From Pacificibacter marinus (GTDB lineage: Bacteria > Pseudomonadota > Alphaproteobacteria > Rhodobacterales > Rhodobacteraceae): 41,916 bases of DNA. The translations under genes were made by a program, and so were the position numbers. The stretch is taken from the NCBI RefSeq assembly GCF_018860505.1, contig NZ_JAHKPU010000007.1, forward strand, positions 1 through 41,916, written 5' to 3'. Below, one piece after another: positions 1 to 41,916 of this stretch; the first letter of the stretch is position 1; each line of letters begins with the position of its first letter. Under the pieces are notes generated by a model. The model did not search any database. It saw only the letters and a program-made list of their open reading frames with translations, and was not told the DNA's origin.

Positions 1-587
1 GTTCCTTTGCGCGCGCAAAGGTTGGTGCCGTTGCAACACAAAACATTACAGATCCGCGATTGGGACCACACGCTCTTGATCTCATGGAACGCGGTGCAAG
101 CCCTTCAGAAGCTCTTTCAATCCTTGAACGTAGCGGGCCACATATGGGCTACCGACAAGTTCTAGCCGTCAATCAATCAGGCCAGAGTGCCATCGTATCG
201 GGCACTCACGTTTTAGGTCTATGGTCTGAGGCCACAGGACGCGACACGGCTGCTGCGGGCAATCTTTTGGCGGATGCAGGTGTGCCGGAAGTCATGGTGC
301 AATCCTTTATCAACAGCACGGGGCACTTAGGCCAACGACTGTTGGAGGCTTTGCGCGCAGGCTTAACGGCTGGTGGCGAAGCTGGTCCAGTCCATTCTGC
401 GGGCTTGCTGTTGGTGGATCAAGAAAGTTGGCCTTTGGCAGAACTGCGTTGTGACTGGACGGAAGACTGCCCCATTACAGCCTTGGAAGCCTCGTGGGCC
501 GTTTTCCAACCTCAGATGGAGACATATGTCACCCGTGCGCTCGACCCGCGTGACGCCCCCTCTTATGGTGTTCCGGGCGACGAGTAA
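1..587 (+). CDS. DUF1028 family protein, 5' truncated by window edge
   Basis: The reading frame is open from the first bases (codons from base 3), so the start lies upstream of the window. The visible part, about 195 residues, opens with FARAKVGAVATQ and continues with DPRLGPHALDLM, the typical N-terminal pattern of DUF1028 proteins, which have an Ntn-hydrolase-like fold and no settled function. Later blocks (GNLLADAGVPEVM, GGEAGPVHSAGLLLV) also fit the family. A TTG at 60 is internal, not a start. The gene lies 60 bp before the LysR gene and in line with argE, so the three are probably co-transcribed. DUF1028 proteins often sit beside peptidase or deacylase genes, and a role in amide hydrolysis is only inferred. 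Family confidence is high, function unknown. Confidence 0.85.
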   Translation, partial: SFARAKVGAVATQNITDPRLGPHALDLMERGASPSEALSILERSGPHMGYRQVLAVNQSGQSAIVSGTHVLGLWSEATGRDTAAAGNLLADAGVPEVMVQSFINSTGHLGQRLLEALRAGLTAGGEAGPVHSAGLLLVDQESWPLAELRCDWTEDCPITALEASWAVFQPQMETYVTRALDPRDAPSYGVPGDE

Positions 588-647
588 CTACAGTTTACGG
601 GCGTAAATCCAAAGCACGCGTACTTCCAAGAAAGGTCCAGTCACATC

Positions 648-1574
648 ATGCCGTTACGATTTACTTTGAGACAACTTGAATATTTCATTGCGGTTGGCGA
701 AGCTGGAAGCATCGCTCTGGCTTCTGAAATGGTGAATGTCACAGCCCCCTCAATGTCATCAGCCATTGCGCAGCTTGAGGCAGGGTTTGGCGTTCAACTG
801 TTCACCCGTCGTCATGCGCAAGGATCAGTCCTGACACCTGCAGGCGTGCGTTTCACAGAACAAGCCCGCGAAGTTTTGGCCAATGCTGCGCAGCTCAACG
901 ATATGGCGAATATCTACACCGGCAGCGTCCGTGGCCCGCTCAGAGTTGGCTGCCTAAAGACATTCGTTCAAGTCATGGTTCCGCAGTTGCGTCGCGGCTT
1001 TGAGGACAAGCATGCCAACGTCGATTTCAACCAAATCGAACTTGATCAAGCACAAATTTTCGATGCCTTAGGCTCTGCCAGAATAGATATCGCATTAACC
1101 TACGATCTTTCATTGCACAGTGATATCGACTTTCAACCACTGCAACCCTTGCCACCTTATGTTATGGTTGCAGTCGATCATCCATTGGCCGGTTTCAGCG
1201 AATTGACAGCCGCCGACTTGATTGATCATGAAATGGTGCTGCTCGACATGCCGCATAGCTCTGATTACTTTTTGTCGTTTTTTCGCAGTTTAAGCCGCCG
1301 CCCCAGCATTGCAGAACGGACGTCCGAGATCACAATTCAGCGGTGTTTGGTCGCGAATGGCTTTGGCTTTGGTATTTCGAATATGCGCACGGTTTCAAAG
1401 ACCTCTATGGACGGGATGCCCCTTAAATTTATCCCGTTGAAAACCGATGTGCCGCCACTTCAGCTGGGCATCGCACTTCCCAAAGCGAGCCATGTGTCGC
1501 GTACGATTCAAGCTTTTATTGATCACTGCCACGAAGCCGCCGACGCCAACAAGCTTCCCGGCCTCGTGATATAA
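648..1574 (+). CDS. LysR family transcriptional regulator
   Basis: This 308-residue protein has normal LysR length. Residues 1-65 hold the winged helix-turn-helix, with the family pattern of LRQLEYFIAVGEAGS, then a recognition helix around TAPSMSSAIAQLE and the LFTRR wing. Residues 90-295 form the periplasmic-binding-like effector domain, starting at GPLRVGCLKT. The ATG at 648 follows an AGAAAGG-like Shine-Dalgarno (635-641). The gene lies between a DUF1028 gene and argE, 12 bp before argE, all on one strand. LysR regulators usually control adjacent genes, so it probably governs uptake or deacylation of an N-acylated amino compound. The effector cannot be read from the sequence. Confidence 0.9.
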   Translation: MPLRFTLRQLEYFIAVGEAGSIALASEMVNVTAPSMSSAIAQLEAGFGVQLFTRRHAQGSVLTPAGVRFTEQAREVLANAAQLNDMANIYTGSVRGPLRVGCLKTFVQVMVPQLRRGFEDKHANVDFNQIELDQAQIFDALGSARIDIALTYDLSLHSDIDFQPLQPLPPYVMVAVDHPLAGFSELTAADLIDHEMVLLDMPHSSDYFLSFFRSLSRRPSIAERTSEITIQRCLVANGFGFGISNMRTVSKTSMDGMPLKFIPLKTDVPPLQLGIALPKASHVSRTIQAFIDHCHEAADANKLPGLVI

Positions 1575-1586
1575 CAGGAAAACGAG

Positions 1587-2768
1587 ATGCGCTCCGAGAT
1601 TTTAAACATTCTGACAAAACTGATTTCATTTCAGACTGTGTCACGCCACTCCAATCTGGCTTTATTGGACTACGTGGAAGGCTTGCTTGGCCCGCTTGGC
1701 GTGCGGCTTGAGCGGTTCACCAGCAGCGACGGCACACGCGCAAATCTTTGGGCCAGTCTCGGGCCACAAGGGTCTGGCGGCGTGGTCATGTCTGGGCATT
1801 GCGACGTGGTGCCTGTGGCAGGACAAAATTGGAGCAGCGATCCCTACACACTGCGCCGCGAAGACGGCAATCTATATGGGCGCGGCACGGCAGACATGAA
1901 AGGCTTTTTGGCCGTGGCAATCCACACGATGATGCAAGCAGCCCAATCCCCCTTAAAGCTGCCTTTACACCTCGCGATTTCATATGACGAAGAGATCGGT
2001 TGCCTCGGTGTGCGTGGGATGCTGGACTCTCTTGCCCAGCGGCCAGAACGCCCCGCGCTTTGTATTATCGGCGAACCAACTGGCATGCGCATCGCAACGG
2101 GCCATAAAGGTAAGCGCGCATTACACGCCCGTTGCCACGGGCAAGAGGCGCATTCTGCATTGGCACCGGATGCCTTGAATGCCTTACACCTTGGCGCGGC
2201 CTTAATTGCACGTATTCAAGATCAACAGGCTAAGCTTGAACAGCATGGTGCCCGAGATATGGCCTACGACATTCCTTATTCCACACTTCATGTTGGCACG
2301 ATGCAAGGCGGCACAGCACTTAATATTGTGCCCAATTTATGTGAAATCGAATTTGAAATACGTAACATTGCGGCGGATGATCCTGATGCACTTATTGACA
2401 GCATCACTGAGGACGCCACTGAAATCGTTGCACCACATAAAAAGCGCTTTCCAAATGCACATATCGAGATCGAAGAAGTCTCCGGCTACCCAGGGCTGGA
2501 GACGCCCGTAGAGACCCCCAGCGTTACGTTTCTTAACACTCTAATGGATGTCGAAAGTACTCCTGTTAAAGTCGCATTCGGCACGGAAGGCGGCCTGTTC
2601 CAAGAACGTCTTTCAATACCGGCCGTGATTTGCGGACCGGGGCATATGGCCCAAGGGCATAAGCCAGATGAATTTGTCAGCGAAGCACAACTTGCCGAGT
2701 GTGATCAATTCCTCTCAGCGCTCACCACGGCCCTGCAAGACGGCAGCGAACCGGCCCTCAAAGCATGA
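1587..2768 (+). CDS. argE: M20 family deacetylase, ArgE-type (acetylornithine deacetylase-like)
   Basis: This 393-residue zinc-dependent hydrolase is predicted to remove the acyl group from N-acyl amino acids, classically N-acetylornithine. M20 metal-site motifs are present in order: GHCDVVP (His71, Asp73), GRGTADMKG (Asp103), DEEIGCLG (catalytic Glu135 and metal-binding Glu136), GEPTG and the C-terminal GHMAQGHKPDEF with its metal histidine. GGTALNIVPNLCEIEFEIR marks the dimerisation domain. The ATG at 1587 has AGGAAAACGAG before it. It follows the LysR gene by 12 bp. Placement with DUF1028 and LysR, not with arginine genes, suggests a catabolic N-acyl-amino-acid role rather than arginine biosynthesis. 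Substrate is uncertain within the ArgE/DapE group. Confidence 0.85.
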   Translation: MRSEILNILTKLISFQTVSRHSNLALLDYVEGLLGPLGVRLERFTSSDGTRANLWASLGPQGSGGVVMSGHCDVVPVAGQNWSSDPYTLRREDGNLYGRGTADMKGFLAVAIHTMMQAAQSPLKLPLHLAISYDEEIGCLGVRGMLDSLAQRPERPALCIIGEPTGMRIATGHKGKRALHARCHGQEAHSALAPDALNALHLGAALIARIQDQQAKLEQHGARDMAYDIPYSTLHVGTMQGGTALNIVPNLCEIEFEIRNIAADDPDALIDSITEDATEIVAPHKKRFPNAHIEIEEVSGYPGLETPVETPSVTFLNTLMDVESTPVKVAFGTEGGLFQERLSIPAVICGPGHMAQGHKPDEFVSEAQLAECDQFLSALTTALQDGSEPALKA

Positions 2769-2877
2769 ACACACCTCTACAGGCCTAGTCTTCCCTGAAA
2801 CCGACACAAATTTGGAGGTATTTTAAGGGCTCAGGTCAGAGTGGAATATGCAACTGCGCCCCTAAATTTCTAAATAT

Positions 2878-4008
2878 TTATGTCGCAAACCTTTCAGGTC
2901 GGAAACTCTCAAGCATTGTGTGGCGCAGTCCCAATGCCATTTCTTCTGCAAGCAGTTCCCCCATGATCAACCCCAGTGTGGCACCGCTATGCGAGAAAGC
3001 CACGAAACATCCTGGCAACTCTTTCAACTGACCAAACACGGGGTCGCCATCACCCGGAATAGGTTTAGGACCAAAATGAACATTGGTTATTTTAAGATCA
3101 AGTCGGGGATCAAGAACTTTTTGAGCTTCATCAAGCAGCCCTTGTGTGACCCAATCTGGCACCTCATAACTGCCATCTGCGCGTTGGGTCACTTCGTCTT
3201 CAGGCCAACCAGAGTCAAGAAAGAATGCCCCCGTTTGGGTTGGACGCACAGCAACCCGTGGAGTATTTAGCACAGCGCGCAGTGGGTGATCGACGGGCTG
3301 GGTTTCGACCAAAACGGCAGTCGGAGTACCATCTGCAATAGAAATACCTCCGGCCGCGGCCATGGCGGGAACAGCAGGCCCTGTGGCCATCAAAATAACA
3401 TCAGCCTTGTAAGTTTCACCACTTGCTGTACGCGCCCCGACTGCGCGACCTTCGTGCACCAGCGGCGTTGCTTTTCCGGCGTCAGTGATCATGATGCCCC
3501 CCGCCGCGCGGAATTCATCGGCCAAAAGTCCGATCAACACTGGCAGTTCCACCCAACCTTCGTTCGGGTTTAATATAGCACCACTGTCCCCGACGGATGC
3601 ACCATTGACGCCAAGCACTGTGGTCGACACGTCTGCGCCAGACAGCAAGTGGGCTTCATATCCCAGATTGCGCTCATACCGATAAACCTCAGCGATTTCG
3701 TTTTTATCACCTTCTGCATCCCAAGTGAGCCCGCCGCCAAAGCATAACCAATCGGCATCCGGATATTTGTCCGACAAAACGCGGTAGCGTTCCATCCCCG
3801 CTTGACGCAGCCGATGATACGGCAAGGACCGTTTTCGCGCGGTGTTGAGCCACGCAAGCGAACGCCCCGACGCGCCATTTGCCAAAGGACCGTCATTGAT
3901 GAGCGTAACACAAACACCCATGCGAGTGAGTTGCACAGCTGTGGACATTCCGAATATTCCACCGCCAATAATGACAGCATTTTCGATAAGAGGGGCTGGA
4001 CGCGGCAT
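2878..4008 (-). CDS. FAD-dependent oxidoreductase, DAO/DadA family
   Basis: The 376-residue protein begins with a dinucleotide-binding beta-alpha-beta unit, AVIIGGGIFGMSTAVQL (about residues 11-27), followed by the ASGRSLAWLN segment seen in D-amino-acid oxidase/dehydrogenase-like enzymes. The C-terminal HFGPKPIPGDGDPVFGQ and AFSHSGATLGLIMGELLAE are typical of the FAD-closing part of the DAO fold. It probably oxidises an amine or amino acid in the cytoplasm; the substrate is unknown. A D-hydroxyproline oxidase is conceivable given the operon at 37407-41916, but that is 33 kb away. The ATG has no good ribosome-binding site, and an insertion sequence begins about 20 bp upstream, so its native promoter may be lost. 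It is convergent with argE. Confidence 0.85.
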   Translation of the reverse strand: MPRPAPLIENAVIIGGGIFGMSTAVQLTRMGVCVTLINDGPLANGASGRSLAWLNTARKRSLPYHRLRQAGMERYRVLSDKYPDADWLCFGGGLTWDAEGDKNEIAEVYRYERNLGYEAHLLSGADVSTTVLGVNGASVGDSGAILNPNEGWVELPVLIGLLADEFRAAGGIMITDAGKATPLVHEGRAVGARTASGETYKADVILMATGPAVPAMAAAGGISIADGTPTAVLVETQPVDHPLRAVLNTPRVAVRPTQTGAFFLDSGWPEDEVTQRADGSYEVPDWVTQGLLDEAQKVLDPRLDLKITNVHFGPKPIPGDGDPVFGQLKELPGCFVAFSHSGATLGLIMGELLAEEMALGLRHTMLESFRPERFAT

Positions 4009-4026
4009 AATATACTGCTGTAGATA

Positions 4027-4893
4027 TGTAGGGCCTCTCGGGACACTTCCTGTAAATTACCCAATTTTGGGTGGAGGAAGTTTTTATGACGAACGAAGAA
4101 CGTGACATTCAACGCAAGCTGAGAGTGCTCCAGCATGCTGAGAAGATCGGCAATGTACGCAAAGCATGCCGGTATTTTGGGATTGGAAGATCCAGCTTTT
4201 ATAGATGGCGGGATGCCTATCAAAAGCATGGGGAGGCTGGCTTGAAGAATGCCAAATCAATTCCGAAGAACCCGGCCAATCAAACACCTGCTGAAATCGT
4301 CGAAAAGGTTCTGTATCTGCGCCGCAAGTATCACTTGGGTCCTATAAGGATCGTCTGGTATTTGGCACGTTACCACGGCATCAAAATCTCAGATGCTGGG
4401 GTCTACCGCATTCTCAAACGTAACGGCCTTAACCGGCTGCCCAGAGGCACTCGAATGCGCAAGCTGCATACCAAGCGATATCACAAGCAGGTTCCAGGTC
4501 ACCACATCCAAGTAGACGTCAAGTTCTTGACCTTAAAAGGAAAATGCGGCGAAAAGGTCCCGTTTCTCATTCGCGAAGTGCGCACGGATAATGGCCACGA
4601 GTTTCAGGCCAAGTTCCATTGGCATGTCGAAGATCTCGGATTCAGGCACGCCTACATCAAACGCGGCACACCGCAATTGAACGGCAAAGTCGAGCGATCC
4701 CACCGTTCCGATCAACAGGAGTTCTATCAACTTCTCAGCTACAAAGGTGACGTCGATTTAGAGGCCAAACTCGACGAATGGGAACGGTTCTACAACTTCG
4801 CCAGGCCGCACGGTGCCCACAACGGACAAACCCCTTACGAGGCGCTCAGAGACAAGCTACAGTAACCCCACAAGTGCCCCACGGGTCCGTCTA
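4027..4893 (+). mobile_element. IS481-family insertion sequence, internally deleted
   Basis: The element carries one transposase gene between imperfect terminal inverted repeats. The left end near 4027 reads TGTAGGGCC then CGGGACACTT. The right end, on the opposite strand from 4893, reads TAGACGGACC then GTGGGGCACTT; about 14 of the outer 22 bases match. The ends are estimates and no target-site duplication was visible. It lies only about 20 bp upstream of the FAD oxidoreductase gene on its 5' side. Confidence 0.65.
4086..4865 (+). CDS. IS481 family transposase with internal in-frame deletion
   Basis: This 259-residue protein has an N-terminal helix-turn-helix (GNVRKACRYFGIGRSSFYRW, residues 22-41), a linker, and a DDE integrase core. 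Asp144 (QVDVKF), Asp168 (RTDNGHEF) and Glu203 (KVERSH) are all present, and the Asp168-Glu203 spacing is normal. Only 24 residues separate the two aspartates, where this family usually has about 60, and GEKV joins directly to PFLIREV. The segment that normally reads through the conserved AIDDATR region is gone. The frame is kept, so a protein is made, but it is probably inactive. The ATG at 4086 follows GGAGGAAG (4073-4080); an in-frame GTG at 4071 is less likely. Confidence 0.85.
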   Translation: MTNEERDIQRKLRVLQHAEKIGNVRKACRYFGIGRSSFYRWRDAYQKHGEAGLKNAKSIPKNPANQTPAEIVEKVLYLRRKYHLGPIRIVWYLARYHGIKISDAGVYRILKRNGLNRLPRGTRMRKLHTKRYHKQVPGHHIQVDVKFLTLKGKCGEKVPFLIREVRTDNGHEFQAKFHWHVEDLGFRHAYIKRGTPQLNGKVERSHRSDQQEFYQLLSYKGDVDLEAKLDEWERFYNFARPHGAHNGQTPYEALRDKLQ

Positions 4894-4928
4894 GGTTACA
4901 CCTGTCTGACGTCAGCACCCGTGGGACA
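4875..4928. repeat. Inverted repeat overlapping the IS right end
   Basis: TGCCCCACGGGT (4875-4886) and ACCCGTGGGACA (4917-4928) are inverted copies with 11 of 12 positions matching. The first arm is inside the IS right terminal repeat. The second arm, read outward as CAGCACCCGTGGGACACCTT, looks like another IS481-type end, so a remnant of a second element is possible. The 4894-5093 stretch shows no gene. Confidence 0.5.
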
Positions 4929-5093
4929 CCTTGGTGTAAGTCAATACTTCTTGGGCTTTGAACTTTTTAGATCTGCCAAAAATAGGCCATGTTCAGTCGC
5001 TCCGACCAAAAGCACTGATCGAGTTACTGGGAGGCCATGGCGAGCTTGGATCGCCCACGTTCTGGATCGACAAATAAGAGAGAACGTCCGCGT

Positions 5094-7607
5094 CTAATGT
5101 CCCGTTGAGAAGTCTTCCAAAAGTGCATCCGGATCAATGCCGCGTTTTTCAGCGCTGGCGCGCACAGCACTGCGCAGAGCTGGTATTTTATCCAGTAGAA
5201 TTTGAAACTGTGCCACGTCGAGAACAAGCAACGTCGTTGGAGCAATGGCGCGGACTTCGGAACGGGGCGCGTTTTTCATCAAGATGGCAACTTGTCCAAA
5301 CATATCAGCCCGCCCCAAACGCGATGTCTGACCTGCAATTTCCAGTTCGACAGCCCCTGATGCGATAAAAAATACGTGCTTCAATGCGCCGTCTTTACGT
5401 AGGATAATACTTCCTGCGTTGACATAACGGGTCTTTAAAGCGCGACCAAGTCGTCGTACGGATTTGGCGTCCAGATCTGCGAATGGCGGAAACTGTTTGA
5501 TGAGTTCGAAGCGCTTTACTGCAAAATCAAGCGGAGGACGGTCTTCCGCTGTGGCCCGCCGCCGCGTCAGGTCATGCATCAAGGTTGTATAAACTTCCGC
5601 GCCGATCAACCCGTCTTCGCGCATGGCCTCGTATTCCCGCTCCTCAAACCGCAAAGTCGTACGCTTTATAAAGCGGCGCTCCAATTCTTCGGCATATCCA
5701 GGGTATTGCAACCGCAGTCCGTCCAAAGCGGTTTCCACCAGCTCGATCCGCCGCGAAAGCATGTTTGATAAAAGACCAGCAACCCGTCGTCCGTGAATGC
5801 GGCGAATACGCCCTTCGATGAATGACCCAAGATCACGCAGAGTAAGTCGTTGTGACAACAAAAGCTCAAAGCGATCTGCCGTCAGACGCACCAAAGGCGC
5901 AGATAGTCGCAACTTGCTATGCAGCAACCCCGCCGCTCGGAAGGCACGCCCATAAGCGATCGAACGACGCGCAGCCCGTTGATATCCCGCTCGCCCATCC
6001 GAACGCGCGCCTTCAATCAGCCTGTCGGCATCTAGTAGAGTCTTCTCAGCCATGCGCGCTGAAATCGTGCGTTCATGGACTCGATTCAGAATTGTATCAC
6101 GCTCAAACCCTGCCAAAGCGATCAGCCCCAAAGTGATCCGGTCACGATCAAGTATGTCCTCGCTGTCTTCCGCCGTCTTTACAGCGGTCTCTAGACGGTC
6201 GCCAAACACCTTCGCCTCTGAGCGTACGACATCATGAGTGAGGGCGTAGTCCTCAGTCGTGCGCGCCACATCTTCGCGCACGGTTTGCAGTGCAACCGCG
6301 ACGACCTGCCGTGACATCGCTTCGTCGATCGGGGATAGGCGATCAAGTCCCAGCCAACCGATCACGGACCTCAGAGTCGTCCCCTGTACAAGCAAGGTGA
6401 ACAGGGTGAAACCGGTGGCAAGAATGCCAACCAGACGTTTGACTTCCACTGGCACCCGCAGGCTTTCGGTTACGGCAAGCGCCAGTGCAAGTGTCACAGC
6501 GCCCCGCAAGCCTCCCCAAAGAATGGCAGTCCGGTAAGGCTGTTCAACAGCCGGTGACACCCTGAGCAGGGTCAGGAACGGCAGCAGCCCGAAGAGTATA
6601 ACCACGCGCGCAGCAAACGCGGCGAGTATCACCACGCCGATGAGGGCAAAGTCTTCGATCCTGACATCTGCCAGCAACCGAGGTATCAGCAGTGCGGCAA
6701 GGATAAAGATCAAAGCGCCAGCCCAGTGGGCTAGTAAATCCCAGACCTCGCGTAAATTGATCCATGCGTGAGGTGGCAACCGCCCCGGACCGGTCAAGTT
6801 AAGTGTCAGCCCTGCCGCGACAACAGCGATCACGCCAGATGCCCCAATGATTTGTTCAGACCCGATATAGGCAAGGTAGGGCAATGCGACAGAGACAGAG
6901 GCCAATGCCAGCTCATGTGCGCTAAACAACGACATGATCCAGATCGCAATGCGCGCAGCAAGCCAGCCCGTCAGCGCACCGCCCATGATCAAGACCGGAA
7001 ATTGCGCAATGGCATCGCCCAGTTTGGGGTCGGGCGTCCCCAGCATAACAAACCCCATGAACAATCCGAACAGCGCGATAGCGGCGGCATCGTTCAGCAG
7101 GCTTTCGCCTTCGATGATCCGTGAAAGTCGCCTTGGCGCCGAGATTGACCGAAAGATCGAAACAACTGCGGAAGGGTCAGTCGTCGAGACGATTGCCCCG
7201 ATCAACAGACACGCCGCCAAGGGTAGCGTGCTTGCCCAAGAAAGCGCATACCCCACGCTGAAAGTCGCTAAGATGACCGCTAAAATGGCCAGAACCATAA
7301 TAGGAACCCAATCGTCCAGCATCCGACGCAAGTTCATCCCCAATGTTGCTTGAAACAACAGTGTCGGCAGAAAAACATACAAGAAGACGTTCGACCGAAT
7401 TGGAAACTTTAAAATCGCCTCCGCGACCGGATTAAGCGCGTCAGTCAGATCCGTGCGTAAAAAGAAAATCGCGCCCGAGCCGATGAGGATGCCCAGAACC
7501 GCGAGGATAACGCTATATGGCAAGCGCAACCGAGCAGCGAGCGGCTCCGCCGTGCCGATGACAACAAAAAGCGATGCGATGACCGCAGTGATCAGAACAA
7601 TATCCAT
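5094..7607 (-). CDS. Na+/H+ antiporter (CPA1) with C-terminal cyclic-nucleotide-binding domain
   Basis: At 837 residues this is much longer than a minimal CPA1 exchanger (about 400-550). Residues 1-410 hold about 12 hydrophobic segments, with the family signature GESLLNDAAAIALFG (the Asn-Asp pair of the ion site) and a second conserved stretch, AILWGGLRGAVTLALAL. Residues 430-690 are a charged, mostly helical cytosolic linker. Residues 700-825 fit a cNMP-binding beta-barrel (FPPFADLD, then the phosphate-binding-cassette-like GRADMFGQVAIL and RSEVRAIAPTTLLVLD). It probably exchanges cytoplasmic cations for protons under ligand control. It stands alone, convergent with the IS and downstream of the kinase operon terminator. 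The Glu of the usual cassette FGE is Gln here, so cAMP binding is uncertain. Confidence 0.9.
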   Translation of the reverse strand: MDIVLITAVIASLFVVIGTAEPLAARLRLPYSVILAVLGILIGSGAIFFLRTDLTDALNPVAEAILKFPIRSNVFLYVFLPTLLFQATLGMNLRRMLDDWVPIMVLAILAVILATFSVGYALSWASTLPLAACLLIGAIVSTTDPSAVVSIFRSISAPRRLSRIIEGESLLNDAAAIALFGLFMGFVMLGTPDPKLGDAIAQFPVLIMGGALTGWLAARIAIWIMSLFSAHELALASVSVALPYLAYIGSEQIIGASGVIAVVAAGLTLNLTGPGRLPPHAWINLREVWDLLAHWAGALIFILAALLIPRLLADVRIEDFALIGVVILAAFAARVVILFGLLPFLTLLRVSPAVEQPYRTAILWGGLRGAVTLALALAVTESLRVPVEVKRLVGILATGFTLFTLLVQGTTLRSVIGWLGLDRLSPIDEAMSRQVVAVALQTVREDVARTTEDYALTHDVVRSEAKVFGDRLETAVKTAEDSEDILDRDRITLGLIALAGFERDTILNRVHERTISARMAEKTLLDADRLIEGARSDGRAGYQRAARRSIAYGRAFRAAGLLHSKLRLSAPLVRLTADRFELLLSQRLTLRDLGSFIEGRIRRIHGRRVAGLLSNMLSRRIELVETALDGLRLQYPGYAEELERRFIKRTTLRFEEREYEAMREDGLIGAEVYTTLMHDLTRRRATAEDRPPLDFAVKRFELIKQFPPFADLDAKSVRRLGRALKTRYVNAGSIILRKDGALKHVFFIASGAVELEIAGQTSRLGRADMFGQVAILMKNAPRSEVRAIAPTTLLVLDVAQFQILLDKIPALRSAVRASAEKRGIDPDALLEDFSTGH

Positions 7608-8003
7608 GATTTCAATTAACAGCTTTTAGAGCTTTTGGAAGAGGCAGAGTTACGGTTGGGCGGAAGTTATTTTTAAAAAACAATCATCTGCCCGACCAAA
7701 GCCAAGGACCATTTGGTCCCTCCAGCAGACCTTGGGGGGTAAGCGCGGATTACTGACTGTATTGCGATTGGCTGAACCGAGTTCGGCGGGAGTAGGTATT
7801 TTCAATATTCAGCCTGAAACTCTCATAATTTTCACTAGGCTGGACCAAAGTGAAGCGAACGACCTGCATGAACGAGCGACAAAGTTCGTAGCTATAATAA
7901 TGCTACCACCCTTCCAAGGTGCTGTCCTGATCAGGGACATCGGACAACTGCACACTGCCCGCATAACGGGCAGTGTGATCGTTAAATATTATGATGGAAC
8001 ATA
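7608..8003. other. Intergenic, no gene; contains a terminator-like hairpin
   Basis: This 396-bp gap lies between the antiporter start and the dihydroxyacetone kinase stop. It holds a perfect hairpin at 7951-7977 (listed separately) and a shorter palindrome, GGACCATTTGGTCC, near 7707. The upstream region of the antiporter must be here, but no promoter was clear. A weak open frame across 7732-8088 runs antisense into the kinase and has no family features. Confidence 0.6.
7951..7977 (-). terminator. Hairpin terminator after the ABC/kinase operon
   Basis: CACACTGCCCG and CGGGCAGTGTG form a perfect 11-bp stem around a 5-base loop, 27 bp beyond the kinase stop codon. There is no clear U-tract on the minus strand, so it may act as a weak terminator or a 3'-end stabiliser. 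Confidence 0.55.
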
Positions 8004-9623
8004 TCAGCTTGCCAAATGCTCAAACAGCCGTGCAACAGCTTCTGCACCTGGGTCGATATGCCCATCGAGTTGCTCGGCGTTGATGTAACTCGCGCGCCCA
8101 GCCTTTGCAGACGTCAGGGTCGCGGTAAATTGCGCTCCTTTGCGTGCAGCAGCTGCCGCGGAAGCTAGCCCTTCAGGCAAGGCGTTCAGCGCAGGCAACA
8201 AAGCATCGACCATGGTCCGATCACCAGGGTTAGCACCACCAATCTGACGCATGCGATCAAGCCCCGCGATCAAGGCGTCGCGCATTGCCAAGCCTGACGA
8301 TGACGCGTCCCCCGCAGCAGCAAAGAAAATCGCAAGCAGTACGCCAGAGGAGCCCCCCATTGTCTGGCTCAACTCCAGCCCAATCGCACGATAAAGCTGT
8401 GTTTGATCTGCCAGTGGCAACGTATCCATGGCCCCGATCAATGCACGAGCTGCCCCAGCTAATGTGGAGCCTGTATCACCGTCACCGGATTTCGCATCAA
8501 GCAGATTCAGGTCTGCCTCGGCTGCGATCAAGACTTCACAGCATGCAATCAAAAACGCTTTGGTAGGTGCGTGCACAGATGCTGGCGCGCGGATCGGCGT
8601 CAAACCGTCGGGCAACGGTAGCACCTTGCACGTTTGTACCGCCCGACATCCGGGCCATGACAAAACGCCAACGGGTTGGGTCAGAAACCCCTCGTCTCCG
8701 TCTGCCAGTTCGCAAACGGAAATCGAAAATCCATGCATATCCAAAGCTGTCATCATCACACTTGGGCCGACGACCAATTTGATATGTTGGCCAAAATCAG
8801 ACTTCAAAAGGCTGTCAGTCAATATCGCCATTTCCAAACAAGACGCGCCACCGAGGTTGTTGATTAAAACGACATGGGGCGTCTTTGGCATGCCAGCACT
8901 GAGCTTTTCAGTCATCTTTTTAATCGCGTCGGTTGCCCCCGCAGCAGCAACTTGTTCAACACCTGCTTCACCGTGAATGCCCAAACCCAGCTCGGCCATT
9001 CCTGTTGGGATGCGGTCTTCTTTTAGTGACCCCGGAACAGAGCAGGTATCAAGCGACAACCCAATGCTGCGTGTTGTTTTGATGATGCGCTCGGCAGCGA
9101 TTGTGCAGGCCTCAAGATTGGCCCCGCTCGCCGCCATTGCACCCGCGATTTTATGCACGAACAAGGTTCCTGCAAGGCCACGTGCTTGCGGTAGATCTGG
9201 CAGTGCGATGTCATCGTCAACGATCACAACCCGAACCTTATGGCCAAAGGCGCGTGCGCGTTCGGCTGCAAGGCCAAAATTCAAACGGTCACCGGTGTAA
9301 TTTTTAACGATCAGCAAGCATCCTGCGGGCCCCGTAACAGCCAAGATTGCGGCCAAAACCGCATCGACAGATGGGGATGCAAATACCTCGCCGCAGACTG
9401 CAGCCGTAAGCATACCCTCGCCTACAAAACCGGCATGTGCAGGTTCATGGCCAGAACCGCCACCAGACACCAATGCGACCTGTGATTTATCCCAATCCGC
9501 GCGCACCACAACACGAATATGCGGGTAACCATCAAGCCGAGTGAGTTTTCCACCTGATGCAGCAATCGTTCCGTCAATCGCTTCAGTGACCATGTCTTGT
9601 TTTGCATTGATAAACTGTTTCAT
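8004..9623 (-). CDS. dhaKL: Fused dihydroxyacetone kinase (DhaK-DhaL), ATP-dependent
   Basis: This 539-residue enzyme phosphorylates dihydroxyacetone (or a related ketose such as erythrulose) to the phosphate ester in the cytoplasm. Residues 1-330 are the DhaK substrate domain: SGGGSGHEPAHAG (54-66), KNYTGDRLNFG (107-117) and the substrate-binding histidine His217 in LGIHGEAG. Residues 355-535 are the DhaL nucleotide domain, with LLDAKSGDGDTGSTL (Asp376, Asp381, Asp383 for Mg-ATP) and TMGGSSGVLL. The fusion indicates the ATP-using type, not the PTS-dependent type. It is the last gene of the transporter operon, 9 bp after the second ATPase gene. It is the operon's only enzyme, and no dehydrogenase, isomerase or aldolase accompanies it. 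Length matches fused kinases of the family. Confidence 0.9.
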   Translation of the reverse strand: MKQFINAKQDMVTEAIDGTIAASGGKLTRLDGYPHIRVVVRADWDKSQVALVSGGGSGHEPAHAGFVGEGMLTAAVCGEVFASPSVDAVLAAILAVTGPAGCLLIVKNYTGDRLNFGLAAERARAFGHKVRVVIVDDDIALPDLPQARGLAGTLFVHKIAGAMAASGANLEACTIAAERIIKTTRSIGLSLDTCSVPGSLKEDRIPTGMAELGLGIHGEAGVEQVAAAGATDAIKKMTEKLSAGMPKTPHVVLINNLGGASCLEMAILTDSLLKSDFGQHIKLVVGPSVMMTALDMHGFSISVCELADGDEGFLTQPVGVLSWPGCRAVQTCKVLPLPDGLTPIRAPASVHAPTKAFLIACCEVLIAAEADLNLLDAKSGDGDTGSTLAGAARALIGAMDTLPLADQTQLYRAIGLELSQTMGGSSGVLLAIFFAAAGDASSSGLAMRDALIAGLDRMRQIGGANPGDRTMVDALLPALNALPEGLASAAAAARKGAQFTATLTSAKAGRASYINAEQLDGHIDPGAEAVARLFEHLAS

Positions 9624-9632
9624 GATTTTTTC

Positions 9633-10628
9633 CTACGATACACGGGCGCCAGAGGCGTCAAAATAGAACGGGTTTTCAGGGCGAATCTGAATAATTTCGC
9701 CCTCTTTAAGGGTGGTATGAGCGTCGGTCACAGTAATCAGATCATGCGATTTGAATGACAAATGCAGGCGTGTCTGATCCCCCAGATGTTCGACGCGCCG
9801 CACGAAACTATCCTCGCCTTCGCCTTGGAAAATCTGCTCGGGGCGCAGGCCAATATGTGTCGCTTTGTTTGGCGCTCCCCCAAAGACGTCTGATGGCAAA
9901 ACATTGATGCGCGGCTGACCAAGACGGCTGGCGGCATAAATACTTACCGGATTTTCATAAATCTCACGCGGGCTCCCAAATTGCACCAGCTTGCCTTCGT
10001 CAAGCACGCCCACATGGGTCGCCATAGTCATTGCTTCGGTCTGATCATGTGTCACATATAACATCGTGGCCCCTGAATCCGCTTGAATGCTCTTGAGTTC
10101 GATCCGCAAATCAGATCGCAATTTTGCATCCAGTGAACTGAGCGGCTCATCCATCAAATATAAAGATGGATCGCGCACTAACGCTCGCCCTATCGACACC
10201 CGCTGCATTTCACCACCCGACAAGGCTGTCGCTTTGTTATCAAGTTTATGGCTGATCTGCAGCACCTCAGCGACAGCGTTCACCTTGCGCTCAATCTCGG
10301 CTTGCGGAGTTTGCAAGATTGGAGATTTAAGCGGAAACTCAAGATTTTGGCGCACCGTGAAATGCGGATAAAGCGAGTATTGCTGAAACACCATCGCCAC
10401 GTCACGTTGAGCGGGTGTATAGGATGCCACATCACGGCCACCAATTGTAACGGTCCCTGTATCTGGCCTATCCAGCCCTGACACCATACGCAGCGTTGTG
10501 GTTTTTCCCGCACCGGTTGGGCCAAGCAAGACCACAAATGCGCCGTCAGGAATGGTCATCGTTACGTCATCAAGAGCCACCTGATCGCCGTATGACTTTG
10601 ATATCCCGCTTAATGTCACTTCAGCCAT
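9633..10628 (-). CDS. ABC transporter ATP-binding protein (second ATPase)
   Basis: The 331-residue protein has Walker A GPTGAGKTTT, signature LSGGEMQRVSIGRAL, Walker B LYLMDEPLSSLDAKL and a switch histidine in YVTHDQTEAMT. The C-terminal 100 residues form a TOBE/OB-type regulatory domain, as in the MalK/UgpC group. It energises uptake through the two permeases encoded upstream. It overlaps the preceding ATPase gene by 8 bp, so the two are translationally coupled. Systems with two different CUT1 ATPases, like the rhizobial glycerol transporter GlpST, probably use them as a heterodimer. The alanine in place of cysteine or serine in Walker A is tolerated. Confidence 0.9.
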   Translation of the reverse strand: MAEVTLSGISKSYGDQVALDDVTMTIPDGAFVVLLGPTGAGKTTTLRMVSGLDRPDTGTVTIGGRDVASYTPAQRDVAMVFQQYSLYPHFTVRQNLEFPLKSPILQTPQAEIERKVNAVAEVLQISHKLDNKATALSGGEMQRVSIGRALVRDPSLYLMDEPLSSLDAKLRSDLRIELKSIQADSGATMLYVTHDQTEAMTMATHVGVLDEGKLVQFGSPREIYENPVSIYAASRLGQPRINVLPSDVFGGAPNKATHIGLRPEQIFQGEGEDSFVRRVEHLGDQTRLHLSFKSHDLITVTDAHTTLKEGEIIQIRPENPFYFDASGARVS

Positions 10629-11718
10629 AATTCAGCACTCCTTCGTTGGCTTGGCTGCGCAGCGCGACACCAGTATCAGCGTCGAACAATGTGATCGTAC
10701 GTGGATCAAATGACAGGCCAGTTTGATCACCGACACGCACTTTGTCCGCGCTTCCGACACGGGCTTTAATATCGCCATTGGCTGTTTCCAGCGTCACGAT
10801 CTGGGTTGTGCCGAGGTACTCTGTCGCCTTGACCCGTCCTCGATATTTGGCAGTGTCGTCCAGTCGCACATGCTCTGGGCGCACGCCAAGCGACATCGCG
10901 CCGTTTGTCCCTTCAATACTTGTCGGAACCGACAACGGAATATCATTCAAGCGCACCTCATTGCCCCCCGATCCGATCATGCCGTTGAAATCGAGAAAGT
11001 TCATCGCCGGCGAGCCCAAGAACTGAGCAACGAACTTGGTGGCAGGCCAATCATAGATATCTTGCGGCACACCGAATTGCTCAACAACACCGTGGTTCAT
11101 GACCACGATTTTGTCGCCCATTTGCATGGCCTCAAGCTGATCGTGGGTCACATACACCGTGGTCGCATTCATACGGTCATGCAGGGCGCGCAGCTCCTCG
11201 GACATATGTTCACGGAATTCCGCGTCGAGCGCCCCCAGCGGCTCATCCATGAAAAACGCCTTGGGATCACGTACAATCGCGCGGCCAAGCGCCACACGTT
11301 GACGGTCGCCGCCAGACAAGCCCCCCACAGGCGTGTTCAAGATATCGGTGATACCAAGAATTTCAGCAATCTCGCCCACCTTCTTCGTGACTTCGGCCTT
11401 GGACAATCCCTGACAGCGCAGCGGATAGCTTATGTTTTTGCCCACATTCATATGCGGGTAAAGCGCAAACATTTGGAACACAAAGGCGATATCGCGCTGT
11501 GACGCGGGCTTTTGCCCCACTTCTTCGCCGTCGATATAAATCTCGCCTGATGTAGGCAATTCAAGCCCTGCCATCATCCGCAGCGTTGTGGTCTTGCCGC
11601 AGCCCGATGGGCCAAGCAGCATAAAGAATTCGCCGTCTTCAATCGTGAACGTAGAAGATTTCACCGCGTTGAACGACCCAAAATCCTTGCGCACATTTTC
11701 AATACGTATTTGTGCCAT
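10621..11718 (-). CDS. ABC transporter ATP-binding protein (first ATPase)
   Basis: The 365-residue CUT1-type ATPase has Walker A GPSGCGKTTT, Q-loop FVFQMFALYPHM, Walker B AFFMDEPLGALDAEF, switch YVTHDQLEAM and a C-terminal TOBE domain with the SLGVRPEHVRLDD motif. The signature reads LSGGDRQRVALGRAI, with Asp where Gln is usual. It lies 2 bp after the small membrane protein and overlaps the second ATPase gene by 8 bp. It powers import of the substrate handed over by the binding protein at 13915-15249. The partner ATPase differs in sequence, so a heterodimeric motor is likely. Confidence 0.9.
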   Translation of the reverse strand: MAQIRIENVRKDFGSFNAVKSSTFTIEDGEFFMLLGPSGCGKTTTLRMMAGLELPTSGEIYIDGEEVGQKPASQRDIAFVFQMFALYPHMNVGKNISYPLRCQGLSKAEVTKKVGEIAEILGITDILNTPVGGLSGGDRQRVALGRAIVRDPKAFFMDEPLGALDAEFREHMSEELRALHDRMNATTVYVTHDQLEAMQMGDKIVVMNHGVVEQFGVPQDIYDWPATKFVAQFLGSPAMNFLDFNGMIGSGGNEVRLNDIPLSVPTSIEGTNGAMSLGVRPEHVRLDDTAKYRGRVKATEYLGTTQIVTLETANGDIKARVGSADKVRVGDQTGLSFDPRTITLFDADTGVALRSQANEGVLNYG

Positions 11719-11720
11719 GA

Positions 11721-11909
11721 TTACTCCGAAAAATGGCTAACGATGATGAACATCACCGTGCCAACAAGGGTGACAATAAAGGAATAGCTGTAAAGCCCGA
11801 TGGCAAAGGGCTGCATCAACATGAACACCCCCACCGCAATCAGGATGGTCGCTAGCATTTCCCATGGACCACGGCGAAACCGTAGCAGTCCTTTGATGAT
11901 ATTGATCAT
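11721..11909 (-). CDS. Small two-helix membrane protein of the ABC operon
   Basis: This 62-residue protein starts MINIIKGLLRFRRGPWEM and has two hydrophobic segments, about residues 18-33 and 38-58, joined by a short turn. Its ATG overlaps the stop of the upstream permease by 4 bp (ATGA), and the first ATPase gene follows 2 bp later, so it is embedded in the translation chain. A small membrane protein is also found between permease and ATPase genes in some alphaproteobacterial CUT1 systems of the glycerol type. It may stabilise or regulate the permease complex, but this is inference. A longer frame upstream to 12131 only shadows the permease gene. Confidence 0.8.
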   Translation of the reverse strand: MINIIKGLLRFRRGPWEMLATILIAVGVFMLMQPFAIGLYSYSFIVTLVGTVMFIIVSHFSE

Positions 11910-12844
11910 TTCCGTACCGCTCCGAATGTGATCCCGCGCAACAAGTGTTTGCGTAACAAGATGGTGAAAACCATGACTGGCACGAGGAAGATCGTTGCAC
12001 CTGCTGCAACAGCAGGCCAATCTTTGCCGCTGACACCGATGATTGTTGGGATGAAAGGCGGGGCCGTTTGTGCCGTGCCAGACGTCAGCAGAACGGCAAA
12101 GGCGTATTCGTTCCACGCAAAGATCAAACAAAAAATGGCCGTTGACGCGATGCCCGTGGCAGCTTGTGGCAACACAACTTTATAGAAGGCTTGGAACCGT
12201 GTGTAGCCGTCGATCAATGCAGCCTCTTCGTACTCAATCGGGATTTCATCGATGAAGCCCTTGAGCAACCAGACAGACAGCGACAGGTTCACCGCCGTGT
12301 ATAGTAAGATCATACCAAGGTGCGTGTCATTTAGCCCCAAGTTACGGAACATCAAAAAGATCGGGATCGCCACGGCAATCGGCGGCATCATCCGTGTCGA
12401 TAGAATAAAGAACAATAGATCGTCCTTAAGCGGCACTTTAAATCGGCTAAAGGCATAAGCGGCCATCGTGCCCAAGATCATACACAAAAGCGTTGATCCA
12501 AATCCGATGATAACCGAGTTAAGGAACCGCTCGCCGTAGCGTGAGGGGCCAGAAATGATCGTGCCACGTTCGCGCACAATTTCATCGTACCAAGTATCAG
12601 CCGGACCTGCGGCCTCAAGCATTTCTGGGGTGGCTCTAGTGCGTTCGGTGAACAGGTTCACATAACCTTCGACGCTTGGTTCGAACAATACGACGGGTGG
12701 ATAGGCAATGGAATCCGCAGGGGATTTAAACCCTGTCGCGATGATCCAAAGCAGCGGAACCAACGTAATGCAAGCATAGCTGATCACCAAAAATCCGGCG
12801 ATCCATTTGGTGCCCTTTGCGGGCTCTGTGACGGAAAAACTCAT
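11906..12844 (-). CDS. Carbohydrate ABC transporter permease (MalG-like)
   Basis: The 312-residue inner-membrane protein has six predicted helices and the permease EAA loop, EYEEAALIDGYTRFQAFYKV, which docks the ATPase. It ends near LLRKHLLRGITFGAVRK, a typical MalG-group C-terminus. I chose the ATG at 12844 (MSFSVTEPAK), which overlaps the previous permease's stop by 4 bp. An in-frame ATG at 12946 would add 34 residues that only shadow the upstream gene. It pairs with the permease at 12841-13788 to form the translocation channel. Confidence 0.9.
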   Translation of the reverse strand: MSFSVTEPAKGTKWIAGFLVISYACITLVPLLWIIATGFKSPADSIAYPPVVLFEPSVEGYVNLFTERTRATPEMLEAAGPADTWYDEIVRERGTIISGPSRYGERFLNSVIIGFGSTLLCMILGTMAAYAFSRFKVPLKDDLLFFILSTRMMPPIAVAIPIFLMFRNLGLNDTHLGMILLYTAVNLSLSVWLLKGFIDEIPIEYEEAALIDGYTRFQAFYKVVLPQAATGIASTAIFCLIFAWNEYAFAVLLTSGTAQTAPPFIPTIIGVSGKDWPAVAAGATIFLVPVMVFTILLRKHLLRGITFGAVRK

Positions 12845-13788
12845 CTCTCTTTTACCTTGTTCAGGGCCTTGACGTAAATCGAAGCAAGGCCAAAGACGGT
12901 CACGAAAAGGATCACTGCGTAAGCGGATGAATATCCGGTGCGCCACTTTTCAAAGGCCTCTCGTTTCAGATCAATCGAGGTCAGGGTTGTCGTGTTCCCC
13001 GGCCCTCCGCCTGTGAGTTGGACAACCAGATCGAACATCTTGAAGTTCTCGATGCCACGGAACAACACAGCCAACATCAAAAACGGTAGTGCCATAGGAA
13101 TGGTCAGCGTCCAGAACTGGCGCCATTTGCTGGCGCGATCACATTCAGCCGCCTCGTAAATGCTATCGGGAATAGACCTAAGGCCCGCCAGACAGATCAG
13201 CATCACAAATGGTGTCCACATCCATGTGTCCGCAATCACAATCGCCCAAGGGGCCAAATGCACATCGCCAATCATTGAAAAACTGGCTGGGTCAGCACCA
13301 GTGAAAAACGCGACAACATAGTTAAACAGACCAATTTGCGGCTGATACAGAAACGTCCAAAAGTTGCCGACAACCGCAGGTGACAACATCATTGGAAAGA
13401 CGATGATCGTCGTCCACATGTCATTGCCACGGAATTTTTTGTTGATCAAAAAGGCGAGCGCGAAACCGATCAGGACCTGTAAAGCGATCGTCCAGATCAA
13501 AAAATGTGCCGTTGCCTGCATTGTGTTCCAAACGTCAGGATCACTTAGGATGCGTTTATAATTGGACAAACCAACCCAATCCACATCCTTGTTCGGGCGG
13601 TTCACACGAAAATTGGTAAAGCTCAACCGAATGGTCCAGATCAACGGAAAGATATTGACTGCAAGCAATAAGAAAATCGTAGGGGCCACGAAAATCCACG
13701 CGATTGTTCGGTCTGACAATCCGCGAATGCGTTTGGCCATTCCGACAGGCGTCTTCGCGGCCGCTGTATCCATAGGGGAAAGGGGCAT
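12841..13788 (-). CDS. Carbohydrate ABC transporter permease (MalF-like)
   Basis: The 315-residue protein has six hydrophobic helices (first near residues 29-50), the EAA loop IYEAAECDRASKWRQF and the segment TGGGPGNTTTLTSIDL, common in the MalF/UgpA group. It follows the binding-protein gene across a 126-bp gap that contains a hairpin, and its stop overlaps the next permease's start. It forms the inner-membrane channel with that protein. The start ATG at 13788 gives a normal length. Confidence 0.9.
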   Translation of the reverse strand: MPLSPMDTAAAKTPVGMAKRIRGLSDRTIAWIFVAPTIFLLLAVNIFPLIWTIRLSFTNFRVNRPNKDVDWVGLSNYKRILSDPDVWNTMQATAHFLIWTIALQVLIGFALAFLINKKFRGNDMWTTIIVFPMMLSPAVVGNFWTFLYQPQIGLFNYVVAFFTGADPASFSMIGDVHLAPWAIVIADTWMWTPFVMLICLAGLRSIPDSIYEAAECDRASKWRQFWTLTIPMALPFLMLAVLFRGIENFKMFDLVVQLTGGGPGNTTTLTSIDLKREAFEKWRTGYSSAYAVILFVTVFGLASIYVKALNKVKER

Positions 13789-13841
13789 TGTTTATGTGTC
13801 CTTGCCGGCGACTTAAGTCGCACACTTCGATAATGGGTGCC

Positions 13842-13865
13842 CCAGCCAATCCGTGGATCAGCTGG
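13842..13865 (-). promoter_or_regulatory. Intercistronic hairpin between binding-protein and permease genes
   Basis: On the minus strand, CCAGCUGAUC and GAUUGGCUGG pair over 10 bp (two are G-U) around the loop CACG. No U-tract follows. Such hairpins after binding-protein genes commonly protect the upstream mRNA from 3' decay, so more binding protein than permease is made. Confidence 0.55.
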
Positions 13866-13914
13866 TGCGATTACCTGACACCTCCTCTGGAAAGGTATCC
13901 GACTGGGATGGGTG

Positions 13915-15249
13915 TTAGAGCTTGCCTTCGTCCTCGAACACTTCGGTCCAATCGCGGACCAAACCATCGAGGGCTTCTTTGGCAGTGCCTTCGCCCGCAA
14001 TGACGTAGTTGTGCATACGCTCTTGAGTGGCGATCAACAGATCGGCATAAGCCGGTTCAGCCCAGAAATCTTTGACGATTGCCATACTATCAAGGAAAGC
14101 TTGTGCGTATGGTTGGCTTGCCGCGAAATCATCCGCCTCAACAACCGCACGAAGTGCTGGCGCTCCGCCAAGGTTCCACCATTGCTGTTGCACTTCAGGC
14201 TGCGCAAACCACTTGATGTACTCCAAAGCCGCATCCTGCTTATCAGAATAGGAAACAACAGAGATACCTTGTCCGCCAAGCTGTGCAAATTGACCCGCTG
14301 GGCCAGCAGGGTTCGGGAAATAACCCGTATTGCCGCCACCCACAGTTTCATCGGCTTCAACTCCTGGCCAGATGAAAGCAAAATTCATCTGCAGTGCAAC
14401 CTGCCCAGACCGGTAGGCGTCGATATTTTCGCTCATGTACCAATTCGAGGAACCAGGAGGTGTGCCGATGTCATACAGCTCTTTGTAAAGCTCAAGACCA
14501 GCAACCGCACCTTCAGAGTTTACAAACCCTTCTAAGTCGTAAGGCTTGTCCGGATTTTCGTACTGGAAACCGTAGTTATACAGCGCGTTCGTGACGCCCA
14601 TCGTGACGCCTTCGGACCCACGTTCTGTATAGATCGCAGCGCCGTAAACAGTGGTGCCATCGATGTCGCGACCTTGAAAGAATTCGGCAATATCCTTGAG
14701 CTCTTCGAGGGATGCGGGCACGTCCAGCTTGCGGCCATAAGTGTCCATAAACTCGGTCTGAAGTTCCGGACGCTCAAACCAATCCTTGCGATATGTCCAG
14801 CCGACCACGTCTGCAAATGCTGGCAGCGCATAATAGTTTGGCGTATTCTTTGGCCATTCCGAATACCCCGTCACGGTCGCCGGCAAAAAATCGTCCATTG
14901 TAATGCCGTTGGCATCAAAGAAATCGTTCAGCTTGACGTAGTGGCCGTTTTCGGCGCCGCCACCGATCCACTGGCTATCGCCAATCATCAGATCGCAAAG
15001 TTGTCCACTAGAATTGAGCTCATTCAACATACGGTCAGCAAAGCTCGTCCATGGCACGAACTCAAAACTCATGGTGTGGCCGGATTGCAGTTCAAAATCT
15101 TTGGACAGTTCAATTAACGAATTTGCAGGATCCCAGGCCGCCCAGCACAAAGTCAGGTCTGTGGCATGTGCTTCTACCGCAGCTGTTGTCGCAATCACGG
15201 ATGCGACAATGGCACCCGTAGCCCCCCTAGTGAATAGGTTCTTTTTCAT
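13915..15249 (-). CDS. Carbohydrate ABC transporter substrate-binding protein
   Basis: This 444-residue periplasmic protein of the CUT1 type has a signal sequence, MKKNLFTRGATGAIVASVIA, with likely cleavage after AHA near residue 29. The mature part starts TDLTLCWAAWDPANSL and contains LCDLMIGDSQWIGGGAENG and YKELYDIGTPPGSSNW, blocks of the extracellular solute-binding family 1. The ATG at 15249 follows a strong GGGAGGA. It is the first gene of the operon, divergent from the LacI regulator, so the shared 15250-15480 region controls it. The ligand is not identifiable; the kinase downstream suggests dihydroxyacetone or another short ketose or polyol. Confidence 0.9.
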   Translation of the reverse strand: MKKNLFTRGATGAIVASVIATTAAVEAHATDLTLCWAAWDPANSLIELSKDFELQSGHTMSFEFVPWTSFADRMLNELNSSGQLCDLMIGDSQWIGGGAENGHYVKLNDFFDANGITMDDFLPATVTGYSEWPKNTPNYYALPAFADVVGWTYRKDWFERPELQTEFMDTYGRKLDVPASLEELKDIAEFFQGRDIDGTTVYGAAIYTERGSEGVTMGVTNALYNYGFQYENPDKPYDLEGFVNSEGAVAGLELYKELYDIGTPPGSSNWYMSENIDAYRSGQVALQMNFAFIWPGVEADETVGGGNTGYFPNPAGPAGQFAQLGGQGISVVSYSDKQDAALEYIKWFAQPEVQQQWWNLGGAPALRAVVEADDFAASQPYAQAFLDSMAIVKDFWAEPAYADLLIATQERMHNYVIAGEGTAKEALDGLVRDWTEVFEDEGKL

Positions 15250-15319
15250 TGATTTATTCCTCCCGATTTTAGCGGACGCAGCTCCCCGCCACGACTCACG
15301 CTATGCTTATATTGCTAAA

Positions 15320-15335
15320 TGATGCACGTGCCTCA
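15320..15335. promoter_or_regulatory. Palindromic operator 1 (LacI-type)
   Basis: TGATGCACGTGCCTCA is a near-perfect 16-bp palindrome centred on CACGTG, the CG-centred form typical of LacI-family operators. A second copy lies 30 bp away, about three helical turns. Both are between the binding-protein gene and the LacI gene. Confidence 0.7.
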
Positions 15336-15349
15336 TGGCAACAATTATT

Positions 15350-15365
15350 TGACGCACGTGCCTCA
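15350..15365. promoter_or_regulatory. Palindromic operator 2 (LacI-type)
   Basis: TGACGCACGTGCCTCA matches operator 1 at 15 of 16 positions. A weaker related sequence, TGATGCAGTTGTGGCA, is at 15411-15426 and could be a third, degenerate site near the regulator start. Confidence 0.7.
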
Positions 15366-15480
15366 ATGCGTAACCATATCGAGATGAAATCTAACATTTC
15401 TGCTTGTAAATGATGCAGTTGTGGCACAACAAAGGTCTGATAAGATGGCGAAATTCGTAGAAACGACAGTCAGAGAAATA

Positions 15481-16503
15481 ATGCTAAGACCAACAACCAA
15501 AGATCTGGCACAAGCTGCGGGCGTCAGTCGCGCAACCGTCGATCGCGTGCTCAACGGACGAGATGGTGTCAGAAAAGACACCGTGGACCGCGTCAATCAA
15601 GCCATTAAAGACCTCGGCTTTGTGCGTAACATCCAAGCCGCCAACCTTGCGAAATCGCAGCGCTATAGGTTTGTCTTTGCTTTGCCGCGCTCTGGCGATT
15701 TATTTCTCGAAGAAATTATTCGGCACATCGACGAAGCCAGTGAAAATTTTGCTGCCGATCTAATTGTATGTGACGTGGCGCATATCGACGAAAATGATCC
15801 ACATAGCATTTCTTCATTTCTTGCAACGCTGGACCCCGTTGATACGACTGGTGTCGCGATCATGGCGCCAGAGTCCCCTCAAGTCCGTGATGCTATTTTC
15901 AGACTACAAGAACGTGGTATCGCGGCCCTTCCGTTTATTGCGGACCAGTCAAGCATGGCGGAACACTGGGTAGGTACAAATCATAACGCTGCTGGCGCAA
16001 CCGCTGCCAACCTTATCGGGCGATTTTGCCAGAAAACTCAAGGATCAGTGCTGGTCATTTCCGAAAGTATGCGCTCGCGCGATAGTCTGGAGCGACGCAT
16101 CGGGTTCGACACCGAACTTAACAAAAATTTCGGTTTTCTACAGGCACTTCCGTCCCTCGAAACCTACGGCGATGAAGACCGCGCCCAAACAATTATTACA
16201 AATGCGGTCCAAAACAACGCCAACCTTGTCGGCATTTACATCATGTCTTCAGAGGCCCGCGTGCCGTTACAAATTCTGAATGATCTGGGTCAAACAACCA
16301 ACCTTATTAAAATAGCCCACGAACGCACCCCCTATACCGAAAACGCCCTAAAAACCTTCAAGATCGACGCCGTTATCGCGCAAGACCCAGGACATCTTGT
16401 CAGAAGTGCCATTCGCAAACTGAAAGCTATCAAAGACAAAAGAGTAGCAATTGGGTCGCAGGAACGTATCAGGATTGAGGTACTACTACGCACAAATATT
16501 TGA
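15481..16503 (+). CDS. LacI family transcriptional regulator
   Basis: The N-terminal 45 residues are a LacI helix-turn-helix, TTKDLAQAAGVSRATVDRVL, followed by the hinge-helix region around VRNIQAANLAKSQRY. The rest is a periplasmic-binding-protein-like effector domain, with the sugar-binding type pattern from about residue 45. I took the ATG at 15481 (MLRPTTKDL, 340 residues), which puts the helix-turn-helix at the usual distance from the start. In-frame alternatives are an ATG at 15445 and a GTG at 15421; the GTG would overlap a possible operator. It is divergent from the ABC/kinase operon and very probably represses it until substrate or its phosphate binds. It may also control itself through the same operators. 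Confidence 0.85.
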   Translation: MLRPTTKDLAQAAGVSRATVDRVLNGRDGVRKDTVDRVNQAIKDLGFVRNIQAANLAKSQRYRFVFALPRSGDLFLEEIIRHIDEASENFAADLIVCDVAHIDENDPHSISSFLATLDPVDTTGVAIMAPESPQVRDAIFRLQERGIAALPFIADQSSMAEHWVGTNHNAAGATAANLIGRFCQKTQGSVLVISESMRSRDSLERRIGFDTELNKNFGFLQALPSLETYGDEDRAQTIITNAVQNNANLVGIYIMSSEARVPLQILNDLGQTTNLIKIAHERTPYTENALKTFKIDAVIAQDPGHLVRSAIRKLKAIKDKRVAIGSQERIRIEVLLRTNI

Positions 16504-16590
16504 GAATTTTGTGCAAATACGCATCAGTTGATTTTACTTTGGGCCAGAAACACCCTAATTAAGTCGTATAAACATTTAGGATACTGACTG

Positions 16591-16881
16591 ATGAACGCTC
16601 GAATTTGGATTGTAGGATGTACGGTTTTGTTGGCTTCAGCCTGCACAGAGATGCAAGGCACAAGCAGCGACCCTTCAGAGCGGTTCTTCAAAGAGCTACC
16701 TGAGGGCGTTCTTACTATCGTAGCAGATAATCAAGATCTGACCGCTGTGCGCATAGATCCTGCTGATGGATGTTATATCTATCGTTACGCTGGCCCTGTC
16801 GAAACCACATTTCTGCCACTGCGCGCGAAAAGCGGCGGTCCTATTTGCAGCCGTCCAGCAGACGTAGAGGTTACAGGGTGA
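16591..16881 (+). CDS. Small putative lipoprotein
   Basis: The 96-residue protein starts with a lipoprotein signal, MNARIWIVGCTVLLASAC, whose lipobox LASAC places the acylated cysteine at residue 18. The mature part is short and soluble, with a segment DPADGCYIYRYAGPVETTFLPL and two further cysteines. No family was recognised. It is probably membrane-anchored in the periplasm. It is followed directly by a strong terminator, so it is a single-gene unit, and it is convergent with the L,D-transpeptidase. Possible link to the cell envelope is only by neighbourhood. Confidence 0.8.
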   Translation: MNARIWIVGCTVLLASACTEMQGTSSDPSERFFKELPEGVLTIVADNQDLTAVRIDPADGCYIYRYAGPVETTFLPLRAKSGGPICSRPADVEVTG

Positions 16882-16884
16882 AGA

Positions 16885-16915
16885 GGTAAGGCACTCAACG
16901 CCTTACCTGAATTTT
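16885..16915 (+). terminator. Rho-independent terminator after the lipoprotein gene
   Basis: GGTAAGGC (16885-16892) pairs perfectly with GCCTTACC (16900-16907) around a 7-base loop and is followed by TGAATTTTT. It starts 3 bp beyond the stop codon. Confidence 0.85.
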
Positions 16916-16966
16916 TGACCTAACTTAAGCGCGTTAGCTATTTGAAACGGTCAATTGTTACGGCTA

Positions 16967-17608
16967 TTACGGCGCATACAAGAACGCCGTAGAGCCAGTG
17001 TTAACCTGCTCATAGAGATCGTTTATGTGCGGCATAATCATCCGGACGCAGCCCGAACTTGCTCTGCCGCCAATCGAACGGGGGTTGGGGGATCCATGAA
17101 TACGCAAGTAGGTGTCCCTGTTTCCAACATACAGATACAAAGCGCGTGATCCAAGTGGATTTGACGGTCCCGCATCCATACCATCTGCATGTGGCGCATA
17201 GACTTCCGGCTCTCGTTTAATCATCGCGGGCGTCGGTGTCCAAGTTGGCCATTTTGCCTTGCGTTTAATTGAGTAGGTTCCAGGTTCGTACAAGTTCCCC
17301 TTAGCGATGGCGACGCCATACCTCATCGCAGTGCCGTCATCACGGATGTGATACAGATAGCGAGCAACGGCATCGACATGGATGTCACCTGGTGTCAAAT
17401 TTGGGTTTGCTTCAACGATACGAGGTAGAAACCGCGATCCAACTCCCCATGGGTTGGTTGTACTGGGATCGTACCCCGCAGGTGTCACTTGCGCGTCCCA
17501 TGCGCTCCATTTCGACCGGTCCGATGTTGCGGCAGCGGCCGATGAAATTGAAAGCGGCGTCGAAAACAACGCGGCGGCAGAAATGATAAAATGGCGTTTG
17601 GTTAACAT
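16967..17608 (-). CDS. L,D-transpeptidase (YkuD/ErfK family)
   Basis: The 213-residue secreted protein has a signal sequence at residues 1-27 (MLTKRHFIISAAALFSTPLS). The YkuD catalytic motif is complete: HGSPNPRSIGGRASSGCVRM, with His171 and nucleophile Cys187. The enzyme forms 3-3 peptide cross-links in peptidoglycan or attaches proteins to it, in the periplasm. The N-terminal half carries the usual substrate-channel strands, including VAIAKGNLYEPGTYSIKRK. Length is typical for Rhodobacteraceae single-domain members. It is transcribed away from the small secreted proteins. Confidence 0.92.
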   Translation of the reverse strand: MLTKRHFIISAAALFSTPLSISSAAAATSDRSKWSAWDAQVTPAGYDPSTTNPWGVGSRFLPRIVEANPNLTPGDIHVDAVARYLYHIRDDGTAMRYGVAIAKGNLYEPGTYSIKRKAKWPTWTPTPAMIKREPEVYAPHADGMDAGPSNPLGSRALYLYVGNRDTYLRIHGSPNPRSIGGRASSGCVRMIMPHINDLYEQVNTGSTAFLYAP

Positions 17609-17944
17609 GTATATGCTCCTGATTACCTTCCAACTTATCAGAGTTTTACGAGAATGTAATTACTGCTCGTGCGGCAACAGGTCAAATGTCTGTGTGCCAC
17701 ATTCGGGGCTAGGGGTGTTTGATACTTGCTATAGCGTGAACGGCTTGGGGGAACTCTATGCAAAGCGCAGCGAAAGTCTGTGAGGCGCCCCCCCCAATCA
17801 TACCCGCATTTCAGCTTTGAGTGAGTGAATAGTCCCTTGTTATCAAATAACAGAGGGCTGAAATTGCATATCTTCAGGGGTTTGGGCTTATTTCAAAGGG
17901 CCACATGCTTTGGCTTCATTTAAATAAAACTCAAAGGAACTATC
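17609..17944. other. Intergenic, no gene; hairpin-like repeat
   Basis: This 336-bp divergent gap lies between the transpeptidase and the 59-aa protein. At 17834-17857, CCCTTGTTAT and ATAACAGAGGG can pair with one bulge around a 3-base loop. It has no U-tract and may be a protein-binding or RNA element. No coding region was convincing. Promoters for both flanking genes should be here but were not clear. Confidence 0.45.
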
Positions 17945-18124
17945 ATGATAAGCACCCTTCGCAATACCGCAATCATTCTGTGCGCAATCACTGCGACATC
18001 AGCTTCAGCAAAACCGGCAGGCCCATTGGCACTCGGCTTGGGTGCAATCATTGCTGTTGGGGCGGTTCATTCTGGCGCGCCAGAAACATCGCCTGTGCTG
18101 CAAGCTCAATCAGGTGCAAAGTAA
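17945..18124 (+). CDS. Small secreted or membrane protein, 59 aa
   Basis: An ATG at 17945 with AAAGGAA just upstream opens a 59-residue frame, MISTLRNTAIILCAITATSA and onward, ending at TAA 18122-18124. Residues 1-22 look like a signal peptide with an A-x-A site (SASA), and GPLALGLGAIIAVGAV (26-41) is a further hydrophobic stretch. No family was recognised. The leader (ACTCAAAGGAACTATC) resembles the one before the 126-aa protein downstream, so the two may be related in origin or regulation. The good Shine-Dalgarno and signal peptide support it being real. Confidence 0.65.
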   Translation: MISTLRNTAIILCAITATSASAKPAGPLALGLGAIIAVGAVHSGAPETSPVLQAQSGAK

Positions 18125-18285
18125 AGAGCGTTAGATTAGGTTAATAGATCTCGTAAAGTCTGGTGATTTCGGATCGTTAGAAAAGATGCTCAACCTGCTA
18201 AGAATACGTCATTTGATCCGCGACATTGCGAAATACAGCGGCCGCATTTCAAACTCCCTACTCAAAAGTTAAAGGAAATATCCCA

Positions 18286-18666
18286 ATGAAGACGTTTTTA
18301 AAGACACTCATGATCGCAACCATTGCCAGCAGCGCGTTCACTGCCACAGCCGCACACGCTATTTCTGACGCTGAATTCCAGCAAATGAAAAAGGATTGCA
18401 TTGCCATTGGGAAAAGAATTGGCGTGCGCGCTGATGGCAGTTATGGATGCGGTTCGGAACCTGCAGGCCGCGTAGCCCCCGAAGGCGCCACGACTGGTGC
18501 CGCACAAGCGACCCCCGAAGAGAAGAAGGCCAATGTTACGGGCTTCACGCCTGTCGCAGGTGCCGCTCTCGGAATTACAGCCCAACCTGAAGAAAAGACA
18601 CCTCAGGCCACAGGGCAGGGCTTCACGCCGGTTGCAGGTGCCGCACTCATCAAGAGTGAAGAATGA
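18286..18666 (+). CDS. Small secreted protein with duplicated GFTPVAGAAL motif
   Basis: The ATG at 18286 follows AAAGGAAA and gives 126 residues; an in-frame ATG at 18226 would add 20 residues and hide the signal peptide. Residues 1-25 are a signal peptide ending AHA. Residues 26-57 have two cysteines (Cys38, Cys55) that could form a disulfide. The C-terminal half contains two copies of a unit of about 26 residues, each ending GFTPVAGAAL (86-95 and 112-121) and preceded by PEEK. No family was recognised. It is probably periplasmic. Repeat copies differ at synonymous positions, so the duplication is not recent. Confidence 0.75.
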   Translation: MKTFLKTLMIATIASSAFTATAAHAISDAEFQQMKKDCIAIGKRIGVRADGSYGCGSEPAGRVAPEGATTGAAQATPEEKKANVTGFTPVAGAALGITAQPEEKTPQATGQGFTPVAGAALIKSEE

Positions 18667-19002
18667 AAAGCTGGCGACATAGAAGACGAAACATTGGGAC
18701 ATGGGGTGAAGTTGAAGCAAAAGTCTGATTTTATTAATCAAAATTTTGCTGGCAAGGCTATGTGATAAACCTTCTTTAGTTATCACGTGTTGACCAACCC
18801 GATCTCTAGTAGCAGCCGTTCGCAGAATTTCTGCCAATGGCCGCTACGCCCCGCACAATGGCCATCCGGCCACTCAAAATGCTGCACGACGTCCCCAATG
18901 GCCGTTTTCGGGAAACTGCACCGCAGCATCAACGATCTTTTCCAAAGGTCACCTTGTACCGTTCACGTCGACCGACACTCAGGCTGGCTCACGGGAATAG
19001 CC
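18667..19002. other. Intergenic, no gene recognised
   Basis: This 336-bp gap lies between the repeat protein and the convergent membrane protein gene. The string AATGGCC occurs three times between about 18836 and 18905. Possible short frames show no family pattern or signal peptide. No terminator was evident. Confidence 0.4.
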
Positions 19003-19716
19003 TTACCCAAAAGGATATAAATCAAGAAAATAGACCATTGCCGGAACGGGAGCCACCGCGATGGCCAAAGTCAGCGCCGTAGGTTTTGTGGCATAAAGCC
19101 CGCTGAAACCTGCAATCAAAGCCAGCCCCCCTCCTCCACCGATAAGCGCATTTCCCGGAAGGTTCAAAAGCAGACCTAAGACAACGTATTTATATCGGAT
19201 CACCGCAGCTGGAACCCATTTCGGCAGCCGTGCCTGCAAAAAATTCTGCCGTTGTTCTCCAGTCAGTGGTGTAATTTCATCGATGAGATCACTCACGCCG
19301 GTCAAACGTAGGTCCATCGCAACCTGCTTGAACACAGCGCAATCAACCCGACGCCCCACAAAATAGGCCAACGACAGACCGAATAACGTTCCGCTATAGA
19401 CGAACGGTGCAAGAGCCCCGCCCTCGAGCATCATCAGAGAAATTCCGATTTCAGCCCCCGGGACAAAGGGAACGGCCATCAGTAAAACATAGACCAGCAA
19501 AAGAGCGCCAAGCACCCCAATGCGCACTCCGGCGGCGTTTTCCAAGTCGTCGATCTTCATCATCAACCAGCCAACAGCCAGATGGGTCAGCCAGATCAAT
19601 AAGGCAAAGATGGCAATACGCAGGACTATTCGGAAAATTGGACGCCCATCGCGCCGTTGTGCACGGTCAATCTTGCCCAAGGGACGCCCCTTTGCAACGA
19701 TCCAGCGTATGAGCAT
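19003..19716 (-). CDS. VTT/TVP38-TMEM64-like membrane protein (YdjX/YdjZ type)
   Basis: The 237-residue inner-membrane protein has five or six hydrophobic segments (about residues 28-50, 68-85, 100-118, 170-190, 196-230). The VTT (DedA/SNARE-associated) pattern is suggested by AVPFVPGAEIGISLMMLEGG and LPGNALIGGGGGLALIAG. Such proteins are thought to move lipids across membranes. In Escherichia coli, ydjX and ydjZ of this family sit in the same gene cluster as ynjABCDEF; here it lies beside ynjFBCD but on the opposite strand. That conserved closeness supports the assignment. The start codon lacks a clear Shine-Dalgarno, so the N-terminus is uncertain. Confidence 0.7.
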   Translation of the reverse strand: MLIRWIVAKGRPLGKIDRAQRRDGRPIFRIVLRIAIFALLIWLTHLAVGWLMMKIDDLENAAGVRIGVLGALLLVYVLLMAVPFVPGAEIGISLMMLEGGALAPFVYSGTLFGLSLAYFVGRRVDCAVFKQVAMDLRLTGVSDLIDEITPLTGEQRQNFLQARLPKWVPAAVIRYKYVVLGLLLNLPGNALIGGGGGLALIAGFSGLYATKPTALTLAIAVAPVPAMVYFLDLYPFG

Positions 19717-20268
19717 ACCGCACTGCGGATACAGAGCATAACGACCTTTGAAAGATAGCGGGATGTTGTATTTGCATTTAAAAACTCCTGCCCAACAGAT
19801 TGGACCTCAAATCGCATATGTGCCAGACATTTGTGTGCGACATCGCGTGAAGGTGAACAGCACAGAAGTTTTCACAAAGCTGCGTTTACAAAAAACTGTA
19901 ACAATGTGACAGCTCACACGCCCTAACGAGACTGACATTAACGGCATAATGGCAAAAGGCATAAAAGCTGCGTTTCAGTCTGTGCCATATAGGGTTTTAC
20001 CCACACGATTTTGACCTGTCACACCGGTTCCCGATTGTGAAATCCAAGCCGAATGGACATTTTGGGGTCAAGAAGTGACCTTGGCGCCTTTAGAACAGGT
20101 GAAGCATCCCCTCTATCAACACACACACAAATGAGGCGGATATGATGACAAATTCGTCAACTCGCGCATCATCGGTATCTTTGACACCTGTATTTATGCA
20201 AAACAGCACATTTATGCGAGACTGTCCAAAACCTATACACTTCTGCGCCCAATGAAACGGATCATAAA
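19717..20268. other. Divergent intergenic region upstream of the ynj operon
   Basis: This 552-bp stretch lacks a convincing gene. AAAGCTGCGTTT occurs twice (19876-19887 and 19964-19975), 88 bp apart, and may mark regulator sites. A 37-codon frame at 20142-20255 has GAGGCGGAT before its ATG but no family features, and is not called as a gene. Confidence 0.45.
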
Positions 20269-20385
20269 ATGGCAAAACTCGAAAACAGTTTTCTGACCCG
20301 ATTGGAAACGGTGGCCCTATTCGTGGTTTTGATCGGAACCGTGGCAATGCAGCCCGCATTCATTAGGGAAAACGAACATGTTTGA
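20269..20385 (+). CDS. Possible 38-aa membrane peptide before ynjF
   Basis: A frame starting MAKLENSFLTRLETVALFVV encodes one hydrophobic helix (about residues 14-31) and ends 8 bp inside ynjF, the same kind of overlap as in the rest of this operon. The Shine-Dalgarno is weak. It may be a small accessory subunit or simply a leader frame that couples translation to ynjF. Confidence is low. Confidence 0.35.
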   Translation: MAKLENSFLTRLETVALFVVLIGTVAMQPAFIRENEHV

Positions 20386-21064
20386 TGCAAGAATTCAGCC
20401 GCTGCAAAAACGTTTGCTTGACCGGCCAGCCACTTGGCTTGTCACACGGGGCATAGGCGCAGACCAGATCACCATTGCCGGTTTTGCCATCGGCCTTCTA
20501 GCCGTGCCAGCAATTGCCTTTGGCATCTATTGGGCGGGTTTGCTTTTTCTTATCGTAAACCGTCTCGCGGATGGGCTTGACGGGGCAGTCGCACGGATCT
20601 CTGGCCCAACAGATCGAGGGGCCTTTCTTGATATCGCATTGGACTTTGTATTTTACGCCGTATTCCCGTTGGGGTTTGCCATTGCAAACCCTGCGAACGC
20701 TTTGCCTGCTGCCGTTTTGATCGCTGCCTTTGTTGGCACGGGATCGTCGTTTTTGGCATTTGCGGCTATCGCGGCCAAGCGCGGCGACACCGCCGACGCT
20801 TTCCCAACCAAAGGCATCTATTATCTTGGCGGCTTGACTGAAGGCTTCGAGACGATCGCTCTTTTTATCCTGATGCTGCTTTGGCCCTCGCTGTTTCCAT
20901 TGCTCGCCTATCTTTTCTCGGCGGCCTGTGCGCTCACCACCCTCTTGCGCTGGTCACATGGTTGGACCGCCTTCGCATCAATCGACATGAAGGAACAAAA
21001 ACCGCAAGATAGCAACGATACACAACCGCAGTCTCAATCAGCTTCAACACAGGACGTCTCATGA
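20378..21064 (+). CDS. ynjF: CDP-alcohol phosphatidyltransferase family protein YnjF
   Basis: The 228-residue membrane enzyme carries the CDP-alcohol phosphotransferase motif as DGLDGAVARISGPTDRG followed by AFLDIALDF, with all metal-binding aspartates. The Ala-Arg to Gly gap is one residue shorter than in PgsA. The later block FVGTGSSFLAFAAIAAK and KGIYYLGGLTEGFETI closely resemble E. coli YnjF as I recall it. It is expected to transfer a CDP-linked diacylglycerol or similar group onto an alcohol; the substrate is unknown. It starts at ATG 20378 after AGGGA and overlaps ynjB by 4 bp. Its coupling to an ABC importer hints that the imported solute could be the acceptor alcohol. Confidence 0.88.
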   Translation: MFDARIQPLQKRLLDRPATWLVTRGIGADQITIAGFAIGLLAVPAIAFGIYWAGLLFLIVNRLADGLDGAVARISGPTDRGAFLDIALDFVFYAVFPLGFAIANPANALPAAVLIAAFVGTGSSFLAFAAIAAKRGDTADAFPTKGIYYLGGLTEGFETIALFILMLLWPSLFPLLAYLFSAACALTTLLRWSHGWTAFASIDMKEQKPQDSNDTQPQSQSASTQDVS

Positions 21065-22245
21065 AACATCTTCTCATCGCCGCGCTCGCATTTTCGTTTG
21101 GCACACCTGCACTGGCCGATTGGCAGCAAACGCTTGATGAGGCGCGTGGCCAGACCGTGTATTGGAATGCTTGGGGCGGCGATGAGCGCACCAATGCGTT
21201 TATCGCTTGGGTCAGTGATCAAACTAAAGCGCAATATGGCGTGACAATAGAACAAGTGAAGCTGTCAAACACAGCCGAAGCCGTAACGCGCGTGATTTCT
21301 GAAAAGGCCGCGGGCCGCGATCAGGATGGTACGATCGATATGATATGGATCAACGGGCCGAATTTTCTTGCGATGAAGGAACAGGGGTTGCTGCATGGCC
21401 CCTTCGTCACAGGCTTGCCAAATGCGCAGTATCTTGACCTAAGCCCGACGTCGGCAGCCTCAATCGATTTTACCGTGCCCGTTGAAGGTATGGAAAGCCC
21501 GTGGCGATTGGCCAAGTTCGTTTTTACCTATGACAGTGCCCGCGTTTCTGCCGTGCCGCGCACCATGGCTGATTTCGTCAGCTGGGCCGCAGATCACCCC
21601 GGCGGTTTCACTCATCCGGTCCCATCGAACTTTATGGGGGCGACCTTTCTAAAACAGGCGTTGATCGAGCTGGCACCCGATGCGTCGGTGTTGCAAACTC
21701 CAGTTAATGATGCCGCCTACAGCGTGACGACAGCGCCGCTTTGGGACTGGTATGAGGCGCTCCGCCCCAATATGTGGCGAGACGGCAAAACATTCCCTGA
21801 AAACGAGTCTATCCAGCAACAAATGTTAAACGATGGCGTGGTGGATATTTCTATGTCACTTGATCCCGCCTCAACCGCTGCGGCAATCGCCCAAGGGCTT
21901 TTGCCAGAAACCGCCCGTGTTTTCGTGCCCGAAGACGGCAGCATCGGCAACATCAGCTTCGTCGCTATCCCCTATAACGCGGCGCATGCGGCAGGTGCCG
22001 AAGTCGTTGCAAACTTCCTCATCGCACCTGAGACCCAAGCGCATATGCAAAACATTGATGTATTGGGATCGTTCTCAGTTTTGGACCCATCCAAACTTGA
22101 TGCCCCTGCCCTCGCGACATTTGCGGCACTCCCAGCCTCTGATGCGCTTCCCACACTTGAAAGTCTGGGGGCGACGCTTTTGGAACCTCATGCCAGTTGG
22201 ATGACCCGACTGACAGAAGACTGGGCACGGCGCTATACGAAATGA
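21061..22245 (+). CDS. ynjB: ABC transporter substrate-binding protein YnjB
   Basis: The 394-residue periplasmic binding protein has a signal peptide (MKHLLIAALAFSFGTPALA) and mature start DWQQTLDEARGQTVYWNAWG. The YnjB pattern includes YWNAWGGDERTNAFIAW, DGTIDMIWINGPNFLAMK and NFMGATFLKQALIEL. The family resembles thiamine- or polyamine-type binding proteins, but its ligand is not known to me. It overlaps ynjF and ynjC by ATGA junctions, so all four genes are translated together. It delivers ligand to the YnjC channel. Confidence 0.88.
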   Translation: MKHLLIAALAFSFGTPALADWQQTLDEARGQTVYWNAWGGDERTNAFIAWVSDQTKAQYGVTIEQVKLSNTAEAVTRVISEKAAGRDQDGTIDMIWINGPNFLAMKEQGLLHGPFVTGLPNAQYLDLSPTSAASIDFTVPVEGMESPWRLAKFVFTYDSARVSAVPRTMADFVSWAADHPGGFTHPVPSNFMGATFLKQALIELAPDASVLQTPVNDAAYSVTTAPLWDWYEALRPNMWRDGKTFPENESIQQQMLNDGVVDISMSLDPASTAAAIAQGLLPETARVFVPEDGSIGNISFVAIPYNAAHAAGAEVVANFLIAPETQAHMQNIDVLGSFSVLDPSKLDAPALATFAALPASDALPTLESLGATLLEPHASWMTRLTEDWARRYTK

Positions 22246-23948
22246 ACACTGACGGCCGTTATCTACGCTTAACCGTCCTGAGCATTGTTGGTTTCGGCCT
22301 AATGTTACCGATTGTTCTCGGGTTTTGGCAAACAGGGCGCGCAGCCTTTGGCCTGTTTCCCGCTTTGGGGCGGGATACGCTATCGCTTGCGCCATGGCGC
22401 GAATTGGTAACGCTTCCGGGCTTTGGCACCAGCTTAAAACTAACGCTCGTGACGGGCATTGGCGCCACTGTATTTTCGCTCTTGCTGGCCACCGGATTTT
22501 GCGCGGCGGTTCATTCGCGGATCACACCAGGGGCCGGAGCCCGCATGCTCACACCGTTCCTTGCCATCCCGCATGCGGCCCTGGCCGTTGGATTGGCCTT
22601 TGTTCTTGCCCCGTCTGGCTGGATCGCCAGAGGGCTTGCCCCCTTTGTCGGATGGGATCGTCCCCCTGATTTAGCGACAGTAAACGATACATGGGGTCTG
22701 GCCCTGATCGTTGGTTTGATGATCAAAGAAGTCCCGTTTTTGCTTCTTGTGATCCTCTCGGCGTTGACCCAAATCCCTGTCGCCAAACATGTGTCGGCCG
22801 GACGCTCACTTGGCTATGGACGCGGCGTTGTCTGGATTAAAATTATAATGCCGCAGGTTTGGCCAATGATACGGCTTCCCGTCTGGGTGGTTCTTGCCTA
22901 TGCGCTCTCGGTCGTTGACGTTGCAATGATCTTAGGTCCGTCCAACCCGCCTACGCTTGCCGTCGCCATCACACGCTGGTTCAATGCCGCCGATCCGGGT
23001 CAGATTATGCCAGCCTCAGCGGGCGCAATCTTGCAGGTCTTAATCATAGCACTCGGCATCGCAGTGTTTGTGTTGGGTGAATGCCTTATGCGCCGCGTTG
23101 GACGTTGGTGGTTACGCCGTGGCGGACGCGGACTTTCGACGGAACCGGGTTTGCAATTGGCCAGCGTTATAACTGTGGTTTTGATGGCAATTGGGATGCT
23201 GGCCATGCTCTCACTCCTGATCTGGTCACTGGCGTGGCGTTGGCCCTTTCCGCAATTTCTGCCGGAAAGTTGGTCTTTGCGATCATGGGTCAACAGCTCA
23301 AACGGATGGCAACGCGCATTAAGCAATACAGTTTTTCTTGCGATAACGACAACGGTGCTGTCGGTTGCTCTGGCGATTGCATGGCTCGAAGGCGAGGACC
23401 GTGCGCGACGGGGACGTGCGGCATGGGCAGAAGCCTTAATATATCTTCCACTTGTGATCCCACAGGTCGGGTTTCTCTACGGACTTAACATCGCATTTTT
23501 GAAAATTGGCATATCGGGCGATATGACTGCCGTGATCTGGGCACAGGCACTCTTTGTCTTTCCTTATGTGATGATTGCATTGTCAGATCCTTGGCGCGCC
23601 CTTAACCGCCGCACCTTGGACAGCGCAGCCTCCCTTGGAGCTGGACCATTAAAACGGCTGGTGAAGATTAAATTACCCATATTGTTGCGTCCGATCCTCA
23701 CCGCGACCGCCATAGGCGTGGCGGTTTCCGTAGCTCAATATTTACCAACCCTCTTTATGGGTGCGGGCCGCATCGCGACACTCACCACAGAAGCTGTCAC
23801 CCTGTCGTCTGGCTCTGACCGGCGCGTCACTGGGGTCTATGCTGCATTGCAAACAATGCTCCCATTGGTGGCCTATTTAGCCGCATTTTTGATACCCGCT
23901 TTCCTACACCGCAACCGCCGCGACCTGAACGGAACCATACAAACATGA
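22242..23948 (+). CDS. ynjC: ABC transporter permease YnjC (double-length)
   Basis: The 568-residue inner-membrane protein has about twelve helices made of two fused permease halves, so one chain can form the channel. Each half has an EAA-like loop: SAGRSLGYGRGVVWIKIIMP and LDSAASLGAGPLKRLVKIKL. The start is ATG 22242 (MNTDGRYLRL), overlapping ynjB's stop by 4 bp; an ATG at 22197 would only read through ynjB. The build matches E. coli YnjC and the ThiP/FbpB group. Confidence 0.88.
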   Translation: MNTDGRYLRLTVLSIVGFGLMLPIVLGFWQTGRAAFGLFPALGRDTLSLAPWRELVTLPGFGTSLKLTLVTGIGATVFSLLLATGFCAAVHSRITPGAGARMLTPFLAIPHAALAVGLAFVLAPSGWIARGLAPFVGWDRPPDLATVNDTWGLALIVGLMIKEVPFLLLVILSALTQIPVAKHVSAGRSLGYGRGVVWIKIIMPQVWPMIRLPVWVVLAYALSVVDVAMILGPSNPPTLAVAITRWFNAADPGQIMPASAGAILQVLIIALGIAVFVLGECLMRRVGRWWLRRGGRGLSTEPGLQLASVITVVLMAIGMLAMLSLLIWSLAWRWPFPQFLPESWSLRSWVNSSNGWQRALSNTVFLAITTTVLSVALAIAWLEGEDRARRGRAAWAEALIYLPLVIPQVGFLYGLNIAFLKIGISGDMTAVIWAQALFVFPYVMIALSDPWRALNRRTLDSAASLGAGPLKRLVKIKLPILLRPILTATAIGVAVSVAQYLPTLFMGAGRIATLTTEAVTLSSGSDRRVTGVYAALQTMLPLVAYLAAFLIPAFLHRNRRDLNGTIQT

Positions 23949-24595
23949 GTCTTGATCTAACCTCCCTTACGTTGCGAAGCCCAAGCGGGGAACTGCTATT
24001 CGCGCCTCTAACGCTCAGCGTGCCACTGGGCGATGTCGTAACTGTGATGGGGCCGTCCGGCGTCGGAAAATCGACACTCTTAGATGCGATTGGCGGTCAT
24101 CTGACACATGGTTTCGGGTGTTCAGGTTCGATTAAACTCAACGGGCGGGAAATAAGCACGATACCAGCAGAAACCCGTCAGGTCGGCGTGATGTTTCAAG
24201 ACGCCCACTTGTTTCCGCATCTCAGTGTCGGAGACAACCTCGCATTCGGATTGCCTTCACATATCAAAGGGCGCGCAATGCGGCGCAGCACGGTTGAGGC
24301 AGCTCTAAAGCAAGCGGGCCTAGCCGGTCGTTACGATGATGATTCAGCAGCGCTATCGGGGGGGCAGCGCGCACGCGCAGCACTTATGCGCACCTTATTG
24401 GCCGAACCTGAAGCGGTTTTGCTCGATGAGCCATTTTCCAAACTTGATTCAAGCCTACGTGACGAAATACGGCATTTTACATTCTCGCACATTGCAGCAC
24501 GCGGCATACCTGCGCTCATGGTCACACATGACGAAGCGGATGCTCATGTTACAAGAGGACGTTGCATTGCTTTAAAAAAGCCTGAGAGTGATTGA
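23945..24595 (+). CDS. ynjD: ABC transporter ATP-binding protein YnjD
   Basis: The 216-residue ATPase has Walker A GPSGVGKSTLLDAIGG, Q-loop VGVMFQDAHLFPHLS, signature LSGGQRARAALMRTLLAEP, Walker B AVLLDEPFSKLDSSL and switch VTHDEADAH. It lacks a C-terminal regulatory domain, as does YnjD. It overlaps ynjC by 4 bp and ends the operon. E. coli's neighbouring rhodanese gene ynjE is absent here. Confidence 0.9.
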   Translation: MSLDLTSLTLRSPSGELLFAPLTLSVPLGDVVTVMGPSGVGKSTLLDAIGGHLTHGFGCSGSIKLNGREISTIPAETRQVGVMFQDAHLFPHLSVGDNLAFGLPSHIKGRAMRRSTVEAALKQAGLAGRYDDDSAALSGGQRARAALMRTLLAEPEAVLLDEPFSKLDSSLRDEIRHFTFSHIAARGIPALMVTHDEADAHVTRGRCIALKKPESD

Positions 24596-24731
24596 TCAGG
24601 GACTGTTGGGTGAAATGGTCTGGCAAATTTGAACAGCCTACTAAGGTGTATCCAAAACAAATGAATGGATATGAGAATGACGAAGCGATGGGTTTTTCCC
24701 GATTTAAAGTCACACGCTCCCGTCTTGGAAG

Positions 24732-24768
24732 AACCGAAGATATAACCATGTCAGCGCTTCGGTTTTTA
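24732..24768 (+). terminator. Probable terminator after ynjD
   Basis: AACCGAAG (24732-24739) pairs with CTTCGGTT (24757-24764) around a 17-base loop and runs into TTTTTA. It sits in the convergent gap between ynjD and nosX and would act on the plus strand only. Confidence 0.55.
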
Positions 24769-24781
24769 TGCCCCAAAACCG

Positions 24782-25690
24782 TTAGGAAGCCACAGCAGAC
24801 TCAAGTTTAACATTTCGAAATTTTGCCAAAAAATTAACAATACCAGAATGCGTCTCGAAAATACATGCAGTGGTGGAAAGTGCATCCGCCAGCGCGGCCG
24901 ACGGCGCGGAAACTGTTATTTCTTGCCACATGGGTTGCACAGGTTGACCGTTACGCGGATCAATAATGTGCCCCATCAGATTCGCATCATCAAAGGTCGT
25001 TCCAAGCGGTGCAGAGGTCGCAAGCGCCCGTGTATCAAGAGGCACCTCCCCTCCAGATGCCAACTTAACTGGCCATGCACCTCCGTTTGGATGGCCGCCG
25101 ATTGCACGAAATTCGCCAGTATCGACCAAAATATCAGTCAGCCCCTCTGCGGTCAGCAGATCGGAAATACGATCGGCAATATACCCTTGCGCGATCCCGT
25201 TAAGCGTCACAGACATTCCATTGTCCATGGCGATTTTTTCAGGCCCAAAGATGATGCGGTCCCAACCCGTCAAGCCCAGCGCTCTGCCAAGAGCCTGTTC
25301 GCTTGGCCGTCTCCCAAAGGCCGAGGCCTCGGCATAAGCCGACCAGAGAGGTTGAATGGTTGGGTCGAACCGACCACCGCTGGCCGCATGAACCGAGCCA
25401 GCCACAGACAGACATTCCAAGAGTTCGAACGGTGGCTGTTGTAACGCGCTTGCTCTGTTCAATTCGGACAAAGCGCTTTCGGCCCGATACAGGCTAAAGA
25501 TATCTTCAAGACGCGAAATCTCTGCGGCCACACCTGCGCTGATCGCTTTTGCGTCAGGATGATCCAAACGCAAGGTCGCGCGTGCGCCAAGGGCGGTGCC
25601 TTGCCACGTATACATAGGCGTGGCATTGCCCATACTCGGCAAGCAGGCAGCAGCGGCACTAATAGCAAGAAAACGGCGGCGGGTTGTCAT
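24782..25690 (-). CDS. nosX: NosX, Tat-exported ApbE-family FAD:protein FMN transferase
   Basis: The 302-residue protein starts with a twin-arginine signal (MTTRRRFLAISAAAACLPSM). ApbE features follow: FSLYRAESALSELNR, GGRFDPTIQPLW, VTLNGIAQGYIADRI, LVDTGEFRAIGGHP and the metal-site region ALATSAPLG with DALSTTACI. The enzyme links FMN covalently to threonine of NosR in the periplasm. The ATG at 25690 follows AGGAG and starts 4 bp after nosL's stop; an in-frame ATG at 25759 would lie inside nosL. As last gene of nosCRZDFYLX it is in its usual alphaproteobacterial place. FAD is its donor by family knowledge. Confidence 0.92.
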   Translation of the reverse strand: MTTRRRFLAISAAAACLPSMGNATPMYTWQGTALGARATLRLDHPDAKAISAGVAAEISRLEDIFSLYRAESALSELNRASALQQPPFELLECLSVAGSVHAASGGRFDPTIQPLWSAYAEASAFGRRPSEQALGRALGLTGWDRIIFGPEKIAMDNGMSVTLNGIAQGYIADRISDLLTAEGLTDILVDTGEFRAIGGHPNGGAWPVKLASGGEVPLDTRALATSAPLGTTFDDANLMGHIIDPRNGQPVQPMWQEITVSAPSAALADALSTTACIFETHSGIVNFLAKFRNVKLESAVAS

Positions 25691-25694
25691 GGTC

Positions 25695-26261
25695 TTATTC
25701 TCCTGATGAATGCGAAAGGGCGCGCAGGCGTTGTTCAAAATCTGTATCATCGACGTCACCGTCCAATGTCACGGGGGCCAATACGGCCTCATCAGGTATG
25801 GCGTCCAACGACATGACCTGACCGCCATTTAAGGCTGCAAATTCATCTGCTTTTGCCACATCCCCGAACGGCACAATCTCGGGGGCTCCCATCCCGCCAA
25901 TCACGCGACTGCCGACAACGTAATGTGCTTTGTCCGCCTCAATCCAATTGGCAATTCCGGGCTGAGACCACGAAGCGCCTGGCGCGCCCATGTCATTGAC
26001 CCAGATCGCCAGAATGTCATGGGTTTGCTCAGGCAGACGCAGGTATGCAACCACATCGCGCACTTGGCTGAAAAACAAAGGCGTCTGTGGCAAGCCACTC
26101 AAATGGGCCTGTGCTTTCGGGCCTTCGTGCTCAAACAGGTTCATCTGGCAAAAATGCCCGACGGCTTCGGCGGTCAGCGGAACGGGAGAGGTATCTTGCT
26201 CCACCTCCTGCTTGCAGGCCACCAATATCACCAACGCCATAATGTTGAGTAGACGGATCAT
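25695..26261 (-). CDS. nosL: NosL, copper chaperone lipoprotein
   Basis: The 188-residue outer-membrane or periplasmic lipoprotein starts MIRLLNIMALVILVAC, with a lipobox ending at Cys16. The conserved FCQMNLFEHEGPKAQ block holds the Cys and Met proposed to bind Cu(I) for delivery to NosZ. The later VKGDIDD-type tail and MGAPEIVPFGD pattern are typical of NosL. The start at 26261 overlaps nosY's stop by 4 bp; a longer frame to 26342 reads through nosY. NosL works with NosDFY in assembling the CuZ site. Confidence 0.9.
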   Translation of the reverse strand: MIRLLNIMALVILVACKQEVEQDTSPVPLTAEAVGHFCQMNLFEHEGPKAQAHLSGLPQTPLFFSQVRDVVAYLRLPEQTHDILAIWVNDMGAPGASWSQPGIANWIEADKAHYVVGSRVIGGMGAPEIVPFGDVAKADEFAALNGGQVMSLDAIPDEAVLAPVTLDGDVDDTDFEQRLRALSHSSGE

Positions 26262-27082
26262 GGTTGAACCTTTCTGAACGCCAAAGTGGCAAGGCCGAGG
26301 GCGACCAAGGGCCAGCACAGAACAGACACCAGCGATTGCCAAAGCGCGATTGACGCCGCAGCAGCGCCAATACCTGTTGCAGCAGCCGTCGCCTGCGATG
26401 CTGTGAGATTAAACAAGCGAAAAGCGTCAGCAGGATTGGCAAGCAAGGCAGCAGGGAAAAATTGCGTGGTGAATATACCGCCATCATCCGCGACAACGGC
26501 CGCTAAAAGTGCCAAATCATACAACACCACCAGCCCCAGCCAAAGCCCGATGGCCAGACCCGCTGCCCCCGATGCCCGTCGCGCAAGAGACGACAGTGCA
26601 TAGCCGATGCCCAAAAATGTCGCCCCCAAAAGGGCCGATGTCCACGTCAGGCGCCACAGCGCACCGACCCCAGCAGCGGCGGCTGGATCACCAACAACAG
26701 CAATGAGAGCCGCGGCACCGTAGCCTGCCACAAGGGCAACAACCAAAATGCCCGTATGCGCCACCAGCTTGCCTGCCAAAATCTCCCAACGCGCCACAGG
26801 GTAGGTGAGCAACAAAGGCAACGTGCCCCGCTCGACTTCACCAGCGACCGCATCGAACGACATCAGCAGAGCCACCAAAGGCACCAAATAGACCGATAGC
26901 GAGGTCAGTGAGGCCACTGTGATCGACAAACGATCTGCCCCAAGCCCGCCACTGGGTGCGGACCCAACGGCCGATAGAACCAGAGAAAAGACCACCATCA
27001 GCACAACTGCAATCAGCACCCAAAGGTTGCGTCGCGCGATATGCGCCTCGGTTATAGCGGTGGCAACAATGCGCGCGATCAT
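26258..27082 (-). CDS. nosY: NosY, ABC-type permease for NosZ maturation
   Basis: The 274-residue inner-membrane protein has six hydrophobic helices and the typical periplasmic part before FAVERGTLPLLLTYP-like sequence, here GEVERGTLPLLLTYPVARWE. It forms the NosDFY complex with ATPase NosF and periplasmic NosD, which drives copper-site assembly on NosZ. It overlaps nosF and nosL by 4-bp ATGA junctions, so the maturation genes are coupled. Confidence 0.92.
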   Translation of the reverse strand: MIARIVATAITEAHIARRNLWVLIAVVLMVVFSLVLSAVGSAPSGGLGADRLSITVASLTSLSVYLVPLVALLMSFDAVAGEVERGTLPLLLTYPVARWEILAGKLVAHTGILVVALVAGYGAAALIAVVGDPAAAAGVGALWRLTWTSALLGATFLGIGYALSSLARRASGAAGLAIGLWLGLVVLYDLALLAAVVADDGGIFTTQFFPAALLANPADAFRLFNLTASQATAAATGIGAAAASIALWQSLVSVLCWPLVALGLATLAFRKVQP

Positions 27083-27975
27083 TGACCGTCCCTCCGGCTG
27101 AAATGGCTATAGATATCCTCAAGGCTGGGCGGGATGACGTCTATGTCAGTCACCTTGTTTTTAAGGCCGGAAATTTGCGCAAGAGTGCCAAGTTTGTCTT
27201 CTTGCGAGCAGGTCAGATGCAAAGCGCCCCCCACGCGGATGGCATTGGGCAGAGCTGCGAGAATATCTGCATCATAGCCTTTGCGCGCGGTGACGTGCAT
27301 CGCCACAGGCAAAGCCGCTTCGCGTCGCAAGTCCGGCAGCGACCCTGTTGCCACCATCTGCCCGCCGGACAGGATTAACAGCCGGTCCGTACGCGCCTCG
27401 ACCTCGGTCAGGGCATGACTGGACAGCAAGATCGCAGCGCCTTCTGCAGCAAGCCTGTCAAGAAGCGCGTAGAAATCGCGGCGCGAGACAGGATCCAAGC
27501 CGCTGGTCGGCTCATCCAGCACTAAAAGGTCAGGGTGCCCGATCAGAGTTTGAGCCAGCCCAACGCGCTGTCGCATACCTTTGGAATAAGTGCCGATCCG
27601 ACGCTTGGCGGCGTGGCCCAGTCCGACTTTTTCCAGCAGCGCCATGGCCTCTGATGTGTTCTCACCACGCAAGCGCAGATAATAGGTGATCTGTTCCAAC
27701 CCTGTCAGAGCGGAATGAAACGTGGCATTTTCTGGCAAATAGGCGACCTTGGCGCGGGCAGCAGCCCCACCCGGCGCGGCACCGCAGACCGAAATTTCGC
27801 CGCTGTCTGCCGCAATCAGGCCCAAAATCACCTTCATGAGAGTGGATTTGCCCGCGCCATTATGGCCCAGCAATGCAACCCGTTCACCTGCGGCCACATG
27901 CAAAGACACATCTGACAGGGCTTTGACCCCGCCAAATGATTTAGTGAGATGAGAGATCGTTAACGTCGAAGTCAT
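27079..27975 (-). CDS. nosF: NosF, ATPase of the NosDFY complex
   Basis: The 298-residue ATPase has Walker A GHNGAGKSTLMKVILG, signature TYSKGMRQRVGLAQTLIG, Walker B LLVLDEPTSGLDPVSRR and switch LLSSHALTEVE. ABC proteins of this export-like group with the SKGM signature are typical of NosF. The start ATG at 27975 lies 35 bp inside nosD, a longer overlap than the other junctions. It binds NosY in the inner membrane. Confidence 0.93.
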   Translation of the reverse strand: MTSTLTISHLTKSFGGVKALSDVSLHVAAGERVALLGHNGAGKSTLMKVILGLIAADSGEISVCGAAPGGAAARAKVAYLPENATFHSALTGLEQITYYLRLRGENTSEAMALLEKVGLGHAAKRRIGTYSKGMRQRVGLAQTLIGHPDLLVLDEPTSGLDPVSRRDFYALLDRLAAEGAAILLSSHALTEVEARTDRLLILSGGQMVATGSLPDLRREAALPVAMHVTARKGYDADILAALPNAIRVGGALHLTCSQEDKLGTLAQISGLKNKVTDIDVIPPSLEDIYSHFSRRDGQ

Positions 27976-29269
27976 CTATTTCGCTTTCATTCCGCCGCGT
28001 GGCCACTTCGGCCTCCATAACGAGATATTTTAAAGGAATTTCAATATTTGGAGCCGTCATAAGCGGACTGGAATCCACAACGCCACCGGGCAACGTGGCG
28101 GGAAAATTGGATTGTGCCCACCGGATGAGCTGTACGACAGGCGCGCCCGTTAGCAACGAAGCAGCAGGTTGGGACCAAAGGATATGATCCATCATGTCAT
28201 TGGGGCGAAAGGCGCTGTCGGCAATGCCGTCCCCGCCCAGATCAAAGCTGGCGAGATCGGACCAATAGTTGCCCCTGCCTTCAAAGCTCCATTCGATATC
28301 GCGGGTGCCAACGTATTTCACCTGCGTCCGGTTCCCGATAAAGGCGTTCCCCGTCAGCACATTACGTTCTGAACCGGCGGTGAAGTGGATGCCAATATTG
28401 CACCCCTCAAAGCGGTTGCCATAAATCAGGTTTTTGTGCGCGTTATAGATAAACGTACAGCGATCCGCACCGCCGCGCACCAGATTACCAGACACATCAG
28501 CGTTGTTCGCAAAGTTAAGCATAACGCCGTGACTGTGGTCAGACAGGCTTAGGTTGTCTCGAATGATGATCTTATTCGAGAACATGATGGCATATCCAAG
28601 GTGGTTGCCAATCGACACGTTGCCCGACACCTCAGAGTCATTCGTGTACATATAATGCACAGCAAAACGCAGATCGCGAAACAAGTTGTTGCGGTAAGTC
28701 CCCTTTCGCGACGCATTCGAAAATATGCCATCACGGCCCCACCGAACCGAATTTCCCTCGACCACCGTTCCAGGAGAATTCCAGACATAAATACCATTGC
28801 CACGATCATTCATCCGCGGATTGCGTGTGCCCTCGATGGTGTTGTTGCGGACCTGCGCATCGCGCCCCCCGTGCACATCGATGCCGTGAAGGTTGCCTAG
28901 AACGCGGTTGTTTTCAACAATCGCGCGGTCGGCTTTGAGGATCTTGATGCCTGCGTCAGTCTCTTGGCTGTTCTGGCCTGATCCGATCACGGTCAGATTG
29001 CTGATCGTCACATCAGAAGCCTCAATGCTGACCACTGTGCCTTGGCCCATGCCATCAATGATCGCATCATGCCCACCTGTCAGGGTGAGAGGTCTATCGA
29101 TAACAATCGCGCCGCTGTGCAGACCGGATTGTAGCAGAAGAACATCGCCGGGGTTGGCGGCGGCGATGGCTGTTGCAAGCGTGCCCTGCCCCGCTGCCAC
29201 ACGCAACTCTTCCGCCCAAAGAGGCAGAACAGTCAGCAGCGACAGCATAAAGATCAGGGCACGCATCAT
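27941..29269 (-). CDS. nosD: NosD, periplasmic beta-helix maturation protein
   Basis: The 442-residue protein has a signal peptide (MMRALIFMLSLLTVLPLWA) and many repeated short turns of a right-handed beta-helix, such as GNGIYVWNSPGTVVEGNSVR and NLFRDLRFAVHYMYTNDSEV. It is a NosD with CASH-type repeats. It accepts copper from NosL and hands it to NosZ. It begins 3 bp after the last of three tandem copies of the nosZ end (29273-29357). Its 3' end overlaps nosF. Confidence 0.93.
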   Translation of the reverse strand: MMRALIFMLSLLTVLPLWAEELRVAAGQGTLATAIAAANPGDVLLLQSGLHSGAIVIDRPLTLTGGHDAIIDGMGQGTVVSIEASDVTISNLTVIGSGQNSQETDAGIKILKADRAIVENNRVLGNLHGIDVHGGRDAQVRNNTIEGTRNPRMNDRGNGIYVWNSPGTVVEGNSVRWGRDGIFSNASRKGTYRNNLFRDLRFAVHYMYTNDSEVSGNVSIGNHLGYAIMFSNKIIIRDNLSLSDHSHGVMLNFANNADVSGNLVRGGADRCTFIYNAHKNLIYGNRFEGCNIGIHFTAGSERNVLTGNAFIGNRTQVKYVGTRDIEWSFEGRGNYWSDLASFDLGGDGIADSAFRPNDMMDHILWSQPAASLLTGAPVVQLIRWAQSNFPATLPGGVVDSSPLMTAPNIEIPLKYLVMEAEVATRRNESEIDDFDVNDLSSH

Positions 29270-29272
29270 GGC

Positions 29273-29357
29273 TTAACTCGCCTTTGGCAGTTTTACAAAC
29301 ATCAGCTCGCCTTTGGCAAAATCACAAACATCAGCTCGCCTTTGGCTCAACAAACAT
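29273..29357 (-). repeat. Three tandem copies of the nosZ 3' end
   Basis: Read on the minus strand there are three units: 29357-29331 (MFVEPKAS, stop TGA, the true NosZ end), 29331-29302 (MFVILPKAS, stop TGA) and 29302-29273 (MFVKLPKAS, stop TAA). Neighbouring units share one base through TGATG, so each stop overlaps the next ATG. nosD starts 3 bp later. Confidence 0.85.
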
Positions 29358-31268
29358 CCGTCCGCGCATTTCCATATGCAGCGCGTGACAGAACCACTGG
29401 CAGTAGTACCAATAGACGCCCGGCTGGGCCGCGATGAATGTGACCGAAGACGTGGCTTGTGGGCCCACCTCCATCGCGACACCGTGGTTGCCCAAGGTGA
29501 AACCGTGGGTCAAATCGTCGATGTCATCAAGGTTGGTCACATAGATCGTCACCTCATCCCCCTGTTGGACAGTAAAGGATTCAAGCGCAAAGGTCGGCGC
29601 GTTGCTGGACATATAGACCCGCACTTTGTTGCCGTCGCGAATGACTTCTTCTTGCCAGTCGTCCAGATCAACACCGTCAATCTCAGCCTGCGCACGCGCG
29701 TCAGCCCACATCGGATCGTTACGATCCCAAACAGATTTAGGGTTCAATTTGCTTGGGTCCACCATGATCGCATCATGCGGCTCGGCGAATGTCGGACCAT
29801 CATGAATCAAAGTCAGCTTGTCGCCATCAATCGCAAACAACTGTTCGTTTTCCGGCTTAAGAGGACCAACATTGAGGAACCGGTCTTTCGAGAACTTGTT
29901 CATGGTCAGATAGTATTTACCGGATGCCTCCAATGTCTCGCCCATCACAGTCGAGTTGTGACCGGGTTGGTAATGCACATCAGCCTTGGTTCTGATCGGG
30001 TTCACGTCTTCGCCGTTGTACAGCTTGATCGCGTCTTCGATGTTCCACTTGACCACTTGGCTGTCCAAGAACAGCGTGGTGTAGGCATCGCCCATCCCGT
30101 CGAAACAGGTGTGAAGCGGCCCAAGACCCAATTCAGGTTCCGCGACAACAACACTGCGCGGGTCGGCCCCCTCGTTAAAGACGGCATCCAGTTTGCGCAC
30201 GTCAATCACTGACACTGTTGGCGACAACTTTCCCGCGATACACAGGTGAATTTTGTCGGGCGCCATATTACAGCCGTGCGGGTTGTTCGGGATCGGGATG
30301 TAACGGGTGTATTTGTTGTCAGTCCCTTTGCGGCCATCAAGCACTTTAACGCCGTTCAATTCGATAAAGTCACCCGCAGCGATGCCAGCCTCAATCTCTT
30401 TGATGTTGAAGACAACCACGTGATCCATGTCGGCTTCGGTCATGTCACTCAGGTTCATGCCCATTTCCGAGTTATACGAGGTCGAAAACGCGTATTTCCC
30501 GTCATAGTCACAATCGGTATTGTCAAGATTACCAGTGACCATCACCTGCCACGCCACTGTCATTTCGTCTGCGTTTACAGCGGTGTAGAAGTTCACGTAC
30601 TTCTCAGGCTCGTCCAAAATTTTGCCATCATTGACCATTGGCGTTTCATCTTCGCCGTTACAAAAGATGTAATCAGTGCGAGGCCATTTTTGCGGACGCA
30701 AACCATGAATCGCCTTGGCGTTCGGGATTTCGATGATCTTGTCACATTTCATCACATCACAACGCACACGCGCCACACGGGTGTTGGCTTTGTCGTTCAT
30801 AAACAAATAGCGACCGTCATATTTGCCTTCGGTGAAAGACATGTGCGGGTGGTGCAAATCGCCGTTTGGCGGAAATTCGTAACCGTTGGCGGCAAGATAT
30901 TCCTTGGTTTTCGGCAGCAAGCCTTCGGTCAAGATTTTCTTGGATTCGTTGGTGATACCCCACCCCGTGGCAGAGCATGTGTTAAACACTGGCACGCGCA
31001 TTAATTCACGCATGGACGGGATGCCCAAAATACGCATTTCGCCACATTGGCCAGAGGACCAGAAGCCGTAAAATTCATCCAACTGGCCAGGGGCCACTTC
31101 GGCACCGGCTGCTGCACGCGCGCTGGTGGGTGAGGCAACCGTTGCGGCAGCAACCGTACCGCCTGCCAACATGGCGCGACCACCCCAAGTCCCCGCAAGA
31201 GCGACGCCGCCTGCCGTTGCTCCGAGCAGGTTTCTGCGGGATAGTGTTAATTTTTTATCCTCAGACAT
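29331..31268 (-). CDS. nosZ: NosZ, nitrous-oxide reductase (clade I, Tat-exported)
   Basis: The 645-residue periplasmic multicopper enzyme reduces N2O to N2. It has a Tat signal ([20 protein letters not shown]). CuZ ligand histidines appear in [34 protein letters not shown] and AEPHDAIM. The C-terminal cupredoxin domain has the CuA site, with Cys623, Cys627, His631 and Met634 in [12 protein letters not shown] and an earlier histidine near DDLTHGF. The ATG at 31268 follows AAAGGG; an in-frame ATG at 31283 overlaps nosR's stop by 4 bp and would add 5 residues. The Tat signal and nosR neighbour put it in clade I. The gene's last 27 bp are repeated downstream. Confidence 0.95.
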
Positions 31269-31279
31269 ATCGTACCCTT

Positions 31280-33481
31280 TCATTTTGTAGGTATTTTGAG
31301 TGTTTGGTTGGGGTGTCCGACGAACCGTTCAAGGTCCGGTCCAGCACCGTCTTTTGCCCGTCGCTTCATCTTTTTGATAACGACAGGACAGATAGTTTCT
31401 GACTGATAAAGCACCTGACAATGCAGACAGTTGATGCATTCGTTCGGGTTAATCTCACCCGTCGGGTGAATGGCTTGCACGGGGCATTGGTGCGCACAGG
31501 TTTGGCACGGGGTCCCACATTCCTTGTACCGCTTAAGCCAATCAAACATCCGCAAGCGCGCAGGGATCGCCAATGCGGCCCCAAGCGGACACAGGTAACG
31601 GCAAAAGAAACGTTCGACGAAAAGGCCGGCAATCAAAAGCGCTGCGACATAGGCGACAAAGGGCCAAGCGCGCACAAAGTTCAGGATGATCGCTGTCTTG
31701 AACGGCTCGACCTCGGCCAACCGCTCTGCCTGTTCTATGCTGGTCAGTGACACACCGAACAGCCCGAGGAAAATCATGTATTTCAGGGGCCATAACCGTT
31801 CGTGCAGCCCCCATGGCAAAGTCCATTGTGGGATATGCAATTTGCGCGCAACTTGGTTCAGTAATTCTTGCAACGCACCGAACGGGCACAACCAACCGCA
31901 ATAGGCTCCGCGCCCCCAAAACAGCAATGCTGCTGCGACCGAAAACCACAAGATAAACGTCAGCGGATCAAGCAAGAACGCCTGCCAGCTAAAGCCGGAA
32001 ACCAGCGAGCCAAACAATGCCATCAAGTTGACGACAGACAGTTGCGCGTTAGAGATCCAGCCCAAATAAACCAGCGTGACCGATAAAAAACCAATGCGGA
32101 ACCAATAAAACCCTCGTGCATTGCGCACCGCCAAATTTTGGAAAAAGAACACCCCCGTGAGGATGATCAGCATGATGCCAAGCACGATGATTTCGACTTT
32201 TTTGCCCAGCCAGATCTTTTTCCACAAGGCCTGCTGCGCATCAAGTTCGGATTGCGAAGTCACAGCAGCAACACTGGTTGGAACTTCTGCCACGGGGGGC
32301 GATGCAACAGTTCGGATGTATTTAGAGGGCAACTGGTAACCCAAATCGAAGGTGGTAAATACCTTTTCAATCGCGCCGACTTCACGCTGCACCAACAGTT
32401 GGATACGAAACGGTTTTGTCGGATCAAAGCCACTGTCTGCGGGGATTTTGAACAGGTCGGCTTCGGCAAAAACGGGTGCGCCATCGGCCGCGATAGCATT
32501 GATCCGCTTGTGCATGCGGTCCCGAAACCGGACAGACACGTCATTTTGGATCAAAAATATCCGATCAAAAATACCGCCACGCACATAGCCTGACCCTTTA
32601 AAGGAATAAAGGCCACGCCCCACAATCGCGACAGCATGATCGCCTTCGTCTAACCAAGCCTCGATGTTTTCTGCAACAGCCTCGCCTAAAATGGCGCGGC
32701 CAATGGCGGGGTGCGACACAAGGGCCGCCTGCATTTCGATAAACGTTGTCTCCGGGGCCTCAGTCAGCGCACGTTTGCCTGCACGCTCATCCTCCATCGC
32801 CGCAAAGGCCGCGTTGATTTGACCAACATCCAGCGAGAGGCGGCGCAGGGTGCCATCTCCCTCCAGCGTCATCCAGTCAGTTGAGGCTTCTGCATCTGGA
32901 TTGATTTCAAATTGCGGACCGGTGTTTGTTTCCTCGACCGCCAAACCGCCCAACCCCAACTGACGCGCCACTTTCAGGCCTGCGCGCACGATATTGTCGT
33001 CAATCACCATGACCGTGACTGTCGCACCGGATATAATATCAAGCTGGTGTGCCGTGCCGCCAGATTCCGCCTCTTCCACAAGGTCAAGACCACGATAATT
33101 GGCGACCAGCGCCTTTACCTTTGTCTCTGGAATACCGATCAAGACGATGGGTTCTGAATGCTTGACCAGCTGCACGCCAATAACTTTGGCGTCGTCATCA
33201 ATCGCGACCAGTGTATGAATAGGTTTACCAGAATACCCAGTGGTCGACACGAAGTCAGAGGTGATATACGCCCAGCCGATCCTCTCGGAGCCATGAAGGA
33301 CTTCGACCACGGGAATATCATCACGGATGGCGCCGAAAGCATCTGCGCCCTCAACGAATTGCGAGATATCTATGTCTGGTAAATACTTGGACAGGACAGT
33401 CTCGGCGGCAACGGGAGCTCCCCATAGGAGTATCATTGCGCAAACTGACATAATTCTGAGGAAGACGTGGAAGATCTTCAT
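31280..33481 (-). CDS. nosR: NosR, membrane flavo-iron-sulfur protein for N2O reduction
   Basis: The 733-residue protein has a signal sequence (1-26), then a periplasmic FMN-binding domain with the flavinylation motif SGATVT (Thr156 as predicted attachment site), target of NosX. About six membrane helices follow, with CX3CP motifs in [14 protein letters not shown] and [10 protein letters not shown]. The cytoplasmic end has two 4Fe-4S clusters: [13 protein letters not shown] and [18 protein letters not shown]. It is thought to pass quinol electrons to NosZ and to support nos expression. It overlaps nosC by 4 bp. Confidence 0.95.
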
Positions 33482-33948
33482 GCGTTGGCGTCCTTAAGAG
33501 AAGGTCGCCCGTCGCTGCGCGATGTATCGCCAATATTTGCCTGCGCGACCTCAATGAGGTTTTGCATATGCTTTTGCAAAAATTGTTGTGTAAAATGCGT
33601 AGCCGGAGGGCCGCGCGGCGCAGGGCGTGTATTGCGTTTATTTGGAACTGGGCTTTGCACCATCGATAGGTCCGCATCGATCATCATCAGAACGATGAAT
33701 GTCGCAGCGCCAAAAGTGACCGGGGTTTGAAATACCGCAGAATGACAGCAAACCAAACACTTAGGGCAATCTTGGCTTGGCGCTACGGGAATTCCGTCGG
33801 CATCGATGCGAACGGTTTTCAGCACACCATCGGCACAGATCTCAACCCAAGATCCAGCACTCTGTGCTTTCGCCATAGCAGATGGGCCATACAAGGTAAG
33901 GCACATTGCCATAAAAAGGCTTAGCAAAATGGAAGGTACATTCTTCAT
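33478..33948 (-). CDS. nosC: NosC-like protein, CxxCxxCC motif
   Basis: The 156-residue protein has a signal-like N-terminus (MKNVPSILLSLFMAMCLTLY), a cysteine cluster CPKCLVCC (Cys61, Cys64, Cys67, Cys68), a hydrophobic segment near residues 75-92 and a polar tail. A gene of this kind, called nosC, sits upstream of nosR in Paracoccus; its function is undefined. The cluster could bind copper or iron-sulfur, or be redox-active. It is the first gene of the nos operon and overlaps nosR by 4 bp. An NnrR-type box is centred about 42 bp upstream of the ATG, which leaves almost no room for a leader, so the start codon or transcript start may be unusual. The Shine-Dalgarno is poor. Confidence 0.7.
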   Translation of the reverse strand: MKNVPSILLSLFMAMCLTLYGPSAMAKAQSAGSWVEICADGVLKTVRIDADGIPVAPSQDCPKCLVCCHSAVFQTPVTFGAATFIVLMMIDADLSMVQSPVPNKRNTRPAPRGPPATHFTQQFLQKHMQNLIEVAQANIGDTSRSDGRPSLKDANA

Positions 33949-33983
33949 GCTGTCTCGACTAAGCTAAGTCTGAACTAAAAACG

Positions 33984-33997
33984 TTGACCTAGCGCAA
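33984..33997. promoter_or_regulatory. NnrR-type box upstream of nosC
   Basis: TTGAC-CTAG-CGCAA, or TTGCG-CTAG-GTCAA on the transcribed strand, matches the FNR/NnrR-type half-site pattern. Its centre is about 42 bp before the nosC ATG. Confidence 0.65.
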
Positions 33998-34053
33998 ACT
34001 TTAGTGAGCAGATTGAACGCAAATCATTAAATTTTACGCCCAACCGATAAAAA

Positions 34054-34485
34054 TTAGAGGCTGCTCAGCGCGTCATCAATGCCTTGTTTGGCTTTCTTAG
34101 GCATACGGCCTTCAAGAAAGCCGTCCTGTGGTACCGCGCTATCGCCAACTGCGACAACCATCACCATACCCATGCCGAAATGTGGGTTGCATTTAATACC
34201 GTAGAAGCCTTCTTCGGTGAAGGTCACAGTTACTTCTTCATTGATCGCACCTTTAAAGGTGTCTGCGCCCTCGGGAATCATACCTTTAATGGATTCAGCA
34301 TTGTGCCCTTTATCGGTTGCAACAAATTTCACAGTATCGCCGATCGCGACACGCAGTGACGGGGGTTCAAAAACCATTGCCCCGCGATCACTTCTGTTCA
34401 TCATGTGGACTTCAAAGTCCTCGGCAGTGGCGGCACCAGCAAGCATGATACTAGCAGCTGTCGCGCCCAAAATTGTCCGAAACAT
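34054..34485 (-). CDS. Pseudoazurin (type I blue copper protein)
   Basis: The 143-residue periplasmic electron carrier has a signal peptide (1-21) and the full type I copper set: His61 (KGHNAES), Cys99, His102 and Met107 (GIKCNPHFGMGMV). Spacings of 38, 3 and 5 residues equal those of classical pseudoazurins (His40, Cys78, His81, Met86). It can donate electrons to nitrite reductase or to NosZ. It is a separate unit with an NnrR-type box 69 bp upstream of the ATG and a -10-like TATTTA at 34521-34526, which would give a leader of about 28 bases. Confidence 0.93.
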   Translation of the reverse strand: MFRTILGATAASIMLAGAATAEDFEVHMMNRSDRGAMVFEPPSLRVAIGDTVKFVATDKGHNAESIKGMIPEGADTFKGAINEEVTVTFTEEGFYGIKCNPHFGMGMVMVVAVGDSAVPQDGFLEGRMPKKAKQGIDDALSSL

Positions 34486-34547
34486 CCCATTCCCTTTCGA
34501 ATAGATAGTTTATGCGTAACTAAATAGCCGCAAGGGTTTGGTTTTCT

Positions 34548-34561
34548 TTGCGCTTGCGCAA
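34548..34561. promoter_or_regulatory. NnrR-type box upstream of pseudoazurin
   Basis: TTGCG-CTTG-CGCAA is a perfect inverted repeat. With the TATTTA at 34521-34526 it sits near -41, the normal place for a Crp/Fnr-family activator. Confidence 0.8.
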
Positions 34562-34602
34562 ATTTCTAACACTTTGCCTGCGCATTGGCGGTCATAAATT
34601 TA

Positions 34603-34638
34603 TAAAAAAGAAACCTTAGGTGGCGTCCTAAGGTTTCT
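34603..34638 (-). terminator. Rho-independent terminator after nnrS
   Basis: AGAAACCTTAGG (34609-34620) and CCTAAGGTTTCT (34627-34638) form a perfect 12-bp stem with a 6-base loop. On the minus strand it is followed by a run of six T (opposite A at 34604-34609). It separates nnrS from the pseudoazurin promoter. Confidence 0.85.
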
Positions 34639-34689
34639 CTTTTGGATTGATTCAAAATCATCCCTTGCGGCCTATTTTTTTGGGGGAGC

Positions 34690-35901
34690 CTATTTTGGGG
34701 TGGGACCTAATTTAGGCGTCATAAGCAGCCGCCCGTAGATCACAGCAAAGCCCCCGAACCCGATAATCCAAAACAGCGCGCTTGCTTCCAAAAGTGGCAT
34801 CCGCAAAGTGGAAAATACATCGGCAGCAAGGCGCAAAAAAGTCGACGCAATGATCGCGACATATAAGGCTGTCGTCCCTAGACCCACCTGCAGCCTGCGC
34901 CCCGAGTGCCCTAAAGACGCCCGTGTCATAACGCCAAGCGTCATCAGCCCAATCGCCCCCGCCGTCCAGATATGTAAGGCGGCAGCTTGGCTCATGAACG
35001 CGGGGTGTAAAATGCTCATACCATTGACGAATGCGCCGAGAGGCAAGAATGCATAAGCCGCGTGCAGCACCCAAACAAGTGGATCATGCAAGGTTCTATG
35101 CCCTTTCCAGCGCACCAGTCGCAGACTGTGAAGCACGCCAAGTCCGATCAATGCCGCCCCCACGCCACTGTTTTGTGACGCAACAGTCCATATCGCCAAG
35201 GTCACAATGGATGCGACAAGCGTCGCTTTGTCAAAACGCTGCATCGGTGGTGTCGGCATGACTGTGTCGCCGTGCTTCACGAGCCAGTTTCGCGTAAACG
35301 ATGGCGTAATTTTTCCACCGATCAACATCACCAAAACAAGAACTGCACTGAGCCCGATGCGGACCCCATACCCTTGGCTGGCAGAACCGTACTGGGCCGC
35401 CTCAAAGTGGAACACCAAGTTTGCCACGATCAGGATCGCAACAATGACCACAACGGGCAAATTACCCCACTTTTTGCCCGCGATGATCTCGCGTAACGTC
35501 AATGCCCACATCGCAAAAAGAAACGCACTGTCAACGATTGCGACAACTGTTTCTGGCAGGAGCACCGATAGCGCAACAACCAGACGACCAAGTATCCAAA
35601 GCGAGCTTAACCACGCCAACGGCCAACCAACGACAGGCAACCGACCTGTCCAGTTTGGAACGGCTGTCAATAAGAAGCCCGCAATGACTGCGCTGAGATA
35701 TCCGAACAAGAATTCATGCACATGCCACGTCACCGGATCAAACCGAGTAGGCAGTGTGATGCCGCCGGCGAGCATGCCAATCCAGAGGATCATTGCACAA
35801 GTGGCCCAAAGACCCGCTAAAAGAAAAAAGGGACGAAACCCAAAGCTAAAAAGCGCGGGGCCTGTCCAGCGTCGCATTTGTTCGGCGGTTGTTTGGGGCA
35901 T
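34690..35901 (-). CDS. nnrS: NnrS family haem-copper membrane protein
   Basis: The 403-residue protein has about twelve hydrophobic helices and NnrS-typical blocks: FSFGFRPFFLLAGLWA near the start, TWHVHEFLFGYLSAVIAGFLLTA and IGGKITPSFTRNWL. Histidines in WHVHE are conserved. NnrS proteins protect against nitric oxide and are expressed with denitrification genes. The ATG follows GGAG. The gene has its own terminator and an NnrR-type box about 105 bp upstream of the ATG. Confidence 0.92.
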   Translation of the reverse strand: MPQTTAEQMRRWTGPALFSFGFRPFFLLAGLWATCAMILWIGMLAGGITLPTRFDPVTWHVHEFLFGYLSAVIAGFLLTAVPNWTGRLPVVGWPLAWLSSLWILGRLVVALSVLLPETVVAIVDSAFLFAMWALTLREIIAGKKWGNLPVVVIVAILIVANLVFHFEAAQYGSASQGYGVRIGLSAVLVLVMLIGGKITPSFTRNWLVKHGDTVMPTPPMQRFDKATLVASIVTLAIWTVASQNSGVGAALIGLGVLHSLRLVRWKGHRTLHDPLVWVLHAAYAFLPLGAFVNGMSILHPAFMSQAAALHIWTAGAIGLMTLGVMTRASLGHSGRRLQVGLGTTALYVAIIASTFLRLAADVFSTLRMPLLEASALFWIIGFGGFAVIYGRLLMTPKLGPTPK

Positions 35902-36270
35902 TTTGGGGCTCCGTTCGTTGTCATCAATAATTCAATCATCTGACAGTCTGTGGCTTTCTGTGGTGCCCGCCTGCGTATACGAAAAATCGCGCGATGCGTT
36001 TGCGCTAGCACAATGTTTTGCGCTAACCCGCCGCGAACCTGAAAAAAGGGATCAATCAGATACTGAGGTATTCAATGCAACACGCGTGGCGGACTAACCC
36101 TGATCTTGCACTCGAAGATTTAATGTCAAAATGCACCGAAGCGGTCCCTGTTTTCTTATGACATGAAATGCGTTGCGTCGGGGGCTTCATTGGCCCGTTC
36201 ACTGTCAGTGATGCCTGTGCGGAATGCGGGCTGAATGTTGATGCGCTTTATGCCGAGATGACAGCGTGCA
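35902..36270. other. Intergenic, nnrS upstream region
   Basis: This 369-bp gap holds the NnrR-type box at 36000-36013, with a -10-like TATACG on the minus strand near 35974-35979. No gene is convincing. A 51-codon plus-strand frame (36168-36323) with several cysteines overlaps the regulator gene antisense and is not called. Confidence 0.5.
36000..36013. promoter_or_regulatory. NnrR-type box upstream of nnrS
   Basis: TTGCG-CTAG-CACAA equals the TTGCG-N4-CACAA form known for Rhodobacter NnrR sites. With TATACG at 35974-35979 it lies near -41 of a predicted start at about 35966. Confidence 0.75.
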
Positions 36271-36990
36271 TCACACCCTTGCAGTCGACAACACAACCAG
36301 CTGGTGGGGATCACACACTGTAATCTTCTTGTGTCTGCTTTTGATGACGCCGGATTTTTCCCACGCGCTTAGCATACGGCTCACCGTATGAAGTGTGGTG
36401 CCCGTCATTTCTGATAAATCTTGACGTGTAATCTGAAAGTCGATCTCGATTCCGTCGCTTACTTTATGGCCCGTCTGATTGATGAGTCGCAGCAAAGCGC
36501 AGGCAATCCGCTGCTCGACATGCAGGGTCGCCATTTCCACAATGCGGTTATTCATCTCGCCAATGCGCTTGCCAACTGCTTTGTAGGTCTCCGTCGCAAA
36601 GCCATCATAACGTGCAGAAAAATCATCCCATATACTTGTTGGCCAAGACAGAACGAGTGTCTCTGTCGCAGTAATAGCTGTGGCGGGATATGTCTCTCGT
36701 CCCAGCGCCTTAGCAATTCCGAACAATTGCCCCGCTGAGATATGCAGCGCAATCACTTGGTCACCATCCGGCGTAATTCGCACCGCCCGCACATAACCAT
36801 CTAACAACAAATAAAAGCGATCGGCGGCATTACCTTCTTCAAAAACCGACACACCAGCATCAAAACGGTGCGTCGTTGCTTTCGCCAGTATATTACGGAT
36901 CGCTAAGCCATCCAATTTTGAAAATGGAGGCAAGTCAGCCAAAAGGCTTTCATCCAGTCGAACGTGGCGTGAGGAAGGTGATGCTTGCAT
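36271..36990 (-). CDS. Crp/Fnr family regulator, NnrR/DNR-like
   Basis: The 239-residue protein has a cyclic-nucleotide-binding-like sensor barrel (residues 20-130), a long dimer helix and a helix-turn-helix with recognition segment TTLHTVSRMLSAWE (198-211). It lacks the N-terminal cysteine cluster of FNR, so it is not an oxygen-sensing Fe-S type; it is closer to the haem-dependent NO sensors DNR/NnrR. The ATG at 36990 follows AGGAAATATA; an in-frame ATG at 37035 would add 15 residues. It is beside nnrS and the nos genes and is the natural candidate to bind their three boxes. No such box is visible before its own gene. Confidence 0.85.
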   Translation of the reverse strand: MQASPSSRHVRLDESLLADLPPFSKLDGLAIRNILAKATTHRFDAGVSVFEEGNAADRFYLLLDGYVRAVRITPDGDQVIALHISAGQLFGIAKALGRETYPATAITATETLVLSWPTSIWDDFSARYDGFATETYKAVGKRIGEMNNRIVEMATLHVEQRIACALLRLINQTGHKVSDGIEIDFQITRQDLSEMTGTTLHTVSRMLSAWEKSGVIKSRHKKITVCDPHQLVVLSTARV

Positions 36991-37114
36991 TATATTTCCT
37001 AAATTACATACCAGCGATGTGAAAGCTAGGGCCATTTGGCGCTAAAATTTGGGGCAGCCCCTGCGGCAGGTACTCCCTCGCATTAAGAATAATTGCGATC
37101 AAGTGCGCGAGTTT

Positions 37115-37131
37115 TGAACCTTTGAGGTTCA
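37115..37131. promoter_or_regulatory. Perfect palindrome, candidate operator A
   Basis: TGAACCT-TTG-AGGTTCA has 7-bp perfect arms around 3 bases. It lies 125 bp upstream of the Crp/Fnr start and 276 bp upstream of the DapA-family start, so either gene may be its target. Confidence 0.5.
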
Positions 37132-37248
37132 TCGTACCATTGACCAGGATGGATATAGCTAAGCTGGGCAGATGGACGATGTGTTAATTTTGAGCAGATC
37201 AGTGGCGATAGCAGAAAATACGATCTGCAATGTAAATTTTTCTAGTTT

Positions 37249-37265
37249 TTGGATACAGAATCCAA
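37249..37265. promoter_or_regulatory. Perfect palindrome, candidate operator B
   Basis: TTGGAT-ACAGA-ATCCAA has 6-bp perfect arms around 5 bases, 141 bp upstream of the DapA-family start codon. Its form suits a GntR-type dimer, and a regulator for the hydroxyproline operon is not encoded in the window. Confidence 0.55.
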
Positions 37266-37406
37266 TATACGGAACTTAAAGCAGCTTTCTCGAACGCCTC
37301 GGGGTTAAGGAACTGCCTCCGAGAACACAGCTAAGTGGTTATTAAACTGCGAACGTCGATAGGCCGAAGGTCCATATGGGCCACTGCGCAATTAAGGAAA
37401 ACGACT

Positions 37407-38363
37407 ATGTCCAATATTTTTTCAGGCACAATGCCAGCACTCATGACTCCATGCAAAGCTGACCGCACACCTGATTTCGAAGCCCTTGTGCGCAAGGGCA
37501 AAGAAATGATTGCCGCAGGAATGTCCGCTGTTGTCTATTGTGGCTCGATGGGTGATTGGCCCTTGCTGACAGATGAACAGCGTATGGAAGGCGTTGAAAA
37601 GCTTGTGAAAGCTGGCGTTCCAGTTGTTGTCGGCACAGGCGCGATCAACACAAAATCCGCAACGGCGCTTGCGGCGCACGCGCAAAAGGTTGGCGCTGCG
37701 GGTCTCATGGTGATCCCGCGCGTTTTGTCCCGTGGCTCATCTGCTATCGCACAAAAGAACCACTTCAAATCCATATTGTCTGCCGCGCCTGATGTGGATG
37801 CGGTCATTTACAACAGCCCAGTCTACGGCTTCGCGACCCGCGCTGATTTGTTCTTTGCCCTACGTGCCGAGCATTCAAACTTGGTTGGGTTCAAAGAATT
37901 TGGCGGCAAAGATGACTTGCGCTACGCCGCTGAACACATCACATCGCAAGATGATCAAGTCACATTGATGGTCGGCGTTGACACCGAAGTGTACCACGGT
38001 TTCGTCAATTGTGGCGCCACAGGATCAATCACAGGTATCGGAACGGCCCTGCCAAAAGAAGCACTGTTGCTGGCGTCTTTGTCACAAAAAGCGGCCACTG
38101 GCCACGCCGAAGCCCGCAAACGCGCTTTGGAATTGGAAGAAGCCATTGGCGTTCTCTCCAGCTTTGATGAAGGCACCGATTTGGTTCTGTACTACAAACA
38201 CCTGCTCGTTTTGAATGGCGAAGAAGAATACCGCCTACACTTCAACGAAACAGATGTTTTGACCGATGCGCAACGCAACTATTGCGAACAACAATACACT
38301 TTGTTCCGCACATGGTTTGCAGATTGGTCTAAACTTGGCGGAGTCATTGCTGAATGCATGTAA
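37407..38363 (+). CDS. DapA-family deaminase/lyase, probable pyrroline-4-hydroxy-2-carboxylate deaminase
   Basis: The 318-residue TIM-barrel protein has the class I lyase set: Schiff-base Lys163 (GFKEFGGKDDL) and Tyr135 (AVIYNSPVYG), 28 residues apart as in DapA. The start ATG at 37407 follows AAGGAAAACG and gives a normal length. Its stop region overlaps the racemase gene by 10 bp. Together with a two-cysteine epimerase and a TRAP transporter, this fits the trans-4-hydroxyproline pathway, where the enzyme deaminates 1-pyrroline-4-hydroxy-2-carboxylate. The D-hydroxyproline oxidase and the semialdehyde dehydrogenase are not in the window, so the exact substrate is inferred. Confidence 0.8.
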   Translation: MSNIFSGTMPALMTPCKADRTPDFEALVRKGKEMIAAGMSAVVYCGSMGDWPLLTDEQRMEGVEKLVKAGVPVVVGTGAINTKSATALAAHAQKVGAAGLMVIPRVLSRGSSAIAQKNHFKSILSAAPDVDAVIYNSPVYGFATRADLFFALRAEHSNLVGFKEFGGKDDLRYAAEHITSQDDQVTLMVGVDTEVYHGFVNCGATGSITGIGTALPKEALLLASLSQKAATGHAEARKRALELEEAIGVLSSFDEGTDLVLYYKHLLVLNGEEEYRLHFNETDVLTDAQRNYCEQQYTLFRTWFADWSKLGGVIAECM

Positions 38364-39310
38364 TCGACAGTCACACGGGCGGTGAACCCACTCGTGTGAT
38401 CCTTGACGGTGGGCCTGATCTTGGGGCGGGGCCACTGTCCAAGCGCGCACAGATCTTAGCGACGCAGCACAAACAGTTTTACCATTCGGTGATCTTGGAA
38501 CCTCGTGGTCAAACAGCCATGGTCGGTGCGCTTTTGGTCGAACCGGTCGACCCAAGCTGCGTCACAGGCGTCATCTATTTCGACTCCGAAGCGGTGCTTG
38601 GCATGTGCGGCCATGGCACGATTGGCTTGGCAGTCACACTGGCCCATCTTGGCCGCATTGATATTGGCACCCACAAAATAGAAACCCCAGTTGGGGTGAT
38701 CGAAATCTACCTCACCGATATGAACACGGCGACCATCACCAATGTCGAAAGCCGTCGCACACACCACGGTGCTAAGGTCAAGGTCGATGGGTTAGGCACG
38801 ATCACAGGTGATGTGGCCTACGGCGGCAACTGGTTCTACATCATTGATCCAAGTCCAATTGCAATCGAGGTTGAAAACATTCGTGCGCTCACCGATGCGG
38901 CAATTGCCATTCGCGCGGCGACGATTGCCCAAGGTATTGGCGGCGATGCAGAGGAACCTGTTGACCATATCGTGTTCCAAGAACCATCCCCCGAAGATGG
39001 CATTCACAGCCGCAACTTTGTGCTGTGCCCCGATGATGCCTACGACAGATCTCCCTGCGGCACGGCCAGCTCGGCACGTTTGGCCTGTTTGGCGGCTGAT
39101 GGCGCACTGGAGCCTGAGCACGACATTATCCAAAAAAGCGTAATCGGCAGCCCGTATAGAATTTCTTACCAAAAGGGATTGAACGGCGGTGTTATCCCAA
39201 AAATCACGGGACAAGCCTTTGTCATGGCCGAAAGCACTTTGTTGTTTCACACAAACGATCCGTTCAAAAACGGCATCACATCTACGTCTAAAAACCAGAG
39301 TTCGACTTAA
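38354..39310 (+). CDS. Proline racemase family, probable 4-hydroxyproline 2-epimerase
   Basis: The 318-residue enzyme has both catalytic cysteines of true racemases/epimerases: Cys85 in MCGHGTIGL and Cys235 in DRSPCGTASSARLA. A dehydratase of this family would lack the first cysteine. It probably interconverts trans-4-hydroxy-L-proline and cis-4-hydroxy-D-proline by a two-base mechanism. The N-terminus MHVIDSHTGGEPTRV is typical. It overlaps the DapA-family gene by 10 bp. Proline itself cannot be excluded as substrate. Confidence 0.88.
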   Translation: MHVIDSHTGGEPTRVILDGGPDLGAGPLSKRAQILATQHKQFYHSVILEPRGQTAMVGALLVEPVDPSCVTGVIYFDSEAVLGMCGHGTIGLAVTLAHLGRIDIGTHKIETPVGVIEIYLTDMNTATITNVESRRTHHGAKVKVDGLGTITGDVAYGGNWFYIIDPSPIAIEVENIRALTDAAIAIRAATIAQGIGGDAEEPVDHIVFQEPSPEDGIHSRNFVLCPDDAYDRSPCGTASSARLACLAADGALEPEHDIIQKSVIGSPYRISYQKGLNGGVIPKITGQAFVMAESTLLFHTNDPFKNGITSTSKNQSST

Positions 39311-39326
39311 TCGAACCTAAAAAAAC

Positions 39327-39350
39327 GGCAAGCTCAAAAAAGAGCATGCC
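39327..39350 (+). promoter_or_regulatory. Intercistronic hairpin before the TRAP genes
   Basis: GGCA-A-GCTC and GAGC-A-TGCC pair over 8 bp with one A-A mismatch around a six-A loop. It lies between the racemase stop and dctP start and may be a processing or stabilising element. Confidence 0.4.
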
Positions 39351-39378
39351 ACACACCACCAACAGTCCAGAGGATACT

Positions 39379-40443
39379 ATGAAAATATTCAACACGCTCG
39401 CCGCAACGGCTCTCGTTGCGACCTCTTTTAGTGCGGCTCACGCAGCTGAAGTCGACTGGAAAATGACTGCCGGCGTCGGCGAAGGGTCGTTTATCTATCA
39501 AACATTCATGGAACAGTTTGTTAAAAACGTATCCTCCCTTACAGCAGGCCGCGTTGACATCCAATCGTTCGGCGCTGGCGTTTTGGCCCCTGCATTCAAA
39601 GCATATGAAGTCGTGCAGGATGGCGTGATCGAGGTTGGCCACTCCACACCATCCTATTTGGTGAACCAAGATGCGACCAATGCAATCTTTGCCAGCTTCC
39701 CAGGCGGCATGTCAGCAGAAGCGACATTGCACTGGCTTTATGAAGGTGGCGGCGAAGAGATGTTGCAGGACTTCCGTCGTGAAGACATGGGACTGCACAG
39801 CCTTGTCGTTGGTGTCGGCACCTCAGAAATCATGGCACATTCGAACGTTAAGATCGAAACAGTCGAAGACCTTAAAGGTTTGAAGTATCGCACATCCGGT
39901 GCCTTTGCTGCCGTTTTGCAAGAAGAATTCGGGGCCGTTCCAACCGTGGTTCCGGGGACTGAAATCTATTCGCTCTTGCAACGCAAAGGTGTGGATGCCG
40001 TTGAGTGGTCCACCCCCGGCGCCAACATCACCGAAGGTTTTCACGAAGTCGCTCCCTACATGATTATGCCCGGCGTTCATCAGCCGTCCTTTATGTGGGA
40101 AGTCTTCGTCAAAGAAGAAACATGGAACGCGCTTCCTGCTGACCTGCAAGAGTTGATCACAGCGGCTGCCAAATTGACCACATACGCGGGCTTCACACGC
40201 TTTGGGGATGCCGACATCAAAGCCATGGCTGACTTTCGCAAGACCAAAGTCGAGCTGATCACAATGCTGCCTGAAGAGTCCGAAAAAATCCGCCAAGCTG
40301 GTCGCAATTGGGCGCAAAAGAAAGCCACCGAGCAATCTGATGCTGGCAACCCACGGATGCAAGACGTGCTCGACAGCTACCTTACATACCAAACAAACTG
40401 GGCTGAAAACTCGAGCTATTTGGTTCGCGATTCCGCTGAATAA
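39379..40443 (+). CDS. dctP: TRAP transporter solute-binding protein DctP
   Basis: The 354-residue periplasmic protein has a signal peptide (MKIFNTLAATALVATSFSAA) and DctP-family blocks, including VQDGVIEVGHSTPSYLV, KGLKYRTSGAFAAVLQEE and GVDAVEWSTPGANI; the arginine in LKYRTSG is the usual carboxylate-binding residue. It captures an organic acid, probably hydroxyproline or proline given the operon. The ATG at 39379 follows AGAGGATACT. A terminator-like hairpin follows the gene. Confidence 0.9.
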   Translation: MKIFNTLAATALVATSFSAAHAAEVDWKMTAGVGEGSFIYQTFMEQFVKNVSSLTAGRVDIQSFGAGVLAPAFKAYEVVQDGVIEVGHSTPSYLVNQDATNAIFASFPGGMSAEATLHWLYEGGGEEMLQDFRREDMGLHSLVVGVGTSEIMAHSNVKIETVEDLKGLKYRTSGAFAAVLQEEFGAVPTVVPGTEIYSLLQRKGVDAVEWSTPGANITEGFHEVAPYMIMPGVHQPSFMWEVFVKEETWNALPADLQELITAAAKLTTYAGFTRFGDADIKAMADFRKTKVELITMLPEESEKIRQAGRNWAQKKATEQSDAGNPRMQDVLDSYLTYQTNWAENSSYLVRDSAE

Positions 40444-40456
40444 CTCACACTATCTC

Positions 40457-40489
40457 AGATGGTCGGCCACTGTGTCGGCCATCTTTTTT
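40457..40489 (+). terminator. Attenuating terminator between dctP and dctQ
   Basis: AGATGGTCG (40457-40465) pairs with CGGCCATCT (40476-40484), one pair being U-G, followed by six T. The ribosome-binding site of dctQ (GGAGG, 40490-40494) comes immediately after. Partial read-through would give more binding protein than channel. Confidence 0.75.
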
Positions 40490-40499
40490 GGAGGCCGTA

Positions 40500-41033
40500 A
40501 TGATAATCCTACGCAACATCTGTGAGCAGTTTTCAACAGTTTTGGGTTTTTTCGGCCGTATGGCCATCTTTTGCCTAATCGCGTCTATGCTGTACGAAGT
40601 CGTGGCACGCTATGCCTTTGGGGCCCCGACACTTTGGGCCTTTGATATTTCTTATATGCTGAACGGGTCTATTTTCTTGCTGGGTGCGGCGTATTCCTTG
40701 CAAGAAGATGCGCATGTTCGCATTGATTTCTTGTCCCAAAAATTCCCCCGCCGCGTCCAACAAATCTTGAATGGATTGGTTTATCTGCTCGTGATGGCAC
40801 CGATCGGTTTTGCTTTCACAAACGTGGCAGCAACGAAAGCGCTCAAGGCGTTCAAGAGCGGCGAATTGGAAAGCGTCAGCCCATGGGCACCCCATGTTTG
40901 GCCATTTTACACCGTCATTACACTGGGTCTTTTGGCGTTCTCACTGCAATTCATCGTTGAGGCATTCAACTATTTGTCTGGCGCGAAAACCCCCGGCGAA
41001 ACCAACACCGAACTACAAGATTTGGAGACCTAA
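40500..41033 (+). CDS. dctQ: TRAP transporter small permease DctQ
   Basis: The 177-residue inner-membrane protein has four hydrophobic helices and the DctQ-type segment LQEDAHVRIDFLSQ. It pairs with DctM to form the secondary transporter channel. The ATG at 40500 sits 5 bases after GGAGG; a TTG at 40488 lies inside that region and is rejected. dctM follows 3 bp after the stop. Confidence 0.9.
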   Translation: MIILRNICEQFSTVLGFFGRMAIFCLIASMLYEVVARYAFGAPTLWAFDISYMLNGSIFLLGAAYSLQEDAHVRIDFLSQKFPRRVQQILNGLVYLLVMAPIGFAFTNVAATKALKAFKSGELESVSPWAPHVWPFYTVITLGLLAFSLQFIVEAFNYLSGAKTPGETNTELQDLET

Positions 41034-41036
41034 TCC

Positions 41037-41916
41037 ATGATACCCCTACTTATGTTTGCGGCGTTGTTCGTGCTGGTTTTCGTCGGCGTGCCTGTCGCGT
41101 TTTCCTTGATGATCATCGCGATTGCCTTTGGCTACACGGTCTTTGGTGATTTGATTATCTTGCAACTCTACGGCCCACTGCTGAACACCGCTTCAAATTT
41201 TGTCCTCGCAGCGATCCCGCTATTCATCTTCATGGGCGCGGTATTGGAACGCTCAGGCATAGCCAAACGTCTGTTCCATGCGTTGCAACTTTGGCTCGGC
41301 GGGTTGCCCGGTGGCTTGGCTCTGTCCACCATTGCGATGTGCGCTATTTTCGCGGCGGCCTCGGGTGTGGTTGGTGCTGTTGAAATCGTCGTCGGCATGA
41401 TGGCCATCCCGCCAATGATGAAAGCTGGTTATAAAAACGACCTGATCGCGGGCACGATTTGTGCTGGCGGGTCGCTGGGCACCATCATTCCGCCCTCTGT
41501 CATCGTTGTTGTGTATGCCTCCATCGCACAGCTCTCAACCGGTCAACTTTTTGCAGCGTCGATCTTGCCCGGGCTGCTTATGGTTGTGTTCTTTGTTGGC
41601 TATATCTTGGTGCGCAGCGTTATGCGTCCCAACGATGCGCCACCTTTGCCTTTGGCAGAACGCTCGACGCCAGTCACTGAAAAGCTGAAAATCTCTATGA
41701 CCGCGATGTTGCCTCCACTCGCGTTGATCGTGATGGTGCTTGGCTCATTGCTGGCGGGGATTGCCTCCGCAACCGAAGCTGCGGCTGTTGGGGCTGCGGG
41801 CACAGTTTTGTTGACCTTGATGTTCCGTGAATTGAACCTAAAGTTGATCATGGACTCACTTGGTGTAACCTTACGCATCACATCGATGATCATGCTGATC
41901 ATCGATGTGATGCGTA
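41037..41916 (+). CDS. dctM: TRAP transporter large permease DctM, 3' truncated
   Basis: The frame opens MIPLLMFAALFVLVFVGVPV and runs to the window end without a stop, so only about 290 of the usual 420-430 residues are present. Family blocks include NTASNFVLAAIPLFIFMGAV, AAASGVVGAVEIVVGMMAIP and AGGSLGTIIPPSVIVVVYA. It is the channel-forming subunit. The reliable sequence stops near MIMLII; the last 7 codons come from a perfect palindrome and do not match the family, where a glycine-rich segment is expected. Confidence 0.9.
   Translation, partial: MIPLLMFAALFVLVFVGVPVAFSLMIIAIAFGYTVFGDLIILQLYGPLLNTASNFVLAAIPLFIFMGAVLERSGIAKRLFHALQLWLGGLPGGLALSTIAMCAIFAAASGVVGAVEIVVGMMAIPPMMKAGYKNDLIAGTICAGGSLGTIIPPSVIVVVYASIAQLSTGQLFAASILPGLLMVVFFVGYILVRSVMRPNDAPPLPLAERSTPVTEKLKISMTAMLPPLALIVMVLGSLLAGIASATEAAAVGAAGTVLLTLMFRELNLKLIMDSLGVTLRITSMIMLIIDVMR
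41872..41916. repeat. Perfect 21-bp inverted repeat at the window's last base
   Basis: The left arm 41872-41892 and right arm 41896-41916 are exact reverse complements around TGC. The arms start TACGCATCA and end TGATGCGTA. The right arm ends on the final base, as expected of a fold-back at a contig end. Confidence 0.9.

Follow-up and report, generated by a model that had tools for sequence, protein, structure and literature searches.

Why does a gene for a predicted lipid-type transferase stand at the head of an operon that otherwise encodes an ABC importer? The question is raised by a 41.9-kb stretch of the Pacificibacter marinus genome (hereafter the window), where ynjF is followed by ynjB, ynjC and ynjD. 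Our preferred reading, to which we give a probability of about 40%, is that the cargo of the importer is the acceptor of YnjF within one ynjFBCD unit. YnjBCD would import a small hydroxylated compound, probably an unphosphorylated polyol-like alcohol, and this compound, as is or modified, would be the acceptor joined by YnjF to CDP-diacylglycerol, so that the product would be a phospholipid whose head group is unusual. In relatives it may be handled by a protein with a VTT domain (putatively a family of phospholipid flippases), in many cases as a fusion with a FAD-disulfide oxidoreductase. If the mechanism is true, Pseudomonadota would contain an unrecognised membrane head group.

The operon and its divergent neighbour

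The window carries four intact genes on the + strand, ynjF first, with an ATGA overlap at each of the three junctions; order and overlaps agree with an earlier note on this DNA. In Pfam, ynjF (20378-21064) encodes a class I CDP-alcohol phosphotransferase of 228 aa (CDP-OH_P_transf, 30.1 bits, cut-off 22), ynjB (21061-22245) a solute-binding protein of 394 aa (SBP_bac_8, 60.8 bits, cut-off 27), ynjC (22242-23948) an ABC permease of 568 aa (BPD_transp_1, 26.7 bits, barely over the cut-off of 26.4), and ynjD (23945-24595) an ABC ATPase of 216 aa (ABC_tran, 100.6 bits, cut-off 25). YnjB also reached the curated score of the NCBIfam profile PRK11622 (YnjB) with 462 bits (cut-off 203), its N-terminus, judged by eye, resembles a signal peptide, and its predicted model (pLDDT 92.1) has a binding-protein fold. 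The profile matches divide YnjC into two permease halves, and it scored below the NCBIfam cut-offs for PhnU-, PhnV- and ThiP-type profiles. No Rfam family reached threshold anywhere in the window, so riboswitch regulation is not supported there. On its other side ynjD is adjoined by nos-type genes. A conserved link to nitrous oxide respiration was considered and rejected, as the Nos proteins of the window matched the corresponding stretches of four genomes (G009, G010, G005 and G017) by ABC-ATPase similarity only (tblastn), and an FNR-type site is also missing from the gap upstream of ynjF.

Divergent from ynjF, at a distance of 661 bp, lies a gene on the - strand (19003-19716) for a membrane-type protein that belongs to no Pfam or NCBIfam family. 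It had been taken for a VTT-type protein like YdjX and YdjZ of E. coli, and three kinds of search spoke against this. VTT_dom was not among its Pfam matches up to E 10, where only DUF5989 appeared, at E 6, in a search in which the HMMER filters discard most matches over E ~0.1. An HMM made from YdjX, YdjZ and the N-termini of four VTT fusions missed it as well, and the same alignment searched against the whole P. marinus genome reported one gene elsewhere (G000:C2:39824-40489). Profile-profile comparison with VTT by hhalign gave a probability of 0.4% (E 0.16), the stretch aligned being the VTT motif region. A relative of the gene adjoins ynjF in G009 and G010, and none was seen in the stretches from G005 and G017. 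Its assignment as a VTT protein is thus not supported; at most it is a candidate member of the ynjFBCD unit, and by sequence comparison the operon of the window is without a recognisable VTT gene.

Co-occurrence of YnjB and YnjF

YnjB is rarely found without YnjF. In the phylum sample YnjF was present in 22 of 23 genomes with YnjB versus 6 of 226 others (Fisher p 5e-25, shared ancestry being ignored). In the family sample of 295 genomes, which shares some genomes with the phylum sample and whose counts are likewise uncorrected for ancestry, the figures were 85/89 versus 37/206. The 89 genomes are those left of 114 after 25 with YnjB scores below 500 bits (partial or divergent) were set aside; among these 25, ynjF was upstream in two, elsewhere in 14 and missing in nine, and with them included the family counts become 101/114 versus 21/181. 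The four family exceptions are G166 (73% complete), G137 (84%), G102 (99%) and G049, which is rated 100% complete, consists of 340 contigs and has YnjB at a contig end; the single phylum exception is G417. The arrangement of the genes varies widely: in the family ynjF is upstream of ynjB on the same strand in 58 genomes, divergent in 11 and elsewhere in 16, and in the phylum it is upstream in four, downstream on the same strand in 10, convergent in two and elsewhere in six. Distances between YnjB proteins correlate with those between YnjF proteins (r 0.70 over 63 adjacent-gene loci; maximum of 200 permutations 0.18). Because the importer is rarely without YnjF even after gene order has changed, we consider it likely, from these comparisons, that YnjBCD and YnjF form one functional unit. 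The earlier note had argued the same from changed order with retained content, and the contrary pattern that it named, many genomes with ynjBCD and no ynjF, was not seen in either sample.

The dependence is one-sided. Of the genomes with YnjF, 37 of 122 in the family and 6 of 28 in the phylum lack YnjB, and the surroundings of such ynjF genes differ over 40 loci, so YnjF can use another source of acceptor. These counts weigh against our preferred reading and favour an alternative that we still hold to be unlikely, namely that importer and enzyme handle separate molecules under the same condition, for example an envelope change, the importer scavenging a solute and YnjF making a lipid from an internal alcohol. 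Against it stands the rarity of YnjB without YnjF (4/89 and 1/23), and this one-sided dependence is more readily explained by a shared substrate than by shared regulation.

Acceptor, cargo and partner genes

Seven positions of the eight-residue signature of class I CDP-alcohol phosphotransferases are kept in all 33 aligned YnjF sequences, and the eighth, R73, in 32. The predicted model has the membrane fold of this class and is PIP-synthase-like, which supports YnjF as a predicted lipid-type transferase; the curated scores of PIP-type synthases were not reached (archin_ph_syn 56 bits, cut-off 180; PIPSynth 34 bits, cut-off 170). Since the two arginines of the PIP synthase RxxR motif are missing, G156 and T159 standing in their places in 33/33 sequences, an unphosphorylated acceptor is favoured. 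In RsPIPS, R153 and R191 were proposed as binders of the acceptor's phosphate (PMC4634129). The argument is partial, because R191 of YnjF, which aligns with the TM6 arginine (RsPIPS R191), is kept in 32 of 33 sequences (one gap), and the model is poor near the acceptor site (pLDDT <50 at 145-148).

The cargo could not be read from the fold of YnjB, as its structural neighbours are too varied: they bind sugars, iron, metal-citrate, sugar phosphates, polyamines and probably aminoethylphosphonate. The top Foldseek match was Salmonella STM0429, which we take to be PhnS, and many other binders scored nearly as well. Of the earlier suggestion that the importer feeds a lipid transferase with an alcohol or amino-alcohol, the transferase class holds by motif and fold, while the amino-alcohol found no specific support among these mixed neighbours.

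Partner genes in relatives fit a lipid context. A VTT domain was found in 28 of 99 YnjB loci, fused in 24 of these, versus none of 60 comparison loci; a match anywhere in the locus was counted, and the comparison loci come from one family and are shorter on average. Oxidoreductase-only matches in comparison loci numbered 3/40 (L116, L127, L129) and 1/20 (L148). Of the 18 places where the FAD-disulfide oxidoreductase scored above 700 bits, 16 have it, alone or together with VTT, immediately before ynjF and in the same orientation; G053 and G096, whose YnjB lies elsewhere, are among them. Among 80 YnjB loci, which are the best matches to YnjB of the window and not a random sample, the oxidoreductase was within 7 kb in 20 and YnjE in one. 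The 20 loci L198-L217, in contrast, were picked since ynjF there is non-adjacent or absent. In the 41.9-kb window the oxidoreductase had no match.

The same oxidoreductase can be read differently. We regard as doubtful the alternative that at low oxygen YnjBCD imports a compound linked to sulfur, selenium or molybdenum, that rhodanese and thiol-redox partners process it, and that YnjF attaches it at the membrane or adapts the membrane to the needs of respiratory enzymes. In E. coli, ynjE is described as directly FNR-activated, with ydjXYZ-ynjABCD in the same regulon table (PMC3688515, whose main text names ydjXYZ-ynjABCD and ynjE, not ynjF). The ynj operon and ynjE also share an iModulon with yedEF and yjiLM, related by its authors to molybdenum and selenium use (PMC7888660), a context other than lipids that counts against our preferred reading. 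Rhodanese genes recur, too (E. coli ynjE, L178, L179, L022, and in L015 a single-domain rhodanese following ynjD). However, tblastn with E. coli YnjE, YnjA, YdjX, YdjY and YdjZ gave no match in the window up to E 0.01, bearing out the absence of ynjE noted earlier, and both YnjE and the oxidoreductase are limited to the minority of loci given above. The window has eight FNR-type matches with one mismatch, as many as chance would give (mean 6.07), none falling in the gap upstream of ynjF, and this alternative does not account for a CDP-alcohol phosphotransferase as the constant partner.

Loci without ynjF suggest a further reading, in which YnjBCD would import an unphosphorylated sugar- or polyol-like compound for the membrane and two alternative routes would attach it; as a whole we find this rather unlikely. 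In one route YnjF would join the free alcohol to the activated lipid, CDP-diacylglycerol. In the other the alcohol would be activated, by an APH-family kinase-like protein, a TIGR04282 nucleotidyltransferase-like protein and a TIGR04283 glycosyltransferase, in some loci with a radical SAM/SPASM protein. Among 119 YnjB loci, none of the 62 with ynjF had a gene of this second set within 7 kb, versus 15 of the 57 without; among 21 chosen genomes, ynjF was absent in 6 of 9 with the set at the YnjB locus versus 0 of 12 others. The exceptional G417 carries the kinase and glycosyltransferase set at ynjBCD, and in G102 a radical SAM gene immediately precedes ynjB (its family is rare, seen in G102 and G322 among 48 hand-picked genomes); the stretches examined from G166, G137 and G049 held no second-set gene. 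In L193 a VTT-oxidoreductase fusion stands alongside the set. One TIGR04282 protein matches a putative nucleotide-diphospho-sugar transferase structure (3cgx), and the APH-family proteins had no match among solved structures. Family-wide exclusion of YnjF and TIGR04283 (both in 10 genomes, one alone in 154 and 112, neither in 19; n=295) was dropped as a sign of replacement, because TIGR04283 is present in 19 of 20 genomes of the own genus, including 4 of 5 with full-length YnjB, and 17 of 20 chosen TIGR04283 loci, many with housekeeping-type surroundings in common, have no TIGR04282 neighbour; it looks like a clade effect, and as evidence for the two routes we retain the contrast between loci and not this family-wide one.

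Such an effect, together with the patchiness of the importer in the own genus (full-length YnjB in 5/20 genomes), would suit shared ancestry and joint horizontal transfer with no common pathway, which is nevertheless very unlikely, as YnjF is present in 12/12 phylum family codes with YnjB and persists unlinked in 6/22 phylum and 16/85 family genomes (contig breaks may account for G110 and G235 at least), not as hitchhiking predicts. The pairing of importer and transferase, the probably unphosphorylated acceptor, and the VTT-oxidoreductase and alternative set turn isolated y-genes into one testable pathway.

Comparison with known systems

Fusions of COG0398 DedA/VTT proteins with pyridine nucleotide-disulfide oxidoreductases are a described type (PMC10127716). 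This type recurs upstream of ynjF in relatives and was not found in the operon of the window, where the membrane protein misses VTT profiles. Importers of 2-aminoethylphosphonate (PhnSTUV, PhnT2/U2) supply the best NCBIfam profiles for YnjC and YnjD, which nevertheless miss the curated cut-offs (PhnU 62.9 of 247 bits, PhnV 54.8 of 358.7, PhnT 130.4 of 499.15). PIP synthases (RsPIPS, MtPgsA1) have the RxxR arginine pair where YnjF has G and T, and MtPgsA1 has eight residues between AR and the next G where YnjF has seven.

The closest comparison is the ydjXYZ-ynjABCDE/ynjF region of E. coli K-12, with its COG4134-4136 importer. The literature searched, with most subscription journals outside its coverage, assigned neither a function nor a substrate to YnjBCD or YnjF of E. 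coli. The same four proteins are encoded there (YnjF 48%, YnjB 39%, YnjC 31% and YnjD 49% identical), and VTT genes and ynjF are again near ynjBCD. The arrangement differs: the E. coli ynjF lies at the far end on the other strand, convergent with ynjE and therefore not co-directional with ynjBCD, whereas in the window it comes first, co-directional with the importer genes and joined to them by ATGA overlaps.

Co-occurrence and arrangement of YnjB and YnjF

By domain search, the four forward-strand genes encode a CDP-alcohol phosphotransferase (ynjF, 20378-21064), a solute-binding protein (ynjB, 21061-22245), a permease scoring just over the cut-off (ynjC, 22242-23948) and an ABC ATPase (ynjD, 23945-24595), and the ATGA overlaps described in the earlier note were confirmed at all three junctions. 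The window's YnjB clearly belongs to the YnjB family of NCBIfam, scoring 462 bits where the cut-off is 203, and YnjF used as a query on the own genome found a single copy, that of the window.

Genomes with ynjBCD and no ynjF, which the earlier note had set against a coupling of the two, turned out not to be numerous. The family sample (295 genomes, 294 genus codes; YnjB at least 500 bits, YnjF E up to 1e-20) contained YnjB in 89 genomes, YnjF in 122 and both in 85, and the phylum sample (249 genomes; E up to 1e-60 and 1e-25, respectively) contained them in 23, 28 and 22 (Fisher p 5e-25, ancestry ignored); some genomes belong to both samples, and both co-occurrence tests are uncorrected for ancestry. 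Only one phylum-sample genome, G417, carried YnjB without YnjF. The association is one-sided, as YnjF occurred without YnjB in 37 of 122 family and 6 of 28 phylum genomes. Pairwise distances of YnjB and YnjF correlated across 63 loci with r 0.70 (maximum of 200 permutations, 0.18), a value uncontrolled for the species tree. The arrangement of the two genes is fluid: in the family, ynjF lay close upstream of ynjB in 58 genomes, divergently in 11 and elsewhere in 16, where "elsewhere" may reflect an assembly break in at least G110 and G235, because the genes are at contig ends. Judged from coordinates, ynjF in the phylum was upstream in 4 genomes, downstream and co-directional in 10, convergent in 2 and at some other place in the remaining 6.

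VTT proteins and the neighborhood of ynjF

Clustering of nearby reading frames in 80 named loci, the best matches to the window's YnjB, showed that a fusion protein is encoded 5′ of ynjF or ynjB; about 717 residues long, it begins with a VTT domain and ends with a pyridine nucleotide-disulfide oxidoreductase. Of the YnjB loci, 20 of the 80 named ones and 8 of 19 from the phylum contained a VTT domain, fused in 24 of these 28; none of 40 loci centered on ynjF away from ynjB or 20 centered on TIGR04283 had one (p 5e-7). Across the family genomes, this fusion or its reductase half exceeded 700 bits at 18 places. At 16 of them it lies immediately 5′ of ynjF in the same orientation, G053 and G096 with their distant YnjB among them; of the others, G174 adjoins ynjF on the opposite strand and G143 is on another contig. 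Three loci with the VTT-oxidoreductase and ynjBCD-ynjF (L186, L187 and L188) also contain members of the DUF547 and fatty acid hydroxylase families, one member of each being identified by Pfam, and the hydroxylase gene is directly 3′ of ynjF in L187 and L188. In an alignment of the oxidoreductase from L031, L037, L046, L047, L051 and L056, a CxxxxC motif is kept (C273 and C278 of L031), but HxYPT stands at the position where lipoamide dehydrogenases have HAHPT. The sections consulted of PMC10127716 describe such a fusion as the commonest in the COG0398 DedA subfamily, whose members are putative phospholipid flippases.

In the window, a 661 bp gap separates ynjF from a divergent gene to its left (19003-19716), whose product had been read earlier as VTT-type. 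On the present evidence we do not accept this assignment: Pfam up to E = 10 returned nothing except DUF5989 at E 6, an HMM built from E. coli YdjX, YdjZ and four fusion N-termini missed the protein, and profile-profile comparison aligned it to the VTT motif region with a probability of 0.4% (E 0.16). Searching the whole own genome with the VTT alignment did not find it and found one other gene (G000:C2:39824-40489). The gene adjoins ynjF in two close relatives, G009 and G010; a search of the stretches from two others, G005 and G017, did not find it. In L018, L022, L031 and L032, relatives of its product are encoded some 2 to 6 kb away from ynj genes, in the same loci as a gene whose match to C92 peptidases falls below the cut-off.

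A 38-codon open frame (20269-20385, forward strand), whose stop overlaps the ynjF start, has counterparts 71% identical in G009 and G010; the matching stretch of L018 carries a 28-base insertion. An inverted repeat, TGACAAATTCGTCA (20146-20159), lies inside a conserved block 5′ of ynjF that is kept in L012, L013 and, with a changed center, L018. The window contains its pattern three times where 0.58 would be expected, a count reached in 3 of 100 shuffled sequences, and it is a possible operator. Farther left, 8004-16503 encodes a dihydroxyacetone-kinase-like protein, ABC permease and ATPase components and a LacI-type regulator, which suggests a separate uptake locus. To the right of the ynj genes are reverse-strand nos-type genes, with NosZ above its cut-off, a NosR-like protein below and an ApbE-family protein.

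A second partner set and the cargo of YnjB

Other YnjB loci contain an APH-family kinase-like protein, TIGR04283 and TIGR04282 proteins (NCBIfam names referring to arsenosugar biosynthesis) or a radical SAM/SPASM protein. Among 119 loci, none of the 62 with ynjF had a gene of this second set within 7 kb of ynjB, as against 15 of the 57 that lacked ynjF (uncorrected Fisher p 5e-6). Nine genomes of the 12 named second-set loci, with completeness not given, were searched for ynjF; it was absent from six (L057, L058, L061, L072, L079 and L091) and elsewhere in the genome in three (L054, L060 and L090), and all 12 other genomes of the same search had it. Part of the second set was located at ynjBCD in G417 (100% complete) and G102 (99%), both with YnjB and no YnjF, and no second-set gene was detected in the stretches examined of G166, G137 and G049, likewise YnjB genomes without YnjF. 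These patterns suggest, without proving, that the ynjF set and the second set perform related functions on a shared cargo. Across the family, exactly one of YnjF and TIGR04283 was present in 266 of 295 genomes, probably a clade effect.

The cargo is not readable from the modeled fold of YnjB. With a pLDDT of 92.1 the model is good, and its neighbors ranked by Z are headed by sugar-binding proteins (6dtq, 27.9), followed by STM0429 (27.1), UgpB bound to glycerophosphocholine (26.7), sulfoquinovose-type binders (26.6 to 25.8) and a ferric-ion binder (25.4). Foldseek E-values place STM0429 and ferric-ion, metal-citrate, hexose-phosphate and polyamine binders on top, and the sequence profile matched only polyamine-binding proteins in the PDB (E 6e-4 or weaker). 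Nothing among these matches singles out an amino-alcohol, one of the cargoes proposed earlier.

Comparison with the E. coli cluster

An alternative to the proposed mechanism, in which YnjBCD would import an acceptor for YnjF to join to a lipid, is that the cluster handles a sulfur-, selenium- or molybdenum-linked compound under low oxygen. A scan of the window showed no FNR-type site in the intergenic stretch ahead of ynjF. In L015, a locus of a Celeribacter-type genome, the gene after ynjD (10166-10645, with a counterpart in L097) encodes a single-domain rhodanese, a partner similar to ynjE. The main support for this alternative comes from E. coli, in the portions consulted of two sources: ynjE is directly activated by FNR, with ydjXYZ-ynjABCD listed in the same regulon table (PMC3688515), and an iModulon related to molybdenum and selenium use comprises the ydjXYZ-ynjABCD operon (printed as ynjXYZABCD) with ynjE, yedEF and yjiLM (PMC7888660).
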